Below, piece after piece: positions 1 to 64,000 of a DNA stretch of 64,000 nucleotides. Source of the stretch: Galbibacter sp. BG1. GTDB taxonomy: Bacteria > Bacteroidota > Bacteroidia > Flavobacteriales > Flavobacteriaceae. The notes below the pieces were generated by a model, which was not told the origin of the DNA, made no database searches, and saw only the letters and a list, made by a program, of their open reading frames with translations. The DNA lies in assembly GCF_013391805.1 (NCBI RefSeq), contig NZ_CP058364.1, positions 1,488,501 to 1,552,500 of the forward strand, read 5' to 3'. The first letter of the stretch is position 1. Each line of letters starts with the position of its first letter. The position numbers were made by a program, and so were the translations under genes.

Positions 1-40
1 AGTTTCAAAACGGTAGTTTTGTCAAAATAAAAACGAATAC

Positions 41-1069
41 ATGAAAGGAGTTTTATTGGTGAATTTGGGCTCCCCAGATTCTACAGATCCAAAAGACGTA
101 AAGCGTTATTTAGAAGAGTTTTTAATGGATGAAAGAGTGATCGACTTGCCTTTATGGCTTCGAACATTCATTGTGAAGGGGATTATTTTAAATACCAGAC
201 CTAAAAAGTCGGCCGCCGCTTATGAAAAAATTTGGTGGGAAGAAGGCTCTCCGTTAATAGTTCTTTCAGAAAAATTACAACATAAAGTAGATGGGCTCAC
301 CGGTGTTCCTGTTGCCCTTGCTATGCGATACGGAAATCCATCCATAAAAAGCGGACTGGAGGCTTTAAAAAAAGAAGGCGTAAAAGAGGTGTTGCTTATT
401 CCTTTATATCCACAGTTTGCCATGGCCACTACAGAAACTATTTTGGTATTGGCTGAAGAACTTCGACAAAAGTATTTCCCTGAAATGCAATTTACCAATG
501 TTCCGGCATTTTATAATCATCCAGATTATATTCGGGTACTCTCCGAATCTATTCAGGAACATTTGCAAAACAAGGAATGGGAGCATTTGCTATTCTCTTA
601 CCACGGGGTTCCAGAGCGGCACATTAAAAAGTCCGACATCACTAAGTCCCATTGTAAAATAGATGGTCAGTGCTGTAAAACACCCTCACCGGCGCATCAG
701 TTTTGCTATAGGCATCAATGTTACGAGACTACCAAACAAGTGGCAGCTTATCTGGGATTAAAAGAGGGTATGTACAGTACTTCTTTTCAATCCCGCTTGG
801 GGATCGATCCCTGGTTGCAGCCTTTCACCGATAAAACAATAAATAAATATGCTGAAGAGGGTACGAAGAAATTGGCAGTTGTAACCCCCGCTTTTGTTTC
901 CGATTGCCTTGAAACCCTTGAAGAAATAGGGATGGAAGCACAACATGAATTTAAAGAGAATGGAGGAGAAGAGTTCCATTTAGTACCGTGCCTTAATGAC
1001 GATGAGGCTTGGGTTAAGGTACTTTCCAGATGGATTGATGAATGGGCGTTAAATCCTGTAGAAAAATAA
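41..1069 (+). CDS. hemH: Ferrochelatase
   Basis: Inserts ferrous iron into protoporphyrin IX (or coproporphyrin III in the alternative route), the metal-insertion step of heme synthesis. The 342-residue length fits the family. The catalytic histidine lies in the SYHGVPERH motif at about residue 188, and the conserved acidic motif near the C-terminus is SDCLETLEEIG. A run of cysteines at about residues 206-228 (HCKIDGQCC, then FCYRHQC) resembles the extra cysteines of some bacterial ferrochelatases; whether they bind a cluster is not visible here. The ATG start lies at the very edge of the window. A MATE exporter follows after 3 bases and hemJ after that, so the gene probably leads a short heme operon. 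Confidence 0.97.
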   Translation: MKGVLLVNLGSPDSTDPKDVKRYLEEFLMDERVIDLPLWLRTFIVKGIILNTRPKKSAAAYEKIWWEEGSPLIVLSEKLQHKVDGLTGVPVALAMRYGNPSIKSGLEALKKEGVKEVLLIPLYPQFAMATTETILVLAEELRQKYFPEMQFTNVPAFYNHPDYIRVLSESIQEHLQNKEWEHLLFSYHGVPERHIKKSDITKSHCKIDGQCCKTPSPAHQFCYRHQCYETTKQVAAYLGLKEGMYSTSFQSRLGIDPWLQPFTDKTINKYAEEGTKKLAVVTPAFVSDCLETLEEIGMEAQHEFKENGGEEFHLVPCLNDDEAWVKVLSRWIDEWALNPVEK

Positions 1070-1072
1070 AAT

Positions 1073-2440
1073 ATGGCAAACGTATCTTCGAAAGAACTAG
1101 GGACAGCCTCTATTGGTAAACTTTTGGTAAAACAAGCGGTTCCAGCCTCCATTGGTATTTTGGTAATGTCCTTAAATATTTTGGTAGATACCATTTTTGT
1201 TGGTAACTGGATTGGTTCGGTTGCTATTGGTGCTATTAATGTGGTATTGCCGGTTTCTTTTTTTATAGCCGCGCTCGGTATGTCCATTGGTATTGGAGGG
1301 TCCTCCATAATTTCAAGGGCGCTGGGAGCTGACGACCGATTTAAAGCGCTTAAAACTTTTGGGAACCAAATAACACTTACCATATTGCTTACTTCTGTTT
1401 TAGTGGCGGTAGGATTAATATTTGTGGACTCAATTATTCCTAGTTTTGGTGGGAAAGGCCCTATTTTCGAGCCTGCAAAGATTTATTATAAAGTGGTGCT
1501 TTATGGAGTTCCTTTTTTGGCTCTTTGCATGATGGGGAATACGGTAATTAGGGCAGAAGGGAAACCTAAATTCGCTATGATCGCCATGATTATTCCTTCT
1601 GTAGGAAACTTAATCTTCGATTATATATTTATCAACCTTTTGGATTTTGGAATGCTGGGTGCAGCGTGGGCAACTACCGGTTCTTATCTGTGTTGTTTTA
1701 TATATATTTTATGGTTTTTCCTTTCAAAAAAGTCGGAATTAAAAATAGAATGGTCTCATTTTGGTTTAAACATTCCCATAGTTTCAGAAATTGCCTCCTT
1801 GGGCGGGGTTACCTTGGCAAGACAGGCGGTGGTGAGCATCACCTATTTATTCCTTAATAATATTTTATTCGAACTCGGCGGTGCTTCCTCGGTAACGGTT
1901 TATGCTATCATCGGTCGCATGCTTATGTTTGCCCTTTTTCCTGTATTAGGGATTACTCAAGGCTTTTTGCCAATTGCGGGATACAATTATGGAGCGGAAT
2001 TATACGAACGCGTTAGGGAATCTATAAATACAGCAATTAAGTATGCCATTTTACTCGGATTTTTAATTTTTTTACTCATCATGCTGTTTCCAGAGCAGAT
2101 TACTGGCATCTTTACTCAAGATTCAGAAGTACTCAATGAAACTCCAGGCGCCATGAGATGGGTTTTTGCAGCAACTCCCATAGTTGTAATTCAATTAATA
2201 GGGTCGGCCTATTTTCAAGCGATCGGAAAAGCAATCCCGGCCTTACTTCTTACTTTAAGTAGGCAAGGTTTCTTTTTTATACCCCTTATTTTAATTTTGC
2301 CTAAATTTTATGGCGAATTGGGGGTTTGGATCTCCTTTCCAATTGCAGATGTGCTTTCCACCATCGTAACTGGTTATTTTTTAAATAGGGAGATTAGGAA
2401 GAATTTAATGGTGACCGATACAGCAAGTGCAAAAGTTTAA
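1073..2440 (+). CDS. MATE family efflux transporter
   Basis: A polytopic inner-membrane exporter of the multidrug and toxin extrusion family, expected to use an ion gradient. The 455 residues hold about 12 hydrophobic segments in two similar halves; the N-terminal half starts with a typical MATE stretch (LLVKQAVPASIGILVMSLN) and an internal repeat appears near residue 235 (SLGGVTLARQAVVSITYLF). The start codon is 3 bases after the hemH stop and the stop is 20 bases before hemJ. Its position between two heme genes may mean that it moves a porphyrin-related or toxic compound, but this is inferred from context only. The substrate cannot be read from sequence. Confidence 0.92.
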   Translation: MANVSSKELGTASIGKLLVKQAVPASIGILVMSLNILVDTIFVGNWIGSVAIGAINVVLPVSFFIAALGMSIGIGGSSIISRALGADDRFKALKTFGNQITLTILLTSVLVAVGLIFVDSIIPSFGGKGPIFEPAKIYYKVVLYGVPFLALCMMGNTVIRAEGKPKFAMIAMIIPSVGNLIFDYIFINLLDFGMLGAAWATTGSYLCCFIYILWFFLSKKSELKIEWSHFGLNIPIVSEIASLGGVTLARQAVVSITYLFLNNILFELGGASSVTVYAIIGRMLMFALFPVLGITQGFLPIAGYNYGAELYERVRESINTAIKYAILLGFLIFLLIMLFPEQITGIFTQDSEVLNETPGAMRWVFAATPIVVIQLIGSAYFQAIGKAIPALLLTLSRQGFFFIPLILILPKFYGELGVWISFPIADVLSTIVTGYFLNREIRKNLMVTDTASAKV

Positions 2441-2460
2441 CGGATATACTTTGTAAACCA

Positions 2461-3012
2461 ATGGCTGAATATTATAATTATATAAAATCTTTACATCTTA
2501 TTTTTGTAATCACCTGGTTTGCAGGTCTATTTTATATTCCACGATTGTTCGTTTATCAAATAGAGGCTTTCCATAAACCTTCTCCGGAAAAAGAGATTTT
2601 AGGAAAACAGTTAAAGCTGATGGCCAAAAGACTTTGGTTTATAATAACGTGGCCCTCGGCAATTCTGGCCATTTTATTTGCCATATGGTTATTGGTGATA
2701 ATGCCAGAATGGTTGCAGCAAGGTTGGATGCATGTAAAACTGCTTTTTGTATTGCTATTGATAATCTATCACCTTAAAACGCATGTCATTTTTAAAGAAT
2801 TACAGCGTGATGAGGTAAAATATTCCTCCCGTTACATGCGTATTTGGAACGAAGGTGCTACCATTATACTATTTTCTGTAGTGTTTTTAGTTGTTTTAAA
2901 AAATAGCATTAATTGGATTTTTGGGGTTATCGGGATTTTTGTATTGGCAGTTTTATTAATGCTGGGCATTAAATTGTACAAAAGCATTCGGGATAAAAAT
3001 CCAGAGGTGTAA
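2461..3012 (+). CDS. hemJ: HemJ-type protoporphyrinogen IX oxidase (CopD/UPF0093 family)
   Basis: Small integral membrane protein of 183 residues matching HemJ, which oxidises protoporphyrinogen IX to protoporphyrin IX just before ferrochelatase. The N-terminus carries the family hallmark around residues 10-30: a conserved His (SLHLIFVITWFAG) followed by FYIPRLFVY. Four to five membrane segments are visible. A second conserved patch, HVKLLFVLLLIIYH, lies near residue 90. The gene shares a strand with hemH and follows the MATE gene by 20 bases, so the last two steps of heme synthesis are co-located. Its stop abuts the original stop of a converging, frameshifted HEPN gene. Confidence 0.88.
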   Translation: MAEYYNYIKSLHLIFVITWFAGLFYIPRLFVYQIEAFHKPSPEKEILGKQLKLMAKRLWFIITWPSAILAILFAIWLLVIMPEWLQQGWMHVKLLFVLLLIIYHLKTHVIFKELQRDEVKYSSRYMRIWNEGATIILFSVVFLVVLKNSINWIFGVIGIFVLAVLLMLGIKLYKSIRDKNPEV

Positions 3013-3062
3013 TTAGTTTTCTAGGGCTTGAACCTCTTGTTTTAAGCCATGCAGATAACGTT

Positions 3063-3344
3063 TTATAACAGTCCAAATATAGAGTTATCAATACTGTCGT
3101 AAGCGTGAATTAGTCTATTTCTAAAACCATTAATTTGTTGGTCATTCTTAATATTTATTTGCGGATCGTACTTTTTTAATTGATTTAAAGCTTCTCCAAT
3201 GATGCCTAGTTGTCTTTCTACAGCACTTTGAGTTTTCAAATCCTTTTCATAGTCACTGAAACTTTCAATATCAGTGGTGAATCTTTCAATTAAATCTATC
3301 GCCATCAAGATGTCAGAAAGATATTTTTTGCTCTTTTCCGTCAT
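3063..3344 (-). CDS. HepT-like HEPN-domain ribonuclease toxin, C-terminus lost by frameshift
   Basis: HEPN (DUF86) protein of a MNT/HEPN toxin-antitoxin pair; in studied pairs the HEPN partner is an RNase and the nucleotidyltransferase partner inactivates it by AMPylation. The R-X4-H-X-Y active motif is present near the end as RNRLIHAY. The frame stops after 93 residues, shorter than the second HEPN protein in this window (112). Reading on in another frame gives a good HEPN C-terminus (IWTVIKRYL, then LKQEV) ending at position 3013, so a single-base deletion near 3080 appears to have removed about 20 residues. The start overlaps the upstream MNT gene by 32 bases. A sequencing error could give the same picture. 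Confidence 0.8.
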   Translation of the reverse strand: MTEKSKKYLSDILMAIDLIERFTTDIESFSDYEKDLKTQSAVERQLGIIGEALNQLKKYDPQINIKNDQQINGFRNRLIHAYDSIDNSIFGLL

Positions 3345-3648
3345 AGATTAAGACTTTCGTTGATTCGATATTCTTCTTAAGAATCGGATTTTTAATAGAT
3401 GAGTTGGTTAAAAGGTCTACTTTCCGTAGAAAGAATTCCTCGAAGATATCCCAAATTCGCATTAAAGATTCTCCTCGCTCCAAAGGATCTTCATTATCTA
3501 TTTCTATTAACAAATCTATATCGCTGGTGTTTTCATGAAAATCATCAGTGACAGAAGATCCAAACGCATAGAGATTTCGGACATTATGGGATTTACATAT
3601 TGTCAAGAAGTCGGATAATCTGTTATGTATGGATTCTTTAAGGTTCAT
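3313..3648 (-). CDS. MntA-like nucleotidyltransferase antitoxin
   Basis: Minimal nucleotidyltransferase of 111 residues, first gene of a MNT/HEPN pair. The fold's signature is visible at about residues 29-46: FGS followed by SDIDLLIEI, giving the GS-X(n)-DXD metal-binding pattern. In characterised pairs such proteins add AMP groups to a tyrosine next to the HEPN active site and so neutralise the toxin. The 3' end overlaps the HEPN gene by 32 bases, which suggests translational coupling. A similar pair lies at 47.1-47.8 kb. The target relation is known for the family and inferred here. Confidence 0.85.
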   Translation of the reverse strand: MNLKESIHNRLSDFLTICKSHNVRNLYAFGSSVTDDFHENTSDIDLLIEIDNEDPLERGESLMRIWDIFEEFFLRKVDLLTNSSIKNPILKKNIESTKVLIYDGKEQKISF

Positions 3649-3723
3649 AACGCTAAGATAAGGCTTTTTACCTTTAAAAAAACGATACCAAGTTACATGG
3701 GTATAGCTATTTAACTGAAAAAT

Positions 3724-5343
3724 CTATTCTTCTTCTGAAACGAAATCTTCAATAGTATCGACATCATCCACATGAATTAGGGCTTCTAGCATGGGGTCGT
3801 TTAGCTTTAGAATTTCCTGTTGGGCATTGTTTCCATACAGCTGCTCTGCAAAAGTAGATTTTATATGAAGTTTAAGGTTTTCGCGGTACGGATTCAAATC
3901 GATTTTTAATCCTCTGTCTTCAGCATAATAAATAAAAGAATCTACCGTTTCATCGTCTACTTCGATGTTTTCAATGAAATCTTCTTCAGAAATAGCTGCA
4001 AATTTAGTGCGGTGATTGTCGAGGTACTCGAAACTGAAGAAGGACATAAATCCAGATTGTAATAAGGTATTAACCCAAGCGGCTTCTTGAGAACTTTCCA
4101 GCGGTACAAATACGTCTGGGATAATACCACCGCCGCCATATACGATTTTTCCTTTTGGGGTTCTAAAAATAAGGGAATCGGCTACCTTTATACTGTCGGC
4201 CGAAAAGAGTTCTCCATTTTCGTATCTTTTGTAAAATTGATTGTAGTAATCTTTGGTGCCATTTTCGTAGGATCTCTGTATCGATCGTCCAGTAGGGGTG
4301 TAGTAGCGTGAAACGGTAAGCCTTACTGAAGAGCCATCGCCCAAGCTCATTTCCCGTTGTACTAAGCCTTTTCCAAAAGACCTTCTCCCTATAATTGTTC
4401 CACGGTCGTTATCCTGTATGGCGCCTGCTACAATTTCGCTTGCCGAAGCGGACTTTTCATTGATAAGAACGTATATTTCCCCATCTTCGAAATCTCCTTT
4501 ACTGCTGGCAAAGGCTTTGTCGATGGCACCGCTTTTATTTTTAGTAAATAAAATAAGTTTATCGTCCTCTAAAAATTCATCGGCAATTTGTTCGGCAATG
4601 CCTAGATAACCACCAGGATTATTTCTAAGATCCAACGCCAATTTGGTCATTCCTTTTTTCTGAAGTGTTTCCAAAGCTGTTTTAAACTCTCGGTACGTAC
4701 TTTCAGCAAACCTGTTGATTTTAATGTATCCAAAATTATCACCGAGCATATAGAAGGCATCCACGCTTTTTAAGGGAACTTCTGCACGTTTAATATTGAA
4801 TTCCAAAATTTTGTCTTCCGAAGGTCTATAAACGCTGAGTTTGAGTTTTGTTTTGTTGTCTCCTTTTAGCGTGTTTACCACTTCTTGACTTGTAAGGTTG
4901 CGGCCGTAGAGGGTATCCAAATTAGCCGTAAGAATGCGGTCTCCCGCTTTTATGCCCGCTTTTATACTTGGGCCTCCTTCAATGGGCCTAATTACAGCCA
5001 GCGAATCCCTGTACATGTAAAAGCTAATGCCAACTCCTACAAAGTCTCCTTTCATATTCTCGGCAACTTTAGCTTGTTGTGCTTTTGGAATATAAACCGA
5101 ATGTGGGTCTAGTTTATCTAAAATATTATTTACGGTAACATCTACAATACTATCGGTATTTACATCGTCTACATATTCGTAGTCGATATAATCGATAAGC
5201 CTGTTGAGTTTGTCTTTTTTGGAATTAGTGGAAAAGAGCTTCTCGGGAGTATCGTTAAAGTTTAATTTTCCGCCTATAAAAATACCAGCGGCCAAAGCGA
5301 CAGCTAATAATAAAGGCAATAAATATGTTTTGTTCTTCAGCAT
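3724..5343 (-). CDS. S41 family C-terminal processing protease (CtpA/Prc type)
   Basis: Periplasmic serine protease of 539 residues with one N-terminal membrane anchor or signal (residues 6-24). A PDZ domain spans about residues 90-180 (GVGISFYM, IKAGDRIL). The protease core follows, with the Ser/Lys dyad recognised as Ser300 in EKSASASEIVAG and Lys325 in FGKGLVQ; the 25-residue spacing matches the family. Such enzymes cleave C-terminal tails of envelope proteins or carry out general envelope quality control. About 150 residues follow the core. The start directly abuts the stop of the dCMP deaminase gene, so the two are almost certainly cotranscribed, although no functional link is obvious. 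Confidence 0.95.
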   Translation of the reverse strand: MLKNKTYLLPLLLAVALAAGIFIGGKLNFNDTPEKLFSTNSKKDKLNRLIDYIDYEYVDDVNTDSIVDVTVNNILDKLDPHSVYIPKAQQAKVAENMKGDFVGVGISFYMYRDSLAVIRPIEGGPSIKAGIKAGDRILTANLDTLYGRNLTSQEVVNTLKGDNKTKLKLSVYRPSEDKILEFNIKRAEVPLKSVDAFYMLGDNFGYIKINRFAESTYREFKTALETLQKKGMTKLALDLRNNPGGYLGIAEQIADEFLEDDKLILFTKNKSGAIDKAFASSKGDFEDGEIYVLINEKSASASEIVAGAIQDNDRGTIIGRRSFGKGLVQREMSLGDGSSVRLTVSRYYTPTGRSIQRSYENGTKDYYNQFYKRYENGELFSADSIKVADSLIFRTPKGKIVYGGGGIIPDVFVPLESSQEAAWVNTLLQSGFMSFFSFEYLDNHRTKFAAISEEDFIENIEVDDETVDSFIYYAEDRGLKIDLNPYRENLKLHIKSTFAEQLYGNNAQQEILKLNDPMLEALIHVDDVDTIEDFVSEEE

Positions 5344-5778
5344 TTATTCTTCTTCTAGATTTTCCATATGGACTAATTCAACGCCAGCCTTGGCTAAAAA
5401 TTGCAAACCTTCCCCATCTTTGTAAGCCCTGCTGTAAACTACTCTTTTTATCCCCGCTTGATGCACCAGCTTGCTACATTCCTTACAGGGTGAAAGCGTA
5501 ATATAAAGGGTGGCTCCGTGACAAGATTGGGTGGAAGAAGCTACTTTTAGAATGGCATTGGCTTCCGCATGAAGCACATACCATTTGGTAATATTATCTT
5601 CGTCCTCGCATTTGTTCTCAAAACCGGTTGGCGTACCATTATAGCCATCAGAAATGATCATTCTATCTTTTACAATAATTGCGCCAACTTGTTTTCTTTT
5701 GCAATGGGATAACTTTCCCCATTCTTGGGCCATACGTAAATATGCGCGATCGTATCTCGCTTGCTTTTTGCCAGCCAT
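5344..5778 (-). CDS. dCMP deaminase (ComEB-like cytidine/deoxycytidylate deaminase)
   Basis: Zinc deaminase of 144 residues that converts dCMP to dUMP and so feeds thymidylate synthesis. The zinc site is complete: HAEANAI (His70, Glu72) and PCKEC (Cys98, Cys101). The N-terminal GYNGTPTGFENKCED region is typical of dCMP deaminases and sets it apart from the tadA product at 45.6 kb. It is the first gene of a two-gene unit with the S41 protease. An alternative reading is a ComEB-type protein; the two names cover the same family. Confidence 0.93.
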   Translation of the reverse strand: MAGKKQARYDRAYLRMAQEWGKLSHCKRKQVGAIIVKDRMIISDGYNGTPTGFENKCEDEDNITKWYVLHAEANAILKVASSTQSCHGATLYITLSPCKECSKLVHQAGIKRVVYSRAYKDGEGLQFLAKAGVELVHMENLEEE

Positions 5779-5878
5779 AAGTTTTAAGCTATAATAATCT
5801 TTAACTTCATAAAGATCTTTGAGGAATGCTACTTTATTGGTCGGGTGAAAGCAGCATTACTTAACAATTTTTTTGATT

Positions 5879-5907
5879 TAAAAAAAGCAATACACCAAGC
5901 GTATTGC
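5879..5907 (-). terminator. Intrinsic terminator of the HupE-like gene
   Basis: Perfect 7-bp stem (5887-5893 with 5901-5907, GCAATAC/GTATTGC) and a 7-base loop, preceded on the + strand by an A run that becomes a T run when transcribed from the minus strand. It lies about 60 bases past the HupE-like stop codon. Confidence 0.8.
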
Positions 5908-5969
5908 TATAGGTAACGAAGATAACGGCTTTGGTTTTTAATTACAAAACGATTCGCGTTAATTTTAAT

Positions 5970-6557
5970 CTAATTAAATGCACATGAGTCAATTAGCATT
6001 GGGATTACAAAACCTACCACGATAGAAGAAGTAACCATAATCCAATCCCTTTTATTGAACCTGAAAACCGACTGAATTAAAAAACCGAGTATTAAAACGA
6101 TTAGGACTACAATAATTTGGGAAGCCTCAATACCTAAAGCAAATTCTAATAAGGGAATGATTTTATTGGAAGAACTGGCCACTATTTGTTTAAAATAGGT
6201 GGAAAAACCAAGCCCATGAATAAGACCAAAAAATAGAGTCGTGAAAAATGTAAGTCCGAATTTTTCGTTTTTAGCACCCTTTCCGGCTGTAAATATGTTA
6301 AAAACAGCTGTTATAAATATGGTGATGGGGATAAGGCATTCTACCAAACTGGATCGTACGCTCACTACGCCATAGGTTGCCAGTATTAAAGAAACGGTGT
6401 GCCCAAGGGTAAACATGGTTACCAGCCACAAGATTTTCTTCCAATTGGCAAAAGTGTAAGGCACGGTAAGTGCAATAAAAAAAAGTACGTGATCGTAGGC
6501 ATTAATATCTAATACATGATCGAGGCCAAGCTTAAAGTAGAACCAAAATTGATCCAT
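5970..6557 (-). CDS. HupE/UreJ family membrane protein
   Basis: Integral membrane protein of 195 residues with about six hydrophobic segments. Conserved histidines of the HupE/UreJ family are visible: GLDHVLD and AYDHVLFF near the N-terminus, LGHTVSL at about residue 50 and FGLIHGLGFS at about residue 115. Family members are implicated in nickel or cobalt import, but many Bacteroidetes copies have no hydrogenase or urease nearby and no known job; no nickel enzyme is visible in this window. It is a single-gene unit with a strong terminator downstream. Confidence 0.88.
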   Translation of the reverse strand: MDQFWFYFKLGLDHVLDINAYDHVLFFIALTVPYTFANWKKILWLVTMFTLGHTVSLILATYGVVSVRSSLVECLIPITIFITAVFNIFTAGKGAKNEKFGLTFFTTLFFGLIHGLGFSTYFKQIVASSSNKIIPLLEFALGIEASQIIVVLIVLILGFLIQSVFRFNKRDWIMVTSSIVVGFVIPMLIDSCAFN

Positions 6558-6740
6558 AAAAAATAACGATTAAAGGATTGCTTCAAACTTACAATTTTTT
6601 GTAAAAAAGGGATTCATTTACTTATTTTTTTTCTGAAGCATTGATTTTTTATGACTGTTGTTTAATCTAAATCAAAGGTGATTTTAACTTCAACAAAAGC
6701 ATTTTAAAATTCTCAAGGTTGAAGAATATTGAGTGGTTAA

Positions 6741-7250
6741 CTACAATGTGGTCTCCATTTCTCTCTTTACCTTTTTCAATACCATTAAAAGTTTAGAAAG
6801 ACTATTAATGGAATTGTGAAGATCGGATTTGTTCAAAACGAAATGAAATTCTTTATTACCCTTTTTTTTAGTTATTATTTTGGTGTATTTAGCAATTCCA
6901 CCACCATTTCGGAACAACAGATTAAAGTCGCTAGCACTTTTTAATTCTTCGAGCTGATATTTTTTCACTCCAAAAACATTTTCTAAGTACATGATATTTC
7001 CTTTAAACTTGAGAGATGAAGTAAAGCAGGTAAATATAATTGCTGATATTGATAGCAGATAAAGAGTGATTGTAATTCCTTCAACACTATTAATTGACTG
7101 ATATGGCACCGACGATTTATCTAAAAATTGAGAAAAATAAATTAGGAAAAGAGAAAGCACAGCCAAAATTCTTAGTGCTATTATCCTGGTAGAACTAAGT
7201 GTAAGATCTACTTTATTAGATAATATAAGGGGTACAAGTTTTGTCTCCAT
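6741..7250 (-). CDS. Hypothetical two-TM membrane protein
   Basis: Unrecognised protein of 169 residues. Two hydrophobic segments lie at about residues 23-42 and 58-78. The soluble C-terminal half (about residues 80-165) is rich in Lys and beta-strand-like patterns (FKGNIMYLENVFGVKKYQL), reminiscent of membrane-anchored PH-like domains; this is only a resemblance. It starts 11 bases after the stop of the TerB/DnaJ gene, so the two are likely cotranscribed. Confidence 0.7.
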   Translation of the reverse strand: METKLVPLILSNKVDLTLSSTRIIALRILAVLSLFLIYFSQFLDKSSVPYQSINSVEGITITLYLLSISAIIFTCFTSSLKFKGNIMYLENVFGVKKYQLEELKSASDFNLLFRNGGGIAKYTKIITKKKGNKEFHFVLNKSDLHNSINSLSKLLMVLKKVKREMETTL

Positions 7251-7261
7251 TTTATTTTCAA

Positions 7262-7990
7262 TTACATCCCCCGTTCTTTTTGAATCTGCTCGTAGGCCCG
7301 TTGTACTTCTTTAAATTTCTCTTCCGCACCTTTTTTAATGGCTTCATCATTAGAGCGCACCTTATCGGGATGGTATTTCTTTACCATTTGCCTATACGCC
7401 GTTTTTACATCGGCATTACTGGCTTCCTTGTTTACTTCAAGGATTTTGTAAGCATTGTCTGCTGATTTTACAAACATGGCCATGATACTTTCGAAATCAC
7501 GATAATTTACACTCATGTAGCCGGCGATTTCACGTATTTTTAAAGTTTCGGCCTCTGTTACGGCACCATCGGCGTTCGCAATTCCGAAGAGAAAATGAAG
7601 TAATTGCAAGCGCGTTTCATATCTAGTTCGGGTATTGAGGTAATTACAAATACGTTCTGCAGAGACCTCACGTTTTTTCACTACCTCATTAAAGGTTCGA
7701 AATATGGCATTCGCTTTGTCTTTTCCGTAGGTAGAAACAAAATAGGCCCGCACATATTGAAGTTCGTTGTCGTTAACTTTTCCGTCGGCTTTAATTACAA
7801 TAGAGCATAAGGATAAAAGGTTCAGCTCAAAATCGGCAGGGGAAACTTCATTGCGGTTGTTAAATGTGGTGCTTACATCGATGCCTCCTTTTCTAAAACT
7901 GTCGATGGCACTCCCTAAAATAAAGCCTAAAATGGCACCTGGAAATCTCATAAAATAGTATCCCGCAAATGCCAATATCCATTTAAACAT
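7262..7990 (-). CDS. TerB/DnaJ-domain co-chaperone (DjlA-like)
   Basis: DjlA-like protein of 242 residues. An N-terminal membrane segment (residues 3-30, with a GAILGFILGSAID glycine-rich pattern) is followed by a TerB-like helical domain (about residues 50-160) and a C-terminal J-domain (about residues 175-242). The J-domain keeps the HPD motif (KKYHPDKV), needed to stimulate the DnaK ATPase. It is expected to face the cytoplasm as a membrane-bound Hsp70 partner. It is the first gene of a two-gene minus-strand unit; the second is a small membrane protein. Confidence 0.92.
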   Translation of the reverse strand: MFKWILAFAGYYFMRFPGAILGFILGSAIDSFRKGGIDVSTTFNNRNEVSPADFELNLLSLCSIVIKADGKVNDNELQYVRAYFVSTYGKDKANAIFRTFNEVVKKREVSAERICNYLNTRTRYETRLQLLHFLFGIANADGAVTEAETLKIREIAGYMSVNYRDFESIMAMFVKSADNAYKILEVNKEASNADVKTAYRQMVKKYHPDKVRSNDEAIKKGAEEKFKEVQRAYEQIQKERGM

Positions 7991-8178
7991 AGTGTGTTTT
8001 TAAAATAAGAAGTAATTTTTAAATGCTTTATGCATCATAAAATTTTAATTCGGATCAAATATAAGTTTTATTTGGTTTTTGCTGAAAAGGAAATAGGTTA
8101 TTGCTTTGGCTTTTCCAAAAAAGAGCAGAGGATAGCGTTCCTTTTCAGTTCCTAGGCTGTTAAGTGTATGTTTTTCTT

Positions 8179-8186
8179 TATCTTTG
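8179..8186 (+). promoter_or_regulatory. Bacteroidetes-type -7 element (TATCTTTG)
   Basis: Exact match to the TAnnTTTG -7 consensus, 46 bases before the bacilliredoxin start. No clear TTTG -33 element was found at the expected distance. Confidence 0.5.
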
Positions 8187-8232
8187 CGACTCATTTATTT
8201 AACTGAAATAGAAATTTAAAAATATAGCGATT

Positions 8233-8643
8233 ATGTATCCAGCAGAATTAGTGAAGCCGATGAAAGAAGACCTCGTTGTTGCAGGTTTTCAAGAATTACA
8301 TACAACTGCAGAGGTAGATGCGGCCATGGAGAAAAAGGGAACTACACTAGTAGTTGTAAATTCCGTTTGTGGTTGTGCAGCTGCCAATGCAAGACCAGGT
8401 GCAAAAATGAGTTTGAAGAATGCAAAAACTCCAGATAACTTATTTACGGTTTTTGCAGGTTTCGATAAGGAGGCTACCGATAAAGCAAGGGAATATATGT
8501 TGCCATTTCCTCCATCTTCCCCATGTATGGCGTTGTTTAAAGATGGCGAATTGGTGCATATGTTAGAAAGACATCATATCGAAGGGCGTCCTGCAGAAAT
8601 TATTGCAGATAACCTTACAGAAGCTTACAACGAGCATTGTTAA
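8233..8643 (+). CDS. Bacilliredoxin, BrxA/BrxB (YphP/YqiW) family
   Basis: Thioredoxin-fold protein of 136 residues that removes bacillithiol from S-bacillithiolated proteins in the species studied. The active-site CGC motif is present at residues 46-48 in VNSVCGCAAANARPG, and PPSSPC occurs near residue 97. The length matches the family. Presence implies a low-molecular-weight thiol such as bacillithiol, but none of its synthesis genes are in this window. The gene has its own promoter-like element and a strong terminator, so it is monocistronic. Confidence 0.93.
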   Translation: MYPAELVKPMKEDLVVAGFQELHTTAEVDAAMEKKGTTLVVVNSVCGCAAANARPGAKMSLKNAKTPDNLFTVFAGFDKEATDKAREYMLPFPPSSPCMALFKDGELVHMLERHHIEGRPAEIIADNLTEAYNEHC

Positions 8644-8677
8644 GAAATAAAGAATTGTGACATCAATTTTAAAGGCA

Positions 8678-8706
8678 AAAGACCACGTTTATACGTGGTT
8701 TTTTTA
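8678..8706 (+). terminator. Intrinsic terminator of the bacilliredoxin gene
   Basis: Perfect ACCACGT/ACGTGGT stem (8682-8688 with 8693-8699), 4-base loop, followed by a run of seven T. Confidence 0.9.
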
Positions 8707-8771
8707 TTTTTGCTGAAGGAGAACAACCCCGCCTAATAATTGAAAATTATATAAAAACTAAATAGAGATTT

Positions 8772-9203
8772 TTGAAAGAGCGAATATTATTTCTTTGCAC
8801 TGGGAATTATTACCGAAGCAGGTTTGCAGAACTGCTCTTTAATTATTTGGCTGAAAAAGAAGAATTGCCTTTCCAATCTTTTTCTAAAGGTTTACGATTG
8901 TCCAAGAGGAATAAAGGGCCGCTTTCTTTGTACACAAATAATTATTTAAGGGATAAGAACATCGAGCTGCCATCCCGGTTAAGAATGCCTATTCCTGTTT
9001 CTAAAGACGATTTTAGTTATTACGATCGTATTATTGCAATGGACGAAGTGGAACACCGAAAATTGATGCAGGAGTTTTTCCCGGTGGAGGAAAATAGAAT
9101 TGAATATTGGTCTTTTGCAGACGATTATATTGAAAAACCAGATCTGGTTTTACCAAAACTAGAAGCGAAGGTTTACGCCCTTGTCAACCAATTAAAAAAG
9201 TAA
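8772..9203 (+). CDS. Low-molecular-weight protein-tyrosine phosphatase family protein
   Basis: Protein of 143 residues with the CX5R phosphatase loop at its N-terminus: Cys9 and Arg15 in FLCTGNYYRSRFAE. A possible general acid Asp is in FADDYIEKPD near the C-terminus. The loop differs from classical enzymes (NYYRSR instead of NICRSP), so the substrate may be small or the activity altered. The frame begins with TTG; no in-frame ATG precedes the catalytic loop, so this start must be used. It is followed after 20 bases by the acyltransferase gene. Confidence 0.85.
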   Translation: MKERILFLCTGNYYRSRFAELLFNYLAEKEELPFQSFSKGLRLSKRNKGPLSLYTNNYLRDKNIELPSRLRMPIPVSKDDFSYYDRIIAMDEVEHRKLMQEFFPVEENRIEYWSFADDYIEKPDLVLPKLEAKVYALVNQLKK

Positions 9204-9223
9204 TTTATTTTTGAAAAATTAAG

Positions 9224-9958
9224 ATGAGAAAAATACTAGCATACCCTTTTACAGTAGTCTATTTTTTGGTATTCGGACTACTATTGGTTATTTTTCATCC
9301 TATACAATGGATATGTTTTAACGTGTTTGGCTATCAAGCACATAAAAAAAGTGTGGATATACTTAATTTCTTTTTGGCCTACTCCCTTCTATTGCTTGGC
9401 GATTGGATAACCTTCCGGAATCCTCATAACATCCCTACCGATAAACCGTGTATAATAGTGGCCAATCACCAAAGTATGTACGATATTTCGCCTATAATCT
9501 GGCACATGCGAAAGCATCACCCGAAATTTATCAGTAAAAAAGAATTGGGGCGGGGGATACCAAGTATTTCATACAATTTAAGACATGGCGGTTCGGCGCT
9601 AATCGACCGAAAGGATAAAGAACAGGCCTTTAAGGAAATATTGAACATTGCCGATTATGCCAATAAAAACAATAGATCCATTGTTATTTTTCCCGAAGGT
9701 ACACGGAGCAGGGACGGAAAACCAAAACGTTTCCAAACAGGCGGACTCAAAATTCTATTAAAAAAAATGCCCAATGCCCAAGTAGTGCCTATTTCCATCA
9801 ACAATTCGTGGAAAACATTACGCTACGGTAAATTCCCTATGGGTATAGGTACGCATATAACCTTCGATGTGCATGAACCTCTTGGGGCTAGGGATTATCC
9901 AGCAGAGGAATTGATTGAAAAATTGGAAACTATAATAAGTAGCAATATAAAAGCATAA
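9224..9958 (+). CDS. plsC: 1-acyl-sn-glycerol-3-phosphate acyltransferase
   Basis: Lysophosphatidate acyltransferase that makes phosphatidic acid in phospholipid synthesis. Of 244 residues, the first 60 form two hydrophobic stretches. The HX4D motif is NHQSMYD (His82, Asp87) and the second glycerolipid acyltransferase motif is FPEGTRSRDGK at about residue 156. The gene lies 20 bases after the phosphatase gene and 2 bases before the HD hydrolase gene, in a run of four likely cotranscribed genes. Confidence 0.94.
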   Translation: MRKILAYPFTVVYFLVFGLLLVIFHPIQWICFNVFGYQAHKKSVDILNFFLAYSLLLLGDWITFRNPHNIPTDKPCIIVANHQSMYDISPIIWHMRKHHPKFISKKELGRGIPSISYNLRHGGSALIDRKDKEQAFKEILNIADYANKNNRSIVIFPEGTRSRDGKPKRFQTGGLKILLKKMPNAQVVPISINNSWKTLRYGKFPMGIGTHITFDVHEPLGARDYPAEELIEKLETIISSNIKA

Positions 9959-9960
9959 AA

Positions 9961-10617
9961 ATGAGTAATACGGATGCTATCGAGCAAACCATCGCCTTCG
10001 TAAAAGAAATATTACAAAATGCCGAAGGTGGTCACGATTGGTTTCATATTCAACGTGTTTTTAAAAACTCGCTTTTAATTGCTAAGGATGAGAAAAAAGC
10101 AGATCCTTTGGTGGTTGGCTTGGGTGCTTTGCTACACGATATCGCCGATGCAAAGTTCTATGATGGGGATGAAACTGTTGGCCCGAAAATGGCGAAGGAA
10201 TTTCTAGTGAGTATTCAAATAGATGAAAAAGTGATCGATCACGTAGTCAAAATCATCGAAAACATTTCATTTAAGGGAGGCAATTTTAAACAAAAGTTTA
10301 AATCCATCGAATTGGATATTGTTCAAGATGCCGATCGATTGGATGCTATTGGCGCAATTGGGATTGCGCGTTGTTTTAACTACGGAGGTTTTAAGAACCG
10401 AAAATTGTACGATCCCGATATTGAGCCCAATATGAATATGAGTAAGGAACAATACAAGAAAAACGATTCGCCCACTATTAATCATTTCTACGAGAAACTA
10501 TTGCTTCTGAAGGAAAGAATGAATACAAAATCGGGTAAGAAATTAGCCGAAAAGAGGCATGAATATATGGAAGGCTTTTTACAGCAATTTTATGATGAAA
10601 TAAATGGAAGAGCCTAG
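9961..10617 (+). CDS. HD-domain metal-dependent phosphohydrolase
   Basis: Protein of 218 residues of the HD superfamily. Metal ligands are visible as GHDWFHI (His25-Asp26), LLHDIAD (His59-Asp60) and DADRLDAIG at about residue 124, the pattern of the YedJ/YpgQ-type group of small HD hydrolases. Related proteins hydrolyse nucleotides or phosphate esters; the substrate here is unknown. It begins 2 bases after plsC and overlaps the following acetyltransferase gene by 14 bases. Confidence 0.9.
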   Translation: MSNTDAIEQTIAFVKEILQNAEGGHDWFHIQRVFKNSLLIAKDEKKADPLVVGLGALLHDIADAKFYDGDETVGPKMAKEFLVSIQIDEKVIDHVVKIIENISFKGGNFKQKFKSIELDIVQDADRLDAIGAIGIARCFNYGGFKNRKLYDPDIEPNMNMSKEQYKKNDSPTINHFYEKLLLLKERMNTKSGKKLAEKRHEYMEGFLQQFYDEINGRA

Positions 10618-11053
10618 TTATTCAATTATAAAAGATGCGTTGTCGCCAGATGAAGTTTCCTCTTTGCTGGAGCTCTATAAGTCGGTTTTTAACGATTATC
10701 AAAAAGATTCGTTCGTAAATAGGCTTAACACATCTAAAAATTTATTTGCTCTTTTGGTTTCGGTGGAAGATGAATTAATAGCTTTTAAAATAGGTTATGA
10801 AATGAGCCCAGAGATATTTTACAGCTGGGTGGGTGGGGTAAAACCAGAATGGCGCCGAAAAGGCATTGCCAAAAAATTACAAATGCTGCAAGAAGAATAT
10901 GTAGCGAAGGCTGGTTATAAAACTCTACGTACCAAGTCTACCAATAAGTTTAAACCTATGATGCAATTCAATTTAAAAAACGGGTTCGATATTGTAGGTG
11001 TGGAAAATTCTAAAAACGGATTGAAGGTGTTGTTTGAGAAAAAAATAAAATAA
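10604..11053 (+). CDS. GNAT family N-acetyltransferase
   Basis: Small acetyl-CoA-dependent acetyltransferase of 149 residues. The acetyl-CoA-binding motif A appears at about residues 68-90 as SWVGGVKPEWRRKGIAKKL, ending in the RRKGIAKKL pyrophosphate loop. The acceptor is not predictable. The start overlaps the HD hydrolase gene by 14 bases, which suggests coupled translation. It closes the phosphatase-plsC-HD-GNAT run; the sigma factor gene starts 88 bases downstream. Confidence 0.87.
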   Translation: MEEPSYSIIKDALSPDEVSSLLELYKSVFNDYQKDSFVNRLNTSKNLFALLVSVEDELIAFKIGYEMSPEIFYSWVGGVKPEWRRKGIAKKLQMLQEEYVAKAGYKTLRTKSTNKFKPMMQFNLKNGFDIVGVENSKNGLKVLFEKKIK

Positions 11054-11082
11054 TTATATAAGAAAGATTATTTATTTTTTTC

Positions 11083-11100
11083 TCATAAAATATTTTATGA
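11083..11100. promoter_or_regulatory. 18-bp perfect palindrome upstream of the PUL sigma gene
   Basis: TCATAAAATATTTTATGA reads identically on both strands, 40 bases before the sigma factor start. Such a symmetric A/T-rich site could be an operator. It follows a T run, so a weak terminator hairpin for the upstream operon is the alternative. Confidence 0.45.
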
Positions 11101-11140
11101 TTTTATATATTCGTAAAATTAACGTCACTTTATTATTAAT

Positions 11141-11686
11141 GTGAGCTCTCAAAAACTTGAAATAAAAGAATTTGATAATCTTTTTAACAGCTATTGGCAT
11201 AGACTGTATGCGTACGCTTTTAATATTTTGAAAGATCCTCAATTAGCAGAAGACTGTGTACAAGATGTATTTACAGATTTATGGAGGCGTGGGGAAGAGC
11301 TTGAAATATCCAATCATAAGGCATATTTATTTCAAGCTGTTAAATATCAATGCGCAAAGCAGCTTAAAAAACAATCTCGTTTTACCAGTATGTTTGGTTT
11401 GGGCGAAATCTTCTCGCATCAATCAGAAGTAGACGAATCTTTACTGGCATTAGAAAGACAAAAAATGCTTTCAGAAGTACTTCGACAGATAGATTTATTG
11501 CCAGAGAAATGCCAAATGGTTTTCAGGTTAAGTAAATTGGAGCAAAAGTCGAACAAAGAAATTGCTTCAGAATTGGGTATTACTACCAGTACCGTAGAGA
11601 ATCATATAAATAAGGCACTTCGACTTTTACGAACTTCCGTTTCATACTTTGTATACTTTTTAATTGTTTTTTTCTTCTTGCGATAG
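11141..11686 (+). CDS. ECF RNA polymerase sigma factor of the polysaccharide utilisation locus
   Basis: Sigma-70 family ECF factor of 181 residues of the Bacteroidetes FecI-like type. Region 2 is seen at residues 10-75 (YAYNILKDPQLAEDCVQDVF-like core) and the region 4 helix-turn-helix at about 125-165 (KEIASELGITTSTVENHI). A hydrophobic tail (YFLIVFFFL) ends the protein, a common feature of this group. The start is GTG. Next comes a FecR anti-sigma gene and a SusC with an STN domain, so the sigma factor is expected to be released when the SusC binds its glycan, and then to drive the operon. Confidence 0.93.
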   Translation: MSSQKLEIKEFDNLFNSYWHRLYAYAFNILKDPQLAEDCVQDVFTDLWRRGEELEISNHKAYLFQAVKYQCAKQLKKQSRFTSMFGLGEIFSHQSEVDESLLALERQKMLSEVLRQIDLLPEKCQMVFRLSKLEQKSNKEIASELGITTSTVENHINKALRLLRTSVSYFVYFLIVFFFLR

Positions 11687-11864
11687 GAATTCAAAGCTCT
11701 TCTTTAAATTAGCTGTAATAGAATTAAGACAGTTTCAAGTCAGACTTTTTTTTCTTTGGTATTGATTTTAATGATTAATGGCGGAAAAGTTAAAAAAATG
11801 TTAAAAGTAATATTAGGGTAGGTGTTTTTATGAATTTCTGTACTTAGCTTATAAATGAGACTTT

Positions 11865-12824
11865 ATGAGCCGTAATCAGGATTTTGATGATTTGTTAGAC
11901 CGCTACTACAATGACAAATGCACTTCAGAAGAAAAAAAAATTATTGACGATTATTTTCAAAATCTTCAGGAAGATGGAATTTCGCCGGAGGACGTTAAGC
12001 ATAATTTAGGTCTTAAAAACCGCATTTATAAAAATATCAACAAAAATATAGCAGAGAAAAGAACTACTACCTTTAAGTTTTTCAGGGTGGCGGCAGCAAT
12101 TGCTATGTTAATTGGGATATCTACATTGGCTTATTTTGTTTTTCAAAATTCCACAGAAACAAAATATCTTACGGCTAAAGCAGCATATGGGGATCAACTC
12201 AAATTAGTTTTGGGAGACTCATCGGTTGTTTTCTTAAATTCAGGAAGTGCCTTATCATATCCGCAAAATTTTGAAAATGAAGGATCCCGTGAAGTTACTT
12301 TGGAAGGGGAGGCATTTTTTCAAATTACCAAAAATCCTAATAAGCCATTTATAGTATCTACTGAAAATATAAAAACACGAGTGCTCGGAACTAGCTTTAA
12401 CGTTAACACTTTTAATCCAGATCAACCTCAAGTTGTTGTTTCCACAGGTAAAGTGAGGGTTTCTAACACGGCAAATGAAAGTATGAATGTAGACCTGTTG
12501 CCCAACGAAAAAGCAGTACTGGATTTAAAAAGCAATCAGTTTACAAAAAGCCTTGTCGCCGCTAAAGATTATGAAGCTTGGAGAAATGGAGAAGTGGTTT
12601 TCAATGAATCAAACCTTCAGGATGTGGCTTTAATCTTGGAAAGAAGATTTGATATTAAAGTTAACATAACCTCTCCAGTAAATACTACTTGTACCATTAA
12701 CGGTAAGTATTCCGGTGAAGACTTGGAAGGCTTGCTTGAAAGTATCAGTTTTATTCATGAAATCAACTATCAATTTAAAGATGGAGTCCTTAAGCTAAGC
12801 GGTAAAGCTTGTGAGAGTAATTAA
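11865..12824 (+). CDS. FecR-family anti-sigma factor
   Basis: Inner-membrane anti-sigma protein of 319 residues. A cytoplasmic N-terminal segment binds sigma in the family; one membrane segment lies at about residues 70-91 (FRVAAAIAMLIGISTLAYF). The periplasmic part has the FecR domain (about 110-205, with GEAFFQITKNPNKPF and VLGTSFNVN) and a C-terminal STN-like region (about 245-315). It is expected to receive the signal from the N-terminal STN domain of the neighbouring SusC. It starts 178 bases after the sigma gene with no terminator between, and SusC follows after 44 bases. Confidence 0.94.
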   Translation: MSRNQDFDDLLDRYYNDKCTSEEKKIIDDYFQNLQEDGISPEDVKHNLGLKNRIYKNINKNIAEKRTTTFKFFRVAAAIAMLIGISTLAYFVFQNSTETKYLTAKAAYGDQLKLVLGDSSVVFLNSGSALSYPQNFENEGSREVTLEGEAFFQITKNPNKPFIVSTENIKTRVLGTSFNVNTFNPDQPQVVVSTGKVRVSNTANESMNVDLLPNEKAVLDLKSNQFTKSLVAAKDYEAWRNGEVVFNESNLQDVALILERRFDIKVNITSPVNTTCTINGKYSGEDLEGLLESISFIHEINYQFKDGVLKLSGKACESN

Positions 12825-12868
12825 AATCATCACCAACATCATTAACTAATATTCTAAACTAATAATGT

Positions 12869-15800
12869 ATGAACACTCTTCTATTAAAGAAAATTTTTAA
12901 GCAGGGTCAACTACCACTATTTTTACTTCTTTTTACTTGCAGTAGTATCGCAGGAAATGTGAGATATTCCCAGAGCCTGGATAATACGTATTTAAATTTA
13001 TCATTATCAGAAAAGACCATTGTTGAAGTCTTTAAGGAGATTGAAAGTCAGACTGATTTCACCTTTGTATATTCTGGGGAAGTTGCTAAAGTGAATGAGA
13101 GAATCACCATCAATAAACAAAAAATAAGTTTAAAATCTGCGTTAGATTTTATAGCGGAAAATGCCTCCTTAAAGTATATGATTTCTGGCTATAACATTTC
13201 CGTAGCACTGAAGGACAAAACCGCAAAAAGACCGCAAAAAGACTTTCAAGAAACGGTTCGAGGAACGGTTAAAGACAGCCAAGGTCCGTTACCTGGAGTG
13301 AATGTAATTATTAAGGGGTCCAACACAGGTGTCGTTTCAGATTTCGAGGGGAACTATGTGATAAGCGCTTCTGCAGATGATATTTTGGTTTTTTCTTTTT
13401 TAGGGTTCGAAACCCAAGAAGTAATGGTTAACCAGCAAACCATAATTGATGTGGTCTTACAGGAAAATGTAAATGATCTAGATGAGGTCGTAGTTGTTGG
13501 GTACGGAACTTCAACGAAGAAAGACCTTACCACGGCTGTAGCACAATTAAAGGGTAAAGATATTATAGAAGATAAGCCTTTTGCTAACGCCGAAAGAGCA
13601 TTGAATGGTAAGGTGGCTGGAGTGCAAGTTATAGAATCGTCAGGAAGTCCTGGGTCAGGGGTTTCGGTACGTATTCGTGGAGCTAATTCCTTATCTGCCA
13701 GTAATGACCCCCTTTATGTTATAGATGGTGTTCAGGTAAATAATACAGAAGCTTTAAACCCATACGATATCGAGTCGATATCTATTTTAAAAGATGCCTC
13801 AGCAGCCTCTATATATGGAGCAAGGGCTTCTAATGGGGTGGTGCTCATCACCACAAAAAGAGGGGAAGGAAATAAATCTTCCATTAGTTTTTCTTCTTAT
13901 TTAGGTCAAGATAGAATTATAAAAACGCTGGATGTTCTAAATTCTGAGCAATATATAGATTATGTGAATACCGCTTTGGTAAATGCAGGACAGGCAACTA
14001 TTACAGACCCATTCAATTTTCAAAATAATACAGATTGGCAGAAGGAATTATACGCGCCGGCGACCTTACAAAATTATCAGCTGTCATTTTCGGGAAGCTC
14101 AGAGAAAGGGAATTATTACCTTTCAGCAGGATATCAAGAAGAAGAAGGAACTGTTGAAACAACTGGTTTTAAAAGGTATTCAGTTCGATTTAATCAGGAC
14201 AGGCAAGTCTTTAACAAATTAAAGGTAGGAAATAGTATTGCTTTATCGCGTACAAATTTTAATGTAATAAACGACAATCAAAGAGTAAACCAAGGAGGAG
14301 TGGTGCTCGGTGCTTTACAAACGCCACCCACGTTACCAATACAGAATGACGATGGCACATACCCACAAAACCCTTATCAAGCGCTAGACAATCCTATCGC
14401 AATTATTAGGGGAGAGAGCAGGGAATATAAAACGACCAAAGCAATCGTGAATCTCTACGGAGAGTATGAGTTTGATTTCGGACTTTCCTTACGTACTTCT
14501 TTTGGGGTGGATTATAATGATTCTAACTTCAACCGTTTCACAGATCCGTTCACAACGGGAAATGGCCGCGCTACAGAGGGAGAAGCCCAGTCTGAGACCT
14601 TTTCTGAAACTGTATGGCTTTGGGAGAATACATTAAATTATAAATTTGAACCCATAGAAGACGTGGCCATAGATCTTCTTTTTGGAACCTCTGCGCAGAG
14701 TTCGAGATTTGAATCTACGTATTTATTGGGACGAGGCTTTGCCAATAGCTCGGTTACCACGGCCGATGGAGCTTCTAACCCAATAGATATTGGAGCTTCT
14801 GTTTCTGAATGGACAAATAATTCATACTTTTTAAGAACAAACCTTAGCTTTTATGGTAAATATTTAATTTCTGCCTCGGTAAGACGCGATGGATCTTCCC
14901 GATTTGGGCCAGGAAACCGGTATGCTTTATTCCCATCATTTTCTGCAGCATGGATTATTTCTGAAGAAGATGCCCTAAAAGATATAAAATGGCTGAGTAA
15001 TCTCAAGATTAGATATGGTTACGGAGTTACAGGGAATCAGTTTATTGGTAATTACGATTGGTATGGAATCTATGGTGTTAATGCCAATTATGTATTGGAT
15101 GAAAATATAGTTCCCGGGGTTTTTCCGCAACAGGTTCAAAACAATAATTTAAAATGGGAATCTACCAATCAACATAACTTAGGATTGGATTTAGGGTTCT
15201 TCAAGAATCGCGTTGGACTTACAGCCGATTTCTACCATAAGGAAACATTCGACATGCTTGTTTTGGCACAATTACCAGCTACCACTGGTTTTGGAGGAGC
15301 AAGACAAAATATTGGCACCATGATAAATAAAGGGGTAGAGCTTGGCTTAAACCTTACCCCGGTTTCCACGGAAGATTTCACTTGGGATATAACCGCAAAT
15401 TATACCAAAAACACAAATGAGGTAACCGATCTAAATGGCGAAATTCTTTTTGGAGGGTTCGTAAACGATCAAGGGAACGTTGCTATTATCCAAGAAGGAG
15501 AGCCGGTAGGTAACTTTTACGGATGGGTTGCCGAAGGAGTGGACTCGCAAACAGGAAACGTAATATTTAAAGATCTTGACGAAAACGGTACCATAAACGA
15601 TGATGACCGACAAATAATTGGAAATGCTCTTCCCGAATTTAACTGGGGAGTAACCTCTGTCTTCAATTATAAGGGATTGGAGCTCACCGCCTTTTTCCAA
15701 GGGGTGGAAGGTCAAGATATTTATAACGCCACCCGTTTTGAGTTGGAGAATATGGCAACCTATAAGAATCAAAGTATAGCGGTCTTGGATAGGTGGACAC

Positions 15801-16132
15801 CTACAAATACAGATACCACTATTCCTAAGGCAGTTTTCGGGGATCCCGATCAGAACGGTCGAGCATCAACACGCTGGGTAGAAGATGGTTCTTTCGTAAA
15901 ACTGAGGGAACTAACCTTAGGATATACACTTCCATCTTCCATTTCTGAAAAACTAAAAATGGCAAGTATAAAAATTTACGCCCAAGGAAGAAATCTATAT
16001 ACGTGGACAGACTATTCGGGTTACGATCCCGAAGTGAGTAGGGATGGCGGAAGTGTGATATCTTCTAATATAGATTATGGAACATATCCTCAGGTAAAGA
16101 CGTATTTAGCTGGAATTAACCTAAAATTTTAA
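12869..16132 (+). CDS. SusC/RagA TonB-dependent outer-membrane glycan importer with STN domain
   Basis: Outer-membrane beta-barrel of 1087 residues that imports oligosaccharides together with SusD. Order of domains: signal peptide (1-28), STN signalling domain (about 42-113), carboxypeptidase-regulatory-like domain (about 130-205), a DEVVVVGYGT motif, plug (about 220-330, GKVAGVQVIESSG) and barrel to the C-terminal LAGINLKF. The STN domain marks it as a transducer able to signal to the FecR protein upstream. The susD gene starts just after its stop, so the pair is translated together. Confidence 0.97.
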   Translation: MNTLLLKKIFKQGQLPLFLLLFTCSSIAGNVRYSQSLDNTYLNLSLSEKTIVEVFKEIESQTDFTFVYSGEVAKVNERITINKQKISLKSALDFIAENASLKYMISGYNISVALKDKTAKRPQKDFQETVRGTVKDSQGPLPGVNVIIKGSNTGVVSDFEGNYVISASADDILVFSFLGFETQEVMVNQQTIIDVVLQENVNDLDEVVVVGYGTSTKKDLTTAVAQLKGKDIIEDKPFANAERALNGKVAGVQVIESSGSPGSGVSVRIRGANSLSASNDPLYVIDGVQVNNTEALNPYDIESISILKDASAASIYGARASNGVVLITTKRGEGNKSSISFSSYLGQDRIIKTLDVLNSEQYIDYVNTALVNAGQATITDPFNFQNNTDWQKELYAPATLQNYQLSFSGSSEKGNYYLSAGYQEEEGTVETTGFKRYSVRFNQDRQVFNKLKVGNSIALSRTNFNVINDNQRVNQGGVVLGALQTPPTLPIQNDDGTYPQNPYQALDNPIAIIRGESREYKTTKAIVNLYGEYEFDFGLSLRTSFGVDYNDSNFNRFTDPFTTGNGRATEGEAQSETFSETVWLWENTLNYKFEPIEDVAIDLLFGTSAQSSRFESTYLLGRGFANSSVTTADGASNPIDIGASVSEWTNNSYFLRTNLSFYGKYLISASVRRDGSSRFGPGNRYALFPSFSAAWIISEEDALKDIKWLSNLKIRYGYGVTGNQFIGNYDWYGIYGVNANYVLDENIVPGVFPQQVQNNNLKWESTNQHNLGLDLGFFKNRVGLTADFYHKETFDMLVLAQLPATTGFGGARQNIGTMINKGVELGLNLTPVSTEDFTWDITANYTKNTNEVTDLNGEILFGGFVNDQGNVAIIQEGEPVGNFYGWVAEGVDSQTGNVIFKDLDENGTINDDDRQIIGNALPEFNWGVTSVFNYKGLELTAFFQGVEGQDIYNATRFELENMATYKNQSIAVLDRWTPTNTDTTIPKAVFGDPDQNGRASTRWVEDGSFVKLRELTLGYTLPSSISEKLKMASIKIYAQGRNLYTWTDYSGYDPEVSRDGGSVISSNIDYGTYPQVKTYLAGINLKF

Positions 16133-16133
16133 A

Positions 16134-17522
16134 ATGATTAAGATGAAAAATTCTATCAACATAGTATTCGCTTTTTTAATTTTGACCCTTAGTTCATGCT
16201 CCGATGATTTTTTGGATAAAAAACCGGTTTCAGAAATCTCGTCCGGAAACTTTTGGCAATTACAAGCCGATGCCGAAGCTGGTATTGCAGGAGCATACGA
16301 CGCATTGCAACCCGACTCTTATTATGGGTTCGATATGTATGTTTTTGGAGATGTTCGTTCAGATAATTGTTTTGCCGGTGGGGATAATCCAGATAACTTT
16401 GCCATAGACAACTTTAAAACGTTTCCTACAAACGGAACGGTTACACGATCTTGGCGACAAATTTATACGGCTATTTCTCGCGCCAATACGGCAATTGATA
16501 GAATTACCAACATGGATCCCTCCCTTTTTGAAGATGGTAAAAAAGAAGCCTTACTCGGGGAAGCCCATTTTTTAAGAGGCCTGCACTATTTTAATTTGGT
16601 TAGATTGTATGGCGGCGTACCGTTGGTTATTGAAGAAACAACTAGTTTAGCCCCCGACGACATTAAAGTTCCCAGAAATACAGAAACAGAAGTCTATCAA
16701 CAGATTATAAAGGATTTAAAACTATCCGCTGGTTTCCTCGATGGTAAAAACCAAGCCAAGGGAAGAGCCACTGTTGGAGCAGCGGAAAGTTTGTTGGCAA
16801 AGGTATATTTAACGCTTCAGAACTATCCTGAAACTGTAATATGGACTGGCCGAGCAATGACACGTGGATATTCTTTACTGCCGGTTTTCGAAAATTTGTT
16901 TAATCAGGAGAACCAGAATAACGCTGAGGTTATTTTTGCAGTTCAATACGCTGGAGGGGCAGAAGGCAATGTGTTCCCAGAATTGGTATTGCCTACACCC
17001 GAAGCCTCATTCGATTTTTTAAAGTTCAACACCCCTACTCCAAATAGCGAAGCAATTTTTTCTTCCAACGATGTGCGTAAAGCCACATCTATTGCCGATA
17101 GGAATGGTACGTTATACTTGTACAAATGGAGAAATGGAACAGCTTTTGCTTCCTCAGACAACAATGTTATTTTACGGTATGCCGATGTGTTATTGATGAG
17201 GGCTGAGGCTTTAAACCAAACAGGGGATACCAATGGAGCTATCGCTTTGCTAAATCAAATTAGAAACAGAGCAGGACTTGGAGATTATACAGGAAGTACT
17301 TCCCAGAGTGTTGTAGATGCTGCGATTTTTGAAGAAAGAAGGATAGAGTTGGCTTTCGAAGGGCACAGATGGTTTGATCTAAAAAGAAAAGGATTTAATG
17401 TTGCTAATAATGCGATACAACAGGCCAAGGGAATTACTATTCAACCCTATCAACTTTTATTTCCACTGCCACAGGAGGAGATTGACAGAAACGAACTTTT
17501 AGTTCAAAATCCAAATTATTAA
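16134..17522 (+). CDS. SusD/RagB surface glycan-binding lipoprotein
   Basis: Lipoprotein lid of the SusCD importer, 462 residues. The signal ends in a lipobox (TLSSCSDDF) typical of surface lipoproteins with acidic residues after the Cys. The SusD-like N-terminal domain has FLDKKPVSEIS and the TPR-like helices include ALLGEAHFLRGLHYFNLVR; the C-terminal RagB/SusD domain has FEERRIELAFEGHRWFDLKR. The first ATG is at 16134; a second in-frame ATG at 16143 is equally plausible for the signal peptide. It lies directly after SusC. Confidence 0.96.
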   Translation: MIKMKNSINIVFAFLILTLSSCSDDFLDKKPVSEISSGNFWQLQADAEAGIAGAYDALQPDSYYGFDMYVFGDVRSDNCFAGGDNPDNFAIDNFKTFPTNGTVTRSWRQIYTAISRANTAIDRITNMDPSLFEDGKKEALLGEAHFLRGLHYFNLVRLYGGVPLVIEETTSLAPDDIKVPRNTETEVYQQIIKDLKLSAGFLDGKNQAKGRATVGAAESLLAKVYLTLQNYPETVIWTGRAMTRGYSLLPVFENLFNQENQNNAEVIFAVQYAGGAEGNVFPELVLPTPEASFDFLKFNTPTPNSEAIFSSNDVRKATSIADRNGTLYLYKWRNGTAFASSDNNVILRYADVLLMRAEALNQTGDTNGAIALLNQIRNRAGLGDYTGSTSQSVVDAAIFEERRIELAFEGHRWFDLKRKGFNVANNAIQQAKGITIQPYQLLFPLPQEEIDRNELLVQNPNY

Positions 17523-17534
17523 TAAAATGCAAGG

Positions 17535-18998
17535 ATGAAATTTATGAAAGAAAGAAAGTTAGTATATATCATTTTCTTAACCCTTTTGATGTTTTCGTGT
17601 GGAGACGATTCAACTATGGAAGAAGAAAAACCAGATCCTCCTAAAATAGAAGGAACGGTCTCGGTAGTTTTAACCACTGTAGATCAAAGTTCACTATTAA
17701 AAGAAATTCCGGAAAAATTACCAGTGATGACAGGAAACTCCGAGAGTGGACTTGTAATTGATTTAGATGAAAGTCAAACTGCCCAAACTATTGAAGGTTT
17801 TGGGGCAGCCCTTACCGGAAGCTCCGCATATTTATTGCATAATAATGACAGTGCCTTGGAAATGCTTTTTGGGGATAGTGGAATAAAGTTAGGTTATGTT
17901 AGATTGACCATGGGAGCTTCTGACTTTAACAAAAATAAGAGCTATAGTTACAATGAAACCACAGAAGTGGAAGACCTTGATCTCGATAATTTTTCTATTG
18001 AAGAAGATAAAATCAATGATAACCCATTAATTCCAGTTGCTAAAGCCATTCTAGCTAAAAATGCAGCTATAAAATTTATGTCTTCGCCATGGACAGCCCC
18101 CACTTGGATGAAAAATAATCGAGCGTTTAATGGTGGGAACCTAAAAACAGAGTATCGCGATGTGTATGCAGATTATTTTGTAAAATACCTAAACGCCTAT
18201 AAAAGCGAAGGGATTAATATTAATTCCCTAACTGTTCAAAACGAACCTTTGTATGAAACTTCATCTTATCCAACAATGAAGATGAGCGCAATGCAACAAG
18301 CTGATTTTATCGGAGATTTTTTAGGGCCTAAATTAAAAGCGTCGGGATTGAACACTAAAATTATCGCCTATGATCATAATTTTACGGAATCAGAAGACCC
18401 CGATTATCCTTTGACGGTTCTGGGAGATGTACAAGCTTCTAAACATACCAATGCGGTAGCCTACCACGCTTATGGGGGAAAACCAGAAGATATAGCAAGG
18501 CTAACAAATGCTTTTCCCGATTCAGAAATATACTTTACGGAACAATCGGGAATCGAGACAGACCAGACTACTTTTAAGGGTGAAATCGACTATTTCATGA
18601 AAAATGTTTTTGCAGGGACGCTAAGAAGGGGTGCTAAAGCAGTCTTGTTATGGAATCTTGCCCTAAATGAAAACAACGGGCCACAAAATGGTGGTTGCGA
18701 TATCTGTACTGGAGTCTTAAAAATCACGAGCGGTGGAACGATAACTAAAAATCCAGAGTATTATATTCTTGGGCATTTTTCTAAATACGTAAACCCCGGA
18801 GCTAAAGTAATACCAACAAATGCATTACCTGGGATTATAGAGAATGTTGGTTTTGTAAATCCAGATGGTTCCAAAGTAGTCGTTGCTTACAATGCTTCTG
18901 GAGCATCGGGATCGCAAAAAATAGCTGTAAAAACGAGTGATGGATTTTTTGAATATAACCTTCCTCAAGGAGGTTTGGTGACTTTTAAGTGGGACTAA
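17535..18998 (+). CDS. GH30 family glycoside hydrolase, lipoprotein
   Basis: Retaining glycosidase of 487 residues. The signal peptide ends in the lipobox MFSCGDD, so it is probably surface- or periplasm-anchored. The GH30 barrel shows the PWTAPTWMK motif, the acid/base in TVQNEPLYE (about Glu237) and the nucleophile in YFTEQSG (about Glu336), with the side beta-domain at both ends. In Bacteroidetes, GH30 enzymes of PULs often cut beta-1,6-glucan or remove beta-1,6-glucose branches of laminarin; glucosylceramidase-type or beta-xylosidase activity is possible. It sits 12 bases after susD, and the next gene's signal peptide overlaps the operon line closely. Confidence 0.93.
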   Translation: MKFMKERKLVYIIFLTLLMFSCGDDSTMEEEKPDPPKIEGTVSVVLTTVDQSSLLKEIPEKLPVMTGNSESGLVIDLDESQTAQTIEGFGAALTGSSAYLLHNNDSALEMLFGDSGIKLGYVRLTMGASDFNKNKSYSYNETTEVEDLDLDNFSIEEDKINDNPLIPVAKAILAKNAAIKFMSSPWTAPTWMKNNRAFNGGNLKTEYRDVYADYFVKYLNAYKSEGININSLTVQNEPLYETSSYPTMKMSAMQQADFIGDFLGPKLKASGLNTKIIAYDHNFTESEDPDYPLTVLGDVQASKHTNAVAYHAYGGKPEDIARLTNAFPDSEIYFTEQSGIETDQTTFKGEIDYFMKNVFAGTLRRGAKAVLLWNLALNENNGPQNGGCDICTGVLKITSGGTITKNPEYYILGHFSKYVNPGAKVIPTNALPGIIENVGFVNPDGSKVVVAYNASGASGSQKIAVKTSDGFFEYNLPQGGLVTFKWD

Positions 18999-19027
18999 CT
19001 AAAATCGAAACTAACAAAATTGAAAAG

Positions 19028-20755
19028 ATGAAAAATTTTACTAAGATTATATTTTTTGCTTCTATTTTTCTATTGCTATTTAGCGCTTGCGAAGAGGAAG
19101 ATAATAACATAGAGGCCCTTGAGAATTGGATGTTGAGTGAAGCTACTTTAGATTACCCAGAGACAGATGCTTCTATTGTTTTAGAAAGGGAAAATAGGGA
19201 TGACGTTATTCGTTTTGAATGGGAGAAGCCAACATCGGAAAGAGATTATCTAATTACCTACGAATGGTTACTGGATAAAGCAGATGGAGATTTTAGTGAG
19301 CCACTATTGATGCAGAAATCAGCTGATAATGGCCTATCCCTATTTGTAGAAGTACCTTATTTTAAGATTGACCAAGCTCTAGAAAATGCTGGAATACCAC
19401 CAAGTGAAAGTGCAAGTACTAAATGGGCTGTAAGAGCAACGTCTGTTTCAAAAACTTCGATGACAGCAAGTAGTGTTGTGTTTACAAGGTTTGATTCTCA
19501 AGGCCCCCCACCAACATTGTACCTTGGAGGAAATGCTACGGAAGCCGGTAATGATATCGAGGCAGCTTTGTACATGAAGAGATTACAGATGGGAGATGGT
19601 ACAGAAACCAATGTTTTTGAAATATATTCTTCTTTAACCGGTGGAGAAACGTATAATTTTTATTCAACTACAAATGATGATGCACGTGTGTTTACGGCAG
19701 AGGGTGAAACTATTACATCTGGTTCCGAAGGAATTGTAGCTCCCGAAAGTGGAGAATACAGAATAACAGTGGATTTTGATGCTGAAAAACTTTCTCTTTA
19801 TAAAATAGATTATTGGAGTGTAGTAGGTAATGTTATTAAAGACGGCTGGGGAGGAGACGAGCCATTGGCTTATCAAGGAAATGGGGTTTGGGAGAGTAGT
19901 GTTCAGTTTTTGGATGCTGATCCAGGCGACACAGATAAGCGATTTATATTTCGTGCCAATGGAGATTGGGGGCAGGTATTAAAACAAATCAATGGCTCTC
20001 AAAATGAATTGGCATTGGAAGCTACCAAAGATGACTTAGGTATTGCAATTGACGATATTCGGTTGATGGAGCTTAAAAAATACAAAGTTCGAATTACGTT
20101 AAACGGAGAAGGGTACGTCTATGAGTTATTGGAAGACACCAGTTCTGGAGAGACTCCTGAAAAACTTTTCCTTTTCGCTGATGGAAGTATGTCGGCCGAG
20201 TTTACTAAGTCTGGGGATGCTTTTAGTTATGAGTTTTTAGATCTGGATCCATCGGTGAATTATATTTTAAATAGTGAAAATGATGGCACTGGAATCTCTT
20301 ACACTATTGCAGGTACAATCGGGGAAAGTTCTAAAACGGGAGATAATATTTCAGAAAGTGTTACCCTGCAAAGTGGCAATGCATCCCTGCCAGTAAACAA
20401 AAGCCAGGCATACCAACTTGTGGTAGATTTCGCTGCGGAAAACCTTACGTGGAAATATTACAATTTCAAACTATTCCATTGGGACGATTGGGATGGTCGG
20501 CAGGAATTAACTATGGACTATACAGGTAATTTTACCTGGGAAATTACCACCTATCTTGATGCTGGTAAAAATTCGAAGTTTATCACACCGTGGGATTACC
20601 AAATGGGAGGAGCAGATCCTGCAGCACTAAATGGAGATTTGGTTTCCAATGGGGGAGAGGATATTAATAATGTTTCCGAAAGTGGCAGCTATAAAGTAAC
20701 TATGGTGCTTGACAGTAAATTTGCCGCCGGAACTTACTCTTTTGTAAAGCAATAA
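19028..20755 (+). CDS. SusE/SusF-like outer-membrane glycan-binding lipoprotein
   Basis: Lipoprotein of 575 residues from the chosen start. The ATG at 19028 gives a clean signal peptide and lipobox (LLLFSACEEE); an earlier in-frame ATG at 18989 would add 13 polar residues ahead of it. The N-terminal SusE domain (about residues 25-150) is followed by repeated beta-sandwich units with a shared pattern (FEIYSSLTGGETYNFY, YTIAGTIGESSKTG, YKVTMVLDSKFAAGTYSF), like the tandem starch-binding modules of SusE/SusF. It is expected to bind the glycan at the cell surface. It follows the first GH30 gene closely. Confidence 0.85.
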   Translation: MKNFTKIIFFASIFLLLFSACEEEDNNIEALENWMLSEATLDYPETDASIVLERENRDDVIRFEWEKPTSERDYLITYEWLLDKADGDFSEPLLMQKSADNGLSLFVEVPYFKIDQALENAGIPPSESASTKWAVRATSVSKTSMTASSVVFTRFDSQGPPPTLYLGGNATEAGNDIEAALYMKRLQMGDGTETNVFEIYSSLTGGETYNFYSTTNDDARVFTAEGETITSGSEGIVAPESGEYRITVDFDAEKLSLYKIDYWSVVGNVIKDGWGGDEPLAYQGNGVWESSVQFLDADPGDTDKRFIFRANGDWGQVLKQINGSQNELALEATKDDLGIAIDDIRLMELKKYKVRITLNGEGYVYELLEDTSSGETPEKLFLFADGSMSAEFTKSGDAFSYEFLDLDPSVNYILNSENDGTGISYTIAGTIGESSKTGDNISESVTLQSGNASLPVNKSQAYQLVVDFAAENLTWKYYNFKLFHWDDWDGRQELTMDYTGNFTWEITTYLDAGKNSKFITPWDYQMGGADPAALNGDLVSNGGEDINNVSESGSYKVTMVLDSKFAAGTYSFVKQ

Positions 20756-21144
20756 GTAATAGTTATTAGAATACAAGAGCGATGCTTTAAATTGAAATCA
20801 TAGATTAATACGCTAACAAGGAGGATGTCTCCTTATAAATTACTAGATCCTTACATTTCCTTTCACCATATGCGAAATGTTTAAAAGGCTGAAGAAAATA
20901 TTTTTGAAACCGGGTTAGGTTGCCGCTGTAGAGTTCAATTAATAGCGATTTCGTTTTGTTAATGAAACCTTGAAAAGCGTAATAGATAAGTGTGATTTTC
21001 TTATCCCAACTTAAAAGTTGGAAGAGGAAGTTCATGCATCCAGAGATTTAAAAATATAAAAACATTAGCCTTCTATAGAACTTTTGGGACAAGGCATAGT
21101 AATTATGCTTTGTGCCCATCATTAAACCGCCAAAAATCATTATT
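20756..21144 (+). other. Untranslated stretch with three hairpins inside the PUL
   Basis: No convincing gene. Three inverted repeats are visible: 20818-20834 (AAGGAG/CTCCTT), 21006-21021 (CCAACTT/AAGTTGG) and 21087-21115 (imperfect, about 13 bp). The last lies 30 bases before the likely start of the large GH30 gene. None has a clean T run, so they look more like leader structure than terminators. Confidence 0.4.
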
Positions 21145-23994
21145 ATGAAAACTATTTTTAAGTCTAATAGGACTACAAATCTATTAGTACCAAAACTCTA
21201 TTGCGCCTGTTTTTTCATCTTTATTTTTCAACTTATTAATGCACAAACTGTTACGCCTTGGCTTACTAAAGGAGACCAGAGCGTTAAACTTCAACAACAG
21301 AATACGGTTTCGTTTTCCAATGGAAACGAATCTGGTGTCAATAGTATTAATATTAATACTGGCACAACCTATCAAAATATCGATGGTTTTGGTTTTGCAC
21401 TTACTCAAGGGAGTGCTCAAGCGTTGAGCAACTTAAATAGTACTACGCAAAACAACTTATTAAATGAACTTTTTGATCCGAGTTCTGGAAACGCCATCTC
21501 CATAGTTAGGATAAGTATCGGAGCTTCAGATTTAAGTAATTCTGTATATAGTTACAATGAAACTTCTGGGGATGTTAATATGAATAATTTCAGCCTTAAT
21601 GGTCCCGATAAAACCTATCTTCTTCCAATTTTGAAGAAGATTCTTGCGATTAATCCAAATATTAAAATATTGGCAACTCCATGGACTGCACCCACATGGA
21701 TGAAAACCAATAACACTTGGATTGGAGGCAGCTTAAGAACTCAGTATTATGAGGCGTATGCCAATTACTTTGTAAAATATTTACAGGCTATGGATGCCGA
21801 AGGTCTATCAATTTGGGCAATAACTCCACAAAACGAACCAGAAAATCCCTTTAATGAGCCCAGTATGTTAATGAATTCTACGGAGCAAAAGAATTTTATA
21901 AACAACAACCTTGGTCCAGCGTTTGCAAGCGCTGGATACAGCACCAAGATCATCGCTTTCGATCATAATTGCGATAATACAGCTTATCCTATAGATGTAT
22001 TGAACAACAGCTCTTATACAGAAGGAGCGGCTTTTCATTTATATGCAGGAAATATTTCTGCTATGTCCACTGTAAAAAATCAAACCGGCAAGAATGTCTA
22101 TTTTACGGAACAGTTTACAAGCAGTAATGGAAATTTTGACGGGGATTTTGGCTGGCATATGGAGAATGTGGTCATAGGCTCTCTGCGCAATTGGTCTAAA
22201 ACTGTAATAGAGTGGAATCTAGCGTCAAACTCAGATTACGGTCCAAGAACTCCTGGAGGCTGTACGGAATGTTTGGGTGCTATAACGGTAAATGGAAGCA
22301 ACAGCATCAGCAGAAATGTGTCTTATTATATAATTGGGCAAATTTCTAAATTTGTAAAGCCCGGAGCACAGAGAATAGCTTCCAACAATGGCAGTGATAT
22401 TCTTACTGCCGCTTTTAAAAATACCGACAACTCTTATGCAGTAATTGCTTACAACAAAAGTGCTTCCCAAAAAACACTTCACCTAAACTGGTCTGGAAAA
22501 ACCGTTCAATATAATGTTCCGGGGAGATCTGCCGTCACTTTTAATTGGTCTAGTGCGGCACCATCAACCCCACCTTCTTCACCTTCAGGGTTATCTGCTG
22601 TTGCCGGTGATAAACAAGTACAATTAAATTGGAACAGTTCAGCAGGAGCGTCGTCTTATACCGTTCGAAGAAGCAATTCTTCTAGTGGTTCTTTTACCAC
22701 AATTCAATCTAATGTTACTTCCAATAGCTATATAAATACAGGATTAACAAATGGTACTAAATACTATTATAGGGTGCGCGCCGTAAATTCAGTAGGGAGC
22801 AGTGGCGATTCCAACACCGCTAGTGCGACTCCAACCGCGCAGATTCGGGATGCATTTAACAGAATAGAAGCTGAAGATTATGATGACAGTTTGGGGATAC
22901 AAGTGGAGAATACCTCAGATAGTGGTGGAGGGCAAAACGTTGGATACACAGACACCAATGATTACTTGTTATATGAAAATACCGATTTCGGTTCTGGAGC
23001 GCGAAGTGTGGAGGCACGTGTAGCATCGAATAGCACATTTACTGGAAGTATAGAATTTAGGGTTGGAAGCACCACAGGAAATCTTTTAGGAACTTTGGAT
23101 ATAGGGAATACTGGGGGATGGCAATCCTGGACAACAAAGAATATCAATATAAATTTAACCACGGGAGTTAAAAACCTTTATCTTGTATTTAAAGGAGGTA
23201 ACGGGATTGGAAATTTAAATTGGATTAAATTTAGCACTTCTAGCATAAGCACCGGAGGAGGGGGTGGCAATGATATTGTATCTGGCGAAATTTACAGAAT
23301 TACTAACAAGGCAACGGGTAAAGTAATGGATGTTTCAGGAGTATCTCAAAATAATGGAGCTAGAATACATCAATGGACATGGGGCAATGGTAACAACCAA
23401 AAGTGGAAGGTTGAAAGTGTTGGCAAAGGAAATTATAAATTAACGGCACAACACAGTAATAAATCGCTGGATATTGTGGATGGATCTACTGCCAATGGCA
23501 CAGAAATACAGCAATGGGATTATTTTGGTAACGATAACCAAAAGTGGAAAATACAAGAGGCTTCCACTGGTTTTTACAAAATAATTTCCGTGAAAAGCAA
23601 TAAAGCGTTAGAAGTGCCCGGTGGACAAAACACGAATGGAATTAAGCTTGTTCAGAACTCATCGAACAACACAAATCAGCAACAATGGGAGTTTCAAATA
23701 TTTTCAGGTGCAGCTTCGAAAACTATACCAAAAGAGAATGAACAGATGTATGAAGATGAATTTGCCAGTGTTTTTCCAAATCCGGTTACCAATAACCAGT
23801 TGAACGTTTATCTAAGGGACTTAAATGATGCCAGTTTTTTATTTTTGACTGATTTAAGTGGAAAAACTGTATTTAAAACACAGCTTTTAAAAGAAAACAG
23901 TCAGATAGAATTACCGGAGTTGTCGGAAGGAATTTATATAGTGAAAATATCTAACGATAAGCAAAGTAAAACTTCTAAAATACTCATTAAATAA
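21145..23994 (+). CDS. Secreted multimodular GH30 glycoside hydrolase with FnIII, CBM6, ricin-type and T9SS domains
   Basis: Protein of 949 residues from the ATG at 21145, which gives a standard signal peptide ending LINAQT; an upstream GTG adds 11 unlikely residues. Domain order: GH30 (about 30-470; acid/base in TPQNEPENP near Glu231, nucleophile in YFTEQFTS near Glu322), fibronectin type III (472-565), CBM6-like (570-698, starting RIEAEDYDD), ricin B/CBM13-like repeat (712-852, three QxW-type repeats) and a type IX secretion C-terminal domain (870-949, FPNPVTNN through SGKTV). It is expected to be exported through T9SS and attached to or shed from the surface. The sister GH30 upstream is a lipoprotein without these modules. 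Confidence 0.95.
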   Translation: MKTIFKSNRTTNLLVPKLYCACFFIFIFQLINAQTVTPWLTKGDQSVKLQQQNTVSFSNGNESGVNSININTGTTYQNIDGFGFALTQGSAQALSNLNSTTQNNLLNELFDPSSGNAISIVRISIGASDLSNSVYSYNETSGDVNMNNFSLNGPDKTYLLPILKKILAINPNIKILATPWTAPTWMKTNNTWIGGSLRTQYYEAYANYFVKYLQAMDAEGLSIWAITPQNEPENPFNEPSMLMNSTEQKNFINNNLGPAFASAGYSTKIIAFDHNCDNTAYPIDVLNNSSYTEGAAFHLYAGNISAMSTVKNQTGKNVYFTEQFTSSNGNFDGDFGWHMENVVIGSLRNWSKTVIEWNLASNSDYGPRTPGGCTECLGAITVNGSNSISRNVSYYIIGQISKFVKPGAQRIASNNGSDILTAAFKNTDNSYAVIAYNKSASQKTLHLNWSGKTVQYNVPGRSAVTFNWSSAAPSTPPSSPSGLSAVAGDKQVQLNWNSSAGASSYTVRRSNSSSGSFTTIQSNVTSNSYINTGLTNGTKYYYRVRAVNSVGSSGDSNTASATPTAQIRDAFNRIEAEDYDDSLGIQVENTSDSGGGQNVGYTDTNDYLLYENTDFGSGARSVEARVASNSTFTGSIEFRVGSTTGNLLGTLDIGNTGGWQSWTTKNININLTTGVKNLYLVFKGGNGIGNLNWIKFSTSSISTGGGGGNDIVSGEIYRITNKATGKVMDVSGVSQNNGARIHQWTWGNGNNQKWKVESVGKGNYKLTAQHSNKSLDIVDGSTANGTEIQQWDYFGNDNQKWKIQEASTGFYKIISVKSNKALEVPGGQNTNGIKLVQNSSNNTNQQQWEFQIFSGAASKTIPKENEQMYEDEFASVFPNPVTNNQLNVYLRDLNDASFLFLTDLSGKTVFKTQLLKENSQIELPELSEGIYIVKISNDKQSKTSKILIK

Positions 23995-24087
23995 ATTATA
24001 ATATTAAAAATGAAGAAAGGTTATATGGAAAAGAGTTAAGCAACATTTTTAAGGCTATTTTCTTCATTGGATTACATAAGAGCTACA

Positions 24088-24128
24088 AAAAGAGAGGCTT
24101 TCTAGATCACTCATAGAAGCCTCTTTTA
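24088..24128. terminator. Terminator between the GH30 and enoyl-CoA hydratase genes
   Basis: Stem GAGGCTT(T)CTA / TAGAAGCCTC with one bulged base and a short loop. A runs precede and T runs follow, so it can serve both converging genes. Confidence 0.75.
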
Positions 24129-24133
24129 TATTT

Positions 24134-24910
24134 TTATTTCCCTTTGAAATCTGCTTTGCGTTTTTCTAAAAACGCGGTGGTACCTTCTTTAAAATCTTCG
24201 GTTCCAAAACAATCTCCAAAGGCTTCAATTTCCTTCTTGTATCCACTCCCGCTAAAGCCCGCATTAATCGCATTGATCGCAGCAGAAATGGCGACAGGAG
24301 AGTTATTGATGATTTTTCCAGCTATTTTTTTGCAATAGGGAATAAGCTGTTCTTGTGCAACCATTTCGTTTATTAGGCCGTAGATGAGCGCTTTTTCTGT
24401 GCCGATCATACCCGCCGTAAAAATCATTTCCATAGCTCTTCCCTTACCTACCAATTGTGGTAGGCGCTGCGTACCTCCATATCCTGGAATTAGCCCGAGA
24501 GATGTTTCTGGTAATCCCATGCGCGCATTATCGCTGGCTATTCTAATATGGCAAGCCATGGCTAGCTCTAAACCGCCACCAAGGGCAAATCCGTTAATAG
24601 CTGCTATAACAGGAGTTTCCAGCCTTTCAATTAAATTAAAGAGTAACTCTTGACCTTTTGCGGCAAGTTGCGAGCCTTCGTACACCGAAAAATCGGAGAA
24701 TTCTGCAATATCGGCACCTGCTACAAATGCTTTTTCGCCAGACCCGGTTATAATAATAACCCTCACTTCATCATTTTCATCCATCGCTTTAAAAGCATGG
24801 TGAAGCTCTTCAATAGTAGCTTTATTGAGGGCATTGAGTTTTTTTGGGCGGTTTATGGTGATAAGACCGATATGGTCTTCGATTTCAGTTAAAATATTTT
24901 CAAAATCCAT
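24134..24910 (-). CDS. Enoyl-CoA hydratase/isomerase family protein
   Basis: Crotonase-fold enzyme of 258 residues, adding water to trans-2-enoyl-CoA in beta-oxidation or related routes. The oxyanion-hole motif is FVAGADIAEF (about residues 62-71) and both catalytic glutamates of hydratases are present, in GGGLELAMACHIRIAS and LPETSLGLIPGYGGTQRL. The length is standard. The sensor kinase gene upstream ends 20 bases before its start, so they may share a transcript without any clear functional tie. Confidence 0.95.
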   Translation of the reverse strand: MDFENILTEIEDHIGLITINRPKKLNALNKATIEELHHAFKAMDENDEVRVIIITGSGEKAFVAGADIAEFSDFSVYEGSQLAAKGQELLFNLIERLETPVIAAINGFALGGGLELAMACHIRIASDNARMGLPETSLGLIPGYGGTQRLPQLVGKGRAMEMIFTAGMIGTEKALIYGLINEMVAQEQLIPYCKKIAGKIINNSPVAISAAINAINAGFSGSGYKKEIEAFGDCFGTEDFKEGTTAFLEKRKADFKGK

Positions 24911-24930
24911 AGAATATGATTTATGTTTTT

Positions 24931-26424
24931 TTATTCAGACCTAAATTTAGGAAAAGAAACTGTGAAAACCGTGCCTTTATCCAAAACAGACGACAAACAA
25001 ATGTGACCTTTATAGGTTTCTACAATGTTTTTTACCATTCCCAAACCTAATCCCATACCGCTGGTTTTAGTAGTAAACTTGGGCTCGAAAATCTTTTCTT
25101 GGTTTTCTTCGGCAATGCCAACACCGTTATCGGCAATAGAAATTTTCACTTTATCTTTTTCAGAATAGACATTAACCACAATTTTTGGATCACGATCTTC
25201 TGGAATCGCTTGTATGGCATTTTTTACCAAATTTGTAATTACCCGAATGAGTTGGGTACGGTCTAATTTTGCGATGATTTCTTTTTCGTCTGTGATGAAC
25301 CTTATGTAATCTTCATTAAAAATATCCACGGAAAGTTTTACTACTTCAATTACATTTAAGGTTTCATTCTGCTGTGCAGGCATGTTGGCAAAACTTCCAA
25401 AAGCAGAAGCAATGTTGCTCATGGTGTCTATTTGCTGAATCAATGTTTTGGAGAATTCCGCTACTTTACTTTTGGCATTTTCATCCGTAGGGTCAAATTT
25501 TCTTTCGAAACTTTGTACGCTGAGACGCATCGGGGTAAGCGGATTCTTAATTTCGTGGGCTACCTGCTTCGCCATTTCCCGCCATGCCTGTTCCCGTTCG
25601 CTTTTGGCGAGAAGGGTGGCACTGCGCTCCAACTCGTCGATCATATCGTTATAAGCGTCTACCAAAGCTCCGATTTCTTCACTTGGGTCGTCTAGATATA
25701 TTTTTTGATTTCGTTTGCTGAGCCTGGTTTGGTGCAGTTTGTCGCTTATCGCTTTTAGGGATCGGGTAATGTATTTAGAAATAATGTAAGCCAAAATTAC
25801 GGCTAGGGCAAGTAGTAAAATATAGACTGCTGCAAGTTTCAGCAAGAATTCTTTTAATTCGTTGTTGTTAAAGGTATCATCCTCATAATAAGGGATATGC
25901 AAAATCCCAATGGGTTTAAATTTTGGGTCTAAAATATAACTGTAGGAAGATTGAAAACGATCCCCAGCGGCTTTGGTTTTTTCTACATACTGCCTGCTGG
26001 CACTCGATGCAATTCCTTGAATAACATTTTGGTTTAATTTGGTGTTGTATTCCCCACGCTCTATTCGAGGTTTGGAGCTTATAATTAAATTCCCATCAAG
26101 ATCGTAAACATTAAAATTAATGTCCAACACATCTGAAGCTTCGTAGATGGCATGTTTGTATTCTAAGATATATTTTAAATTCTCGGTCTTTACTTCCCAA
26201 GTGGTGTTTTTAAGAATGTAGTCTATTTGTGCGTTTAGCTGATCTTCTTTTCGTTGCAAATATTCTTTATGGTAGTCTTCTGCCTGTTCTTTGTATTGAT
26301 AAATGGTAACGCCGGCAATTAGCACAGAGGCCAAAACCACGATTAATATCATGGTTATAAAAATGCGTGTTCGAAGTGAAAGTTTGTTGTACACTGGCGA
26401 ATTTTTCTTCGTTAAATATAACAA
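24931..26424 (-). CDS. NtrY-like membrane sensor histidine kinase
   Basis: Sensor kinase of 497 residues. Two membrane segments (about residues 22-44 and 195-216) flank a periplasmic sensor region. HAMP follows (about 217-270), then HisKA with the phospho-acceptor in [13 protein letters not shown] (about residue 291) and a HATPase domain with the N box ([10 protein letters not shown]), G1 ([10 protein letters not shown]) and G2 ([14 protein letters not shown]). The HEIKNPLTP form is typical of NtrY-type kinases. No response regulator gene is next to it, so its partner is encoded elsewhere. Confidence 0.92.
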
Positions 26425-26483
26425 TAATTACGCCAAGAATTTTTTCTGATAAGGAAAAGGAAATCCAACGAAATACAATTGGG

Positions 26484-27092
26484 TTATTCCGTAATTTTAT
26501 CGTGTACTTTGGTGTGTTTCCCGTTGTTCCACAATGTTAAAATATCCGTCGCTACTTGAGCCCCGCTACCTGCCGCGATGGCAAATTGGCTTCTGCCGCC
26601 CGCTAAAGTGCCTGCAACGTAAAGTCCCTCTTCTACAAGATGGTTTTTATTCTTAAGCTGAATCCTGTTTTTTTCTTTCGGACTCAAAGCATGTGGTTCT
26701 ATAAACTGTTCCAGCCCTTTTATGGAGAACATATCGGTATAGCCCAAAGCAATAACGACAATGCGGGCCTGGTAGTTTCCTTTGTTTGTTGTTACGGAAA
26801 AGTAATTCCCTTCTTTTACTACGGAAGTCACTTTCTCTTTTTCAATTTGAGAAACATGAGGGTAAAGTGTTTCTAATTGCTCCTTTCCTTGTTTAAGAAT
26901 CTCCATACCATTTGTTCCCGGAGCAATCCCTAAAACATTATTGAGTAAAGCCGACTGAAGGTGAGAGGCCTTTTGATGCATAACAATGCCTATTTTCTTG
27001 TCTTTTGCATAGGCTGTTTTGTGTGCAGAGCCCAAAACCAGGGCGCATTGCATTCCAGCAGCACCGCCGCCAATAACTAAAGCATCAAACAT
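26484..27092 (-). CDS. Short FAD/NAD(P)-dependent oxidoreductase (thioredoxin reductase-like)
   Basis: Protein of 202 residues beginning with a dinucleotide-binding motif (VIGGGAAGMQCALVLG) and ending with the FAD-binding YVAGTLAGGRSQFAIAAGSGAQVA pattern of thioredoxin-reductase-like flavoproteins. It is about 100 residues shorter than thioredoxin reductase: the inserted NADPH domain and its CxxC are absent. The frame is intact, so this looks like a true short family and not a deletion. Its start codon overlaps the stop of the small membrane protein gene by one base (TAATG arrangement), so the two are coupled. Confidence 0.85.
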   Translation of the reverse strand: MFDALVIGGGAAGMQCALVLGSAHKTAYAKDKKIGIVMHQKASHLQSALLNNVLGIAPGTNGMEILKQGKEQLETLYPHVSQIEKEKVTSVVKEGNYFSVTTNKGNYQARIVVIALGYTDMFSIKGLEQFIEPHALSPKEKNRIQLKNKNHLVEEGLYVAGTLAGGRSQFAIAAGSGAQVATDILTLWNNGKHTKVHDKITE

Positions 27093-27295
27093 TATTCGCC
27101 CTCTTTAATTTTTTGTTGAATTCTTTTTGACTGATAGAAAATGGCCAATAACAATATGGCACATAAAGAAGCTACGATCCCTATTATCGCAACAAGGCTA
27201 TCTCCGACCAGTAAATTGTTAAAATCCAACATGGTTACATTAATACCGATCATGGCAAATGCAACTACAATAAGTATGATGGTGAAAACTTTCAT
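27092..27295 (-). CDS. Small two-TM membrane protein
   Basis: Protein of 67 residues from the ATG at 27295, which gives a hydrophobic start (MKVFTIILIVVAFAMIGINV); a start 30 bases upstream adds basic residues ahead of it. A second hydrophobic segment lies at about residues 32-55, and the tail is charged (QSKRIQQKIKEGE). Its role is unknown. Translational overlap with the downstream flavin oxidoreductase suggests the two products act together. Confidence 0.75.
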   Translation of the reverse strand: MKVFTIILIVVAFAMIGINVTMLDFNNLLVGDSLVAIIGIVASLCAILLLAIFYQSKRIQQKIKEGE

Positions 27296-27383
27296 TTTTT
27301 TCCTATATTTTATTTGTAAAGGCACTTATGTTGTTAACAGATTTTCTGCGGAAAACATAGTACCTAAAAATTTTCAAAAAGTT

Positions 27384-27956
27384 TTAAAATAAGCCAGTAA
27401 CGTTGCTGGCGAATAGTTTTACCGAAATGGCTAACAAAATTACACCAAAAACTTTACGTATCACAGCCAATCCAGATTTACCTAAAACCTTACCTATTTT
27501 ACTGGAAGATTTTAAGACCCCGTAAACTATTATAATATTTAAAATAATAGCTATAATTATGTTTTCCACGTGGTACTCTGCACGTAAAGATAATAAAGTG
27601 GTCATCGTTCCTGCACCTGCAATTAAGGGAAATGCCAAGGGCACGATGGAGGCCGTTTCAGGGGCGTCGTCTTTATAGAGGGTAATCCCCAAAATCATTT
27701 CTATAGCCAAAAAGAACAAGATAAAAGAACCGGCAACTGCAAAGGAGTTCACGTCGATGCCAATAAGCTTTAAAATTTCTTCCCCAATAAAAAGAAATGC
27801 AACCATAATAACAGCAGCAACAATCGAAGCTTTTTCCGATTGAATGTGCCCTACTTTATTACGTAAATCTATGATAATTGGGACGTTTCCAACAATATCG
27901 ATTACCGCAAAGAGGATCATCCCTGCTGTGATTATTTCCTTTAAATCAAAATTCAT
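27384..27956 (-). CDS. MarC family (UPF0056) integral membrane protein
   Basis: Polytopic membrane protein of 190 residues with about six segments. The MarC pattern is visible as FAVIDIVGNVPI near the N-terminus and PLAFPLIAGAGTMTTLL at about residue 105. The family's function is unsettled; the early link to multiple antibiotic resistance was not upheld for MarC itself. It is a single gene, divergent from the DUF3109 gene. Confidence 0.9.
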   Translation of the reverse strand: MNFDLKEIITAGMILFAVIDIVGNVPIIIDLRNKVGHIQSEKASIVAAVIMVAFLFIGEEILKLIGIDVNSFAVAGSFILFFLAIEMILGITLYKDDAPETASIVPLAFPLIAGAGTMTTLLSLRAEYHVENIIIAIILNIIIVYGVLKSSSKIGKVLGKSGLAVIRKVFGVILLAISVKLFASNVTGLF

Positions 27957-28068
27957 TTCCGTGCTTTTAAAAAACGGTGCAAAGCTATAAATAACTATTT
28001 GATTTCTAAGCCCTAATTAGCATAAAAAGTGTAAAAGTTTTTCCGCTTTAAAAAGCACTAAAAAACCG

Positions 28069-28076
28069 TATATTTG
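28069..28076 (+). promoter_or_regulatory. -7 element (TATATTTG) directly before a start codon
   Basis: Exact TAnnTTTG match only 4 bases upstream of the ATG at 28081. Transcription should start at or just before the ATG, predicting a leaderless or near-leaderless mRNA. Confidence 0.6.
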
Positions 28077-28080
28077 CGGC

Positions 28081-28650
28081 ATGTTTCAATTAGGAAAAAC
28101 CATAGTCTCTGAAGAGATTTTAGAAAACGATTTTGTGTGCAATCTTTCTGCTTGCAAAGGTGCTTGTTGTGTAGATGGTGAGGCGGGTGCACCTGTGGAA
28201 GAAGAGGAAACTAAGATTTTAAACGAAATCTATCCTAAAGTAAAACCTTTTTTGCGCAAAGAAGGTGTGGAAGCCATAGAAAAACAAGGTACTTACATAA
28301 AAGGCGAAGATGGTGAATGGGAAACCCCTTTGGTAAACGGCAGTGAATGTGCTTATGTAACCTTTGCCAAAAATGGAACCGCCCTTTGCGGAATCGAAGA
28401 AGCCTATAACGCTGGGGAGGTGAGCTGGAAAAAACCCGTTTCCTGTTACCTTTATCCTGTTCGCGTAAAACAATACCAAGAATTTGCCGCCGTCAATTAC
28501 CACAAATGGCATATTTGCGATGATGCGTGCTCGCTTGGAAAAGAACTTCAAGTGCCGGTTTATAAGTTCGTAAAAAATGCCCTTATCGAAAAGTTTGGGA
28601 AAAAGTGGTACGCAGATCTAGAGCAGGTAGCTAAAGATTTAGGTCATTAA
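28081..28650 (+). CDS. DUF3109 family cysteine-rich protein
   Basis: Protein of 189 residues matching a family common in Bacteroidetes. A cysteine cluster opens it (CNLSACKGACC, about residues 20-30), with more cysteines at CAYV, CGIEEA, SCYLYPV and CDDACSLG, a distribution similar to YkgJ-type metal or Fe-S binding proteins. The function is unknown and metal binding is inference. It is single, divergent from marC, and preceded by a -7 element 4 bases from the start codon. Confidence 0.87.
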   Translation: MFQLGKTIVSEEILENDFVCNLSACKGACCVDGEAGAPVEEEETKILNEIYPKVKPFLRKEGVEAIEKQGTYIKGEDGEWETPLVNGSECAYVTFAKNGTALCGIEEAYNAGEVSWKKPVSCYLYPVRVKQYQEFAAVNYHKWHICDDACSLGKELQVPVYKFVKNALIEKFGKKWYADLEQVAKDLGH

Positions 28651-28838
28651 TCGGTTTTTTTAAAGATTCGTCTGCCAAGTTCATGGTAGCATTCGCTTTT
28701 CTGTAATTTCAATGTGGTTTGCGAAAAGTTTCAAATTCGCAATCGAACTACACCACTACATTAATTTGGTTTAATAGCAAGAAATCCATCAGGGGGAACC
28801 CAGAAGGATAGTGATGTCTAATTTTAAAACAAATTATT

Positions 28839-29678
28839 ATGAAAAGATTTTGGGGATGTGTAGGAATTATTTTTTTAATGCTTCCAACTTCAACGAGTGC
28901 ACAGTTTTGGAAAAAACTTCAGAAAAAAGTAGAAGAAAAAGTAGAGCAGAAGGTTATTGAAAAAACTAGTGACAAAGCTGCAGAGACCACAGATAGTGCG
29001 TTGGAAAAAGTTTTAAATCCAAGTATTTTTAATGTGGATTCCACAGGTGTTGGCTTTGGAATGCAAAGTAGCGAAGGCCTCCCAGAAATTTATGAATTTG
29101 ATTGGGTGTATGAAATGGAGATGCAAACCCAAAAGGCGGGGGAGCAAATAACGATGGATTATTTTTTGAAACACGAGGCCACTTATTGGGGAATGAAAAT
29201 GGAACAAAATTCAATGCCCATGTTTATGGTGTACGACATGCAAAACGACGCCACCGTAATGTTTATGGAGCAAAACGGAAACAAACAGATGATGGTTACC
29301 AAAATGGGTGGTATTGTTGGCTCTATTGCAGAAGAAAGTGAAGGTATGGAAGGGTATAGTTTAAAGGAAATAGGGAGTAAAACTATTTTGGGTTATGATT
29401 GCCAAGGATATGTGGCAGAAAACGAAGAATACACCATAACAATGTACGTTACTTTTAGTGCGCCAGTTTCTTTTACAGATATGTTTAGCAATACCAAAAA
29501 AATACCGGCGGGATTTAATCAAAAATGGATGCACCAAAATGGTAAGGATGGATTGCTAATGGAGATGGAAATGATAGATAAGAAAAAGGGTAAAAATAAC
29601 CTTTTAATGAAATGTACTGCGCTGGAGAAAAAATCTTTCCAGATTGCCAAGGCAAACTATAAAAATTTTGGAGGTTGA
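28839..29678 (+). CDS. DUF4412 family exported protein
   Basis: Secreted protein of 279 residues. The signal peptide covers residues 1-22 (ending TSTSAQF). A charged helical stretch (KKLQKKVEEKVEQKVIEK) follows, then the beta-rich DUF4412 region from about residue 85, unusually rich in Met and Gln. The family is frequent in Bacteroidetes and has no established function. The gene stands alone with a strong inverted repeat downstream. Confidence 0.85.
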   Translation: MKRFWGCVGIIFLMLPTSTSAQFWKKLQKKVEEKVEQKVIEKTSDKAAETTDSALEKVLNPSIFNVDSTGVGFGMQSSEGLPEIYEFDWVYEMEMQTQKAGEQITMDYFLKHEATYWGMKMEQNSMPMFMVYDMQNDATVMFMEQNGNKQMMVTKMGGIVGSIAEESEGMEGYSLKEIGSKTILGYDCQGYVAENEEYTITMYVTFSAPVSFTDMFSNTKKIPAGFNQKWMHQNGKDGLLMEMEMIDKKKGKNNLLMKCTALEKKSFQIAKANYKNFGG

Positions 29679-29726
29679 TTTCATTAAGCAATTGAACCTC
29701 TAGCGTTATTTTTTAACGGCTATTGT

Positions 29727-29780
29727 AAATCCTTGTAATTAATTTAGCTTATCATCGTTAAATTACAAGGATTTTTAGCG
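29727..29780 (+). terminator. Terminator of the DUF4412 gene
   Basis: Perfect 14-bp inverted repeat (29727-29740 with 29761-29774, AAATCCTTGTAATT/AATTACAAGGATTT) with a 20-base loop and a short T run. The rest of the 29679-30000 stretch is A/T-rich upstream region of nrdB; no gene and no clear NrdR boxes were seen. Confidence 0.7.
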
Positions 29781-30000
29781 TTGTTTTGTTGAGAATTGAT
29801 TATATTTTTAACAGAGTGATTAACAATATCTTAACATCCCTTTATTTACAGGTGCTCGTCCTACATTTCAACAATTCTTGTTAAAAACTTTTGACATTAT
29901 TAATGTTAATAACCTTTCTATTTCGCCGTCATTTTTCAATCTTTGTTAGTCCCGAGTCAAAAGAAAAATACAAGTAATAAAACGCTAAAAATCAGAAGAA

Positions 30001-30981
30001 ATGTCAGAAGCAGTAGAGCCAATTTTACAAGAGAATAAAGACCGATTTGTTATTTTTCCTATAAAGCACCACGATATTTGGGAGTGGTACAAAAAACAAG
30101 AGGCTTGTTTTTGGACTGCAGAAGAAATAGATCTGCATCAAGATTTAACCGATTGGAACAATAAATTGAACGACGACGAGCGTTATTTTATAAAGCATAT
30201 TTTGGCGTTTTTTGCGGCTTCTGATGGAATAGTAAATGAAAATTTAGCGGAAAACTTTGTAAACGAAGTTCAATTCTCTGAAGCAAAGTTCTTTTACGGT
30301 TTCCAAATCATGATGGAGAATATCCATTCGGAAACCTATTCTTTATTGATTGATACTTATGTAAAGAACGAAAAGGAAAAATCTACTCTCTTTAAAGCGA
30401 TTGAAAATTTTCCTGCAATTAAAAAGAAAGCAGATTGGGCTTTAAAATGGATTGAATCCCCAAGTTTTGCAGAGCGTTTAATAGCTTTTGCAGCAGTAGA
30501 AGGGATTTTCTTTTCTGGAGCCTTCTGTTCTATATTTTGGTTAAAGAAACGTGGATTAATGCCCGGACTTACTTTTTCCAACGAATTAATTTCTCGTGAC
30601 GAAGGGATGCACTGCGACTTTGCAGTACACTTGCACAACAACCACCTTAAAAATAAAGTAAGTAAAGAGCGTATTAAAGAAATCATTATAGATGCATTAG
30701 ACATCGAAAGGGAATTCATCACCGAATCGCTACCTGCGAGTTTAATTGGTATGAACGCTACTTTAATGACGCAGTATTTAGAGTTTGTAACGGATAGATT
30801 GTTAGTGGAATTAGAATGCGAAAAAGTATATAATTCTACCAATCCGTTTGATTTTATGGATATGATCTCTCTTCAAGGAAAAACTAATTTCTTCGAAAAA
30901 AGAGTTTCAGAATATCAAAAGGCCGGAGTGCTAAGTAAAGACGACGAAGATCAAAAAATTAGCTTCGACGCAGATTTCTAA
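30001..30981 (+). CDS. nrdB: Class Ia ribonucleotide reductase beta subunit
   Basis: Radical-generating subunit that supports conversion of ribonucleoside to deoxyribonucleoside diphosphates. All di-iron ligands can be placed in the 326 residues: Asp44 (EEIDLHQ), Glu106 and His109 (ENIHSETYS), Glu167 (AVEGIFFSG), Glu201 and His204 (RDEGMH). The radical Tyr is Tyr113 in SETYS, so this is a standard tyrosyl-radical enzyme. The nrdA gene follows after 115 bases, and the order beta-then-alpha is common in Bacteroidetes. Confidence 0.97.
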
Positions 30982-31096
30982 AACAACCACATAAGAAAAG
31001 TAAACCCCCAAGTTTACAAAAACAACATAAAATAATTCAAGTTTTATAATGCTTGAACAGGAATAACTATCCTTTAACTTTAAAATTTTGTAGCGT

Positions 31097-33529
31097 ATGT
31101 ATGTAATTAAAAGAGACGGTAGACAAGAACCCATTATGTTCGACAAAATTACGGCTCGTGTTCGTAAGCTTTGTTATGGGTTGAACGAATTGGTAGATCC
31201 CGTAAAAGTGGCGATGCGAGTTATCGAAGGGCTTTACGACGGGGTGACCACATCGGAGTTGGATAATTTGGCGGCAGAAATTGCTGCTACCATGACAACT
31301 ACACATCCAGACTATGCGCGTTTGGCGGCAAGGATTTCAGTTTCCAATCTTCATAAAAACACCAAAAAGTCGTTTTCTGAAACGATGACGGATCTTTATG
31401 AATATGTAAATCCGCGTACCGGTAAAAAAGCTCCTTTGCTTTCCGACGAAGTTTACAAAGTCATAGAGGAGCATGGCGACAAATTGGATTCCATGATTAT
31501 TTATAACCGGGATTTTGGGTACGATTATTTCGGATTCAAAACCTTGGAGCGATCCTATCTTTTAAAGTTAAACGGAAAAATTGCAGAACGTCCTCAACAT
31601 ATGTTAATGCGTGTTTCCGTAGGGATTCACCTAGACGATATAGACAGTGTGCTGGAAACATACGAGCTCATGTCTAAAAAATATTTTACACACGCTACGC
31701 CTACATTATTCAATTCTGGGACACCAAAACCGCAAATGTCGTCTTGCTTCTTGTTAACTACCAAAGAAGATAGTATAGATGGGATTTACGATACTTTAAA
31801 GCAAACAGCTAAAATATCGCAGTCTGCCGGTGGTATTGGGCTTTCTATACATAACATCCGCGCTACAGGAAGTTATATAGCAGGAACCAATGGTACTTCC
31901 AACGGGATTGTTCCTATGTTAAAGGTTTTTAACGATACAGCACGTTACGTAGATCAAGGAGGAGGAAAGCGTAAAGGGTCTTTCGCCATTTATATTGAAC
32001 CATGGCATGCCGATATTTTTGACTTTCTTGATCTTAAAAAGAACCATGGTAAAGAAGAAATGCGCGCCCGCGATCTTTTCTATGCCATGTGGATGTCCGA
32101 TTTATTTATGAAACGTGTTGAAGAGAACGCGGAATGGACATTGATGTGCCCTAACGAATGTCCGGGACTATGCGATGTGCACAGTGAAGAATTTGAGGCG
32201 CTTTATACTAAATATGAAGCCGAAGGAAAAGGACGAAAAACCATAAAGGCGAGAGAGCTTTGGGAGAAAATTTTAGAATCTCAAATTGAAACGGGAACGC
32301 CTTATATGCTTTACAAAGATGCGGCCAATAGAAAATCGAACCAAAAGAACCTAGGGACTATTCGATCTTCTAACTTATGTACCGAAATTATGGAGTACAC
32401 CTCCCCAGATGAGGTAGCGGTATGTAATTTGGCGTCCATAGCTCTGCCTATGTTTGTAAAAGGCACAGAGTTCGATCATAAAGAACTGTTTAAAGTTACC
32501 AAGCGTGTTACCAGAAACCTTAACCGGGTAATCGATAGAAATTACTATCCTGTTAAAGAAGCAGAAAACTCCAATATGCGCCATAGACCTATTGGTTTAG
32601 GGGTGCAAGGGTTGGCCGATACGTTTATTAAATTGCGTATGCCTTTTACTTCAGATGAAGCTAAAAAATTAAATCAAGATATTTTTGAAACCCTTTATTA
32701 TGCTTCTGTAACCGCTTCTATGGAAATGGCAAAAGAAGAAGGGGTGTATCAATCTTACGAGGGGTCACCAATTTCTCAAGGGGAATTTCAGCATAACTTA
32801 TGGGGGATTAAAGATGATGAACTTTCCGGCAATTGGGATTGGGAAAAATTGAGAAAAGATGTAAAGAAAAACGGAGTTAGAAACTCTTTGTTAATGGCGC
32901 CAATGCCTACTGCTTCCACTTCTCAAATTCTTGGTAACAACGAATGTTTCGAGCCTTACACATCAAATATTTACACAAGAAGAGTTCTTTCAGGGGAATT
33001 TATTGTGGTAAACAAGCATTTGTTGGAGGATTTAGTAGAACTCGGACTTTGGACAGAGGAATTGAAGCAGGAGTTAATGAGAGCCAATGGTTCTATTCAG
33101 CATATTGAAACCATTCCGCAGGAAATTAGAGAGCTTTATAAAACGGTTTGGGAGCTTAGTATGAAAGATATTATCGATATGTCCCGCCACAGAGGATACT
33201 TTATCGATCAGTCGCAGTCGCTTAACCTGTTTATGGAAGGTGCCAATTATGCCAAGCTTACCTCTATGCACTTTTATGCTTGGAAGAGCGGATTGAAGAC
33301 AGGAATGTATTACCTCAGAACAAAATCTGCTGTAGATGCGATTAAATTTACATTAGACAACACTAAGAAAACAGAAAAAGTACCAGCAGAAGCTGCAGAA
33401 GTTAAAGCTGAGGCAACTGCAAAAGCCGCTCCGGTGGCAGTAGAGCCTTTATCACCACAGGAGTTGAAGGAGATGTTGGCAAAATCGAGAGATGCCGAGG
33501 ATGATGACTGCTTAATGTGTGGATCTTAG
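31097..33529 (+). CDS. nrdA: Class Ia ribonucleotide reductase alpha subunit
   Basis: Catalytic subunit of 810 residues. An N-terminal ATP-cone ([18 protein letters not shown], residues 1-90) gives allosteric activity control. The barrel has the active-site cysteines in PQMSSCFLL and [11 protein letters not shown], and the finger-loop region is visible. An Ala/Glu-rich linker (about 765-790) leads to the C-terminal redox tail DDCLMCGS, whose CxxC pair is reduced by thioredoxin or glutaredoxin. It follows nrdB and ends at a strong terminator. Confidence 0.97.
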
Positions 33530-33551
33530 ATCTTTTCATTTATATAATTGT

Positions 33552-33588
33552 AAAAGGGAAGTTGTGTAAAAACAGCTTCCCTTTTTTT
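33552..33588 (+). terminator. Intrinsic terminator of nrdBA
   Basis: About 14-bp stem (AAAAGGGAAG..., with one G-U pair) closing on CTTCCCTTTT and followed by a T run, 25 bases after the nrdA stop. Confidence 0.88.
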
Positions 33589-33724
33589 ATGGCCAAAAAC
33601 TAATGTTGGCGATCTAGAATATCTTTATTTTAGAATTATTCATAAGTATTAAAGCTCTCCAAAACTTTAGTTAATCAATGCTAATATTTTGTATGTCCGT
33701 GGGTAAACAGTTAACTTAAAGGTT

Positions 33725-34354
33725 ATGGAAAGAGTATTAGTAGCCGGTGCCAACGGTACCACAGGAAAAATAGTAGTAGAACTTTTAAATAAATCGCAAT
33801 ATTTTACTCCCATTGCCATGGTGCGCAAAGAGGAGCAGTTAAAGCAGTTTAAGGATAAGAATATTGAAACCGTGTTAGCAGATTTACAAGAGGATCTCGC
33901 ACATACCGTAAAAGATATTGATAAGGTTGTATTTACGGCAGGTTCTGGCGGAAAAAATGTAGTGGAAGTAGACCAAGAAGGTGCAAAGAGGTTAATTGAT
34001 GTTTCTAAAGTAGCCGATGTAAAAAAGTTTGTAATGTTGAGCTCCATGGGGGCAGACGAGCCTGAATCGGTAGAAAAATTGCAGGAATATTTAAAAGCGA
34101 AGCAAAAAGCCGATATTCATTTAAAGGAAAGCGGACTAAATTATGCCATCGTACGGCCTGGGTCTTTAAATAATGAAAAACCATCCGGTAAAATTGAGCT
34201 TAAGGAAAAATTGAATAAGCGAGGGGAGATTAGTAGAGCTGATGTTGCCCAAACTTTAGTTAGGGCACTGCACGATGATACTGCTAATAAGGAAACCTTT
34301 GAGATTCTAGAAGGAGAAGTACTTATTGCGGAAGCTTTGGAAAAGGTTGAATAA
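33725..34354 (+). CDS. NAD(P)-binding SDR-type oxidoreductase / epimerase-like protein
   Basis: Atypical short-chain dehydrogenase-like protein of 209 residues. The Rossmann motif GANGTTG sits at residues 7-13; VVFTAGSGG (about residue 73) and the end of the fold (GLNYAIVRPGSL) match the NmrA/YwnB-type group. No classical YxxxK catalytic pair stands out, so it may act as a redox or nucleotide sensor or as an epimerase; this is uncertain. It is a single gene, convergent with the phosphate transporter gene. Confidence 0.85.
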   Translation: MERVLVAGANGTTGKIVVELLNKSQYFTPIAMVRKEEQLKQFKDKNIETVLADLQEDLAHTVKDIDKVVFTAGSGGKNVVEVDQEGAKRLIDVSKVADVKKFVMLSSMGADEPESVEKLQEYLKAKQKADIHLKESGLNYAIVRPGSLNNEKPSGKIELKEKLNKRGEISRADVAQTLVRALHDDTANKETFEILEGEVLIAEALEKVE

Positions 34355-34380
34355 GTATTTATTATAAACGAAACAAAAAG

Positions 34381-34431
34381 AAAACTTCCTAGAAGAATGG
34401 TGGGATATCCACTTTTTCTAGGAAGTTTTTT
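34381..34431. terminator. Bidirectional terminator
   Basis: Perfect 14-bp stem (34381-34394 with 34416-34429, AAAACTTCCTAGAA and its complement), with A run on the left and T run on the right. It serves the converging SDR and phosphate transporter genes. Confidence 0.88.
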
Positions 34432-34465
34432 GTGTATTTATAATTTGTAATAAGTCTCTTTCTGA

Positions 34466-36748
34466 TTACTTTTCAGGGTCTTCTGTATTTATAACTGGTT
34501 GTGGTACAGAGGCATCGTACTGATCTGAGTACAGCTCTAAAAGATTCATGGTGGCTACCACAAGATCTTTGGTTTCCGTTAATAAACTGAAATATAAAGA
34601 GGTGTTTTTCGGGCTCGATTCTTCCGTGCGGGTTCTAGAAATTTGCTTTTCTATTTTCTGACTCACACTTTGCAACAACCCTTGTTTTTCTTCAATCATT
34701 TGATTAATATCTTCAAAAGCACGGGCATCGAAACTCTTCTTAATATTATTGAAGAGAGATTGTATTTCGTTTTGAAGATCTAACAATTCACGGGTTTGAT
34801 TGAATTTTAATTTTTTATGATTGTTATTTACATGTTTGTAAGACGCCTTCCCGATATATTCCAAAGATTGCGCCATGTCTTGAAGGTAACCGAGCACATT
34901 GATGTAAAAATGACTGGCTCCTACACTGGAATCATCTAAATTTTTTATAAAGTAAAATACGCTTTCTTGAAGCTCATCGATTTCAGAAGTAAGCTTCGCA
35001 TTTCCTTTTTTGGATTTCTTCAATAGTTTTAAATCCTCCTTGGCGAGTCCGGTAATCGCGCCAGAATAAATTTTATTGGCTCTATTGGCTACTGCTGCAA
35101 TATTATCGGCACTTTCTTCAATAACTCCTTGAATGGAGCTGCTTTCGGCCCTGTTTAAGCTGTCTTCTTCTTTACTTACATTCGATTTTTTCTTGTAGTT
35201 AATGTAGTTTCTAGCCAAAAGAACTACCGCGAAAAATAAAAGAATAGCTATCGCTGCTGGCCCTCCTATAAAAATAAGGTACGCCATTACAGAAGCTGCA
35301 ACAAATGCGATAATTGCGGTAAAAAACCATCCACCGATAACGTTAAATACTCCGGCAACACGGTATACTGCACTTTCACGTCCCCAAGCCCTATCGGCCA
35401 AAGAGGTACCCATGGCCACCATAAAAGTAACATAGGTTGTAGAAAGTGGTAATTTCATGGAAGTTGCAATAGAAATTAAGATACCAGCAATCATAAGGTT
35501 TACAGAAGCTCTTATAAGGTCGAATGCGGGGGCATCATTGCTTTTGTCTTTACTAATTGCTACTGTCGGTTTTTCGAATTTAGAGTTTATTTTTTGTTGC
35601 ATTTCTTTAGAAATCAACATATTGATTCCCAAGTTTGTTTTGGTCGATGCCCTAACAATCCATCTAGAAAGTAAATTGGGCTGAAATTTTTCTTTGCCTT
35701 CATTTTGTCTGGACAAGCCTATTTCTGTTTCGGCTACCGAACGTGCTTTTTTAGAAAACCACAAGGTAAGCACCATAACACCACCGGCGATAAAAAGCAA
35801 TAAAGGTTCTGTAGGAACTTTTTCTGCCAACGATCCCATAGCGAACTGGTCTGGTGCAATACCAGAAGCCACCCAAGCTTCATAAGAGTGGTAAGCAGCC
35901 ATTGGCACCCCGATAAAGTTTACCAAGTCGTTTCCAGAAAAGGCGAGGGCTAAACCAAAGGTTCCCATGGCGATTACAATCACCAAAATGTCTTTTTTAA
36001 ATAAAGACATATACAATTGGGAGAATAAGGTCCAAACGATAAAACTTCCTATAAGCACATACGCTTCGTTTCCTTCCGTATAAGTTTTTAAATCGGAATA
36101 ATAAGGAGTTCCTTTTAGTCCTTTCATAAAAATGAAGTAAGTGATTCCCGTTAAGGCAATTCCGCCGAACAAAGCCCCGAAATATTTCATTTTCTTTTCG
36201 TACTGAAAGGAAAAAATGAGTCGGGATATAAATTGAACAAAGGCCCCAACTGTAAAGGCAATTACTACGGAAAGTAGGATTCCCGAGATAATGACCAAGG
36301 CTTGATCCGAATTGATGTATTTTGAAAGGTCTGCCATGGTTTCGGTATCGTTCCCGGCAATTTTTATAAGTGCTACGGCTACTGCGGCTCCAAGTAATTC
36401 AAAAACAATGGAAACTGTTGTAGACGTTGGCATCCCAAGGGTATTGAAGAAGTCCAGCAGAAGAATATCCGTTATCATTACGGCCATAAAAATCACCATA
36501 ATCTCGTTGAACATAAACTCCTTCGGAATAAAAATCCCCTTTCGCGCAACTTCCATCATCCCACTTGAGAAAACAGCTCCAATAAAAATCCCAATACTGG
36601 CAATAACCATAATGGATTTAAAGGAAATGGCTTTGGAACCAATGGCCGAGTTTAAAAAGTTAACGGCATCGTTACTAACACCAACAACTAGGTCTGCAAC
36701 CGCCAGAATGGCAAGTGCAACAATCATTAACAAATAGATATTCTCCAT
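34466..36748 (-). CDS. PiT-family inorganic phosphate transporter with long cytoplasmic C-terminal region
   Basis: Phosphate permease of 760 residues. Both PiT signatures are present: GVSNDAVNFLNSAIGSKA near residue 23 and FSGNDLVNFIGVPMA near residue 270. Membrane segments fill about residues 1-520. The remaining 240 residues (about 525-760) are hydrophilic, helical and coiled-coil-like, similar to a PhoU-like regulator fused to the permease; this assignment is inference. A phosphate-type porin gene lies just upstream on the same strand, so the two should provide phosphate passage through both membranes. Confidence 0.93.
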   Translation of the reverse strand: MENIYLLMIVALAILAVADLVVGVSNDAVNFLNSAIGSKAISFKSIMVIASIGIFIGAVFSSGMMEVARKGIFIPKEFMFNEIMVIFMAVMITDILLLDFFNTLGMPTSTTVSIVFELLGAAVAVALIKIAGNDTETMADLSKYINSDQALVIISGILLSVVIAFTVGAFVQFISRLIFSFQYEKKMKYFGALFGGIALTGITYFIFMKGLKGTPYYSDLKTYTEGNEAYVLIGSFIVWTLFSQLYMSLFKKDILVIVIAMGTFGLALAFSGNDLVNFIGVPMAAYHSYEAWVASGIAPDQFAMGSLAEKVPTEPLLLFIAGGVMVLTLWFSKKARSVAETEIGLSRQNEGKEKFQPNLLSRWIVRASTKTNLGINMLISKEMQQKINSKFEKPTVAISKDKSNDAPAFDLIRASVNLMIAGILISIATSMKLPLSTTYVTFMVAMGTSLADRAWGRESAVYRVAGVFNVIGGWFFTAIIAFVAASVMAYLIFIGGPAAIAILLFFAVVLLARNYINYKKKSNVSKEEDSLNRAESSSIQGVIEESADNIAAVANRANKIYSGAITGLAKEDLKLLKKSKKGNAKLTSEIDELQESVFYFIKNLDDSSVGASHFYINVLGYLQDMAQSLEYIGKASYKHVNNNHKKLKFNQTRELLDLQNEIQSLFNNIKKSFDARAFEDINQMIEEKQGLLQSVSQKIEKQISRTRTEESSPKNTSLYFSLLTETKDLVVATMNLLELYSDQYDASVPQPVINTEDPEK

Positions 36749-36852
36749 GTTTCAAATATAATTATTCTCTTCTATATAACTTTCTACTATTCTGTTTTTT
36801 ACAAATCAGCCAAAATTTCATCCTCTAGGCCTGTTTTTCTTCCAAAGGCTAC

Positions 36853-38055
36853 TTAAAAATGCAATTCTACTTGAAGCCTAGCCATTAATTCGTCATTATC
36901 GGCAAAAACCGATAGGTAACTAAAATCGGTTTGTACCTTTAGTTTATGTCCGACTATATATTTTGAAAGTCCAACAGTATATTGATTTTCTGTGCTCTTT
37001 CTAGTAATCGCACGGTCTAAATCTATATTACTATACCGGGTGCTTACCTCCCAATTGCTTTTAAATAAATACCCCGCTTGAAGGTTAACTCCATTTCCAA
37101 CTTGTACAATTTCTCCCGTGGGCGTACCATCAGAATTTTTGGCAATGGGGTCGTCTGCATTTCTATCGGCGTATTCGCCCATAAACGAAAAACCACGATA
37201 TTTAAAAATTACATCGGCAAATAGGGTTGAAATATTGGTCTCATAAAAACCTTCATCATTTTCCATATAAACTCCCTGATTGCTTCGGGTTTTAACAGCA
37301 TTGTTATTAAAATCGTAGGTTGCAGCAACCAATAATTTGGGTTTTTCTTCCCGGTCTAAAGCAGAACCTTCATATTCATTATCATCTTTAAACTCCCCTA
37401 ACGGAAGTAACTCCAGTCTACTGGTGTATTGATAGCCACCTAAATTTCCCACAACGACATTTCTGCCGTCACCTTGGGAAAAAGCAAATTTTTCTCGGAT
37501 TGTAAAATTGTTTCCAAAGGTATGATGATGTCTTAACTGTGCTCCAATATCCCGATCGATGTTAAACTGCGCATTGAGTAACGAGCGATCTACAAGCTGA
37601 AGATTTCCAGAAGATATAACACGCTCTATGTTTCCCGGTAATTTGGTTTGCCCGAACCAAAGGGTGAAATTTTTATAAAAATTCCACTTTATAACTGCAT
37701 CATAAATATATCTTGGTGTATTGTTGGTGTAAATAGAACCACCTGAAATGTCGCGATTGGAGAGGCCTATTTCAATTTTGTAAACCAGCTTTTTGCTTAG
37801 CACAAAACCGTCAAATTTTAAACGGGCCCTTCGCACCAGGAAGTCAGATTTAAAATCGGTAATTTCACCCTCGCTTTTATTCCAGGTTCCAGATCCCAAT
37901 AATTGCATTCGAGCTGCAAACTTCATACTCCAGGTGCTATCTTTTTGGGTGAAATTTAAAATTCCTTTTCCAAAAGGTGGTACTTTAATTTCTTGTGCAT
38001 TTACAATAGTGCACGTGCAGAAATACAGCATAATTGCTGTTGCTACATACTTCAT
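36853..38055 (-). CDS. OprO/OprP-like phosphate-selective porin
   Basis: Outer-membrane beta-barrel of 400 residues with a signal peptide (1-20, ending VNAQ). The barrel has alternating amphipathic strands, for example SDFLVRRARLKFDGFVLSK and FTLWFGQTKLPGNIER, the porin O/P pattern. It ends in an aromatic residue (LQVELHF), as barrel proteins do. The transporter gene lies 104 bases downstream on the same strand, so phosphate uptake is the likely role. An intrinsic terminator-like hairpin lies about 100 bases upstream of its start. Confidence 0.9.
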   Translation of the reverse strand: MKYVATAIMLYFCTCTIVNAQEIKVPPFGKGILNFTQKDSTWSMKFAARMQLLGSGTWNKSEGEITDFKSDFLVRRARLKFDGFVLSKKLVYKIEIGLSNRDISGGSIYTNNTPRYIYDAVIKWNFYKNFTLWFGQTKLPGNIERVISSGNLQLVDRSLLNAQFNIDRDIGAQLRHHHTFGNNFTIREKFAFSQGDGRNVVVGNLGGYQYTSRLELLPLGEFKDDNEYEGSALDREEKPKLLVAATYDFNNNAVKTRSNQGVYMENDEGFYETNISTLFADVIFKYRGFSFMGEYADRNADDPIAKNSDGTPTGEIVQVGNGVNLQAGYLFKSNWEVSTRYSNIDLDRAITRKSTENQYTVGLSKYIVGHKLKVQTDFSYLSVFADNDELMARLQVELHF

Positions 38056-38390
38056 TTACTTATTAGTTTTTGTCGCTGCAAAGAACATATTGCTATGTTA
38101 AGAAATTGTTTCCTGTATATTAATTAATTAAAAAATAATCACTTAAATATAACAAAAAAAGGGCTGCCTTTTGGCAGCCCGCATATTCCTATAACTAAGT
38201 CGACAAAAACTAAAAGTTAATGAAATATCATTTTACGTAAATGAAGGTCAAAAATCACTTTTTCGCTTCAATTGAATGTAAATAAATTATTAACTTAACA
38301 TTAATTTTAGTTGGGATGGCTTAGATAAATTCAGAAAAAACACCTAGTTTTTCACGGCTCTACAGTATCTTGCAGCTTTAAATATTAGGT
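38056..38390. other. Divergent porin/dgt intergenic region
   Basis: No gene of normal size. It contains the orphan terminator at 38154-38180 and, right of it, about 200 A/T-rich bases that could hold a promoter firing leftwards; a 13-codon frame on the minus strand (GTG start, about 38257-38216) lies in that section but has no independent support. Confidence 0.4.
38154..38180 (-). terminator. Orphan intrinsic terminator upstream of the porin gene
   Basis: Perfect 8-bp stem GGGCTGCC/GGCAGCCC (38161-38168 with 38173-38180) and a 4-base loop, preceded by A7 on the + strand, which reads as a T run for minus-strand transcripts. Nothing annotated to its right is on the minus strand, so it must act on the porin leader or on a small RNA. 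Confidence 0.75.
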
Positions 38391-39731
38391 ATGAACTGGG
38401 AAGAATTACTATCGCTTAAAAGATATAAAGACAAACATAAAAGACTAAGAAAAGAGCAGGACGAAACGAGGTTGGGTTTTGAAGTCGACTACGATCGGAT
38501 TATTTTTTCATCGGCTTTTAGAAGTTTGCAAGATAAAACCCAAGTGATACCTCTTTCTAAAACCGATTTTGTGCACACGCGACTTACGCATAGCATGGAA
38601 GTATCGGTTGTGGGACGTAGTTTGGGTAGAATTGTCGGCAAAGCGGTTTTGGAGAAACATCCCTATCTAAAAGATACCTATGGATACCAGTTTAACGATT
38701 TTGGTGCAATAGTAGCAGCGGCCGCCCTTGCCCATGATATTGGAAATCCGCCTTTTGGACATAGTGGGGAAAAAGCGATTGGAGAATATTTTAAAAATGG
38801 CAAAGGCAAAGAATTTAAATCGGGGTTAACCGATAAAGAATACCAAGATCTCATTGATTTTGAAGGGAACGCAAACGGATTTAAAATTCTTACCGAAAGC
38901 CGAGAAGGAATTATCGGCGGATTACGGTTAAGCTACGCTACCCTTGGCGCTTTTATGAAATACCCTAAAGAATCGCTACCCAAAAAACCGTCTAAACAAA
39001 TCGCTGATAAAAAATTTGGTTTCTTTCAATCAGAAAAAGATACTTTTATCGATGTGGCTTCAGAATTAGGATTAGTGCAAACCCGGCATGGAGAGGATAT
39101 TTCGTTTGCTAGGCACCCGTTGACCTTTTTGGTGGAGGCGGCAGACGATATTTGTTATACCATAATAGATTTTGAAGACGGGATTAACCTTGGGTTAATT
39201 CAAGAGGAATATGCTTTGGAATACCTTATTAAGCTAGTGAAAGACTCCATAAATACCGAAAAGTACCACTCTTTAACTACACGTGAAGATCGCCTAGGCT
39301 ATTTACGGGCACTTTCGATAAATACACTTATTGCAGATGCGGTAAGAGTATTTTTAGAGCACGAAGAAGCTATTTTAAATGGGGATTTCCATGTCTCTCT
39401 TTTGGATAAAAGTAAGTACAAGGCACAAATTGAAGACATTATTAATTTAAGTGTAAAAAACATCTACCAAAGTACGGAGGTCATTCAGAAGGAAATTGTA
39501 GGATATAAAATTATCAATCAGCTCCTGGACGTTTTCTGTGGCGCCGTGGTAAGGACGAATGACGGAAATTCAACCAATTACGACCAACTCATTCTGAATT
39601 TATTGCCACCACGTTACCAAGTAAATTCCAGCACCTATGCTTCTTTAATGGCAGTCACACAATTTGTGGCAGGCCTTACCGATGGAAATGCGCTGTTGAT
39701 TTTTAATAAGATTAATGGGAGTTTGGTGTAG
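38391..39731 (+). CDS. dgt: dGTP triphosphohydrolase (dGTPase)
   Basis: HD-domain enzyme of 446 residues that splits dGTP, and in many relatives other dNTPs, to the nucleoside and tripolyphosphate. Metal ligands are visible as RLTHSMEV (His67), LAHDIGNPPFGHSGE (His115, Asp116) and a later Asp in FLVEAADDICYTIIDFEDG. The N-terminal SSAFRSLQDKTQV pattern is typical of the family. It lowers the dNTP pool and so opposes ribonucleotide reductase encoded nearby. It is a single gene, divergent from the porin. Confidence 0.94.
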   Translation: MNWEELLSLKRYKDKHKRLRKEQDETRLGFEVDYDRIIFSSAFRSLQDKTQVIPLSKTDFVHTRLTHSMEVSVVGRSLGRIVGKAVLEKHPYLKDTYGYQFNDFGAIVAAAALAHDIGNPPFGHSGEKAIGEYFKNGKGKEFKSGLTDKEYQDLIDFEGNANGFKILTESREGIIGGLRLSYATLGAFMKYPKESLPKKPSKQIADKKFGFFQSEKDTFIDVASELGLVQTRHGEDISFARHPLTFLVEAADDICYTIIDFEDGINLGLIQEEYALEYLIKLVKDSINTEKYHSLTTREDRLGYLRALSINTLIADAVRVFLEHEEAILNGDFHVSLLDKSKYKAQIEDIINLSVKNIYQSTEVIQKEIVGYKIINQLLDVFCGAVVRTNDGNSTNYDQLILNLLPPRYQVNSSTYASLMAVTQFVAGLTDGNALLIFNKINGSLV

Positions 39732-39889
39732 TAAGAACAATTAATTTTTGGCTATTATATTTCTTTATCCAGTTTTTCAGCACCCGAAAGGATTTTAGCC
39801 AATTCTATTTTTTTTAGCCTGAATATCCATAACACTTTTGTTTATTTTTAAAAGCTAAAACTTAAAAACTAAAACTTAAAATTTATCGA

Positions 39890-40045
39890 GGAAAGCTTTT
39901 AAAATGAATGTGGTCTGTTTGTAACGAGATTAGTTGCGTGGGTTAGCACGAAACTCTGCAATTACGGCACCAAGCTGAAAATCCTCTCGGATTTTTAGAA
40001 ATTGGCGAGAACAAGCAATTACTTATAGCAATCACTGGCAAAAGT
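39890..40045. repeat. Structured intergenic repeat, attC-like in appearance
   Basis: The 39732-40052 stretch has no gene but holds an imperfect nested palindrome: an inner hairpin AAAATCC/GGATTTT near 39979-39996, and outer arms around GATTAGTTGCG (left) and GCAATTACTTATAGC (right). It resembles intergenic repeat units I know from other Bacteroidetes genomes and, loosely, integron recombination sites. No integron integrase is in the window, and the assignment is tentative. Confidence 0.35.
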
Positions 40046-40052
40046 GTTTTTT

Positions 40053-40760
40053 TTAACAAGCATAATACATTCTTATCAAAACTTTATGTCCGTCTTTCCA
40101 TTTTACCCATCCCACTTCATCTTTTACGGTTTTGATTTTTAGCCAATCTCCTTTCATTTCCAAAACTCCACCTGTCCAAATTTTAAATTTGTCAGCATTG
40201 GGGTTTGGAATAATTATTCCGTTTTCTTTTGGTTCTTCTCTTAAAGCGTTTCTAGAACGGTCAAAATCAAATCTGAAAACAGTCCAGCCCTTAACGAAAT
40301 CCTCAATAGATTCTTTTTTGAAATCACGATTTTCTAATTCTATATAGCCTAGCTCATTATCATTAAGTTTAATTACATAATGGTCAGAAGTCATATCGAT
40401 ACATTCAAAAGATAACCGAAAGTATTCAGGGTTCAAAACGAGAAGCCAAGGATTTAGAGGATTTAAAGTGTCATTTCGTGAATAATCTTTACCATAAAAA
40501 GTTGTAACTATATCATTTTTTGTAAACTCAATTCTTGCAATCTCCTTATTTTCAGAATCTGTTATAACTATGGGATTTTCATAATAATTAAGAGTATCTG
40601 AAATAGTCACAAAAAAATTTCCCGTGATGTCTTTCTCTGTTTGGAAAGGATAAGATTCGTCAGCATTCAAATAGTCTAGTTGAGTCCAGTTTTTGCGGTC
40701 TTGAGAAAGTAATGAATTGACGGTCAAAATCAGAAGTACTAAAAGTTTAAATCTAAGCAT
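40053..40760 (-). CDS. Hypothetical exported protein
   Basis: Unrecognised protein of 235 residues. The ATG at 40760 gives a signal peptide (MLRFKLLVLLILTVNSLLSQ); 11 residues upstream are possible but poor. The C-terminal part (about residues 175-230) has a beta-rich pattern, FKIWTGGVLEMKGDWLKI and VGWVKWKDGHKVLIRMY, that resembles bacterial SH3-like domains. It sits next to the attC-like repeat, so it may be a mobile accessory gene; this is speculation. Confidence 0.65.
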   Translation of the reverse strand: MLRFKLLVLLILTVNSLLSQDRKNWTQLDYLNADESYPFQTEKDITGNFFVTISDTLNYYENPIVITDSENKEIARIEFTKNDIVTTFYGKDYSRNDTLNPLNPWLLVLNPEYFRLSFECIDMTSDHYVIKLNDNELGYIELENRDFKKESIEDFVKGWTVFRFDFDRSRNALREEPKENGIIIPNPNADKFKIWTGGVLEMKGDWLKIKTVKDEVGWVKWKDGHKVLIRMYYAC

Positions 40761-40844
40761 AATTTTTATCTTAAATATGTTATAACCCATCATAAACTAC
40801 ACTCCACTAACAGACCTTGCCTTATTTGGTGATAGCAGATGCTG

Positions 40845-41870
40845 CTAAAAATTATAAATTACGCCTACCCCTAAAGATTGCTTAAACTGTACCCGCGGAC
40901 TAAAAGCAACTGTTTCCCCAGTTGGGGTTTCGCGCTCTTCAAACTTTACATCATTGTCATAAATAAGCTGGGTGCCAATGTTGGCAACTACATATTCGTT
41001 TACCTTTAGCTCTACGTCTAAGATCCAGTTAATATCGATGTTTCCAAAACTATTTATGTAATCGGTATAGAGGGTTAATTCATTAGACATGAATATGTTT
41101 TCGTAAATTTTCGTTTGGTAAGAGTTGGTTAAAAGAATACCAATTTCTGTACGAACGTTCTCGCCATCCTTTATTTTTACGCCATTAGCATCGTATTTGG
41201 CTCCTTCTACACCAAAGGAACCTTGATCTGCCAAATCTTGATCCAACACAAAAGTTGATTTTTGTGTTATGGGCGAGAAATATAATTTAAAATCTTTGTC
41301 TTCTGGCGAGTATTCACTACCAAAACCAAATAAGAAGTAACCCGGTGCCATAAAAGCGGAAATGGGGTTGTCCCTGTCTGGATATTTATAACCCCTGGCA
41401 AACTGCGTATTAAAATTAGCTTTTGCAGAAAAATACCAATTGGATAAATCTTCCATCCTAAAACCCAGAGTAGAGTTCACGGCAAAGGCGTCTTCTGTTT
41501 TTCTTAGTTTTTGTCCCTCTTGTGAGTTTATACCAAAGCGCATGATCATTTCGTTGTTCCACTGCAATTTTTCATGCTTATAATTTCTTTCGAAACGCGC
41601 GTTCCCCAGTGCCGTAATCGAGTTGTTACCCCCGGCATTCCAGTTCACAAAAGCGATTTCGCTTATGTTGGCCCCTACTTTATTAATCCTGTTCCACCTG
41701 GGCGGGAGTGGTTTGTACTCTTTTATTATTTTAGTAAGGTTAACGGTATCTTTCCCTTGAATTATAAAGACTTCTTTGGTCCTGGGATTGGTATATACTT
41801 GTTGGTCGTCATCCTGAGCTTGGGTCAGGTTAAAGAACAATACAAAAAAGAGAATAGCAGCAACTCTCAT
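40845..41870 (-). CDS. DUF3078 family protein
   Basis: Exported protein of 341 residues, signal peptide 1-18 (ending NLTQAQ). The rest is a beta-strand-rich, probably outer-membrane barrel-like protein with the DUF3078 pattern (VGANISEIAFVNWNAGGNNS, about residue 65, and GYFLFGFGSEYSPE, about residue 185) and an aromatic end (VGVIYNF). Family members are frequent in Flavobacteriia and have no known role. It lies 53 bases downstream of dxs on the same strand. Confidence 0.87.
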   Translation of the reverse strand: MRVAAILFFVLFFNLTQAQDDDQQVYTNPRTKEVFIIQGKDTVNLTKIIKEYKPLPPRWNRINKVGANISEIAFVNWNAGGNNSITALGNARFERNYKHEKLQWNNEMIMRFGINSQEGQKLRKTEDAFAVNSTLGFRMEDLSNWYFSAKANFNTQFARGYKYPDRDNPISAFMAPGYFLFGFGSEYSPEDKDFKLYFSPITQKSTFVLDQDLADQGSFGVEGAKYDANGVKIKDGENVRTEIGILLTNSYQTKIYENIFMSNELTLYTDYINSFGNIDINWILDVELKVNEYVVANIGTQLIYDNDVKFEERETPTGETVAFSPRVQFKQSLGVGVIYNF

Positions 41871-41922
41871 TATAAAGCTTACATATTAATTAGGTTGTAC
41901 AAAAATGCTAAAAAAAGCGATG

Positions 41923-43695
41923 TTATAAAAATTTATTAAGAGCAACGGCAATACTTTTGGGATCAATACCTGCCTGTTGCTGTAATTCTTCAACGGTGCC
42001 CTGTTCTATAAATTGTTTGGGGATTCCCAGATTCTCTATATTTAAGAAATAATTATGTTTTGATGCGAATTCGCAAATAGCACTGCCCATTCCGCCGGAA
42101 ACCACATTGTCTTCCACTGTAACAACTGTTTTGTGGGTGGTAAACACCTTGTGTAGCATGTTTTCGTCCAAGGGCGCTAAAAATCTAAGGTCGTAATGGG
42201 AGATCTTTTCAGTATTTTTAAGGTTCTCCATGGCTTTGGTGACATTTTCGGCCATATTTCCTATGCTAATTACGGCTATGTCCGTACCTTTTTTTAATTG
42301 AATCCCGCTACCAATGGTTAGCTTTTCAAAGGGTTGTTTCCAATCTATCATTACCCCTCTGCCTCGTGGATACCGAATTGCAATAGGGAGGTTAAGCCCT
42401 AGCTGTGCCGTGTACATGATATTCCTAAGCTCTATTTCATTCCGCGGAGCGAAAATGATAAGGTTGGGAATGCAACGTAGGTAGGACAGATCGAAAACCC
42501 CATGATGGGTAGCTCCATCTTGACCTACAAGTCCGGCACGATCCAAACAAAATATTACCGGAAGCTTTTGCAATGCCACATCGTGGATCACTTGGTCGTA
42601 AGCGCGTTGGAGAAAAGTGGAATAGATGTTGCAAAAGGGGATAAGCCCTTGTGTGGCCATTCCCGCTGCCAACGTTACGGCATGTTGCTCGGCAATCCCC
42701 ACATCGAAAGCGCGGTGTGGGTATTTCTTCATCATATATTTTAGCGAGCTTCCCGTGGGCATGGCAGGGGTAATGCCAACGATTTTTTCATTGGTATCGG
42801 CGAGTTCGATAATGGTGGCCCCAAAAACATCTTGATATTTCGGGGGTTCTTCCTTGTTGGGCTGTACCACAAGTTCTCCCGTACGCTTATCGAATTTCCC
42901 TGGGGCGTGGTATTTTACTTGGTCTTCCTCTGCTTTTTTTAAGCCTTTCCCTTTGGTTGTGATTACATGTAGGAATTTTGGACCTTTCTTTTTCTTTAGT
43001 CGTTCCAGTTCTTTTAGCAATCGGGGGAGGTTATGGCCGTCTATCGGGCCACTATAATCGAAGTTAAGCGCCCTTATAATGTTATTTTTGGCGAGTTGCC
43101 TGTCTTTTTTTACATTGGTAAGGTATTCTTTTAATGCGCCCACGCTGGGGTCTATCCCAATAGCATTGTCGTTTAGGATTATTAAAAGATTGGCCTCGCT
43201 AACCCCGGCATGGTTTAGGGCTTCAAAAGACATTCCGCTGGCGATGGAGGCATCTCCTATAACCGCAATGTGATGTTTATCGGTATCTCCTTTTAGATTG
43301 GAGGCGATTGCCATTCCCAAAGCTGCCGAAATGGAAGTGGAGCTATGCCCAACACCAAAGGCATCGTACTCGCTTTCTTCCCGTTTAGGGAAGCCGCTTA
43401 AGCCATTAAGTTGGCGATTGGTATGGAAATTATTCTTTCTACCGGTTAATATTTTATGTCCGTAGGCTTGGTGCCCAACATCCCAAACCAAAAGATCGCT
43501 GGGGGTGTTAAATATATAGTGTAACGCAATGGTGAGCTCTACCACCCCCAAGCTGGCTCCCAAATGCCCTTCTTTGGTAGCCACAATGTCGATGATAAAT
43601 TCCCGCAGTTCCTTGGCAAGTTCTGGCAGGTGTTTTCGGTCTATTTTTCTTAGATCTTCCGGAAAAATAATGGTATCTAACAGCTTTTGGCTCAT
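41923..43695 (-). CDS. dxs: 1-deoxy-D-xylulose-5-phosphate synthase
   Basis: Thiamine-diphosphate enzyme that joins pyruvate and glyceraldehyde 3-phosphate in the first step of the MEP isoprenoid route. The start at 43695 (MSQKLLDTI) is preferred over one 15 bases upstream because a -7 element lies directly before it. The thiamine diphosphate motif is GDASIASGMSFEALNHAG through NDNAIGID. The transketolase central part (FDVGIAEQHAVTLAAGMA) and C-terminal domain follow. At about 590 residues it is slightly shorter than E. coli Dxs. Confidence 0.96.
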   Translation of the reverse strand: MSQKLLDTIIFPEDLRKIDRKHLPELAKELREFIIDIVATKEGHLGASLGVVELTIALHYIFNTPSDLLVWDVGHQAYGHKILTGRKNNFHTNRQLNGLSGFPKREESEYDAFGVGHSSTSISAALGMAIASNLKGDTDKHHIAVIGDASIASGMSFEALNHAGVSEANLLIILNDNAIGIDPSVGALKEYLTNVKKDRQLAKNNIIRALNFDYSGPIDGHNLPRLLKELERLKKKKGPKFLHVITTKGKGLKKAEEDQVKYHAPGKFDKRTGELVVQPNKEEPPKYQDVFGATIIELADTNEKIVGITPAMPTGSSLKYMMKKYPHRAFDVGIAEQHAVTLAAGMATQGLIPFCNIYSTFLQRAYDQVIHDVALQKLPVIFCLDRAGLVGQDGATHHGVFDLSYLRCIPNLIIFAPRNEIELRNIMYTAQLGLNLPIAIRYPRGRGVMIDWKQPFEKLTIGSGIQLKKGTDIAVISIGNMAENVTKAMENLKNTEKISHYDLRFLAPLDENMLHKVFTTHKTVVTVEDNVVSGGMGSAICEFASKHNYFLNIENLGIPKQFIEQGTVEELQQQAGIDPKSIAVALNKFL

Positions 43696-43699
43696 AAAG

Positions 43700-43707
43700 C
43701 AAAAATA
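43700..43707 (-). promoter_or_regulatory. -7 element (TATTTTTG) of dxs
   Basis: Exact TAnnTTTG match on the minus strand, 4 bases before the chosen dxs start. It supports the downstream ATG and predicts a very short leader. Confidence 0.5.
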
Positions 43708-43737
43708 CAAAGTATGTGCGGTTCTTGTGAGGTATTT

Positions 43738-45450
43738 TTAAATTCTTCTTGAAACATCATCGCCCCACTGCTGCACTCTTTCCCCAAAGCATGCCGAAAT
43801 AGAATCGACTCCCAGTACACTGCCCTTGGCAAGTCTGCCAAGAACCGAAAGAGTAGGGATTTGGTTTTCCTCTGAGGTTAGTACACTGGCGTTTTCATTG
43901 GTTTCAATGCCCAGTTTACTGTGTACCGGGGCAATGAGATCGTTGGTGAGTAGGTTTTTTATAAGCGGTGTGTCTACCTTTAGTAGTTGGGGTGCATCCA
44001 GCACACAATTTACAAGCACTGGGGTGGTAATGGTTTCCTTGCCCATGGAGAATTGCCAACCTTGAGGGACTTGCGCTATATCTGGATTATTCACAAAATC
44101 TAAGGATAGAACGTCTGCTTTTATAAGGGCGAGCATCTGTTGCATGCTTTCCACGGGCGGACCAAAAGAATAACGCTTCATACGGTCGTAAAGCGCAATG
44201 GCCTTTACGAGAATGTCCTCTTCTATTTCAGCATAAGAAAAGGCATCAAAAATAATATCGTGGCAATGCCTCCATACCTGTCCCACGCAATAATCCAAGG
44301 AAATAGGGGCCTTGCCTGTGGCCATTTTAAGGTAGGCTTCGATGGTTTTTTGGGTAGCCCCTTCGTAATTAAAAAGTAAGTCATGCTTGTAATCTTCATC
44401 CGTGAGCCAGTTTATAATAACCGACTTTATATCGTTTTTCGTTAAGGTTGAATCTTTCGGAAGAAAGTGTTCCCTGTAAATTTCTTCGGAAAGGTTGGCT
44501 GCTGCTTCCTTAAAAAAATCGATATTATCGACCTTTTGCTCGCCGCTGGTCACTTTTGTCAAAGCATCAGAAAATTGTTGGTATTGAGCTTTTGAAGGAA
44601 CAAAACGGCTGTCAATTTTTTCATTAATGGGTTTCGGAATCATGGGTTTTCCATCCAATGAAAATGGAATGATTTTCTTCGGAACCCTTTCCGTAGGATG
44701 ATAAGAACACTGCAGGGTTTCTTTGTCTTCAATTTTAAAATGGGCTCCGCGCCCAATGGTGAGGGCTCTCATAATATCTATCATCGCCAAACCAAAACCT
44801 CGCAAGGCAACCTTGGTTTGTGGTGCTATTTTTGGAGAAGCGGTTAAATGGCGTACAGGGTATGGTTTATCTACAATTATAAGATCTTTATTGGATTCTG
44901 CATGCTGAATCCATTTTTTTAATTGGCCGGAATGTTCCGTGCGTTGATGCCCTACCGTAAGTAGCACTTCATCGGCATAAAACGCGTTTTCGTTTTGGTC
45001 TTTTAAAGAAAAGCCTGCTTCGGTCTTTTCAATATTCGTGATTTTAGAATTGATGAGTTTTGCAACACCATGTTGCAATAAAGGTGCGCTAAGTGTTTCG
45101 TAACGCTGTTTAAAATACAATCCGATTTTATTTCGTGGCGGGAAATAATCGGGTTCTAATGGGTTGGTATTTACAGTTGTCCAGTTTTTATAGGAAGGAA
45201 ATGCTGGCAGTTGGATGTTTTTATAGGTAATCCCTGGTCTGCCATCCAAGCTTTTTAGATCCCTTTCAGAAATATTGAGCCAATTGGTACTGGGTTGATT
45301 GATGTTCCATATTCTTCCTGCTCCAGGGTCGGCAGCAGTTTCAAAAAGGATAATTTCCGCTTGTTTCTGTTGTTCGCTTAGGGCTTGTAACAAACTTTCC
45401 AGCGCAGATAAACCCCTGGGGCCAATCCCAATAATGGCAATTTTCTTCAT
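43738..45450 (-). CDS. FAD/NAD(P)-binding protein (FAD-NAD(P)-binding domain type)
   Basis: Protein of 570 residues with an N-terminal dinucleotide fold (IAIIGIGPRGLSALESLL, residues 4-21) and a second nucleotide-binding stretch near residue 200 (TKVALRGFGLAMIDIMRALTI). The layout matches the large NAD_binding_9-type proteins, some of which are found near N-oxygenases or FAD-dependent hydroxylases. Many relatives have unknown substrates. Its stop lies 43 bases from dxs on the same strand; a shared transcript is possible. Confidence 0.8.
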   Translation of the reverse strand: MKKIAIIGIGPRGLSALESLLQALSEQQKQAEIILFETAADPGAGRIWNINQPSTNWLNISERDLKSLDGRPGITYKNIQLPAFPSYKNWTTVNTNPLEPDYFPPRNKIGLYFKQRYETLSAPLLQHGVAKLINSKITNIEKTEAGFSLKDQNENAFYADEVLLTVGHQRTEHSGQLKKWIQHAESNKDLIIVDKPYPVRHLTASPKIAPQTKVALRGFGLAMIDIMRALTIGRGAHFKIEDKETLQCSYHPTERVPKKIIPFSLDGKPMIPKPINEKIDSRFVPSKAQYQQFSDALTKVTSGEQKVDNIDFFKEAAANLSEEIYREHFLPKDSTLTKNDIKSVIINWLTDEDYKHDLLFNYEGATQKTIEAYLKMATGKAPISLDYCVGQVWRHCHDIIFDAFSYAEIEEDILVKAIALYDRMKRYSFGPPVESMQQMLALIKADVLSLDFVNNPDIAQVPQGWQFSMGKETITTPVLVNCVLDAPQLLKVDTPLIKNLLTNDLIAPVHSKLGIETNENASVLTSEENQIPTLSVLGRLAKGSVLGVDSISACFGERVQQWGDDVSRRI

Positions 45451-45541
45451 GTAATGTGAAAGTAATTTTCTAACGCTAAAATACGTATTTTTAAAATGAA
45501 ATCATTCCATTAGGTTTGGTGCAACTCTGTAGGCTGAATTG

Positions 45542-45549
45542 TATATTTG
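45542..45549 (+). promoter_or_regulatory. -7 element (TATATTTG) of tadA
   Basis: Exact TAnnTTTG match 4 bases before the ATG at 45554. A TTTG at 45515-45518 could be its -33 partner, though the spacing is a little long. Confidence 0.6.
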
Positions 45550-45553
45550 TGTT

Positions 45554-46003
45554 ATGATAGAACCCTTTGACGATACGTACTTTATGAAAAAAGCGCTGCA
45601 AGAGGCAGAAGCTGCTTTCGATAAAGATGAAATCCCGGTTGGTGCGATTGTAGTGGTAGACAATAGAATTATCGCAAGAACGCACAACCTTACAGAAACC
45701 TTAACCGACGTAACCGCGCATGCCGAAATGCAGGCCATTACAGCCGCCGCCAATTTTTTAGGTGGAAAATACCTTAGCGGTTGTACGTTGTATGTAACTC
45801 TAGAGCCTTGCCAAATGTGTGCGGGGGCTTTGTATTGGAGTCAGATTAGTAAAATAGTGTATGGCGCTACCGACGAACAAAGGGGTTTTAACAGTATGGG
45901 AACCAAACTACACCCAAAAACAAAGGTGGTCTCCGGGGTAATGGAGGCCGAAGCCGTCAGTTTATTAAAACGTTTTTTTATTGAAAAGAGAAATTTAAAT
46001 TAG
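45554..46003 (+). CDS. tadA: tRNA-specific adenosine deaminase
   Basis: Zinc deaminase of 149 residues that converts A34 to inosine in tRNA-Arg. The zinc site is TAHAEMQAI (His56, Glu58) and LEPCQMCAGAL (Cys86, Cys89), and the characteristic GAIVV, HN and ending RKRNLN-type helix are present. The ATG at 45554 is chosen because the promoter element lies just upstream; a TTG 15 bases earlier falls inside that element. It is a single gene, divergent from the FAD protein gene. Confidence 0.93.
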   Translation: MIEPFDDTYFMKKALQEAEAAFDKDEIPVGAIVVVDNRIIARTHNLTETLTDVTAHAEMQAITAAANFLGGKYLSGCTLYVTLEPCQMCAGALYWSQISKIVYGATDEQRGFNSMGTKLHPKTKVVSGVMEAEAVSLLKRFFIEKRNLN

Positions 46004-46056
46004 AGGGATTTTTGCTGAAATCCTAGTAATTTTCAGTGACCTTTAATAGCTCATTT

Positions 46057-46230
46057 TTATTTTGTTTTACTTTTTCTATACTGAATAACAAAATTGATAA
46101 AGCTTACTCCCAAACCAATGATCAAAAAAGTATAGCCAAGTGCTTTCCTTTCTAAGGAGGAAGCGATAAGCAAACCCACTAAACAAAAAATAACCGAAAT
46201 TAAAAAAAGGGTAATGGAGGTAAATTTCAT
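46057..46230 (-). CDS. Micro membrane protein, tandem copy 2
   Basis: 57-residue protein with two hydrophobic segments joined by SSLERKALGY and a basic tail (QYRKSKTK). The ATG at 46230 is preferred; upstream codons in the same frame overlap the neighbour and lack coding character. It resembles the 52-residue protein just upstream along its whole length (ITLFLISV and TLFLIGLL; LGYTFLIIGLG and VGYILLAIGFI), so the two are probably tandem duplicates. Function unknown. Confidence 0.6.
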   Translation of the reverse strand: MKFTSITLFLISVIFCLVGLLIASSLERKALGYTFLIIGLGVSFINFVIQYRKSKTK

Positions 46231-46240
46231 AAAAAGGGAA

Positions 46241-46399
46241 TCAATCTTTGGTTTTGTATTTGTAGGTAAGGTAAATGAGCCCAATAATAAAACCGATGGC
46301 AAGTAAAATATAGCCAACTATTTTTAAGGCAAATACAAAAAGCACCACAAGCCCTGCCAGGGTGCAAAGGAGTCCGATAAGGAATAAAGTAGATTTCAT
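46241..46399 (-). CDS. Micro membrane protein, tandem copy 1
   Basis: 52-residue protein, start ATG at 46399 and stop TGA at 46241. Two hydrophobic segments (TLFLIGLLCTLAGLVVLF and GYILLAIGFIIGLIYL) are joined by a short loop and followed by a basic end (TYKYKTKD). It lies 10 bases upstream of a similar 57-residue gene on the same strand. Coding support is the clean reading frame, the two-TM pattern and the similarity to its neighbour. Function unknown. Confidence 0.6.
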   Translation of the reverse strand: MKSTLFLIGLLCTLAGLVVLFVFALKIVGYILLAIGFIIGLIYLTYKYKTKD

Positions 46400-46446
46400 C
46401 TAAAGCGTTTTACGTATTAGAAATGTAAGAATAAGATTGTACTTAA

Positions 46447-46477
46447 ACAAAAAAAGTCGCCCAATTTGGACGACTTT
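46447..46477 (-). terminator. Intrinsic terminator of the cold-shock gene
   Basis: Stem AAAGTCG/CGACTTT (46453-46459 with 46471-46477) with an inner CC/GG extension, and an A run at the left that reads as T on the minus strand. Confidence 0.8.
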
Positions 46478-46501
46478 GTACTTTACAAAAATAAAATATC
46501 T

Positions 46502-46696
46502 TTAGCCGATTACTTGCACGTGTGCAGCAACCATACCTTTTCTTCCTTCTTCTTCTTCGTATTCTACTTTGTCACCTTCGTTTAGTTCAACACCTTTAAG
46601 TTCAGTTACGTGAACAAAAATGTCTTTACCTGTTTCGTCGTTGGTTATGAATCCGTAACCTTTTGATTCATTGAAAAATTTTACTGTACCAGTCAT
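46502..46696 (-). CDS. CspA-family cold-shock protein
   Basis: 64-residue nucleic-acid chaperone with one cold-shock domain. RNP1 is KGYGFITND and RNP2 is DIFVHVTEL; the family's MTGTVKFFNESKGYGF start is present. Such proteins melt RNA secondary structure. It has a strong terminator downstream and stands alone. Confidence 0.95.
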   Translation of the reverse strand: MTGTVKFFNESKGYGFITNDETGKDIFVHVTELKGVELNEGDKVEYEEEEGRKGMVAAHVQVIG

Positions 46697-46780
46697 TATA
46701 AATTGTAATAAAAATTAAAGTACCAAATGTAGGAATTAAATTGAAAGTGCAAATAAAATTTAGGTAAAATCTTTTAAAAA

Positions 46781-47035
46781 TTATTGATTTTCAGTGTTTT
46801 CGCCCTTTTTATCATTCATTTTATCAAGATTTTCTTTAGTCATCATATAATCTTGAATGTTTTTGCCTTTAGAGCGTGAATAGATAAATAGCGGAATGAG
46901 TATAAAGGCAGATGCTAAAACTGCCACCCCGATAATTTTATCCCCCATTGCGTGGTCGTCTTGCCATTTAAAATAATAGCCTACTACAAAAGCTATTAGA
47001 ATGGCAAAAAATAATATTTGAACAATTCTTTTCAT
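46781..47035 (-). CDS. Small two-TM membrane protein
   Basis: 84-residue protein with hydrophobic segments at about residues 4-22 and 34-53 and a charged tail rich in Asn, Lys and Asp (KENLDKMNDKKGENTENQ). Function not recognised. It stands alone between the cold-shock gene and the second MNT/HEPN pair. Confidence 0.7.
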   Translation of the reverse strand: MKRIVQILFFAILIAFVVGYYFKWQDDHAMGDKIIGVAVLASAFILIPLFIYSRSKGKNIQDYMMTKENLDKMNDKKGENTENQ

Positions 47036-47114
47036 AGTTAATATGCGAATAATTATATAGTTTTATTTTGGAGGTTTTGCATTAGAATGAAGGTGTAACC
47101 AAAACTTTTATAAA

Positions 47115-47453
47115 TCAGCTGTCCGTTAGTAATTTTTCAATTTCTGATTTCAGTTTTTCCAAATCCCTTACCACAATTGTCCATATAATAGCATCTGAAA
47201 CGGTGTCGTAACCTTGGCTAATACGATTACGGGTGTCAACAATTTTTCTAGCGTTGGTAATAGGGAATTCTGGATGAATTTTTAAAATTTTGTTGATGGC
47301 CTCCCCAATAATTTCAATGTTCCTTTCAATCGCTCTTTTGCCTTTTAAGTCTTCCTGAAAAACTGCATATTCTTTTTCCTTAGGCAAAAAAGAATATATT
47401 TCATTGATAGCTTGTTTAATATCTTCCAGTCGCGTTCTAACCTCAATTTCCAT
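47115..47453 (-). CDS. HepT-like HEPN protein with altered active site
   Basis: DUF86/HEPN protein of 112 residues of a second MNT/HEPN pair. Its full length includes the C-terminal helix (IIWTIVVRDLEKLKSEIEKLL) that is lost in the first pair. The R-X4-H-X-Y motif reads RNRISQGYD: the catalytic His is replaced by Gln and the preceding hydrophobic residue by Ser. In studied HepT proteins that His is needed for RNase activity, so this copy should be inactive as an RNase. It overlaps its MNT gene by 11 bases. Confidence 0.87.
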   Translation of the reverse strand: MEIEVRTRLEDIKQAINEIYSFLPKEKEYAVFQEDLKGKRAIERNIEIIGEAINKILKIHPEFPITNARKIVDTRNRISQGYDTVSDAIIWTIVVRDLEKLKSEIEKLLTDS

Positions 47454-47754
47454 AAATTCGGAATTTGTTTTGGTCTATTTCTTGCTTTAAAAACGGATTT
47501 TTTAATGCTTTTAACTCCAATAAGTCAATTCTGCGATTAAATATTTTCTCTAAATTGAATTTTAGGTCAAAATATTTGTCGGAATAAGAGATAGGATCTT
47601 TATCGTCGATATCCACTAAAAAATCAATATCGCTATCAGGTCTAAGTTTATCCTTAAGTACTGAACCAAAAGCAAACAAAGATTTCACCTTGTTGGTGTT
47701 ACAAAGTTTTATGATCTCTTCGATATTTTTATGGATCTCTTTCATTTCTACCAA
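47443..47754 (-). CDS. MntA-like nucleotidyltransferase antitoxin
   Basis: Minimal nucleotidyltransferase of 103 residues. The signature is FAFGSVLKDKLRPDSDIDFLVDI (split here as FGSVLKD then SDIDFLVDI), giving GS-X(n)-DXD at about residues 30-44. It precedes and overlaps its HEPN partner by 11 bases. A similar pair lies at 3.1-3.6 kb, but the two are clearly diverged and not a recent duplication. Confidence 0.85.
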   Translation of the reverse strand: MVEMKEIHKNIEEIIKLCNTNKVKSLFAFGSVLKDKLRPDSDIDFLVDIDDKDPISYSDKYFDLKFNLEKIFNRRIDLLELKALKNPFLKQEIDQNKFRIYGN

Positions 47755-47822
47755 AGATAGGAAATTGTCGTCAATTGATTGGATGTGCTATTACCGAAAG
47801 TTTATGTGCGTTGTACGCCTAA

Positions 47823-49616
47823 TTACTTGGTAAAAGAAATTAATTTTCTTCTGTAGGCGGTTAGCAATTTAGATTTGGATACAAATCCATAATACTTTCC
47901 ATCTTTTACTACCGGAAGGTTCCAAGCGCCACTGTCTTGAAATTTCTGCATCACCCGCGTCATATTATCCGTTTGCATTTTTATCACTTCCGGAGGGTTT
48001 TGCATTACGTCTGAAGCTTTGATCTCTTCGTACAAACTTTGATCGAACATAATAGAGCGGATGTCATCCAAAAGGATGATCCCTTCTAAATAACTGGTTT
48101 TACGGTTTAATACCGGAAAAATATTCCTGTTGGATTTTACCACTGCATTGTGCACAATATCGCCGAGGTTCATGTCTGGGTATAATGGAACAAAGTTACG
48201 TTCTATCACCGTGCTCAAATCCATCAAGGTTAACACCGCCTGATCTTTATCGTGGGTAATTAACTCTCCTTTATTCGCCAACTCCATAGTATATACAGAA
48301 TGCGGAATAAAATATTTAGTTATTGCAAAAGAGATGGTAGCAGTAATCATCAATGGGATGAATAATTCGTAACCTCCCGTAAGCTCGGCAATTAAGAAAA
48401 TGGCGGTTAAAGGAGCGTGTAAAACGCCAGCCATTAAGCCCGTCATTCCCACAAGGGTGAAATTGCTTTCAGAAACAGGACTGTTCAACACCCCAATATT
48501 GTTTAAGATTTTGGCTAGACAGTTCCCCATAATACTTCCCATAAATAGAGTAGGAGCAAAAATCCCCCCAACACCACCGGCACCAAAGGTAATGGCGCTG
48601 GCAACAATTTTAAATAGAATGAGTCCAATTAGAAGTCCGATAACCACCCAAACATTATCCAAATCAATATTAAAAAAGTTGTTTTCCAATGCAGCCTTTG
48701 GGTTTCCTTGTACCAAATGGTTGATTACCTCGTAGCCCTCCCCGTAAAGCGGGGGGATAAAAAAGACAATAGTTCCTATGGCCATCCCTCCAATAATAAG
48801 TCTTTTTATGGGGGAGCTTATTTTATCGAAGAAATTATGGATACCACCGTAAACCTTAGTAAAGTAAATAGAGGTAAACCCGGCTACCAAACCTAAGAGA
48901 ATGAAAAAAGGCACATCGTTTAAAACAAAACCATCTTCCAATTTAAAGGGAAGTAAAATATCACTTCCGAAGAAAAAATATGAAGTAATGACCCCCGAAA
49001 TAGACGCTAGCAAAAGCGGTAAAAGGGATGCCAAGGTAAGGTCGAGACTAAAAACTTCAACAGCAAAAATAATAGCCGCTATGGGTGCCTTAAAAATAGA
49101 AGACATAGCGCCTGCTGCTGCGGCTCCTATAAGAAGGGTTCTGCTGGCTTGATTCATATGAAAAAGCCTAGCGATATTTGAGCTTATGGCGGCCCCTGTT
49201 GCCACCGTAGGCCCTTCCAGACCAACAGAACCCCCAAAACCTACGGTGAAAGGGGCGGTTAAAATACTTCCCACCATTTGAAATCTGCGCATAATCCCCT
49301 TTCTTTTTGAAATGGCAAATAGCGTAGAGGGAATCCCATGGTTAACACGGTGCCCAATTACATATTTCATGATAAGATAGGTAAGGGTTAAACCAATGAG
49401 TGGGTAAACAAAATAAAATGCGTGGTGGTATTGCTGGATAAGCTTTCCTTCCAGCAAAAGTTGGATTAAATGTGTTAGGTTTTTGAGAACCACGGCGCCA
49501 ATTCCAGAAGTAAAACCTACGAGAATACTTAAAATATAAATAAATTGACGTTGAGAAATGTGTTTCGCACGCCATATTAATATTCTAGTAAACAAACTTT
49601 TTTTAGAATGTGGCAT
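47823..49616 (-). CDS. ClC-family chloride channel/antiporter with CBS domains
   Basis: Membrane protein of 597 residues. Ion-path motifs are visible: GGSVGLEGPTVATGAA (about residue 127) and GGIFAPTLFMGS (about residue 345). About 12 membrane segments span residues 20-430. Two CBS domains follow (about 455-515 and 530-590), which usually bind adenine nucleotides. The gating Glu sits in GLEGP. ClC proteins carry chloride or fluoride, as channel or antiporter. It is a single gene, downstream of aspS on the same strand. Confidence 0.95.
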   Translation of the reverse strand: MPHSKKSLFTRILIWRAKHISQRQFIYILSILVGFTSGIGAVVLKNLTHLIQLLLEGKLIQQYHHAFYFVYPLIGLTLTYLIMKYVIGHRVNHGIPSTLFAISKRKGIMRRFQMVGSILTAPFTVGFGGSVGLEGPTVATGAAISSNIARLFHMNQASRTLLIGAAAAGAMSSIFKAPIAAIIFAVEVFSLDLTLASLLPLLLASISGVITSYFFFGSDILLPFKLEDGFVLNDVPFFILLGLVAGFTSIYFTKVYGGIHNFFDKISSPIKRLIIGGMAIGTIVFFIPPLYGEGYEVINHLVQGNPKAALENNFFNIDLDNVWVVIGLLIGLILFKIVASAITFGAGGVGGIFAPTLFMGSIMGNCLAKILNNIGVLNSPVSESNFTLVGMTGLMAGVLHAPLTAIFLIAELTGGYELFIPLMITATISFAITKYFIPHSVYTMELANKGELITHDKDQAVLTLMDLSTVIERNFVPLYPDMNLGDIVHNAVVKSNRNIFPVLNRKTSYLEGIILLDDIRSIMFDQSLYEEIKASDVMQNPPEVIKMQTDNMTRVMQKFQDSGAWNLPVVKDGKYYGFVSKSKLLTAYRRKLISFTK

Positions 49617-49679
49617 TCCGTTTTAATTTGTGTTCTATGGTAAAGCGCCTGTAAACAATTACTTGCAGGCGCCCCTAAT

Positions 49680-51428
49680 TTATAGATTTAATTTAATATG
49701 TAGCTCTTTTAATTGCTCGTCATCAATTTTTGCAGGTGCGTCGATCATTACATCACGACCGGCATTGTTTTTTGGGAAAGCAATAAAGTCCCGTATAGTT
49801 TCTTGTCCGCCCAAAATGGCTACCAATCGGTCAAAACCAAAGGCCAATCCGCCATGAGGAGGGGCTCCGTATTGGAAAGCATCCATTAAGAAACCAAATT
49901 GAGCTTTTGCCTCTTCATCTGTAAAACCTAAATGCTTAAACATGAGTGCTTGTAAATCCCTGTCAAAAATTCTTATAGATCCACCTCCAATTTCGTTTCC
50001 GTTTAAAACAAGATCGTATGCATTGGCTCTTACTTGGCCAGGTTCTGTATCCAAGAGTTTTATGTCTTCTGGTTTAGGAGACGTGAATGGGTGGTGCATG
50101 GCGTGGTAGCGTTTTGTTTCTTCGTCCCATTCCAATAGAGGGAAATCCAACACCCAAAGTGGCGCAAACTCGTCAGCTTTTCGTAGTCCGAGACGTTCTG
50201 CCATTTCCATTCTCAACGCACTTAGCTGGCTACGGGTTTTATCCGTTGGGCCAGAAAGCACGCAGATTAAATCACCAGCTTGTGCTCTGGTAGATTCAGC
50301 CCATTTTTTAAGGTCTTTTTGATCATAAAACTTATCTACGGAAGATTTAAAAGTTCCGTCCTCATTACATTTTACATACACCATTCCCAAGGCTCCCACT
50401 TGAGGACGCTTTACCCAATCGATAAGTTTATCAATGTCTTTTCTGGTATAAGAAGCAGCTCCCGGAACGGCAATCCCAACAACCAATTCTGCCTCGTTAA
50501 AAACTTTAAAGTCTTTGTGCTGCGCTACTTCATTGAGTTCGCCAAATTCCATTCCAAAACGTATATCTGGCTTATCGTTTCCATATTTGCGCATGGCGTC
50601 GTCGTAGGACATTCTTGGGAAACTATCTATTTCCACGCCTTTAATCTCTTTGAGTAGATGACGGGTTAAGCCTTCAAAGACATTTAAAATATCTTCCTGT
50701 TCTACAAAGGCCATTTCGCAGTCTATTTGCGTAAATTCAGGTTGTCTGTCGGCCCTAAGGTCTTCATCCCTAAAACATTTTACAATTTGAAAATACTTAT
50801 CCATTCCTCCCACCATTAGCAATTGCTTGAATGTTTGTGGTGATTGCGGAAGGGCGTAAAACTGGCCTTCATTCATACGGGAAGGCACCACGAAATCGCG
50901 GGCCCCTTCTGGGGTAGATTTTATTAAGTAAGGGGTTTCCACTTCGATAAAACCTTCTTTGGACAGGTAATTTCTAACTTCAATCCCTACTTTATGCCTA
51001 AAAATCAAACTGTTTTTAACTGGGTTACGCCTAATATCTAAGTAACGGTATTTCATCCGAAGATCGTCACCACCATCTGTTTCATTTTCAATAGTAAAAG
51101 GAGGGGTTTTAGATTCATTTAAAACCTTAATGCTCTTTACCAATACTTCGATATCTCCAGTGGGAATGTTAGGATTTTTAGATTCTCTTTCTATTACCGT
51201 TCCATCTACCTGAATAACAAATTCCCTTCCTAATTTTTGAGCGGTTTCCAAAACTTCCTTCGGAGTACGCTCTTCATCAAAAATTAATTGAGTAATGCCA
51301 TAGCGATCCCGTAGATCGACCCAAACCATAAACCCTTTATCCCTTACTTTTTGAACCCAACCAGAAAGGGTTACCTCATTATGTATGTGTTCGTTGCGCA
51401 ATTCGCCACAAGTATGACTTCTATACAT
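49680..51428 (-). CDS. aspS: Aspartyl-tRNA synthetase
   Basis: Class IIb aminoacyl-tRNA synthetase of 582 residues. The start at 51428 ([11 protein letters not shown]) matches bacterial AspRS; nine upstream residues in frame are unlikely. The OB-fold anticodon domain (residues 1-110) is followed by the catalytic core: motif 2 in [16 protein letters not shown] (about residue 212), the bacterial GAD insertion (about 280-415) and motif 3 in [14 protein letters not shown] (about residue 530). Whether it is discriminating or also charges tRNA-Asn cannot be stated. Confidence 0.97.
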
Positions 51429-51756
51429 GAATTCTTTACATTTTATAAGCTGCAAAGGTAATAAGTTACTGCAGGTAAAAGAAACTTTTTCAGCGGTAAA
51501 TTAAATGGGTTGTAATTCAAGTTTTTTTGAAAAATCCGGACGGATGGAAGGATGAAATCGTACAAATTTCTTAGCTACCCTATCGTTTCAATGTTAAATC
51601 TTTAATTTTTAGGGTTATTTAATCTTCTAAAAATCAGGCAAAAGAAATTCTAATGTTAACTTAATGTTACGTAAATGTTTTTTTAATGTAATTAATTCAC
51701 TATATTTGTTATGATAACGTAAAGTAACAATAATTTAATAACGAAAATATAAGATC
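51429..51756 (+). promoter_or_regulatory. Divergent aspS / MORN-like intergenic region
   Basis: No gene. It holds an exact -7 element, TATATTTG at 51711-51718, 38 bases before the MORN-like start, with a T-rich stretch in the -33 position. The rest is A/T-rich sequence without a clear signal. Confidence 0.5.
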
Positions 51757-52113
51757 ATGAAAAATACTATTTTAATTTTTGCAATGCTTTTTTCGTTCGT
51801 GATGGTTGCTCAAAATGGTGAGCAAAAACCGAAGCTGGAGAAAGAAGGAGATATGGTTAAAGCTACTTATTTCCATGAGAATGGGGAAATAGCACAAACG
51901 GGTTATTATCTTGACGGAAAATTGCATGGTGAGTGGAAAGCTTACGATGAAACAGGTAAGAAAATTGCTTTGGCAGAGTATAAGAATGGAGAAAAGACCG
52001 GAAAATGGTTCTTTTGGGACAATAAAAGCTTAAACGAAGTTAATTATGAGGACAGTAGAATTACTGGCGTTACTACTTGGACAAATGCCAATCCTGTAGT
52101 TACTGTAGATTAA
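51757..52113 (+). CDS. Exported MORN/YwqK-like repeat protein
   Basis: 118-residue protein with a signal peptide (1-19, ending MVAQN). It carries tandem MORN-like repeats (FHENGEIAQTGYYLDGKLHGEW; AEYKNGEKTGKWFFWDN) of the YwqK type common in Bacteroidetes. Related proteins are sometimes labelled toxin-antitoxin or membrane-binding, without proof. It is a single gene with its own promoter element and terminator. Confidence 0.82.
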   Translation: MKNTILIFAMLFSFVMVAQNGEQKPKLEKEGDMVKATYFHENGEIAQTGYYLDGKLHGEWKAYDETGKKIALAEYKNGEKTGKWFFWDNKSLNEVNYEDSRITGVTTWTNANPVVTVD

Positions 52114-52133
52114 TTGCAATTCGAATAAATCTT

Positions 52134-52160
52134 AAAACCACGCTTTTGGCGTGGTTTTTT
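52134..52160 (+). terminator. Intrinsic terminator of the MORN-like gene
   Basis: Stem ACCACGC/GCGTGGT (52137-52143 with 52149-52155) with A/T extension and a T6 run. Confidence 0.9.
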
Positions 52161-52232
52161 GTTTTTAAACCAAAATTCTTTATAAATATTGCTTCTACAA
52201 GGCCTTAAGTTTTTAATACTTGTACTATTTCG

Positions 52233-52240
52233 TACTTTTG
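52233..52240 (+). promoter_or_regulatory. -7 element (TACTTTTG) of the yicC-gmk-nadD run
   Basis: Exact TAnnTTTG match 20 bases before the yicC start and directly after the preceding terminator region. Confidence 0.5.
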
Positions 52241-52260
52241 TCCATCTATAAAAGTAAAGC

Positions 52261-53133
52261 ATGATAAAGTCAATGACTGGTTATGGGAAGAACATTATTC
52301 AACTTCCTTCAAAAAAAATCACTGTAGAATTAAAATCTTTAAACAGTAAAAACCTCGATCTCAATGCACGAATTCCGTCTTCTTATCGGGAAAAGGAAAT
52401 AGAACTCAGAAATCTTATTGCAAATAGTCTTGAAAGGGGTAAGGTAGATTTTAGTCTGTATGTAGAAATAACCGGCGAAGCTTCCAATACTCAGGTAAAT
52501 GCCAACGTGGTTAGGGAGTATATCGAACAGTTACGAAGTGTTAATCCCACAAAATTTACAGATAAAGACGACATTGAACTTTTAAAGATGGCGGTAAGAA
52601 TGCCGGATGCTTTAAAAGCAGAGCGTGATGAAATAGATGAAGATGAATACAGGGAAATTAAAAACGCCTTGGAAGAGGCTTTAAAAGAGATCAATATCTT
52701 TCGTTCCCACGAAGGCGCTGTTTTAGAAAAGGATTTTGTAAGCCGCATTGAAAATATCTTGGTTTTACTTAAAAAAGTGGAAGAGATAGACCCAGAAAGA
52801 TTGGAAGCGGTTCGCGAACGGTTGGAGAAAGCGGTGGCAGATTTAAAGGAAAACGTAGATGAAAACCGTTTTGAACAAGAATTGATCTACTATTTGGAGA
52901 AATTTGATATTACCGAAGAGAAAGTCCGTTTGGCAAATCACCTCGATTACTTTTTAAAAACATTGGCTTCCGATGATTCCAACGGAAAAAAACTAGGATT
53001 TATCAGTCAAGAAATAGGTAGGGAGATAAACACTATTGGTTCTAAGGCCAATTATGCGCCCATGCAACAAGTGGTGGTGCAAATGAAAGATGAGTTGGAG
53101 AAGATTAAGGAACAAATGTTGAATGTTCTTTAG
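52261..53133 (+). CDS. yicC: YicC family endoribonuclease
   Basis: 290-residue protein of the YicC/YloC family, shown to be endoribonucleases in E. coli. The family's start, MIKSMTGYGK, is perfect, and the C-terminal EKVRLANHLDYFLKTL and EIGREINTIGSKAN motifs are present. The gene is followed after 34 bases by gmk, the widespread yicC-gmk arrangement. Confidence 0.92.
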   Translation: MIKSMTGYGKNIIQLPSKKITVELKSLNSKNLDLNARIPSSYREKEIELRNLIANSLERGKVDFSLYVEITGEASNTQVNANVVREYIEQLRSVNPTKFTDKDDIELLKMAVRMPDALKAERDEIDEDEYREIKNALEEALKEINIFRSHEGAVLEKDFVSRIENILVLLKKVEEIDPERLEAVRERLEKAVADLKENVDENRFEQELIYYLEKFDITEEKVRLANHLDYFLKTLASDDSNGKKLGFISQEIGREINTIGSKANYAPMQQVVVQMKDELEKIKEQMLNVL

Positions 53134-53167
53134 GATCGAAAAGAAGTTTTCATTTTAAAATTGATGT

Positions 53168-53767
53168 ATGCAAGATAAAAACACGGGAACCGGAGGAAAG
53201 CTGATTATTTTTTCTGCACCTTCCGGAAGTGGCAAAACTACAATTGTACGGCATTTACTTAACTATCCTGAATTGAATTTGGAGTTTTCCATTTCTGCTA
53301 CTTCCAGGGAGCCTAGGGGCGAAGAAAAAGATGGTGAAAATTACTATTTTTTATCTACCAGGCAGTTTAAAGATCATATAAAAAACGATGATTTTTTAGA
53401 GTGGGAAGAAGTATACCGCGACAATTTCTACGGAACTTTAAAAACAGAGGTAGAACGCATTTGGGCTTTGGGAAAAAATGTAATTTTTGATATAGATGTA
53501 GCCGGCGGATTGCGAATAAAAAAGAAATTTCCTGAAAATACCTTGGCAGTTTTTGTAAAGCCACCAAGTGTAGACGAGCTTAAAATTAGACTCAAAAAAC
53601 GCAAAACAGAAAGCGACGATAAAATAAATATGCGTATTGCCAAGGCATCCGTAGAATTGGCAACTGCCCCGCAGTTTGATAAAATTATCAAAAACTACGA
53701 TTTAGATACCGCAAAACAGGAGGCATATGATCTGGTAGCAGATTTTATCGGTTTGAAAAATAAATAA
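53168..53767 (+). CDS. gmk: Guanylate kinase
   Basis: 199-residue kinase that phosphorylates GMP to GDP. The P-loop is SAPSGSGKTTI (residues 16-26) and the GMP-binding part includes SATSREPRGEEKDGENYYF. The next gene's ATG begins directly after its stop codon, and nadD follows likewise, so three genes are tightly coupled. Confidence 0.96.
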   Translation: MQDKNTGTGGKLIIFSAPSGSGKTTIVRHLLNYPELNLEFSISATSREPRGEEKDGENYYFLSTRQFKDHIKNDDFLEWEEVYRDNFYGTLKTEVERIWALGKNVIFDIDVAGGLRIKKKFPENTLAVFVKPPSVDELKIRLKKRKTESDDKINMRIAKASVELATAPQFDKIIKNYDLDTAKQEAYDLVADFIGLKNK

Positions 53768-54295
53768 ATGAAGGAAGAGCTTATAATTCTTTCTGATATT
53801 TGGGGAAAATCGCAATCGGATTGGATCGATAATTACGTAAAGGCCTTAAAAAATAACTTTACCATTCGATATTACGATTGTTGTGAATTGGCTGGGATTG
53901 ACTCAAAAATTAATCAAAAAGAAGAGCTTCATCAACAATTTTTGAGCTTCGGAATTGAGTTGGCCGTGCAGAAGCTCAGCGAACAGGAACAGAATAATGT
54001 ATCCATTTTGGCATTTAGCATTGGAGGCGTTATTGCATGGAAGTTTGGTCTTAAAACAACTAGGCTCAAAAATCTTTTTTGTGTGTCATCAACTCGGCTT
54101 AGGCTGGAAACGGACAAACCAAAAGGTTTTATAAAACTCCTTTACGGAAAAGAAGATTCATTCGTTCCGCCCGAAATTTGGTTCAAGACTATGAATCTTA
54201 ACCCTACATTTTTTGAAAATCAGGGTCGTGATTTGTATTCAGAAAAGGAGTTTTCAGAAATAATAAGTAAAGAACTTATAAAGTTTATAGACTAA
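53768..54295 (+). CDS. Alpha/beta-hydrolase-like protein
   Basis: 175-residue protein with features of a short alpha/beta-hydrolase. The nucleophile-elbow-like AFSIGGVIAWKFG sits at about residue 82 and an acidic loop YGKEDSFVPPE at about 130, where the family has its Asp. The usual C-terminal His position reads GRDLYSEKE, so the His seems missing. A non-catalytic or altered role is possible. Translation is coupled with gmk (no gap) and nadD (no gap), which is unusual for a hydrolase. Confidence 0.7.
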   Translation: MKEELIILSDIWGKSQSDWIDNYVKALKNNFTIRYYDCCELAGIDSKINQKEELHQQFLSFGIELAVQKLSEQEQNNVSILAFSIGGVIAWKFGLKTTRLKNLFCVSSTRLRLETDKPKGFIKLLYGKEDSFVPPEIWFKTMNLNPTFFENQGRDLYSEKEFSEIISKELIKFID

Positions 54296-54883
54296 ATGAA
54301 GAAAAGAATTGGTCTTTATTTCGGTACTTTCAACCCTATTCACGTGGGGCACTTGGCCATAGCCAATCATATGGTGGAGTTTTCAGACCTCGACGAAGTT
54401 TGGTTGGTGGTTACCCCCCACAATCCCTTGAAAAAGAAAAGCACGCTTTTAGATAACCATCATCGGTTGGAAATGGTGTATCGGGCCACCGAAGGCTACG
54501 ATAGGCTAAAACCAAGCGATATTGAATTTGGGTTGCCGCAACCCAATTACACCGTTAATACCTTGGTTTATTTAAAGGAAAAGCATCCTGAAAATCACTT
54601 TTCAGTGATTATGGGGGAAGATAACCTTAAGAATTTCCATAAGTGGAAAAATCATGAGATCATCTTGGCAGAAAATGATATTTACGTTTACCCAAGGATA
54701 ACTAACGCCCCTACTAAAAAGAATAAGTTTGAAGATAGTCCTAAAATAACAAAAGTGGAAGCTCCTATTATGGAGATATCTTCCACTTTTATTAGAAATG
54801 CGATTTCCAATGGTAAAAATATCCAACCATTGTTACACTCCCGAGTTTGGGAATATATAGATTTAATGAATTTCTATAAATAA
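54296..54883 (+). CDS. nadD: Nicotinate-nucleotide adenylyltransferase
   Basis: 195-residue enzyme that forms deamido-NAD from nicotinate mononucleotide and ATP. The (H/T)xGH motif is FNPIHVGHLAIAN (residues 12-24) and the second adenylyltransferase motif is ISSTFIRNAI near residue 163. It follows the hydrolase-like gene without spacing and ends 1 base before the convergent LysM gene. Confidence 0.95.
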   Translation: MKKRIGLYFGTFNPIHVGHLAIANHMVEFSDLDEVWLVVTPHNPLKKKSTLLDNHHRLEMVYRATEGYDRLKPSDIEFGLPQPNYTVNTLVYLKEKHPENHFSVIMGEDNLKNFHKWKNHEIILAENDIYVYPRITNAPTKKNKFEDSPKITKVEAPIMEISSTFIRNAISNGKNIQPLLHSRVWEYIDLMNFYK

Positions 54884-54884
54884 A

Positions 54885-55382
54885 CTATTTTGTAAGCGTA
54901 GGAATACGTAATACCTGCCCCGGGTAAATTTTATCAGGATCTTTAAGCATTGGTTTGTTGGCTTCGAAAATTTCTGGATATTTCATAGCGTTTCCATAGA
55001 ATTTTTTTGCGATTTTGCCTAGAGTATCACCGCTCACTACGGTGTGGAACTGTGCTTCTGGTTCTTTATGTTCAACTTCCATCTGGTCGTCTACCACTGC
55101 AATCCCTGCACTATTTCCTACCACTAAAACCACTTTTTCTTTTGTACTTTGGTCATGGGCTTTACCATGTATAGTAGCAGTATCACCCGTAATTTTGATG
55201 CTTAAATTATCTACTTTCAGGCTTAAATCGTGAATGGTTTCGGTTAAATCTGCAGCCGCTTTTTTGTTGGCAGCTTCAATAGCTGCTTTTTTATCAGCTG
55301 CAGCCTCGGCAGCTTCTTCAGCAGAGGTTTTTCCGCCGAAAATCTTGGCTCCGGCATCTTTAATAAATGAAAATAATCCCAT
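54885..55382 (-). CDS. BON-LysM protein (YgaU/LysM-like)
   Basis: 165-residue protein. A short N-terminal stretch and an Ala/Glu/Lys-rich helix (about residues 15-50) are followed by a BON domain (about 55-105, with GDTATIHGKAHDQ) and a C-terminal LysM domain (about 110-160, with VVSGDTLGKIAKKFYGNAM and YPGQVLRIP). There is no signal peptide, as in E. coli YgaU/Kbp, which binds potassium in the cytoplasm; that role here is inference. Confidence 0.9.
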   Translation of the reverse strand: MGLFSFIKDAGAKIFGGKTSAEEAAEAAADKKAAIEAANKKAAADLTETIHDLSLKVDNLSIKITGDTATIHGKAHDQSTKEKVVLVVGNSAGIAVVDDQMEVEHKEPEAQFHTVVSGDTLGKIAKKFYGNAMKYPEIFEANKPMLKDPDKIYPGQVLRIPTLTK

Positions 55383-55924
55383 GATTCTTATTTTTTATGT
55401 TGATAGTTATTTTCATATAAGATAAGAAAATTATTACGATTGAACAATCAGTAATGATAGTTAAAGTTTTGCAAATAGCTTATAATCAGAAATTAAAGTT
55501 CCGTAAAAGTGTTGTCCTTTTAAAATCGAAACATGGACCTTTCTGTTACAAATAACCGTTAAGGGTTTCAAAAGGTAATTTTAATCAAAATGAAGCTGTA
55601 CTTTAACCTGAATAATATAATGGCTATGAAAACATCAGGTGGCTCCCAAAAAAAGGTCGCCTATTGTTTTCAATAGACGACCTTTGCAAATAACCAACCA
55701 AAAAAATCAACTAACCTAACTTGATTTTAATCTTCATCTGCTGTTTTTAAAAATTAACCTAACCTATACCTATAACGCCCACCTTTAAAATATCATTGTT
55801 TTAGAAATCATAATCTATTGTTAAACCTCTTTTTCAATATTCATAATTTGAGATTATTATTTTAATATGCTACTATTCAATGAGTAAGGTCTTGATTTAA
55901 AATTTAGTTACTTTTGACCTTTAA
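55383..55924. other. Divergent LysM/gpsA intergenic region, 540 bases
   Basis: No protein gene. It contains the orphan minus-strand terminator at 55648-55685, a section right of it with repeated TAACCTAAC/TAACCTA units (about 55700-55770), and a -7 element for gpsA, TACTTTTG at 55909-55916. Confidence 0.45.
55648..55685 (-). terminator. Orphan intrinsic terminator upstream of the LysM gene
   Basis: Stem AAAGGTCG-C-CTATTG / CAATAG-A-CGACCTTT (one internal mismatch) with a 4-base loop and an A run on the left, which makes a T run on the minus strand. It lies about 265 bases ahead of the LysM start and nothing annotated ends here. Confidence 0.75.
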
Positions 55925-56941
55925 ATGAACGATAAACAAATGGAGAATTCTATAAAAGTTGCGGTGTTAGGTGGAGGAAGTTGGGCAACGGCGCTTGTTA
56001 AAATGTTAAGTGAGAATATGGAGGAAATTGGTTGGTATATGAGAAACCAAGCAGCTATAGACCATATTTTAACAGCTCAGCACAATCCTAATTATTTGAG
56101 CTCTGTTGAATTCAATACAGACAAGTTGAAATTAAGTAGGGATATTAATGAAATAGTTTCTTACGCCGATTATCTCATTTTTGCCATTCCTTCTGCATTT
56201 TTGCATGATGAGCTGAGTAATTTAACCGCTTCTTTAGACGATAAAGTAGTATTTTCTGCCATAAAAGGAATTGTACCGGAAAGCGGACTCATAGTAGGGG
56301 AACATTTCCACGATTTATACAATGTTCCTTTTGATAGAATTGGGGTGATTACGGGTCCTTGCCATGCTGAAGAGGTGGCCTTGGAACGACTTTCGTACCT
56401 TACCGTAGCATCTTCAGACGAGGACAAAGTTATGGTGCTGGCCGATAAACTTGGCGGCCCTTATATTAAAACCAAAATAAGCGATGATATAATTGGTACC
56501 GAATATGCCGCTGTATTAAAAAATATTTATGCCATTGCCGCCGGGATTGCGCATGGTTTAGGGTATGGAGATAACTTTCAATCGGTTTTAATGAGCAATG
56601 CCATTCGCGAAATGAAGCGCTTTATAAAACGCATTCATAAAATGAAGCGTAACATCAACGACTCTGCATATCTTGGGGATTTGCTCGTTACGGGATATTC
56701 CGTGTTCAGTAGGAACAGAATGTTCGGGAATATGATTGGAAAGGGCTATACCGTAAAAAGCGCCATGATGGAGATGAATATGGTGGCAGAAGGATATTAC
56801 GCAACCAAGAGTGCTGCCAAGATAATCGCGAAACAAAAGCGAAAATCCAAAACCCCTATAATCGACGCGGTAAACGATGTTCTATATGAAGGAAAAGATC
56901 CTAAAAAAACATTTTTAAAACTTACTGAGAAGTTGGATTAG
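55925..56941 (+). CDS. gpsA: NAD(P)H-dependent glycerol-3-phosphate dehydrogenase
   Basis: 338-residue enzyme that reduces dihydroxyacetone phosphate to sn-glycerol 3-phosphate for phospholipids. The Rossmann motif is LGGGSWATALVKML (about residues 15-28), and the substrate domain has the catalytic Lys region GTEYAAVLKNIYAIAAG near residue 190. Length is normal. A -7 element lies 8 bases before the ATG. Confidence 0.93.
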   Translation: MNDKQMENSIKVAVLGGGSWATALVKMLSENMEEIGWYMRNQAAIDHILTAQHNPNYLSSVEFNTDKLKLSRDINEIVSYADYLIFAIPSAFLHDELSNLTASLDDKVVFSAIKGIVPESGLIVGEHFHDLYNVPFDRIGVITGPCHAEEVALERLSYLTVASSDEDKVMVLADKLGGPYIKTKISDDIIGTEYAAVLKNIYAIAAGIAHGLGYGDNFQSVLMSNAIREMKRFIKRIHKMKRNINDSAYLGDLLVTGYSVFSRNRMFGNMIGKGYTVKSAMMEMNMVAEGYYATKSAAKIIAKQKRKSKTPIIDAVNDVLYEGKDPKKTFLKLTEKLD

Positions 56942-57294
56942 GGAATCCTATTTTTTCCTCAAAGCAAAGAAATTAATTTTTTAAATGTTTCCCTTTTTTA
57001 GTATCAGGGAAAAAATCTAGATTCCATTTGTCATTTAAAATTCTTACCTCACCATGATACTTTTTATATCAAGGCGTTTCACTCTTTTCCTGCCTGGGTG
57101 ATATAAGCTCAATAGTTGCTTTTTAAAAAACATAAAAGGCACTTCTTTCAATATATTTATTCAGTTTTTATGGAAAACCGTAAGGTAACTTGTTGATTAT
57201 TTGATTGTTTTGATTTATGAAATTGGTTTGAAACTAAATATAGAAGTTTTAATGAACCGATTTTATTAAGTTTTTCAATCAAATATTTAAGAAT
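56942..57294 (+). other. Intergenic stretch downstream of gpsA
   Basis: No gene. A weak hairpin (TTTCCCT/AGGGAAA, about 56988-57012) with A/T flanks could end gpsA transcription. The rest is A/T-rich upstream sequence of the following gene. Confidence 0.4.
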
Positions 57295-58350
57295 ATGGAA
57301 CTTTACAATCAACTAAAAGGGCTTGCTGATAAGATTGAACTTTTAAAGGATAAAATAGATACAGAGGAATCTACTAAGCATGCGTTTACACTTCCTTTTA
57401 TAAACATTTTAGGATATGATACATTCAATCCTACCGAAGTTGTTCCTGAGTTTACGGCTGATTTAGGGCTAAAAAAGGGAGAGAAAGTAGATTACGCGAT
57501 ATTCCAAAATGGAGTTCCCATTTTAATTATCGAGTGCAAGCACTGGAAACAGGATTTGAATGTTCACAATTCTCAGCTTTTTAGATATTTTCATGTTACC
57601 AAAACTAGATTTTCCCTGCTTACCAATGGCATTATTTATCGTTTTTACACTGATTTGGAGGAAACCAATAAAATGGATGAAAAGCCTTTCTTAGAGTTTG
57701 ATATTACTAAGATTAAGGAGATCACCGTTAAAGAAATTGAAAAATTCCATAAGTCAAAATTTGATGTTTCTACAATTGTTGATAATGCTAGCAATCTTAA
57801 ATATACAAGGGAGGTAAAGAGCTTAATTGATGAAGAATTACAAAACCCCTCTCATGATTTCGTGAAACTGTTTGCTAATAGAGCATACAGTGGTAGATTG
57901 ACTTCAAAAGTTATGGATGAATTCACAGAAATTGTTGGAAAGGCATTCAGTCAAATAATTAGTGAAAAGGTAAATGACAGATTAAATTCAGCTTTAAACA
58001 AAGAACAAGAAAAGCAACAAGAAGAAGATCATGTTGAGGAAATACCAAAAAATCAGATTGAAACCACCGAAGAAGAATTGGAGGGTTACCAAATTGTACT
58101 TGCAATTTTAAGGCGAAAGCTGGATAAAACAAGAGTAGTTCACCGAGACACGCAATCTTATTTTGGAATTCTGCTAGACGATAACAATAGGAAACCAATA
58201 TGTAGACTTCACCTAAATGGCGGAGTAAAGTATATAGGCTTATTTGATAAGGATAAAAATGAAATTAAGGAAAAAATAGAATCTGTAGATGATATATACA
58301 ACTTTGAAAGTCAGCTTTTGAAAACAGTTGGTTTTTATGATGGGGAGTAG
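57295..58350 (+). CDS. Solitary HsdR N-terminal-domain protein (PD-(D/E)XK nuclease-like)
   Basis: 351-residue protein with the type I restriction R-subunit N-terminal domain (about residues 15-160). The nuclease motif is complete: Asp66 in EKVDYAIF, then Glu80 and Lys82 in LIIECKHW. The rest has a charged, Gln/Glu-rich linker (about 230-260) and a C-terminal domain (about 265-350, with RVVHRDTQSYFGILLDDNNR). No helicase motor, methylase or specificity gene is nearby. Proteins of this form are common in bacteria and of unknown function; a defence or repair role is possible but not shown. Confidence 0.82.
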   Translation: MELYNQLKGLADKIELLKDKIDTEESTKHAFTLPFINILGYDTFNPTEVVPEFTADLGLKKGEKVDYAIFQNGVPILIIECKHWKQDLNVHNSQLFRYFHVTKTRFSLLTNGIIYRFYTDLEETNKMDEKPFLEFDITKIKEITVKEIEKFHKSKFDVSTIVDNASNLKYTREVKSLIDEELQNPSHDFVKLFANRAYSGRLTSKVMDEFTEIVGKAFSQIISEKVNDRLNSALNKEQEKQQEEDHVEEIPKNQIETTEEELEGYQIVLAILRRKLDKTRVVHRDTQSYFGILLDDNNRKPICRLHLNGGVKYIGLFDKDKNEIKEKIESVDDIYNFESQLLKTVGFYDGE

Positions 58351-58370
58351 GAAGTGTTTTAAATTTATAT

Positions 58371-58742
58371 ATGATGGTTAAATCAATTATTTATATTGCA
58401 ATTGTATGTATTGCATTGCAAAGCCTTAAAGCTCAAACGTGTTCAGAAATGATTGAATATATTAAATCCGAAAGTTATGGCACAACCTATACCAGTTACT
58501 CAAGCTCTGCAATTTCTAAAGTCACTTTTCATAATATTATGATAGATTATCAAACCTATTATTTTGCTATTGTTTGCTTTAAAAGCAAATATTCATACGG
58601 TTGTAACGAATATATTTATCAAGTAAGTTCAAATACAAAAATGTACTATTCAATGAATTATTTGGAAAGTGCAGGTAAAGCATTTTGGAAATATATACAA
58701 CCTTACAATGATAATTTGAATTGCGCCCCGGATTTTGAATAG
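58371..58742 (+). CDS. Exported KTSC-like small protein
   Basis: 123-residue protein with a signal peptide (1-21, ending LKAQTC). The rest resembles KTSC domains: SSSAISKVTF and a Tyr-rich centre, then ESAGKAFWKYIQPY near the end. Five Cys are present. Its function is unknown. It follows the HsdR_N gene by 20 bases and probably shares its transcript. Confidence 0.65.
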   Translation: MMVKSIIYIAIVCIALQSLKAQTCSEMIEYIKSESYGTTYTSYSSSAISKVTFHNIMIDYQTYYFAIVCFKSKYSYGCNEYIYQVSSNTKMYYSMNYLESAGKAFWKYIQPYNDNLNCAPDFE

Positions 58743-58773
58743 ATCGCATCTACATTTTTTTATTTATCAACCC

Positions 58774-59526
58774 TCATTTCAATCTATTCCGCACATACTT
58801 CCCATACATATACTCAGTAACCGGTTTTAAATCCTCTCCATTAACGGGGTGTTTTCCGTACCAAGAAAAGAACTCAACAGAATCTTTGTCAGCTTTGTAA
58901 TAATAAGATTTCCCTACTTCAACTGCCTTTAAGGGAATCCGTTTCATGTGTTTATATAACTTAGCATCATACCGAACAATTGTATTTGTAGCTGTCTTAT
59001 GGTCATTCAAATCACAGGAAACTTCTATAAATTTTGTTTCTTGCCAAGTCATGCAAGAAGATTCTTTTTCGTTAGTAAAAAATAGGTTAAAGCATAACAT
59101 TCCGAGAAGGGAAATTCCTAAAATCAAAATCAATAACCTTTCTTTTGGTCTTCGTTTTAATGGAGTACCTTTTATTGGCTTATCCGTTTCTCTTTCCAGC
59201 TTTTCTTCCGAATAGTTATTTATAAAGTCTTCGTAATTTTTATATCCCAAATACCGGCTCATGGCTTCGAGTAAGTCATGTTTGGGTTTTGATGCATGGG
59301 GGTTTGTAGCATCAATATATTTTTTATAGGCACGCTCTATGGTTTTATAGGAAGTATTATGGTAGCATTTAAGGTCGTTATGAAATTTCGATTCTAAATA
59401 AACACTAAGACCATGTGGGCTATTTTTTGTCGATTCCTTTTCAGCTTTCTCAAAAACCTTTCTTACAAGTGCTTCAATCTTATCCATTACAGTTGGTTGG
59501 TATTCAAAATTAATACTATTAGACAT
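58774..59526 (-). CDS. Hypothetical membrane protein with helical N-terminal domain
   Basis: 250-residue protein. The cytoplasmic N-terminal part (about 1-115) is helical, with a pattern (SYKTIERAYKKYID, LLEAMSRYLGYKNYEDFI) I recall from other Bacteroidetes proteins without assigned role. One membrane segment lies at about residues 130-150 (LLILILGISLLGMLCFNLFF), and the outer part (about 155-250) is beta-rich. It is transcribed away from the lipoprotein-kinase-regulator cassette and shares its upstream region, so it may be part of that system; this is inference. Confidence 0.65.
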   Translation of the reverse strand: MSNSINFEYQPTVMDKIEALVRKVFEKAEKESTKNSPHGLSVYLESKFHNDLKCYHNTSYKTIERAYKKYIDATNPHASKPKHDLLEAMSRYLGYKNYEDFINNYSEEKLERETDKPIKGTPLKRRPKERLLILILGISLLGMLCFNLFFTNEKESSCMTWQETKFIEVSCDLNDHKTATNTIVRYDAKLYKHMKRIPLKAVEVGKSYYYKADKDSVEFFSWYGKHPVNGEDLKPVTEYMYGKYVRNRLK

Positions 59527-59843
59527 TATTTAGACATTCTTGTCCAACAAAAATTAGACAACCTTTTCCGTGTTCTGTCCGCAATCAAGCTGCTTTCTAC
59601 CATTTACTTTGCCTCGTAGAATGATTTGGTTGTGTAAAGCTAACATAACCATAGCGCTACAATCATTCTTACGGAAATCCTCAATGCAGTGACTTATGCA
59701 CATTGGGAAGTGGCAAAATGTTGCTGTATTAGGATTTCTACTTCCCAAAACACGGTTCCTATAAGAAGGCAATTGCCTTAAGGAATAATCAGCTGGCTGT
59801 GGCCGAGCAGGAACCTTTTTGTTTAATTTTTAAATCTATTAAA
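59527..59843. promoter_or_regulatory. Shared upstream region with TTAGACA repeats and a 14-bp palindrome
   Basis: Between divergent genes. TTAGACA occurs at 59519-59525, 59530-59536 and 59554-59560 (first two 11 bases apart, one helical turn). An inverted repeat pairs 59616-59626 with 59661-59672, and AAGGCAATTGCCTT (59766-59779) is a perfect palindrome 64 bases before the lipoprotein start. A 72-codon minus-strand frame (59554-59772) crosses the region and was not accepted as a gene. Confidence 0.45.
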
Positions 59844-60008
59844 ATGAAAAAAATATTCTTATTGATATTACTCGCTTCGATAAACGCAGGTTTTATTTCT
59901 TGTTCTACGGAAGATGTTTCAGAAACAGAGGCACTATACAACCATCAAGCCAATGGTGAAGATGGTCATACAGGAGGGGACCCTAATGACCCCGATCCGG
60001 TAGACTGA
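59844..60008 (+). CDS. Tiny acidic lipoprotein upstream of a sensor kinase
   Basis: 54-residue protein from the ATG at 59844. The signal peptide and lipobox end in GFISCSTED, so the mature part is only about 35 residues, Asp/Gly/Pro-rich and acidic (GEDGHTGGDPNDPDPVD). It lies 31 bases before the kinase gene on the same strand. Such a short exposed lipopeptide in front of a kinase with periplasmic TPRs could be a ligand, a cap or a sensor partner of that kinase; this is inference, and no family was recognised. Confidence 0.7.
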   Translation: MKKIFLLILLASINAGFISCSTEDVSETEALYNHQANGEDGHTGGDPNDPDPVD

Positions 60009-60039
60009 AAAATGTATTTATAATTCTTACATTTGAGGA

Positions 60040-61989
60040 ATGAAAACCAACCTACTTTCATTCCTCATTTTTTTTACCTGTTTTTGTGTACTTATATCGT
60101 GTCAGCAAGAAGCAAAAACTAAACAAAAGAATGTGGGTGCTACCAATAATACCGACTCCCTATACCTAGAAGCCAATGCACAAAAGGCCAATTCAGAAAT
60201 AGAAAAAGCACTAGAAGTAAATGCGTTGGGAATTAAAGCTTTGGAAAACGATTCAGATTCCATCTATGCAAAGTTTTTAAGACAGCGTATTGTTTTGCTG
60301 GGGCGTAAAAGGCCTTTGGATAGCGCAATTTATTATGCGAACAAACTGTTAGACCTTCAGAGAAAAAATAAAGACACCAGCTTAATAGCTGATGGTTATT
60401 ATTTAAAGTCGTACTATTTTGATAAAAATAATAGCATAGACAGCACGTTATTAAATGCCTACCGAGCTCTTCAATTGTTTAAAGAAGTTAGAGATAGCAC
60501 CAACGTAGCATTAAAATCTAGATTTTTATCTGCAATTTTAAGTGATTTGGCAAACTATGAAGAAGCGGAAGTTGTCGGCGTAGAAGGAATTGGTTACATA
60601 ACTGCTCAGGATAATGCAGAATTGTATTCCAGCTTGTGTAACTCATTAGCGATTATAACAAAAAACAGGGAAAATTATAATGAATCGCTATACTGGTATA
60701 TTAAAGCGTTGGAGTGGACAGAAAGCAAGCTCAACAAAAACATCATTCAGAATAACATTGCCGTTGTTTATTTAAAACAGGGAAAGTATCAAAATGCTTT
60801 CCAATTGTTGAATGAAATTAAAGAGGATACGGTTTTCACTAATCCAAATAATACTTCACATAGAGTAAGAGTACTAGATAATTGGGCTTATGCGAAAAGC
60901 AAGTTGAACCATATTGATGCAGAAAAACATTTATTGGAAGCATTAGAACTTAGAAAAAAACGGAATATAGCCTTTAATTTAAACGCAAGTTATATTCATT
61001 TGGCAGAGCATTATGCAGATAGAAACGATTTAAGAGCGTTGAGTATGGCAAAAAATGCCCTTAAAACGGCCAAAACATATAATAATCCAGACGACCAACT
61101 AGCAGCGCTATCCATTTTGATAGACGTTTCAGCCAATCCTAGACCTTACGCTATTTTATACAGGGATATTAGTGATAGCATTCACAAGGTACGAGAACAG
61201 GCGAAAACAAGTTACGCGAAATTAAAGTATGATGTAACACGTAACCGACAAGAAAACACCAATTTAAAGGCAGAAGCGAAAATCAGGGAATTAGAAATCA
61301 GCCAAGCTCGGTTAAGAAACTTGGTTTATGTGGTTGTTATTGTCATACTGTTGCTAGTGGCAATTTGGCGGCATAAATACGTAAAAAATAAACACCGAAG
61401 GGAGAAAGAAAAAGCTATATACGACACTGAATTGGGCATATCCAAAAAAGTCCATGACGAACTGGCTAACGATGCTTTTAATATATTATTGTTTATTCAA
61501 AATGAAACAATTTCATTTGCCCAAAAAACAGCTATAATCGATGCTTTAGATAGTCTCTATAAAAAAACAAGGGATATCGCTAGGGAATTTAACGATATCA
61601 AGACGGGCATTGAGTTTGAAGAAACGCTTAAAAGTCTTCTTTCAAGATTCAATACTGCCGAAACGAGTATAATTAGCAAAGGCATTCAAGATGTTCCTTG
61701 GTCCGAGATAACCGACCTTAAACAGAAAGCACTGTACCGTGTTCTTCAGGAACTTTTAATTAATATGAAGAAGCATAGCGGGGCTACACTGGTTATTCTT
61801 CATTTCAAAAATGCCGGAGATAAATTAAGTATTTCCTATTCAGATAATGGAGTCGGAATCAAAAATAATCAACGTTCTAGCGGAAATGGAATAAGGAATA
61901 TGGAAAACCGTATTGATTTGGTTAATGGAAAAATTAGTTTTGATGATTCCGTCAAAGGATGTAAAGTGAAAATCGAAATTCCCTACTGA
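60040..61989 (+). CDS. TPR-repeat sensor histidine kinase
   Basis: 649-residue kinase. The N-terminus is a lipoprotein-type signal (LISCQQEAK), followed by a long periplasmic TPR array (about residues 40-400, e.g. SLYWYIKALEWTES), then one membrane segment (about 427-447). The kinase core is of the HisKA_3/NarX kind, with His472 in KKVHDELAND and the ATPase N-box LQELLINMKKHSGA, DNGVGIKNN (about 603) and GNGIRNMENRI. TPR modules bind peptides or proteins, fitting sensing of a small exported peptide. The regulator gene follows by 13 bases. Confidence 0.92.
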   Translation: MKTNLLSFLIFFTCFCVLISCQQEAKTKQKNVGATNNTDSLYLEANAQKANSEIEKALEVNALGIKALENDSDSIYAKFLRQRIVLLGRKRPLDSAIYYANKLLDLQRKNKDTSLIADGYYLKSYYFDKNNSIDSTLLNAYRALQLFKEVRDSTNVALKSRFLSAILSDLANYEEAEVVGVEGIGYITAQDNAELYSSLCNSLAIITKNRENYNESLYWYIKALEWTESKLNKNIIQNNIAVVYLKQGKYQNAFQLLNEIKEDTVFTNPNNTSHRVRVLDNWAYAKSKLNHIDAEKHLLEALELRKKRNIAFNLNASYIHLAEHYADRNDLRALSMAKNALKTAKTYNNPDDQLAALSILIDVSANPRPYAILYRDISDSIHKVREQAKTSYAKLKYDVTRNRQENTNLKAEAKIRELEISQARLRNLVYVVVIVILLLVAIWRHKYVKNKHRREKEKAIYDTELGISKKVHDELANDAFNILLFIQNETISFAQKTAIIDALDSLYKKTRDIAREFNDIKTGIEFEETLKSLLSRFNTAETSIISKGIQDVPWSEITDLKQKALYRVLQELLINMKKHSGATLVILHFKNAGDKLSISYSDNGVGIKNNQRSSGNGIRNMENRIDLVNGKISFDDSVKGCKVKIEIPY

Positions 61990-62002
61990 TTCAAAAGCAA
62001 CC

Positions 62003-62668
62003 ATGTTTAAAAAAGTATTGATAGCCGAAGATATAGACAGTATAAACGCAGGTTTAATAGCGAACTTAAAACAGTCGTTTGATTTTGAAATAGACCATGC
62101 AAAATATTGTGATGATGCTCTACTGAAATTTAAAAAAGCAGTATTGGATCGAAATCCCTACGATTTATTAATAACAGACTTATCATTTAAGCAAGACCAC
62201 CGTGAGTGCGCAATGTATTCTGGAGATGCGCTTGCCAAGGCCGTGCTAACGGAAGACCCTTCCATTAAAGTAATTGTATATTCCATCGAAGACCGTCCCC
62301 AAAAAATAAAATCCCTTTTTCAAGAGGCTGGTATTAGTGCTTATATATGCAAAGGTAGGGAGAGCGCCAAAGAATTTAAAACGGCTATAGAAACCATTTA
62401 CACATCGCAGCAATACCTATCACCGGAAATTGCGTATGCAATGAATGGAGAACCAGTTTTGGAAATAGAAGAATTTGATATTTTATTGCTGAAGGAGTTA
62501 GCTAATGGAAATTCGCAAGATGAAATATCAGCCCTTTTTAAAGAAAAAAATATCAAGCCTTCCAGTTTAAGCAGTATTGAAAAGCGGCTTAATAAACTTA
62601 AGATTTCTTTTAAGGCGAAGAATGCCACACACTTAGTTTCTATAGTAAAAGACTTAGGACTAATCTAG
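62003..62668 (+). CDS. Response regulator with C-terminal HTH
   Basis: 221-residue regulator partner of the TPR kinase. The receiver domain (about 1-125) has acidic pocket residues in IAEDID and phospho-acceptor Asp59 in LLITDLSF, with the conserved Lys in AYICKGRES. The C-terminal region (about 150-221) has a LuxR-like pattern (DILLLKELANGNSQDEISALF, split here as LLLKELANGNSQDEI; AKNATHLVSIVKDLGLI), so it is a transcription factor of the NarL type. It follows the kinase gene by 13 bases. Confidence 0.9.
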   Translation: MFKKVLIAEDIDSINAGLIANLKQSFDFEIDHAKYCDDALLKFKKAVLDRNPYDLLITDLSFKQDHRECAMYSGDALAKAVLTEDPSIKVIVYSIEDRPQKIKSLFQEAGISAYICKGRESAKEFKTAIETIYTSQQYLSPEIAYAMNGEPVLEIEEFDILLLKELANGNSQDEISALFKEKNIKPSSLSSIEKRLNKLKISFKAKNATHLVSIVKDLGLI

Positions 62669-62778
62669 TATTCCCACCACATCATTTTTCTTTTTTCACT
62701 ACGGTTATCCGTAAGGAAACCTTCTGCATTGTACTTACGTTTGTGGTACTAATCTAAACGAATACTTATGATAACTAA

Positions 62779-62967
62779 AATGAAGCATTAAAAGCAACTT
62801 ATGTTCCTGTAGGAGGATTGGCTCGAGAAGGAATGATACAGGAGGCAAAAGCAGAAATGCTCAAAAATGTTGATATGAATGGTACTTCGAAGGATATAAT
62901 AAACCAAACGGAGGAAATAATGGGTTCTTTTTTTCCTTATTTAGAACATATAAGGTATTGCCAGTAA
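62779..62967 (+). pseudogene. Decayed coding remnant of unknown origin
   Basis: An open stretch of 62 codons with coding-like composition (ALKATYVPVGG, MIQEAKAEMLKNV, TEEIMGSFFPYLEHIRY) begins right after an in-frame stop and has an internal ATG at 62833 (44 codons to the stop). It looks like the C-terminal end of a lost gene. No family was recognised. The rest of 62669-63000 holds no other feature. Confidence 0.4.
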
Positions 62968-63000
62968 TTTGAACAAACCGAAAACCAACCAAAATAAAGA

Positions 63001-63702
63001 ATGAAAAAAATTTTACTTCTATTTACAGCAATTGGACTTTTTAGCTGTAATTCTCACCTTGATAAACCGATTTTTGAACCTTTGACTGTAAATGAGCTTA
63101 AAGAATCAATAGACAATGATTCTTTATTCCAAAAAACCTATGAATATATTGTTTACGTAAGAGATACAGTTCTAAAAACTGATATGGAAAAAATAAAATT
63201 TGCAGACTTAACTTATGAACAAGTATACGACTTTGCCAAATTTTCTTCTGACACAGTTTACTTTAAACCCATAAATCAACGTATTGAAAAAGAATGGAAT
63301 GAAAAATATGGTATTTATGTACAAAAGGTTGATTCAATTTCAAATTATTGGAAAAATTATAAAGAAGAAAACTCTTTAGAACAATACGTCAAAGTCGAAC
63401 TTGCAATAATTGAGAAAGAATATTACAGCTACTCGAGTGGAATAAGAAACATAAATCTTGGGTTTAGGCTAACACCTTTAAAAGGTAAAATTGACCAAGT
63501 AAGATTTGGATATAAAATTGAGGCAAAAATCAATGAAAAGGATAATGAAGACAGTTATTCATCAATTTATTCTGCATTAGATAAATCTTGGTGTTTGACA
63601 ACTAACCCATTTTCAAAACCAGTTGTCAGATATTGGGAAGCAAGCTATACAAATGAAAAAATCCTCAAAAGTAAAACTCTTGAAACTGTAAGCTCCCCTT
63701 AA
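63001..63702 (+). CDS. Hypothetical lipoprotein, 3' end cut by an IS3-family element
   Basis: 233-residue protein with a lipobox (IGLFSCNSH) in its signal peptide; the mature part is rich in charged and aromatic residues, without a recognised domain. Its last four codons (VSSP) and stop lie inside the presumed left end of the insertion element, which starts near 63687. The gene is therefore probably truncated; how many residues are lost is unknown. Confidence 0.65.
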   Translation: MKKILLLFTAIGLFSCNSHLDKPIFEPLTVNELKESIDNDSLFQKTYEYIVYVRDTVLKTDMEKIKFADLTYEQVYDFAKFSSDTVYFKPINQRIEKEWNEKYGIYVQKVDSISNYWKNYKEENSLEQYVKVELAIIEKEYYSYSSGIRNINLGFRLTPLKGKIDQVRFGYKIEAKINEKDNEDSYSSIYSALDKSWCLTTNPFSKPVVRYWEASYTNEKILKSKTLETVSSP

Positions 63703-64000
63703 AACCGAACTGTTTAGAAGTATAATAATTTTATTAATTTTAAACAGCAATTATGAGAAAGAGTAAATTCAGTCCGCAACAGATCGCAAAGATTTTAAAA
63801 GAATTCGACAACGGCAAAACAGCTGCTCAGATCAGCCGTGAGCACGGTGTGAGCACCGCTGCCTTCTACAAATGGCGGGAACGCTATGCAGGGATGAGCG
63901 GTAAGGAGCTAAAACGGTTAAAGGAGCTCGAAGAGGAAAACCGTAAGCTCAAGCAGATGTATGCCACATTGGCCCTTGACCACCAGATGGCCAAGGAGGT
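63687..64000 (+). mobile_element. IS3-family insertion sequence, left end (continues past the window)
   Basis: The presumed left terminal repeat begins TGTAAGCTCCCC at 63687, the usual TG end of IS3-type elements, and 66 bases later an IS3 OrfA starts. The right end lies beyond 64000, so length and target duplication cannot be read here. Confidence 0.75.
63753..64000 (+). CDS. IS3-family transposase OrfA (partial)
   Basis: Frame open to the window end (82 full codons). The N-terminus MRKSKFSPQQIAKILKEFD leads into a helix-turn-helix (AAQISREHGVSTAAFYKWR) and a leucine-zipper-like stretch (LKRLKELEEENRKLKQMY), the standard plan of IS3/IS407-group OrfA. OrfB, with the DDE integrase, should follow outside the window, normally reached by a -1 frameshift in this family. 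Confidence 0.9.
   Translation, partial: MRKSKFSPQQIAKILKEFDNGKTAAQISREHGVSTAAFYKWRERYAGMSGKELKRLKELEEENRKLKQMYATLALDHQMAKE

Follow-up and report, generated by a model that had tools for sequence, protein, structure and literature searches.

Toward the end of the window (the whole 64,000-nt stretch of Galbibacter sp. BG1 DNA that was analyzed), the ORF list places a divergent membrane protein of 250 amino acids, here called P4, on the minus strand (58774-59526). On the plus strand it places a tiny lipoprotein of 54 amino acids, predicted to be exported (ATG at 59844 to stop at 60008), a TPR sensor histidine kinase of 649 amino acids (60040-61989), and a response regulator of 221 amino acids (62003-62668). 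The kinase starts 31 nt after the lipoprotein stop and the regulator 13 nt after the kinase stop, in agreement with the positions and gaps given in an earlier note on this DNA; the mechanical ORF for the lipoprotein has an earlier start, a GTG at 59799. No other close copies of the kinase or regulator were found in the same genome. The region between P4 and the lipoprotein gene holds, all on the plus strand, TTACTTTG at 59604-59611, read from the sequence and resembling the Bacteroidota -7 promoter element, to whose consensus it presumably has one mismatch; a 5' hairpin of the leader RNA predicted by single-sequence folding (59618-59669); an H-type pseudoknot core (59668-59748), overlooked earlier; and a terminator-like stem, P3 (59754-59820), in which GGTTCC (59754-59759) pairs with GGAACC (59810-59815), followed by TTTTT. 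In the pseudoknot, stem P1 runs from 59673 onward and pairs with positions up to 59739, and stem P2 joins GGGAAGT (59705-59711) to ACTTCCC (59740-59746). A palindrome, AAGGCAATTGCCTT, lies inside P3 (59766-59779), and TTACTTTG is present in Flavobacterium leaders too.

The kinase matches TPR_12 at 35.1 bits and HATPase_c at 31.2, each above the Pfam cut-off, and HisKA_3 is not listed for it at E ≤ 1. Its N terminus is a signal with a lipobox-like LISC, and the predicted topology sets TPR-like helices (residues 32-363) between this signal and the transmembrane segment, which lies within a long helix at about residues 425-443; HATPase_c occupies residues 562-648. At least 90% of 55 relatives keep H472 and D473, so that HATPase_c is accompanied by the phosphoacceptor His expected of a histidine kinase, and the best NCBIfam match to the C-terminal half is UhpB (E 1.2e-17), far below the model cut-off. 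A relative of the regulator follows 90 of 113 kinases; its Response_reg match reaches 25.5 bits, under the Pfam cut-off of 30.2, and its weak best NCBIfam matches are UvrY/UhpA-like. The label "NarL-type" used earlier is weakly supported, since Pfam lists no GerE/NarL output domain and the receiver match is itself below the cut-off. The defence library gave weak matches alone, the regulator to SduA (E 2.4e-4) and a neighbor at locus L153 to LmuB (E 0.0018).

ORFs resembling the tiny lipoprotein lie upstream of 65 of 112 related kinases, with the regulator 3' of the kinase in 57 of those 65, and the lipoprotein-kinase order recurs in 63 of the 79 loci of a second sample. In Flavobacteriaceae the product is short, and its mature part is acidic and of low complexity; a conserved block (...QANGEDG...) is followed by an acidic/proline tail, and across the family both the signal peptide and the C-terminal end are conserved, not the start alone. 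Over 1.58 Mb of kinase loci, an HMM of the lipoprotein gave no match at E ≤ 1e-5 that was not near a kinase or P4, and 2 and 3 such matches at the looser E ≤ 1e-3; because its training set was made of adjacent copies, only the absence elsewhere is informative. Over 36 overlapping peptide pairs, dN/dS was 0.19 for the signal and 0.27 for the mature part, ratios biased downward by choosing pairs at ≥72% protein identity. Together these comparisons indicate a genuine and conserved gene for a predicted exported lipoprotein, as the earlier note had supposed. The peptide family is under purifying selection. A chance small ORF was ruled out by recurrence 5' of kinases, pairing with P4, HMM specificity, and dN/dS, and a leader peptide or attenuator as the main role of the ORF was rejected because conservation extends to the signal peptide and to the C-terminal block. 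The window peptide had nothing above the cut-off in Pfam or NCBIfam; over 33 peptides the best match was to a PG1828-family lipoprotein (12/33, best E 3.2e-4), followed by a second weak match to PRIMA1 (5/33, best E 0.0012).

Among 110 kinase rows, peptide and P4 occur together in 51, neither in 44, the peptide only in 13, and P4 only in 2; the corresponding counts in the second sample of 79 loci are 47, 14, 16, and 2. The two samples overlap, and the numbers count loci rather than independent events. P4 is thus missing from 44 of the 46 rows in which the kinase has no peptide. In a sample of 397 Flavobacteriaceae genomes there were 104 P4 matches at E ≤ 1e-20, and a peptide gene lies opposite about 100 of them, including at loci with no kinase directly downstream (compared by eye, with loci absent among the peptide matches listed looked at individually). 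Fourteen strong peptide matches do not adjoin a listed kinase. Two of them come with a TPR kinase that has diverged, along with a regulator; the remaining 12 have no kinase directly downstream, and P4 lies opposite in 11. Judged by these co-occurrences, the constant partner of the peptide is P4, not the kinase: the proposed link to the divergent gene is strongly supported, whereas the idea that the lipoprotein belongs specifically to the kinase is not supported in that form. An obligatory partnership between peptide and kinase is ruled out by pairs without a kinase and kinases without a peptide.

Exceptions run in several directions. Since 42 of the 110 kinase loci have no peptide, P4, or RNA, the kinase and regulator evidently work without these three. 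Zhouia amylolytica (L008/L168) keeps a kinase 47-48% identical and the regulator and lacks the small ORF at the locus, a combination that the earlier note had named as counting against it; as P4 and the RNA are absent there too, this case argues against kinase dependence and leaves a role for the peptide untouched. The peptide can also live without P4, because nine peptide loci with neither P4 nor the RNA carry a different divergent gene there instead, and two genomes (G071 and G013) have P4 with no peptide or RNA found. In Galbibacter marinus (L246, L007) the regulator and P4 lie on a different contig from the peptide and kinase, so that this species has retained all four parts without their linkage.

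The model of P4 has a five-helix cytoplasmic domain (residues 13-114), a transmembrane segment at about 127-150, with the hydrophobic stretch beginning at residue 131, and an alpha/beta outer domain (residues 158-249) that was modeled with confidence and in which W161, Y209, K211, and P227 are invariant. The window P4 had nothing above the cut-off and no match at E ≤ 0.01 in Pfam or NCBIfam, and the best matches over 32 P4 proteins in these libraries were at E 0.0012 and 0.0055, in one member each. Against the PDB, the best Foldseek E value was 1.7, with no fold at E < 1, and the sequence search gave a best E of 0.5; the cytoplasmic domain in particular had no DNA- or RNA-binding match in Pfam, NCBIfam, or the PDB fold and sequence searches. 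This domain differs in Flavobacterium. Flavobacterium johnsoniae CI04 (L204) has the peptide, P4, RNA, kinase, and regulator, and at several other Flavobacterium loci the peptide and RNA are retained but the P4-like protein has no outer domain, which weakens the case for that domain as an obligatory receptor.

The leader RNA in the window is long and folds with a z score of -6.0, and the RNA model R1 matches its core at 72.3 bits (E 3.5e-15); weak extra R1 matches in the window lie at 59703-59782 on the minus strand and at 32848-32926 and 26159-26200 (E 0.005-0.08). Covariation is strong. Because the A6 leaders were selected by their P2 arms, some of the pairing in P2 is built in; P1 played no part in the selection, and its sequence varies freely and covaries around and between the P2 arms. 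The structure is thus conserved with compensatory changes upstream of the peptide gene, as in a cis-regulatory structured RNA, and a mere DNA operator is an unlikely account of GGGAAGT/ACTTCCC because of the covarying P1. Of 62 nonredundant leaders, 56 were taken on; L105, L147, L158, L163, L208, and L227 were removed manually, with no formal criterion applied. Of 138 leaders, 69 conform to a strict arm pattern and 109 to wider patterns; in the pairing search, 112 of the 138 exceeded the 95th percentile of 120 controls and 78 exceeded their maximum, the controls being 2-mer shuffles that are not strictly dinucleotide preserving. Over the 110 rows, RNA and P4 occur together in 49, the RNA without P4 in 5, P4 without the RNA in 5, and neither in 51. 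In 14 whole genomes, all 13 RNA matches lie at peptide genes and none elsewhere (judged against the peptide match list plus L034). No Rfam family reached its gathering score at 8 loci, and no plausible match appeared at a permissive threshold for the window stretch and 6 further loci. Perfect palindromes of at least 10 nt follow P2 in 36 of 109 leaders, compared with 3.6% of mononucleotide shuffles; they also occur upstream of P1 in 31 of 109 and directly before the ATG in 4 of 109, and those near the pseudoknot may be operators.

The recurrent unit extends beyond Flavobacteriaceae. All 10 out-of-family P4 loci have a kinase, a regulator, and a tiny exported ORF, the last chosen by eye among other small ORFs in the gap; these ORFs share the position and a similar C-terminal block and mostly have no clear lipobox, and the peptide profile A1 recovered none of them. 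The lipid anchor therefore does not look universal in the peptide family. At one of these loci (L278), AFAC could be a lipobox. At E ≤ 0.1, R1 matched 8 of the 10 leaders, all but L278 and L280, and at E ≤ 0.01 it matched 6; it misses G486 in a genome-wide search and finds L273, in the same genome, at E 0.0015 in a smaller one.

We tentatively favor, at somewhat less than an even chance, a reading in which P4, the leader RNA, and the exported peptide form one regulatory unit for envelope peptide signaling, usually joined to the TPR kinase and regulator. From the computed parts, their co-occurrence, the covarying RNA, and the predicted export and topology, we infer the binding and control steps as follows. 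The peptide would be exported and kept outside the inner membrane, by a lipid in Flavobacteriaceae and mostly without clear lipidation out of family. What is read there would be its C-terminal end, made up of a glycine/acidic block and a tail that is acidic or rich in proline; the P4 outer domain would read it first and, where a kinase is present, its extracytoplasmic TPR array would probably read it too. P4 would relay the reading through its single transmembrane segment to the helical cytoplasmic domain, which would control the divergent peptide operon through the promoter or the folded leader, and the kinase and regulator would supply the wider output. The models of P4 and the kinase have the topology that this mechanism needs. 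The unit may let these bacteria perceive, outside the inner membrane, a peptide of their own making. A bolder version, which we consider unlikely, makes P4 a membrane-spanning receptor of a new class that would read its own peptide outside and act directly on the pseudoknot leader of that peptide's mRNA; if true, a self-sensing peptide-RNA circuit would be reused across Bacteroidota, coupled to a TPR kinase at most loci and on its own elsewhere.

Modeled on RcsF or NlpE, an envelope-stress monitor would instead use the lipoprotein as a reporter whose failed processing, outer-membrane transfer, or exposure is sensed by P4, the kinase, or both. The short Flavobacteriaceae product, a lipoprotein whose mature part is acidic and of low complexity, would suit this role, as would peptide-P4 pairs standing alone at some loci, but out-of-family peptides mostly without a clear lipobox keep the place, P4, the kinase, and the C-terminal block, and it is the end of the peptide that is conserved, not merely its start; we regard this reading as unlikely. 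A riboswitch-like leader whose pseudoknot responds to a metabolite or ion, with the peptide and kinase handling the compound and P4 a parallel regulator, seems quite improbable: the leader is long and stably folded, with a covarying pseudoknot and a terminator-like stem and T run at its end, but metabolite riboswitches usually serve several operons, whereas this RNA lies at peptide genes only in the 14 genomes and tracks P4, and the sequence of P1 is free to vary. It is very doubtful that the peptide is a private ligand of the TPR kinase alone, with P4 an ordinary transcription factor opposite by happenstance; the peptide-kinase-regulator order is frequent and peptide flavor matches kinase length class, but peptide/P4 pairs occur without a kinase directly downstream, kinases without the peptide nearly always lack P4 as well, and an ordinary factor would need no conserved outer domain, yet P4 has one.

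To our knowledge, peptide signaling has hardly been described in Bacteroidota. A search of the open literature combining Bacteroidota peptide-signaling terms, with all terms required and subscription journals mostly missing, returned nothing, and the titles and opening abstract lines of related open papers mention no peptide/P4/RNA system. The exported peptide, P4, and the pseudoknot RNA all lack a convincing match in the libraries that were searched, and P4 with the knotted leader and exported peptide apparently makes up a widespread, undescribed unit, which provides a candidate envelope peptide signal open to testing, together with a covarying RNA. Of the systems compared, the Bacteroidota Rfam RNAs Flavo-1 (RF01705) and 6S-flavo are likewise covarying RNAs from Bacteroidota, but the leader described here matches neither in the Rfam searches above. 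RcsF/NlpE-like sensors differ in that a lipid anchor is not common to the peptide family, whose out-of-family members mostly have no clear lipobox. CadC/ToxR-like regulators have a cytoplasmic domain, one transmembrane segment, and an outer domain; P4 shares the predicted single segment and extracytoplasmic domain, but their winged helix (Trans_reg_C) had no Pfam or NCBIfam match in the 32 P4 proteins. The HisKA_3-type systems UhpBA and NarXL resemble this locus in the UhpB-matching half of the kinase and a putative receiver-domain regulator downstream; here, the sensor is an extracytoplasmic TPR array, HisKA_3 is not listed, and the peptide, P4, and leader RNA are added. In Agr-like systems an exported peptide, a membrane kinase, and a regulator are encoded in one operon, as here, but the sensor is another, P4 and the RNA are extra, and no peptide-processing or export enzyme is among the ORFs listed around the window locus. 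In RRNPP systems a cytoplasmic TPR receptor is encoded beside a small exported peptide, and the present locus likewise sets a small exported peptide gene next to that of a TPR protein; however, its TPR array is fused to a kinase and predicted to lie outside the inner membrane, so that the peptide would need no import, and a membrane protein and an RNA accompany the pair.

All four open reading frames described in the earlier note were found at its positions: P4, the divergent membrane protein gene, at 58774-59526 (-), the lipoprotein (peptide) gene at 59844-60008, the TPR kinase at 60040-61989, and the regulator at 62003-62668; its gaps of 31 nt between lipoprotein and kinase and 13 nt between kinase and regulator were also correct. 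The TPR and HATPase domains of the kinase exceeded the Pfam cut-offs. In the regulator, the receiver domain scored 25.5 bits against a cut-off of 30.2, and the Pfam matches listed include no NarL output domain. The window kinase also has a lipobox-like N-terminal signal, and its structural model (mean pLDDT, 86.8) consists of TPR-like helices at 32-363 and then a long membrane-crossing helix. The source genome holds one P4 and no second close copy of kinase or regulator. An HSDR_N protein gene lies at 57295-58350 (+; 59.9 bits), and 28 of the 171 loci searched have relatives close to the module, some cut by stretch ends (25/111 with peptide or P4 versus 0/48 without, in two samples with p values of 0.07 and 0.016; also 3/12 out-of-family or added loci); it is a possible recurring neighbor. 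An HTH_Tnp_1 transposase ORF at 63753-63998 (+) runs off the window end.

The lipoprotein ORF is a real gene. Of 397 family genomes, 227 contain kinase relatives at E ≤ 1e-20, and our kinase-anchored sample comprised 110 loci with 112 kinases, the best among the matches listed. A family-like lipoprotein ORF of 47 to 68 aa lies just upstream of 65 of the 112 kinases, at a median gap of 42 nt. Two flavors were seen: kinases of ~650 aa go with SCT.DS.AE..LYE.QATEGDDGD, and those of ~550 aa go with SCTP....QACCGEDGEIPPPPPP. dN/dS was 0.19 for the signal and 0.27 for the mature part (36 overlapping pairs, chosen for similarity). Away from kinase or P4, the lipoprotein HMM had no matches at E ≤ 1e-5 and five at E ≤ 1e-3 in 1.58 Mb of loci.

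The constant partner of the peptide is P4, and the suspected link to the divergent gene is strongly supported: of the 110 kinase rows that had 1,300 nt or more of upstream sequence, 51 had both, 13 peptide only, 2 P4 only (L037, with the peptide ~1 kb before the kinase, and L083, with a broken peptide gene), and 44 neither; the overlapping named sample of 79 loci gave 47, 16, 2, and 14. Searching the 397 family genomes with P4 returned 104 matches at E ≤ 1e-20, and by-eye comparison with peptide matches and fetched loci placed a peptide opposite 100 of them, the exceptions being G071, G013, G005 (L083), and G030. Fourteen strong peptide matches did not adjoin a listed kinase; two (L157 and L159) had a diverged TPR kinase and regulator, and of the other 12, all except L156 had P4 opposite. 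Pairs with no kinase directly downstream have other recurrent genes nearby, coding for ~420-aa proteins without a Pfam match (L147-L149, L153, and L154), a VWA protein (L155), or a weak tubulin-like match (L151). In Galbibacter marinus, regulator and P4 share one contig and peptide and kinase another (L246 and L007). Zhouia amylolytica (L008/L168) keeps kinase and regulator and lacks peptide, P4, and RNA at the locus; genome-wide there was no P4 match at 1e-6, no RNA match, and only weak peptide-profile matches (best E, 7.6e-6).

The P4-peptide intergenic regions align with strong conservation, and the window leader (59618-59850) has a fold z score of -6.0, with 0/200 shuffles equally stable. 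Its core is an H-type pseudoknot. In the window, stem P1 reads GGAAATCC.../...GGATTTC, and stem P2 pairs GGGAAGT (59705-59711) with ACTTCCC (59740-59746). P1 has an entirely different sequence from one lineage to the next (in Flavobacterium, AAGTGCG/CGCACTT); the forms of P2 are GGGAAGU/ACUUCCC, GAGAAGU/ACUUCUC, and GGAAAGU/ACUUUCC. Across 56 leaders, 82.8% of cells were paired (shuffles, 69.4%), and 228 cells had double changes (shuffles, 92.6; SD, 10.2); sliding the partners gave 33 to 54% paired and 39 to 78 double-change cells. Double changes fell in 16/16 P1 and 4/7 P2 pairs. R1, our model of this RNA, matched the window at 72.3 bits (E = 3.5e-15), the one RNA match in the source genome, and Rfam 15 gave no plausible match in the stretches scanned. 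Perfect palindromes lie just 3' of the pseudoknot (59766-59779, AAGGCAATTGCCTT), with lineage-specific counterparts in other leaders (GGAGTACTCC, GAGACGTCTC, and AAGGCGCCTT), and are enriched upstream of P1 as well; they may be DNA operators or RNA dimer sites.

Calling the RNA by R1 at E ≤ 0.01 in the 110 kinase loci, we found RNA and P4 together in 49, RNA alone in 5, P4 alone in 5, and neither in 51; against the peptide, the counts were 52 both, 2 RNA only, 13 peptide only, and 43 neither. Of the loci with RNA and no P4, L007 carries P4 at a different place in its genome, and at L093 the RNA is that of a peptide-P4 pair next to the kinase. The divergent genes of L021 and L038 are of the Flavobacterium type (the stretch of L021 ends within its gene, at the outer domain), and the L031 stretch shows no P4. 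In the converse class, pairing arms were recognized by pattern in L105 and by eye in L088 and L104, leaving L083 and L092. At E ≤ 0.1, R1 matched in leader position in 62 of the 79 named loci (60/63 with peptide, 2/2 with P4 only, and 0/14 with neither). Fourteen whole genomes yielded 13 matches, spread over 10 of them, and every match lay at a peptide gene. There was no match in G250, G071, G013, or G486; for G486, this was a miss.

Nine peptide loci lack both P4 and RNA, and a different divergent ORF, of 244 to 292 aa, is present at each; in four (L024, L029, L030, and L039; ORF of 244 to 288 aa), repeated GTCATGAC palindromes were seen by eye upstream of the peptide and are perhaps an alternative control. 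The peptide-kinase operon can therefore be under another control.

P4 was found in 36 of 395 phylum genomes, 10 of them outside the family. At all 10 out-of-family loci, P4 is oriented divergently from a TPR kinase and a regulator, and each gap holds a tiny ORF, chosen by eye, of 49 to 81 aa with a hydrophobic start (an inner start was taken in L279 and L275). These end in, e.g., DTGGEDGHIPIKK, DTGGETGHIPPPPPKGKG, and GGNTGQLPPPPRP; most lack a clear lipobox (AFAC in L278 is a possible one), and the peptide profile A1 detected none of them. R1 matched 8/10 of these loci at E ≤ 0.1 and 6/10 at E ≤ 0.01. If the ORFs are homologous, what unites them would be the C-terminal block and not the lipid. 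L277 (3881-4607) has two tandem tiny peptide ORFs between P4 and kinase, with the similar ends DTGGDEGHTPRK and DTGGEDGHIPIKK.

The P4 model (mean pLDDT, 89.4) comprises five helices, a flexible linker, a transmembrane segment, and an alpha/beta outer domain, with a pTM of 0.47, so domain placement is uncertain. Across 48 sequences, W161, Y209, K211, P227, and L233 do not vary, and the best Foldseek match in the PDB had an E value of 1.7. Flavobacterium P4 keeps the outer domain and has a different cytoplasmic domain. Other P4-like Flavobacterium proteins, beside peptide, RNA, and kinase, end just past the transmembrane segment and lack the outer domain (L199:3322-4020, L215:3622-4251, L229:3267-3974, L230:3370-4002, and L236:1432-2061, all on the minus strand). 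Weak relatives of the cytoplasmic domain occur in larger membrane proteins (~300 to 430 aa) with other outer parts (L285:1923-3215 [-] and L288:2700-3605 [+]); this domain perhaps belongs to a wider receptor family.

We conclude with strong confidence that P4, RNA, and exported peptide form one co-occurring unit, to which a TPR kinase and regulator are often attached. With moderate confidence, we place peptide action outside the inner membrane, via the C-terminal part. Our confidence is weak as to which protein reads the peptide and whether P4 targets RNA or DNA, and peptide signaling at the envelope is a tentative reading of the unit, to which we give slightly less than an even chance. Kinase and regulator alone are of a known kind; for the other three of the five parts, the libraries searched gave no convincing match, and, to our knowledge, no known kind of system joins them.
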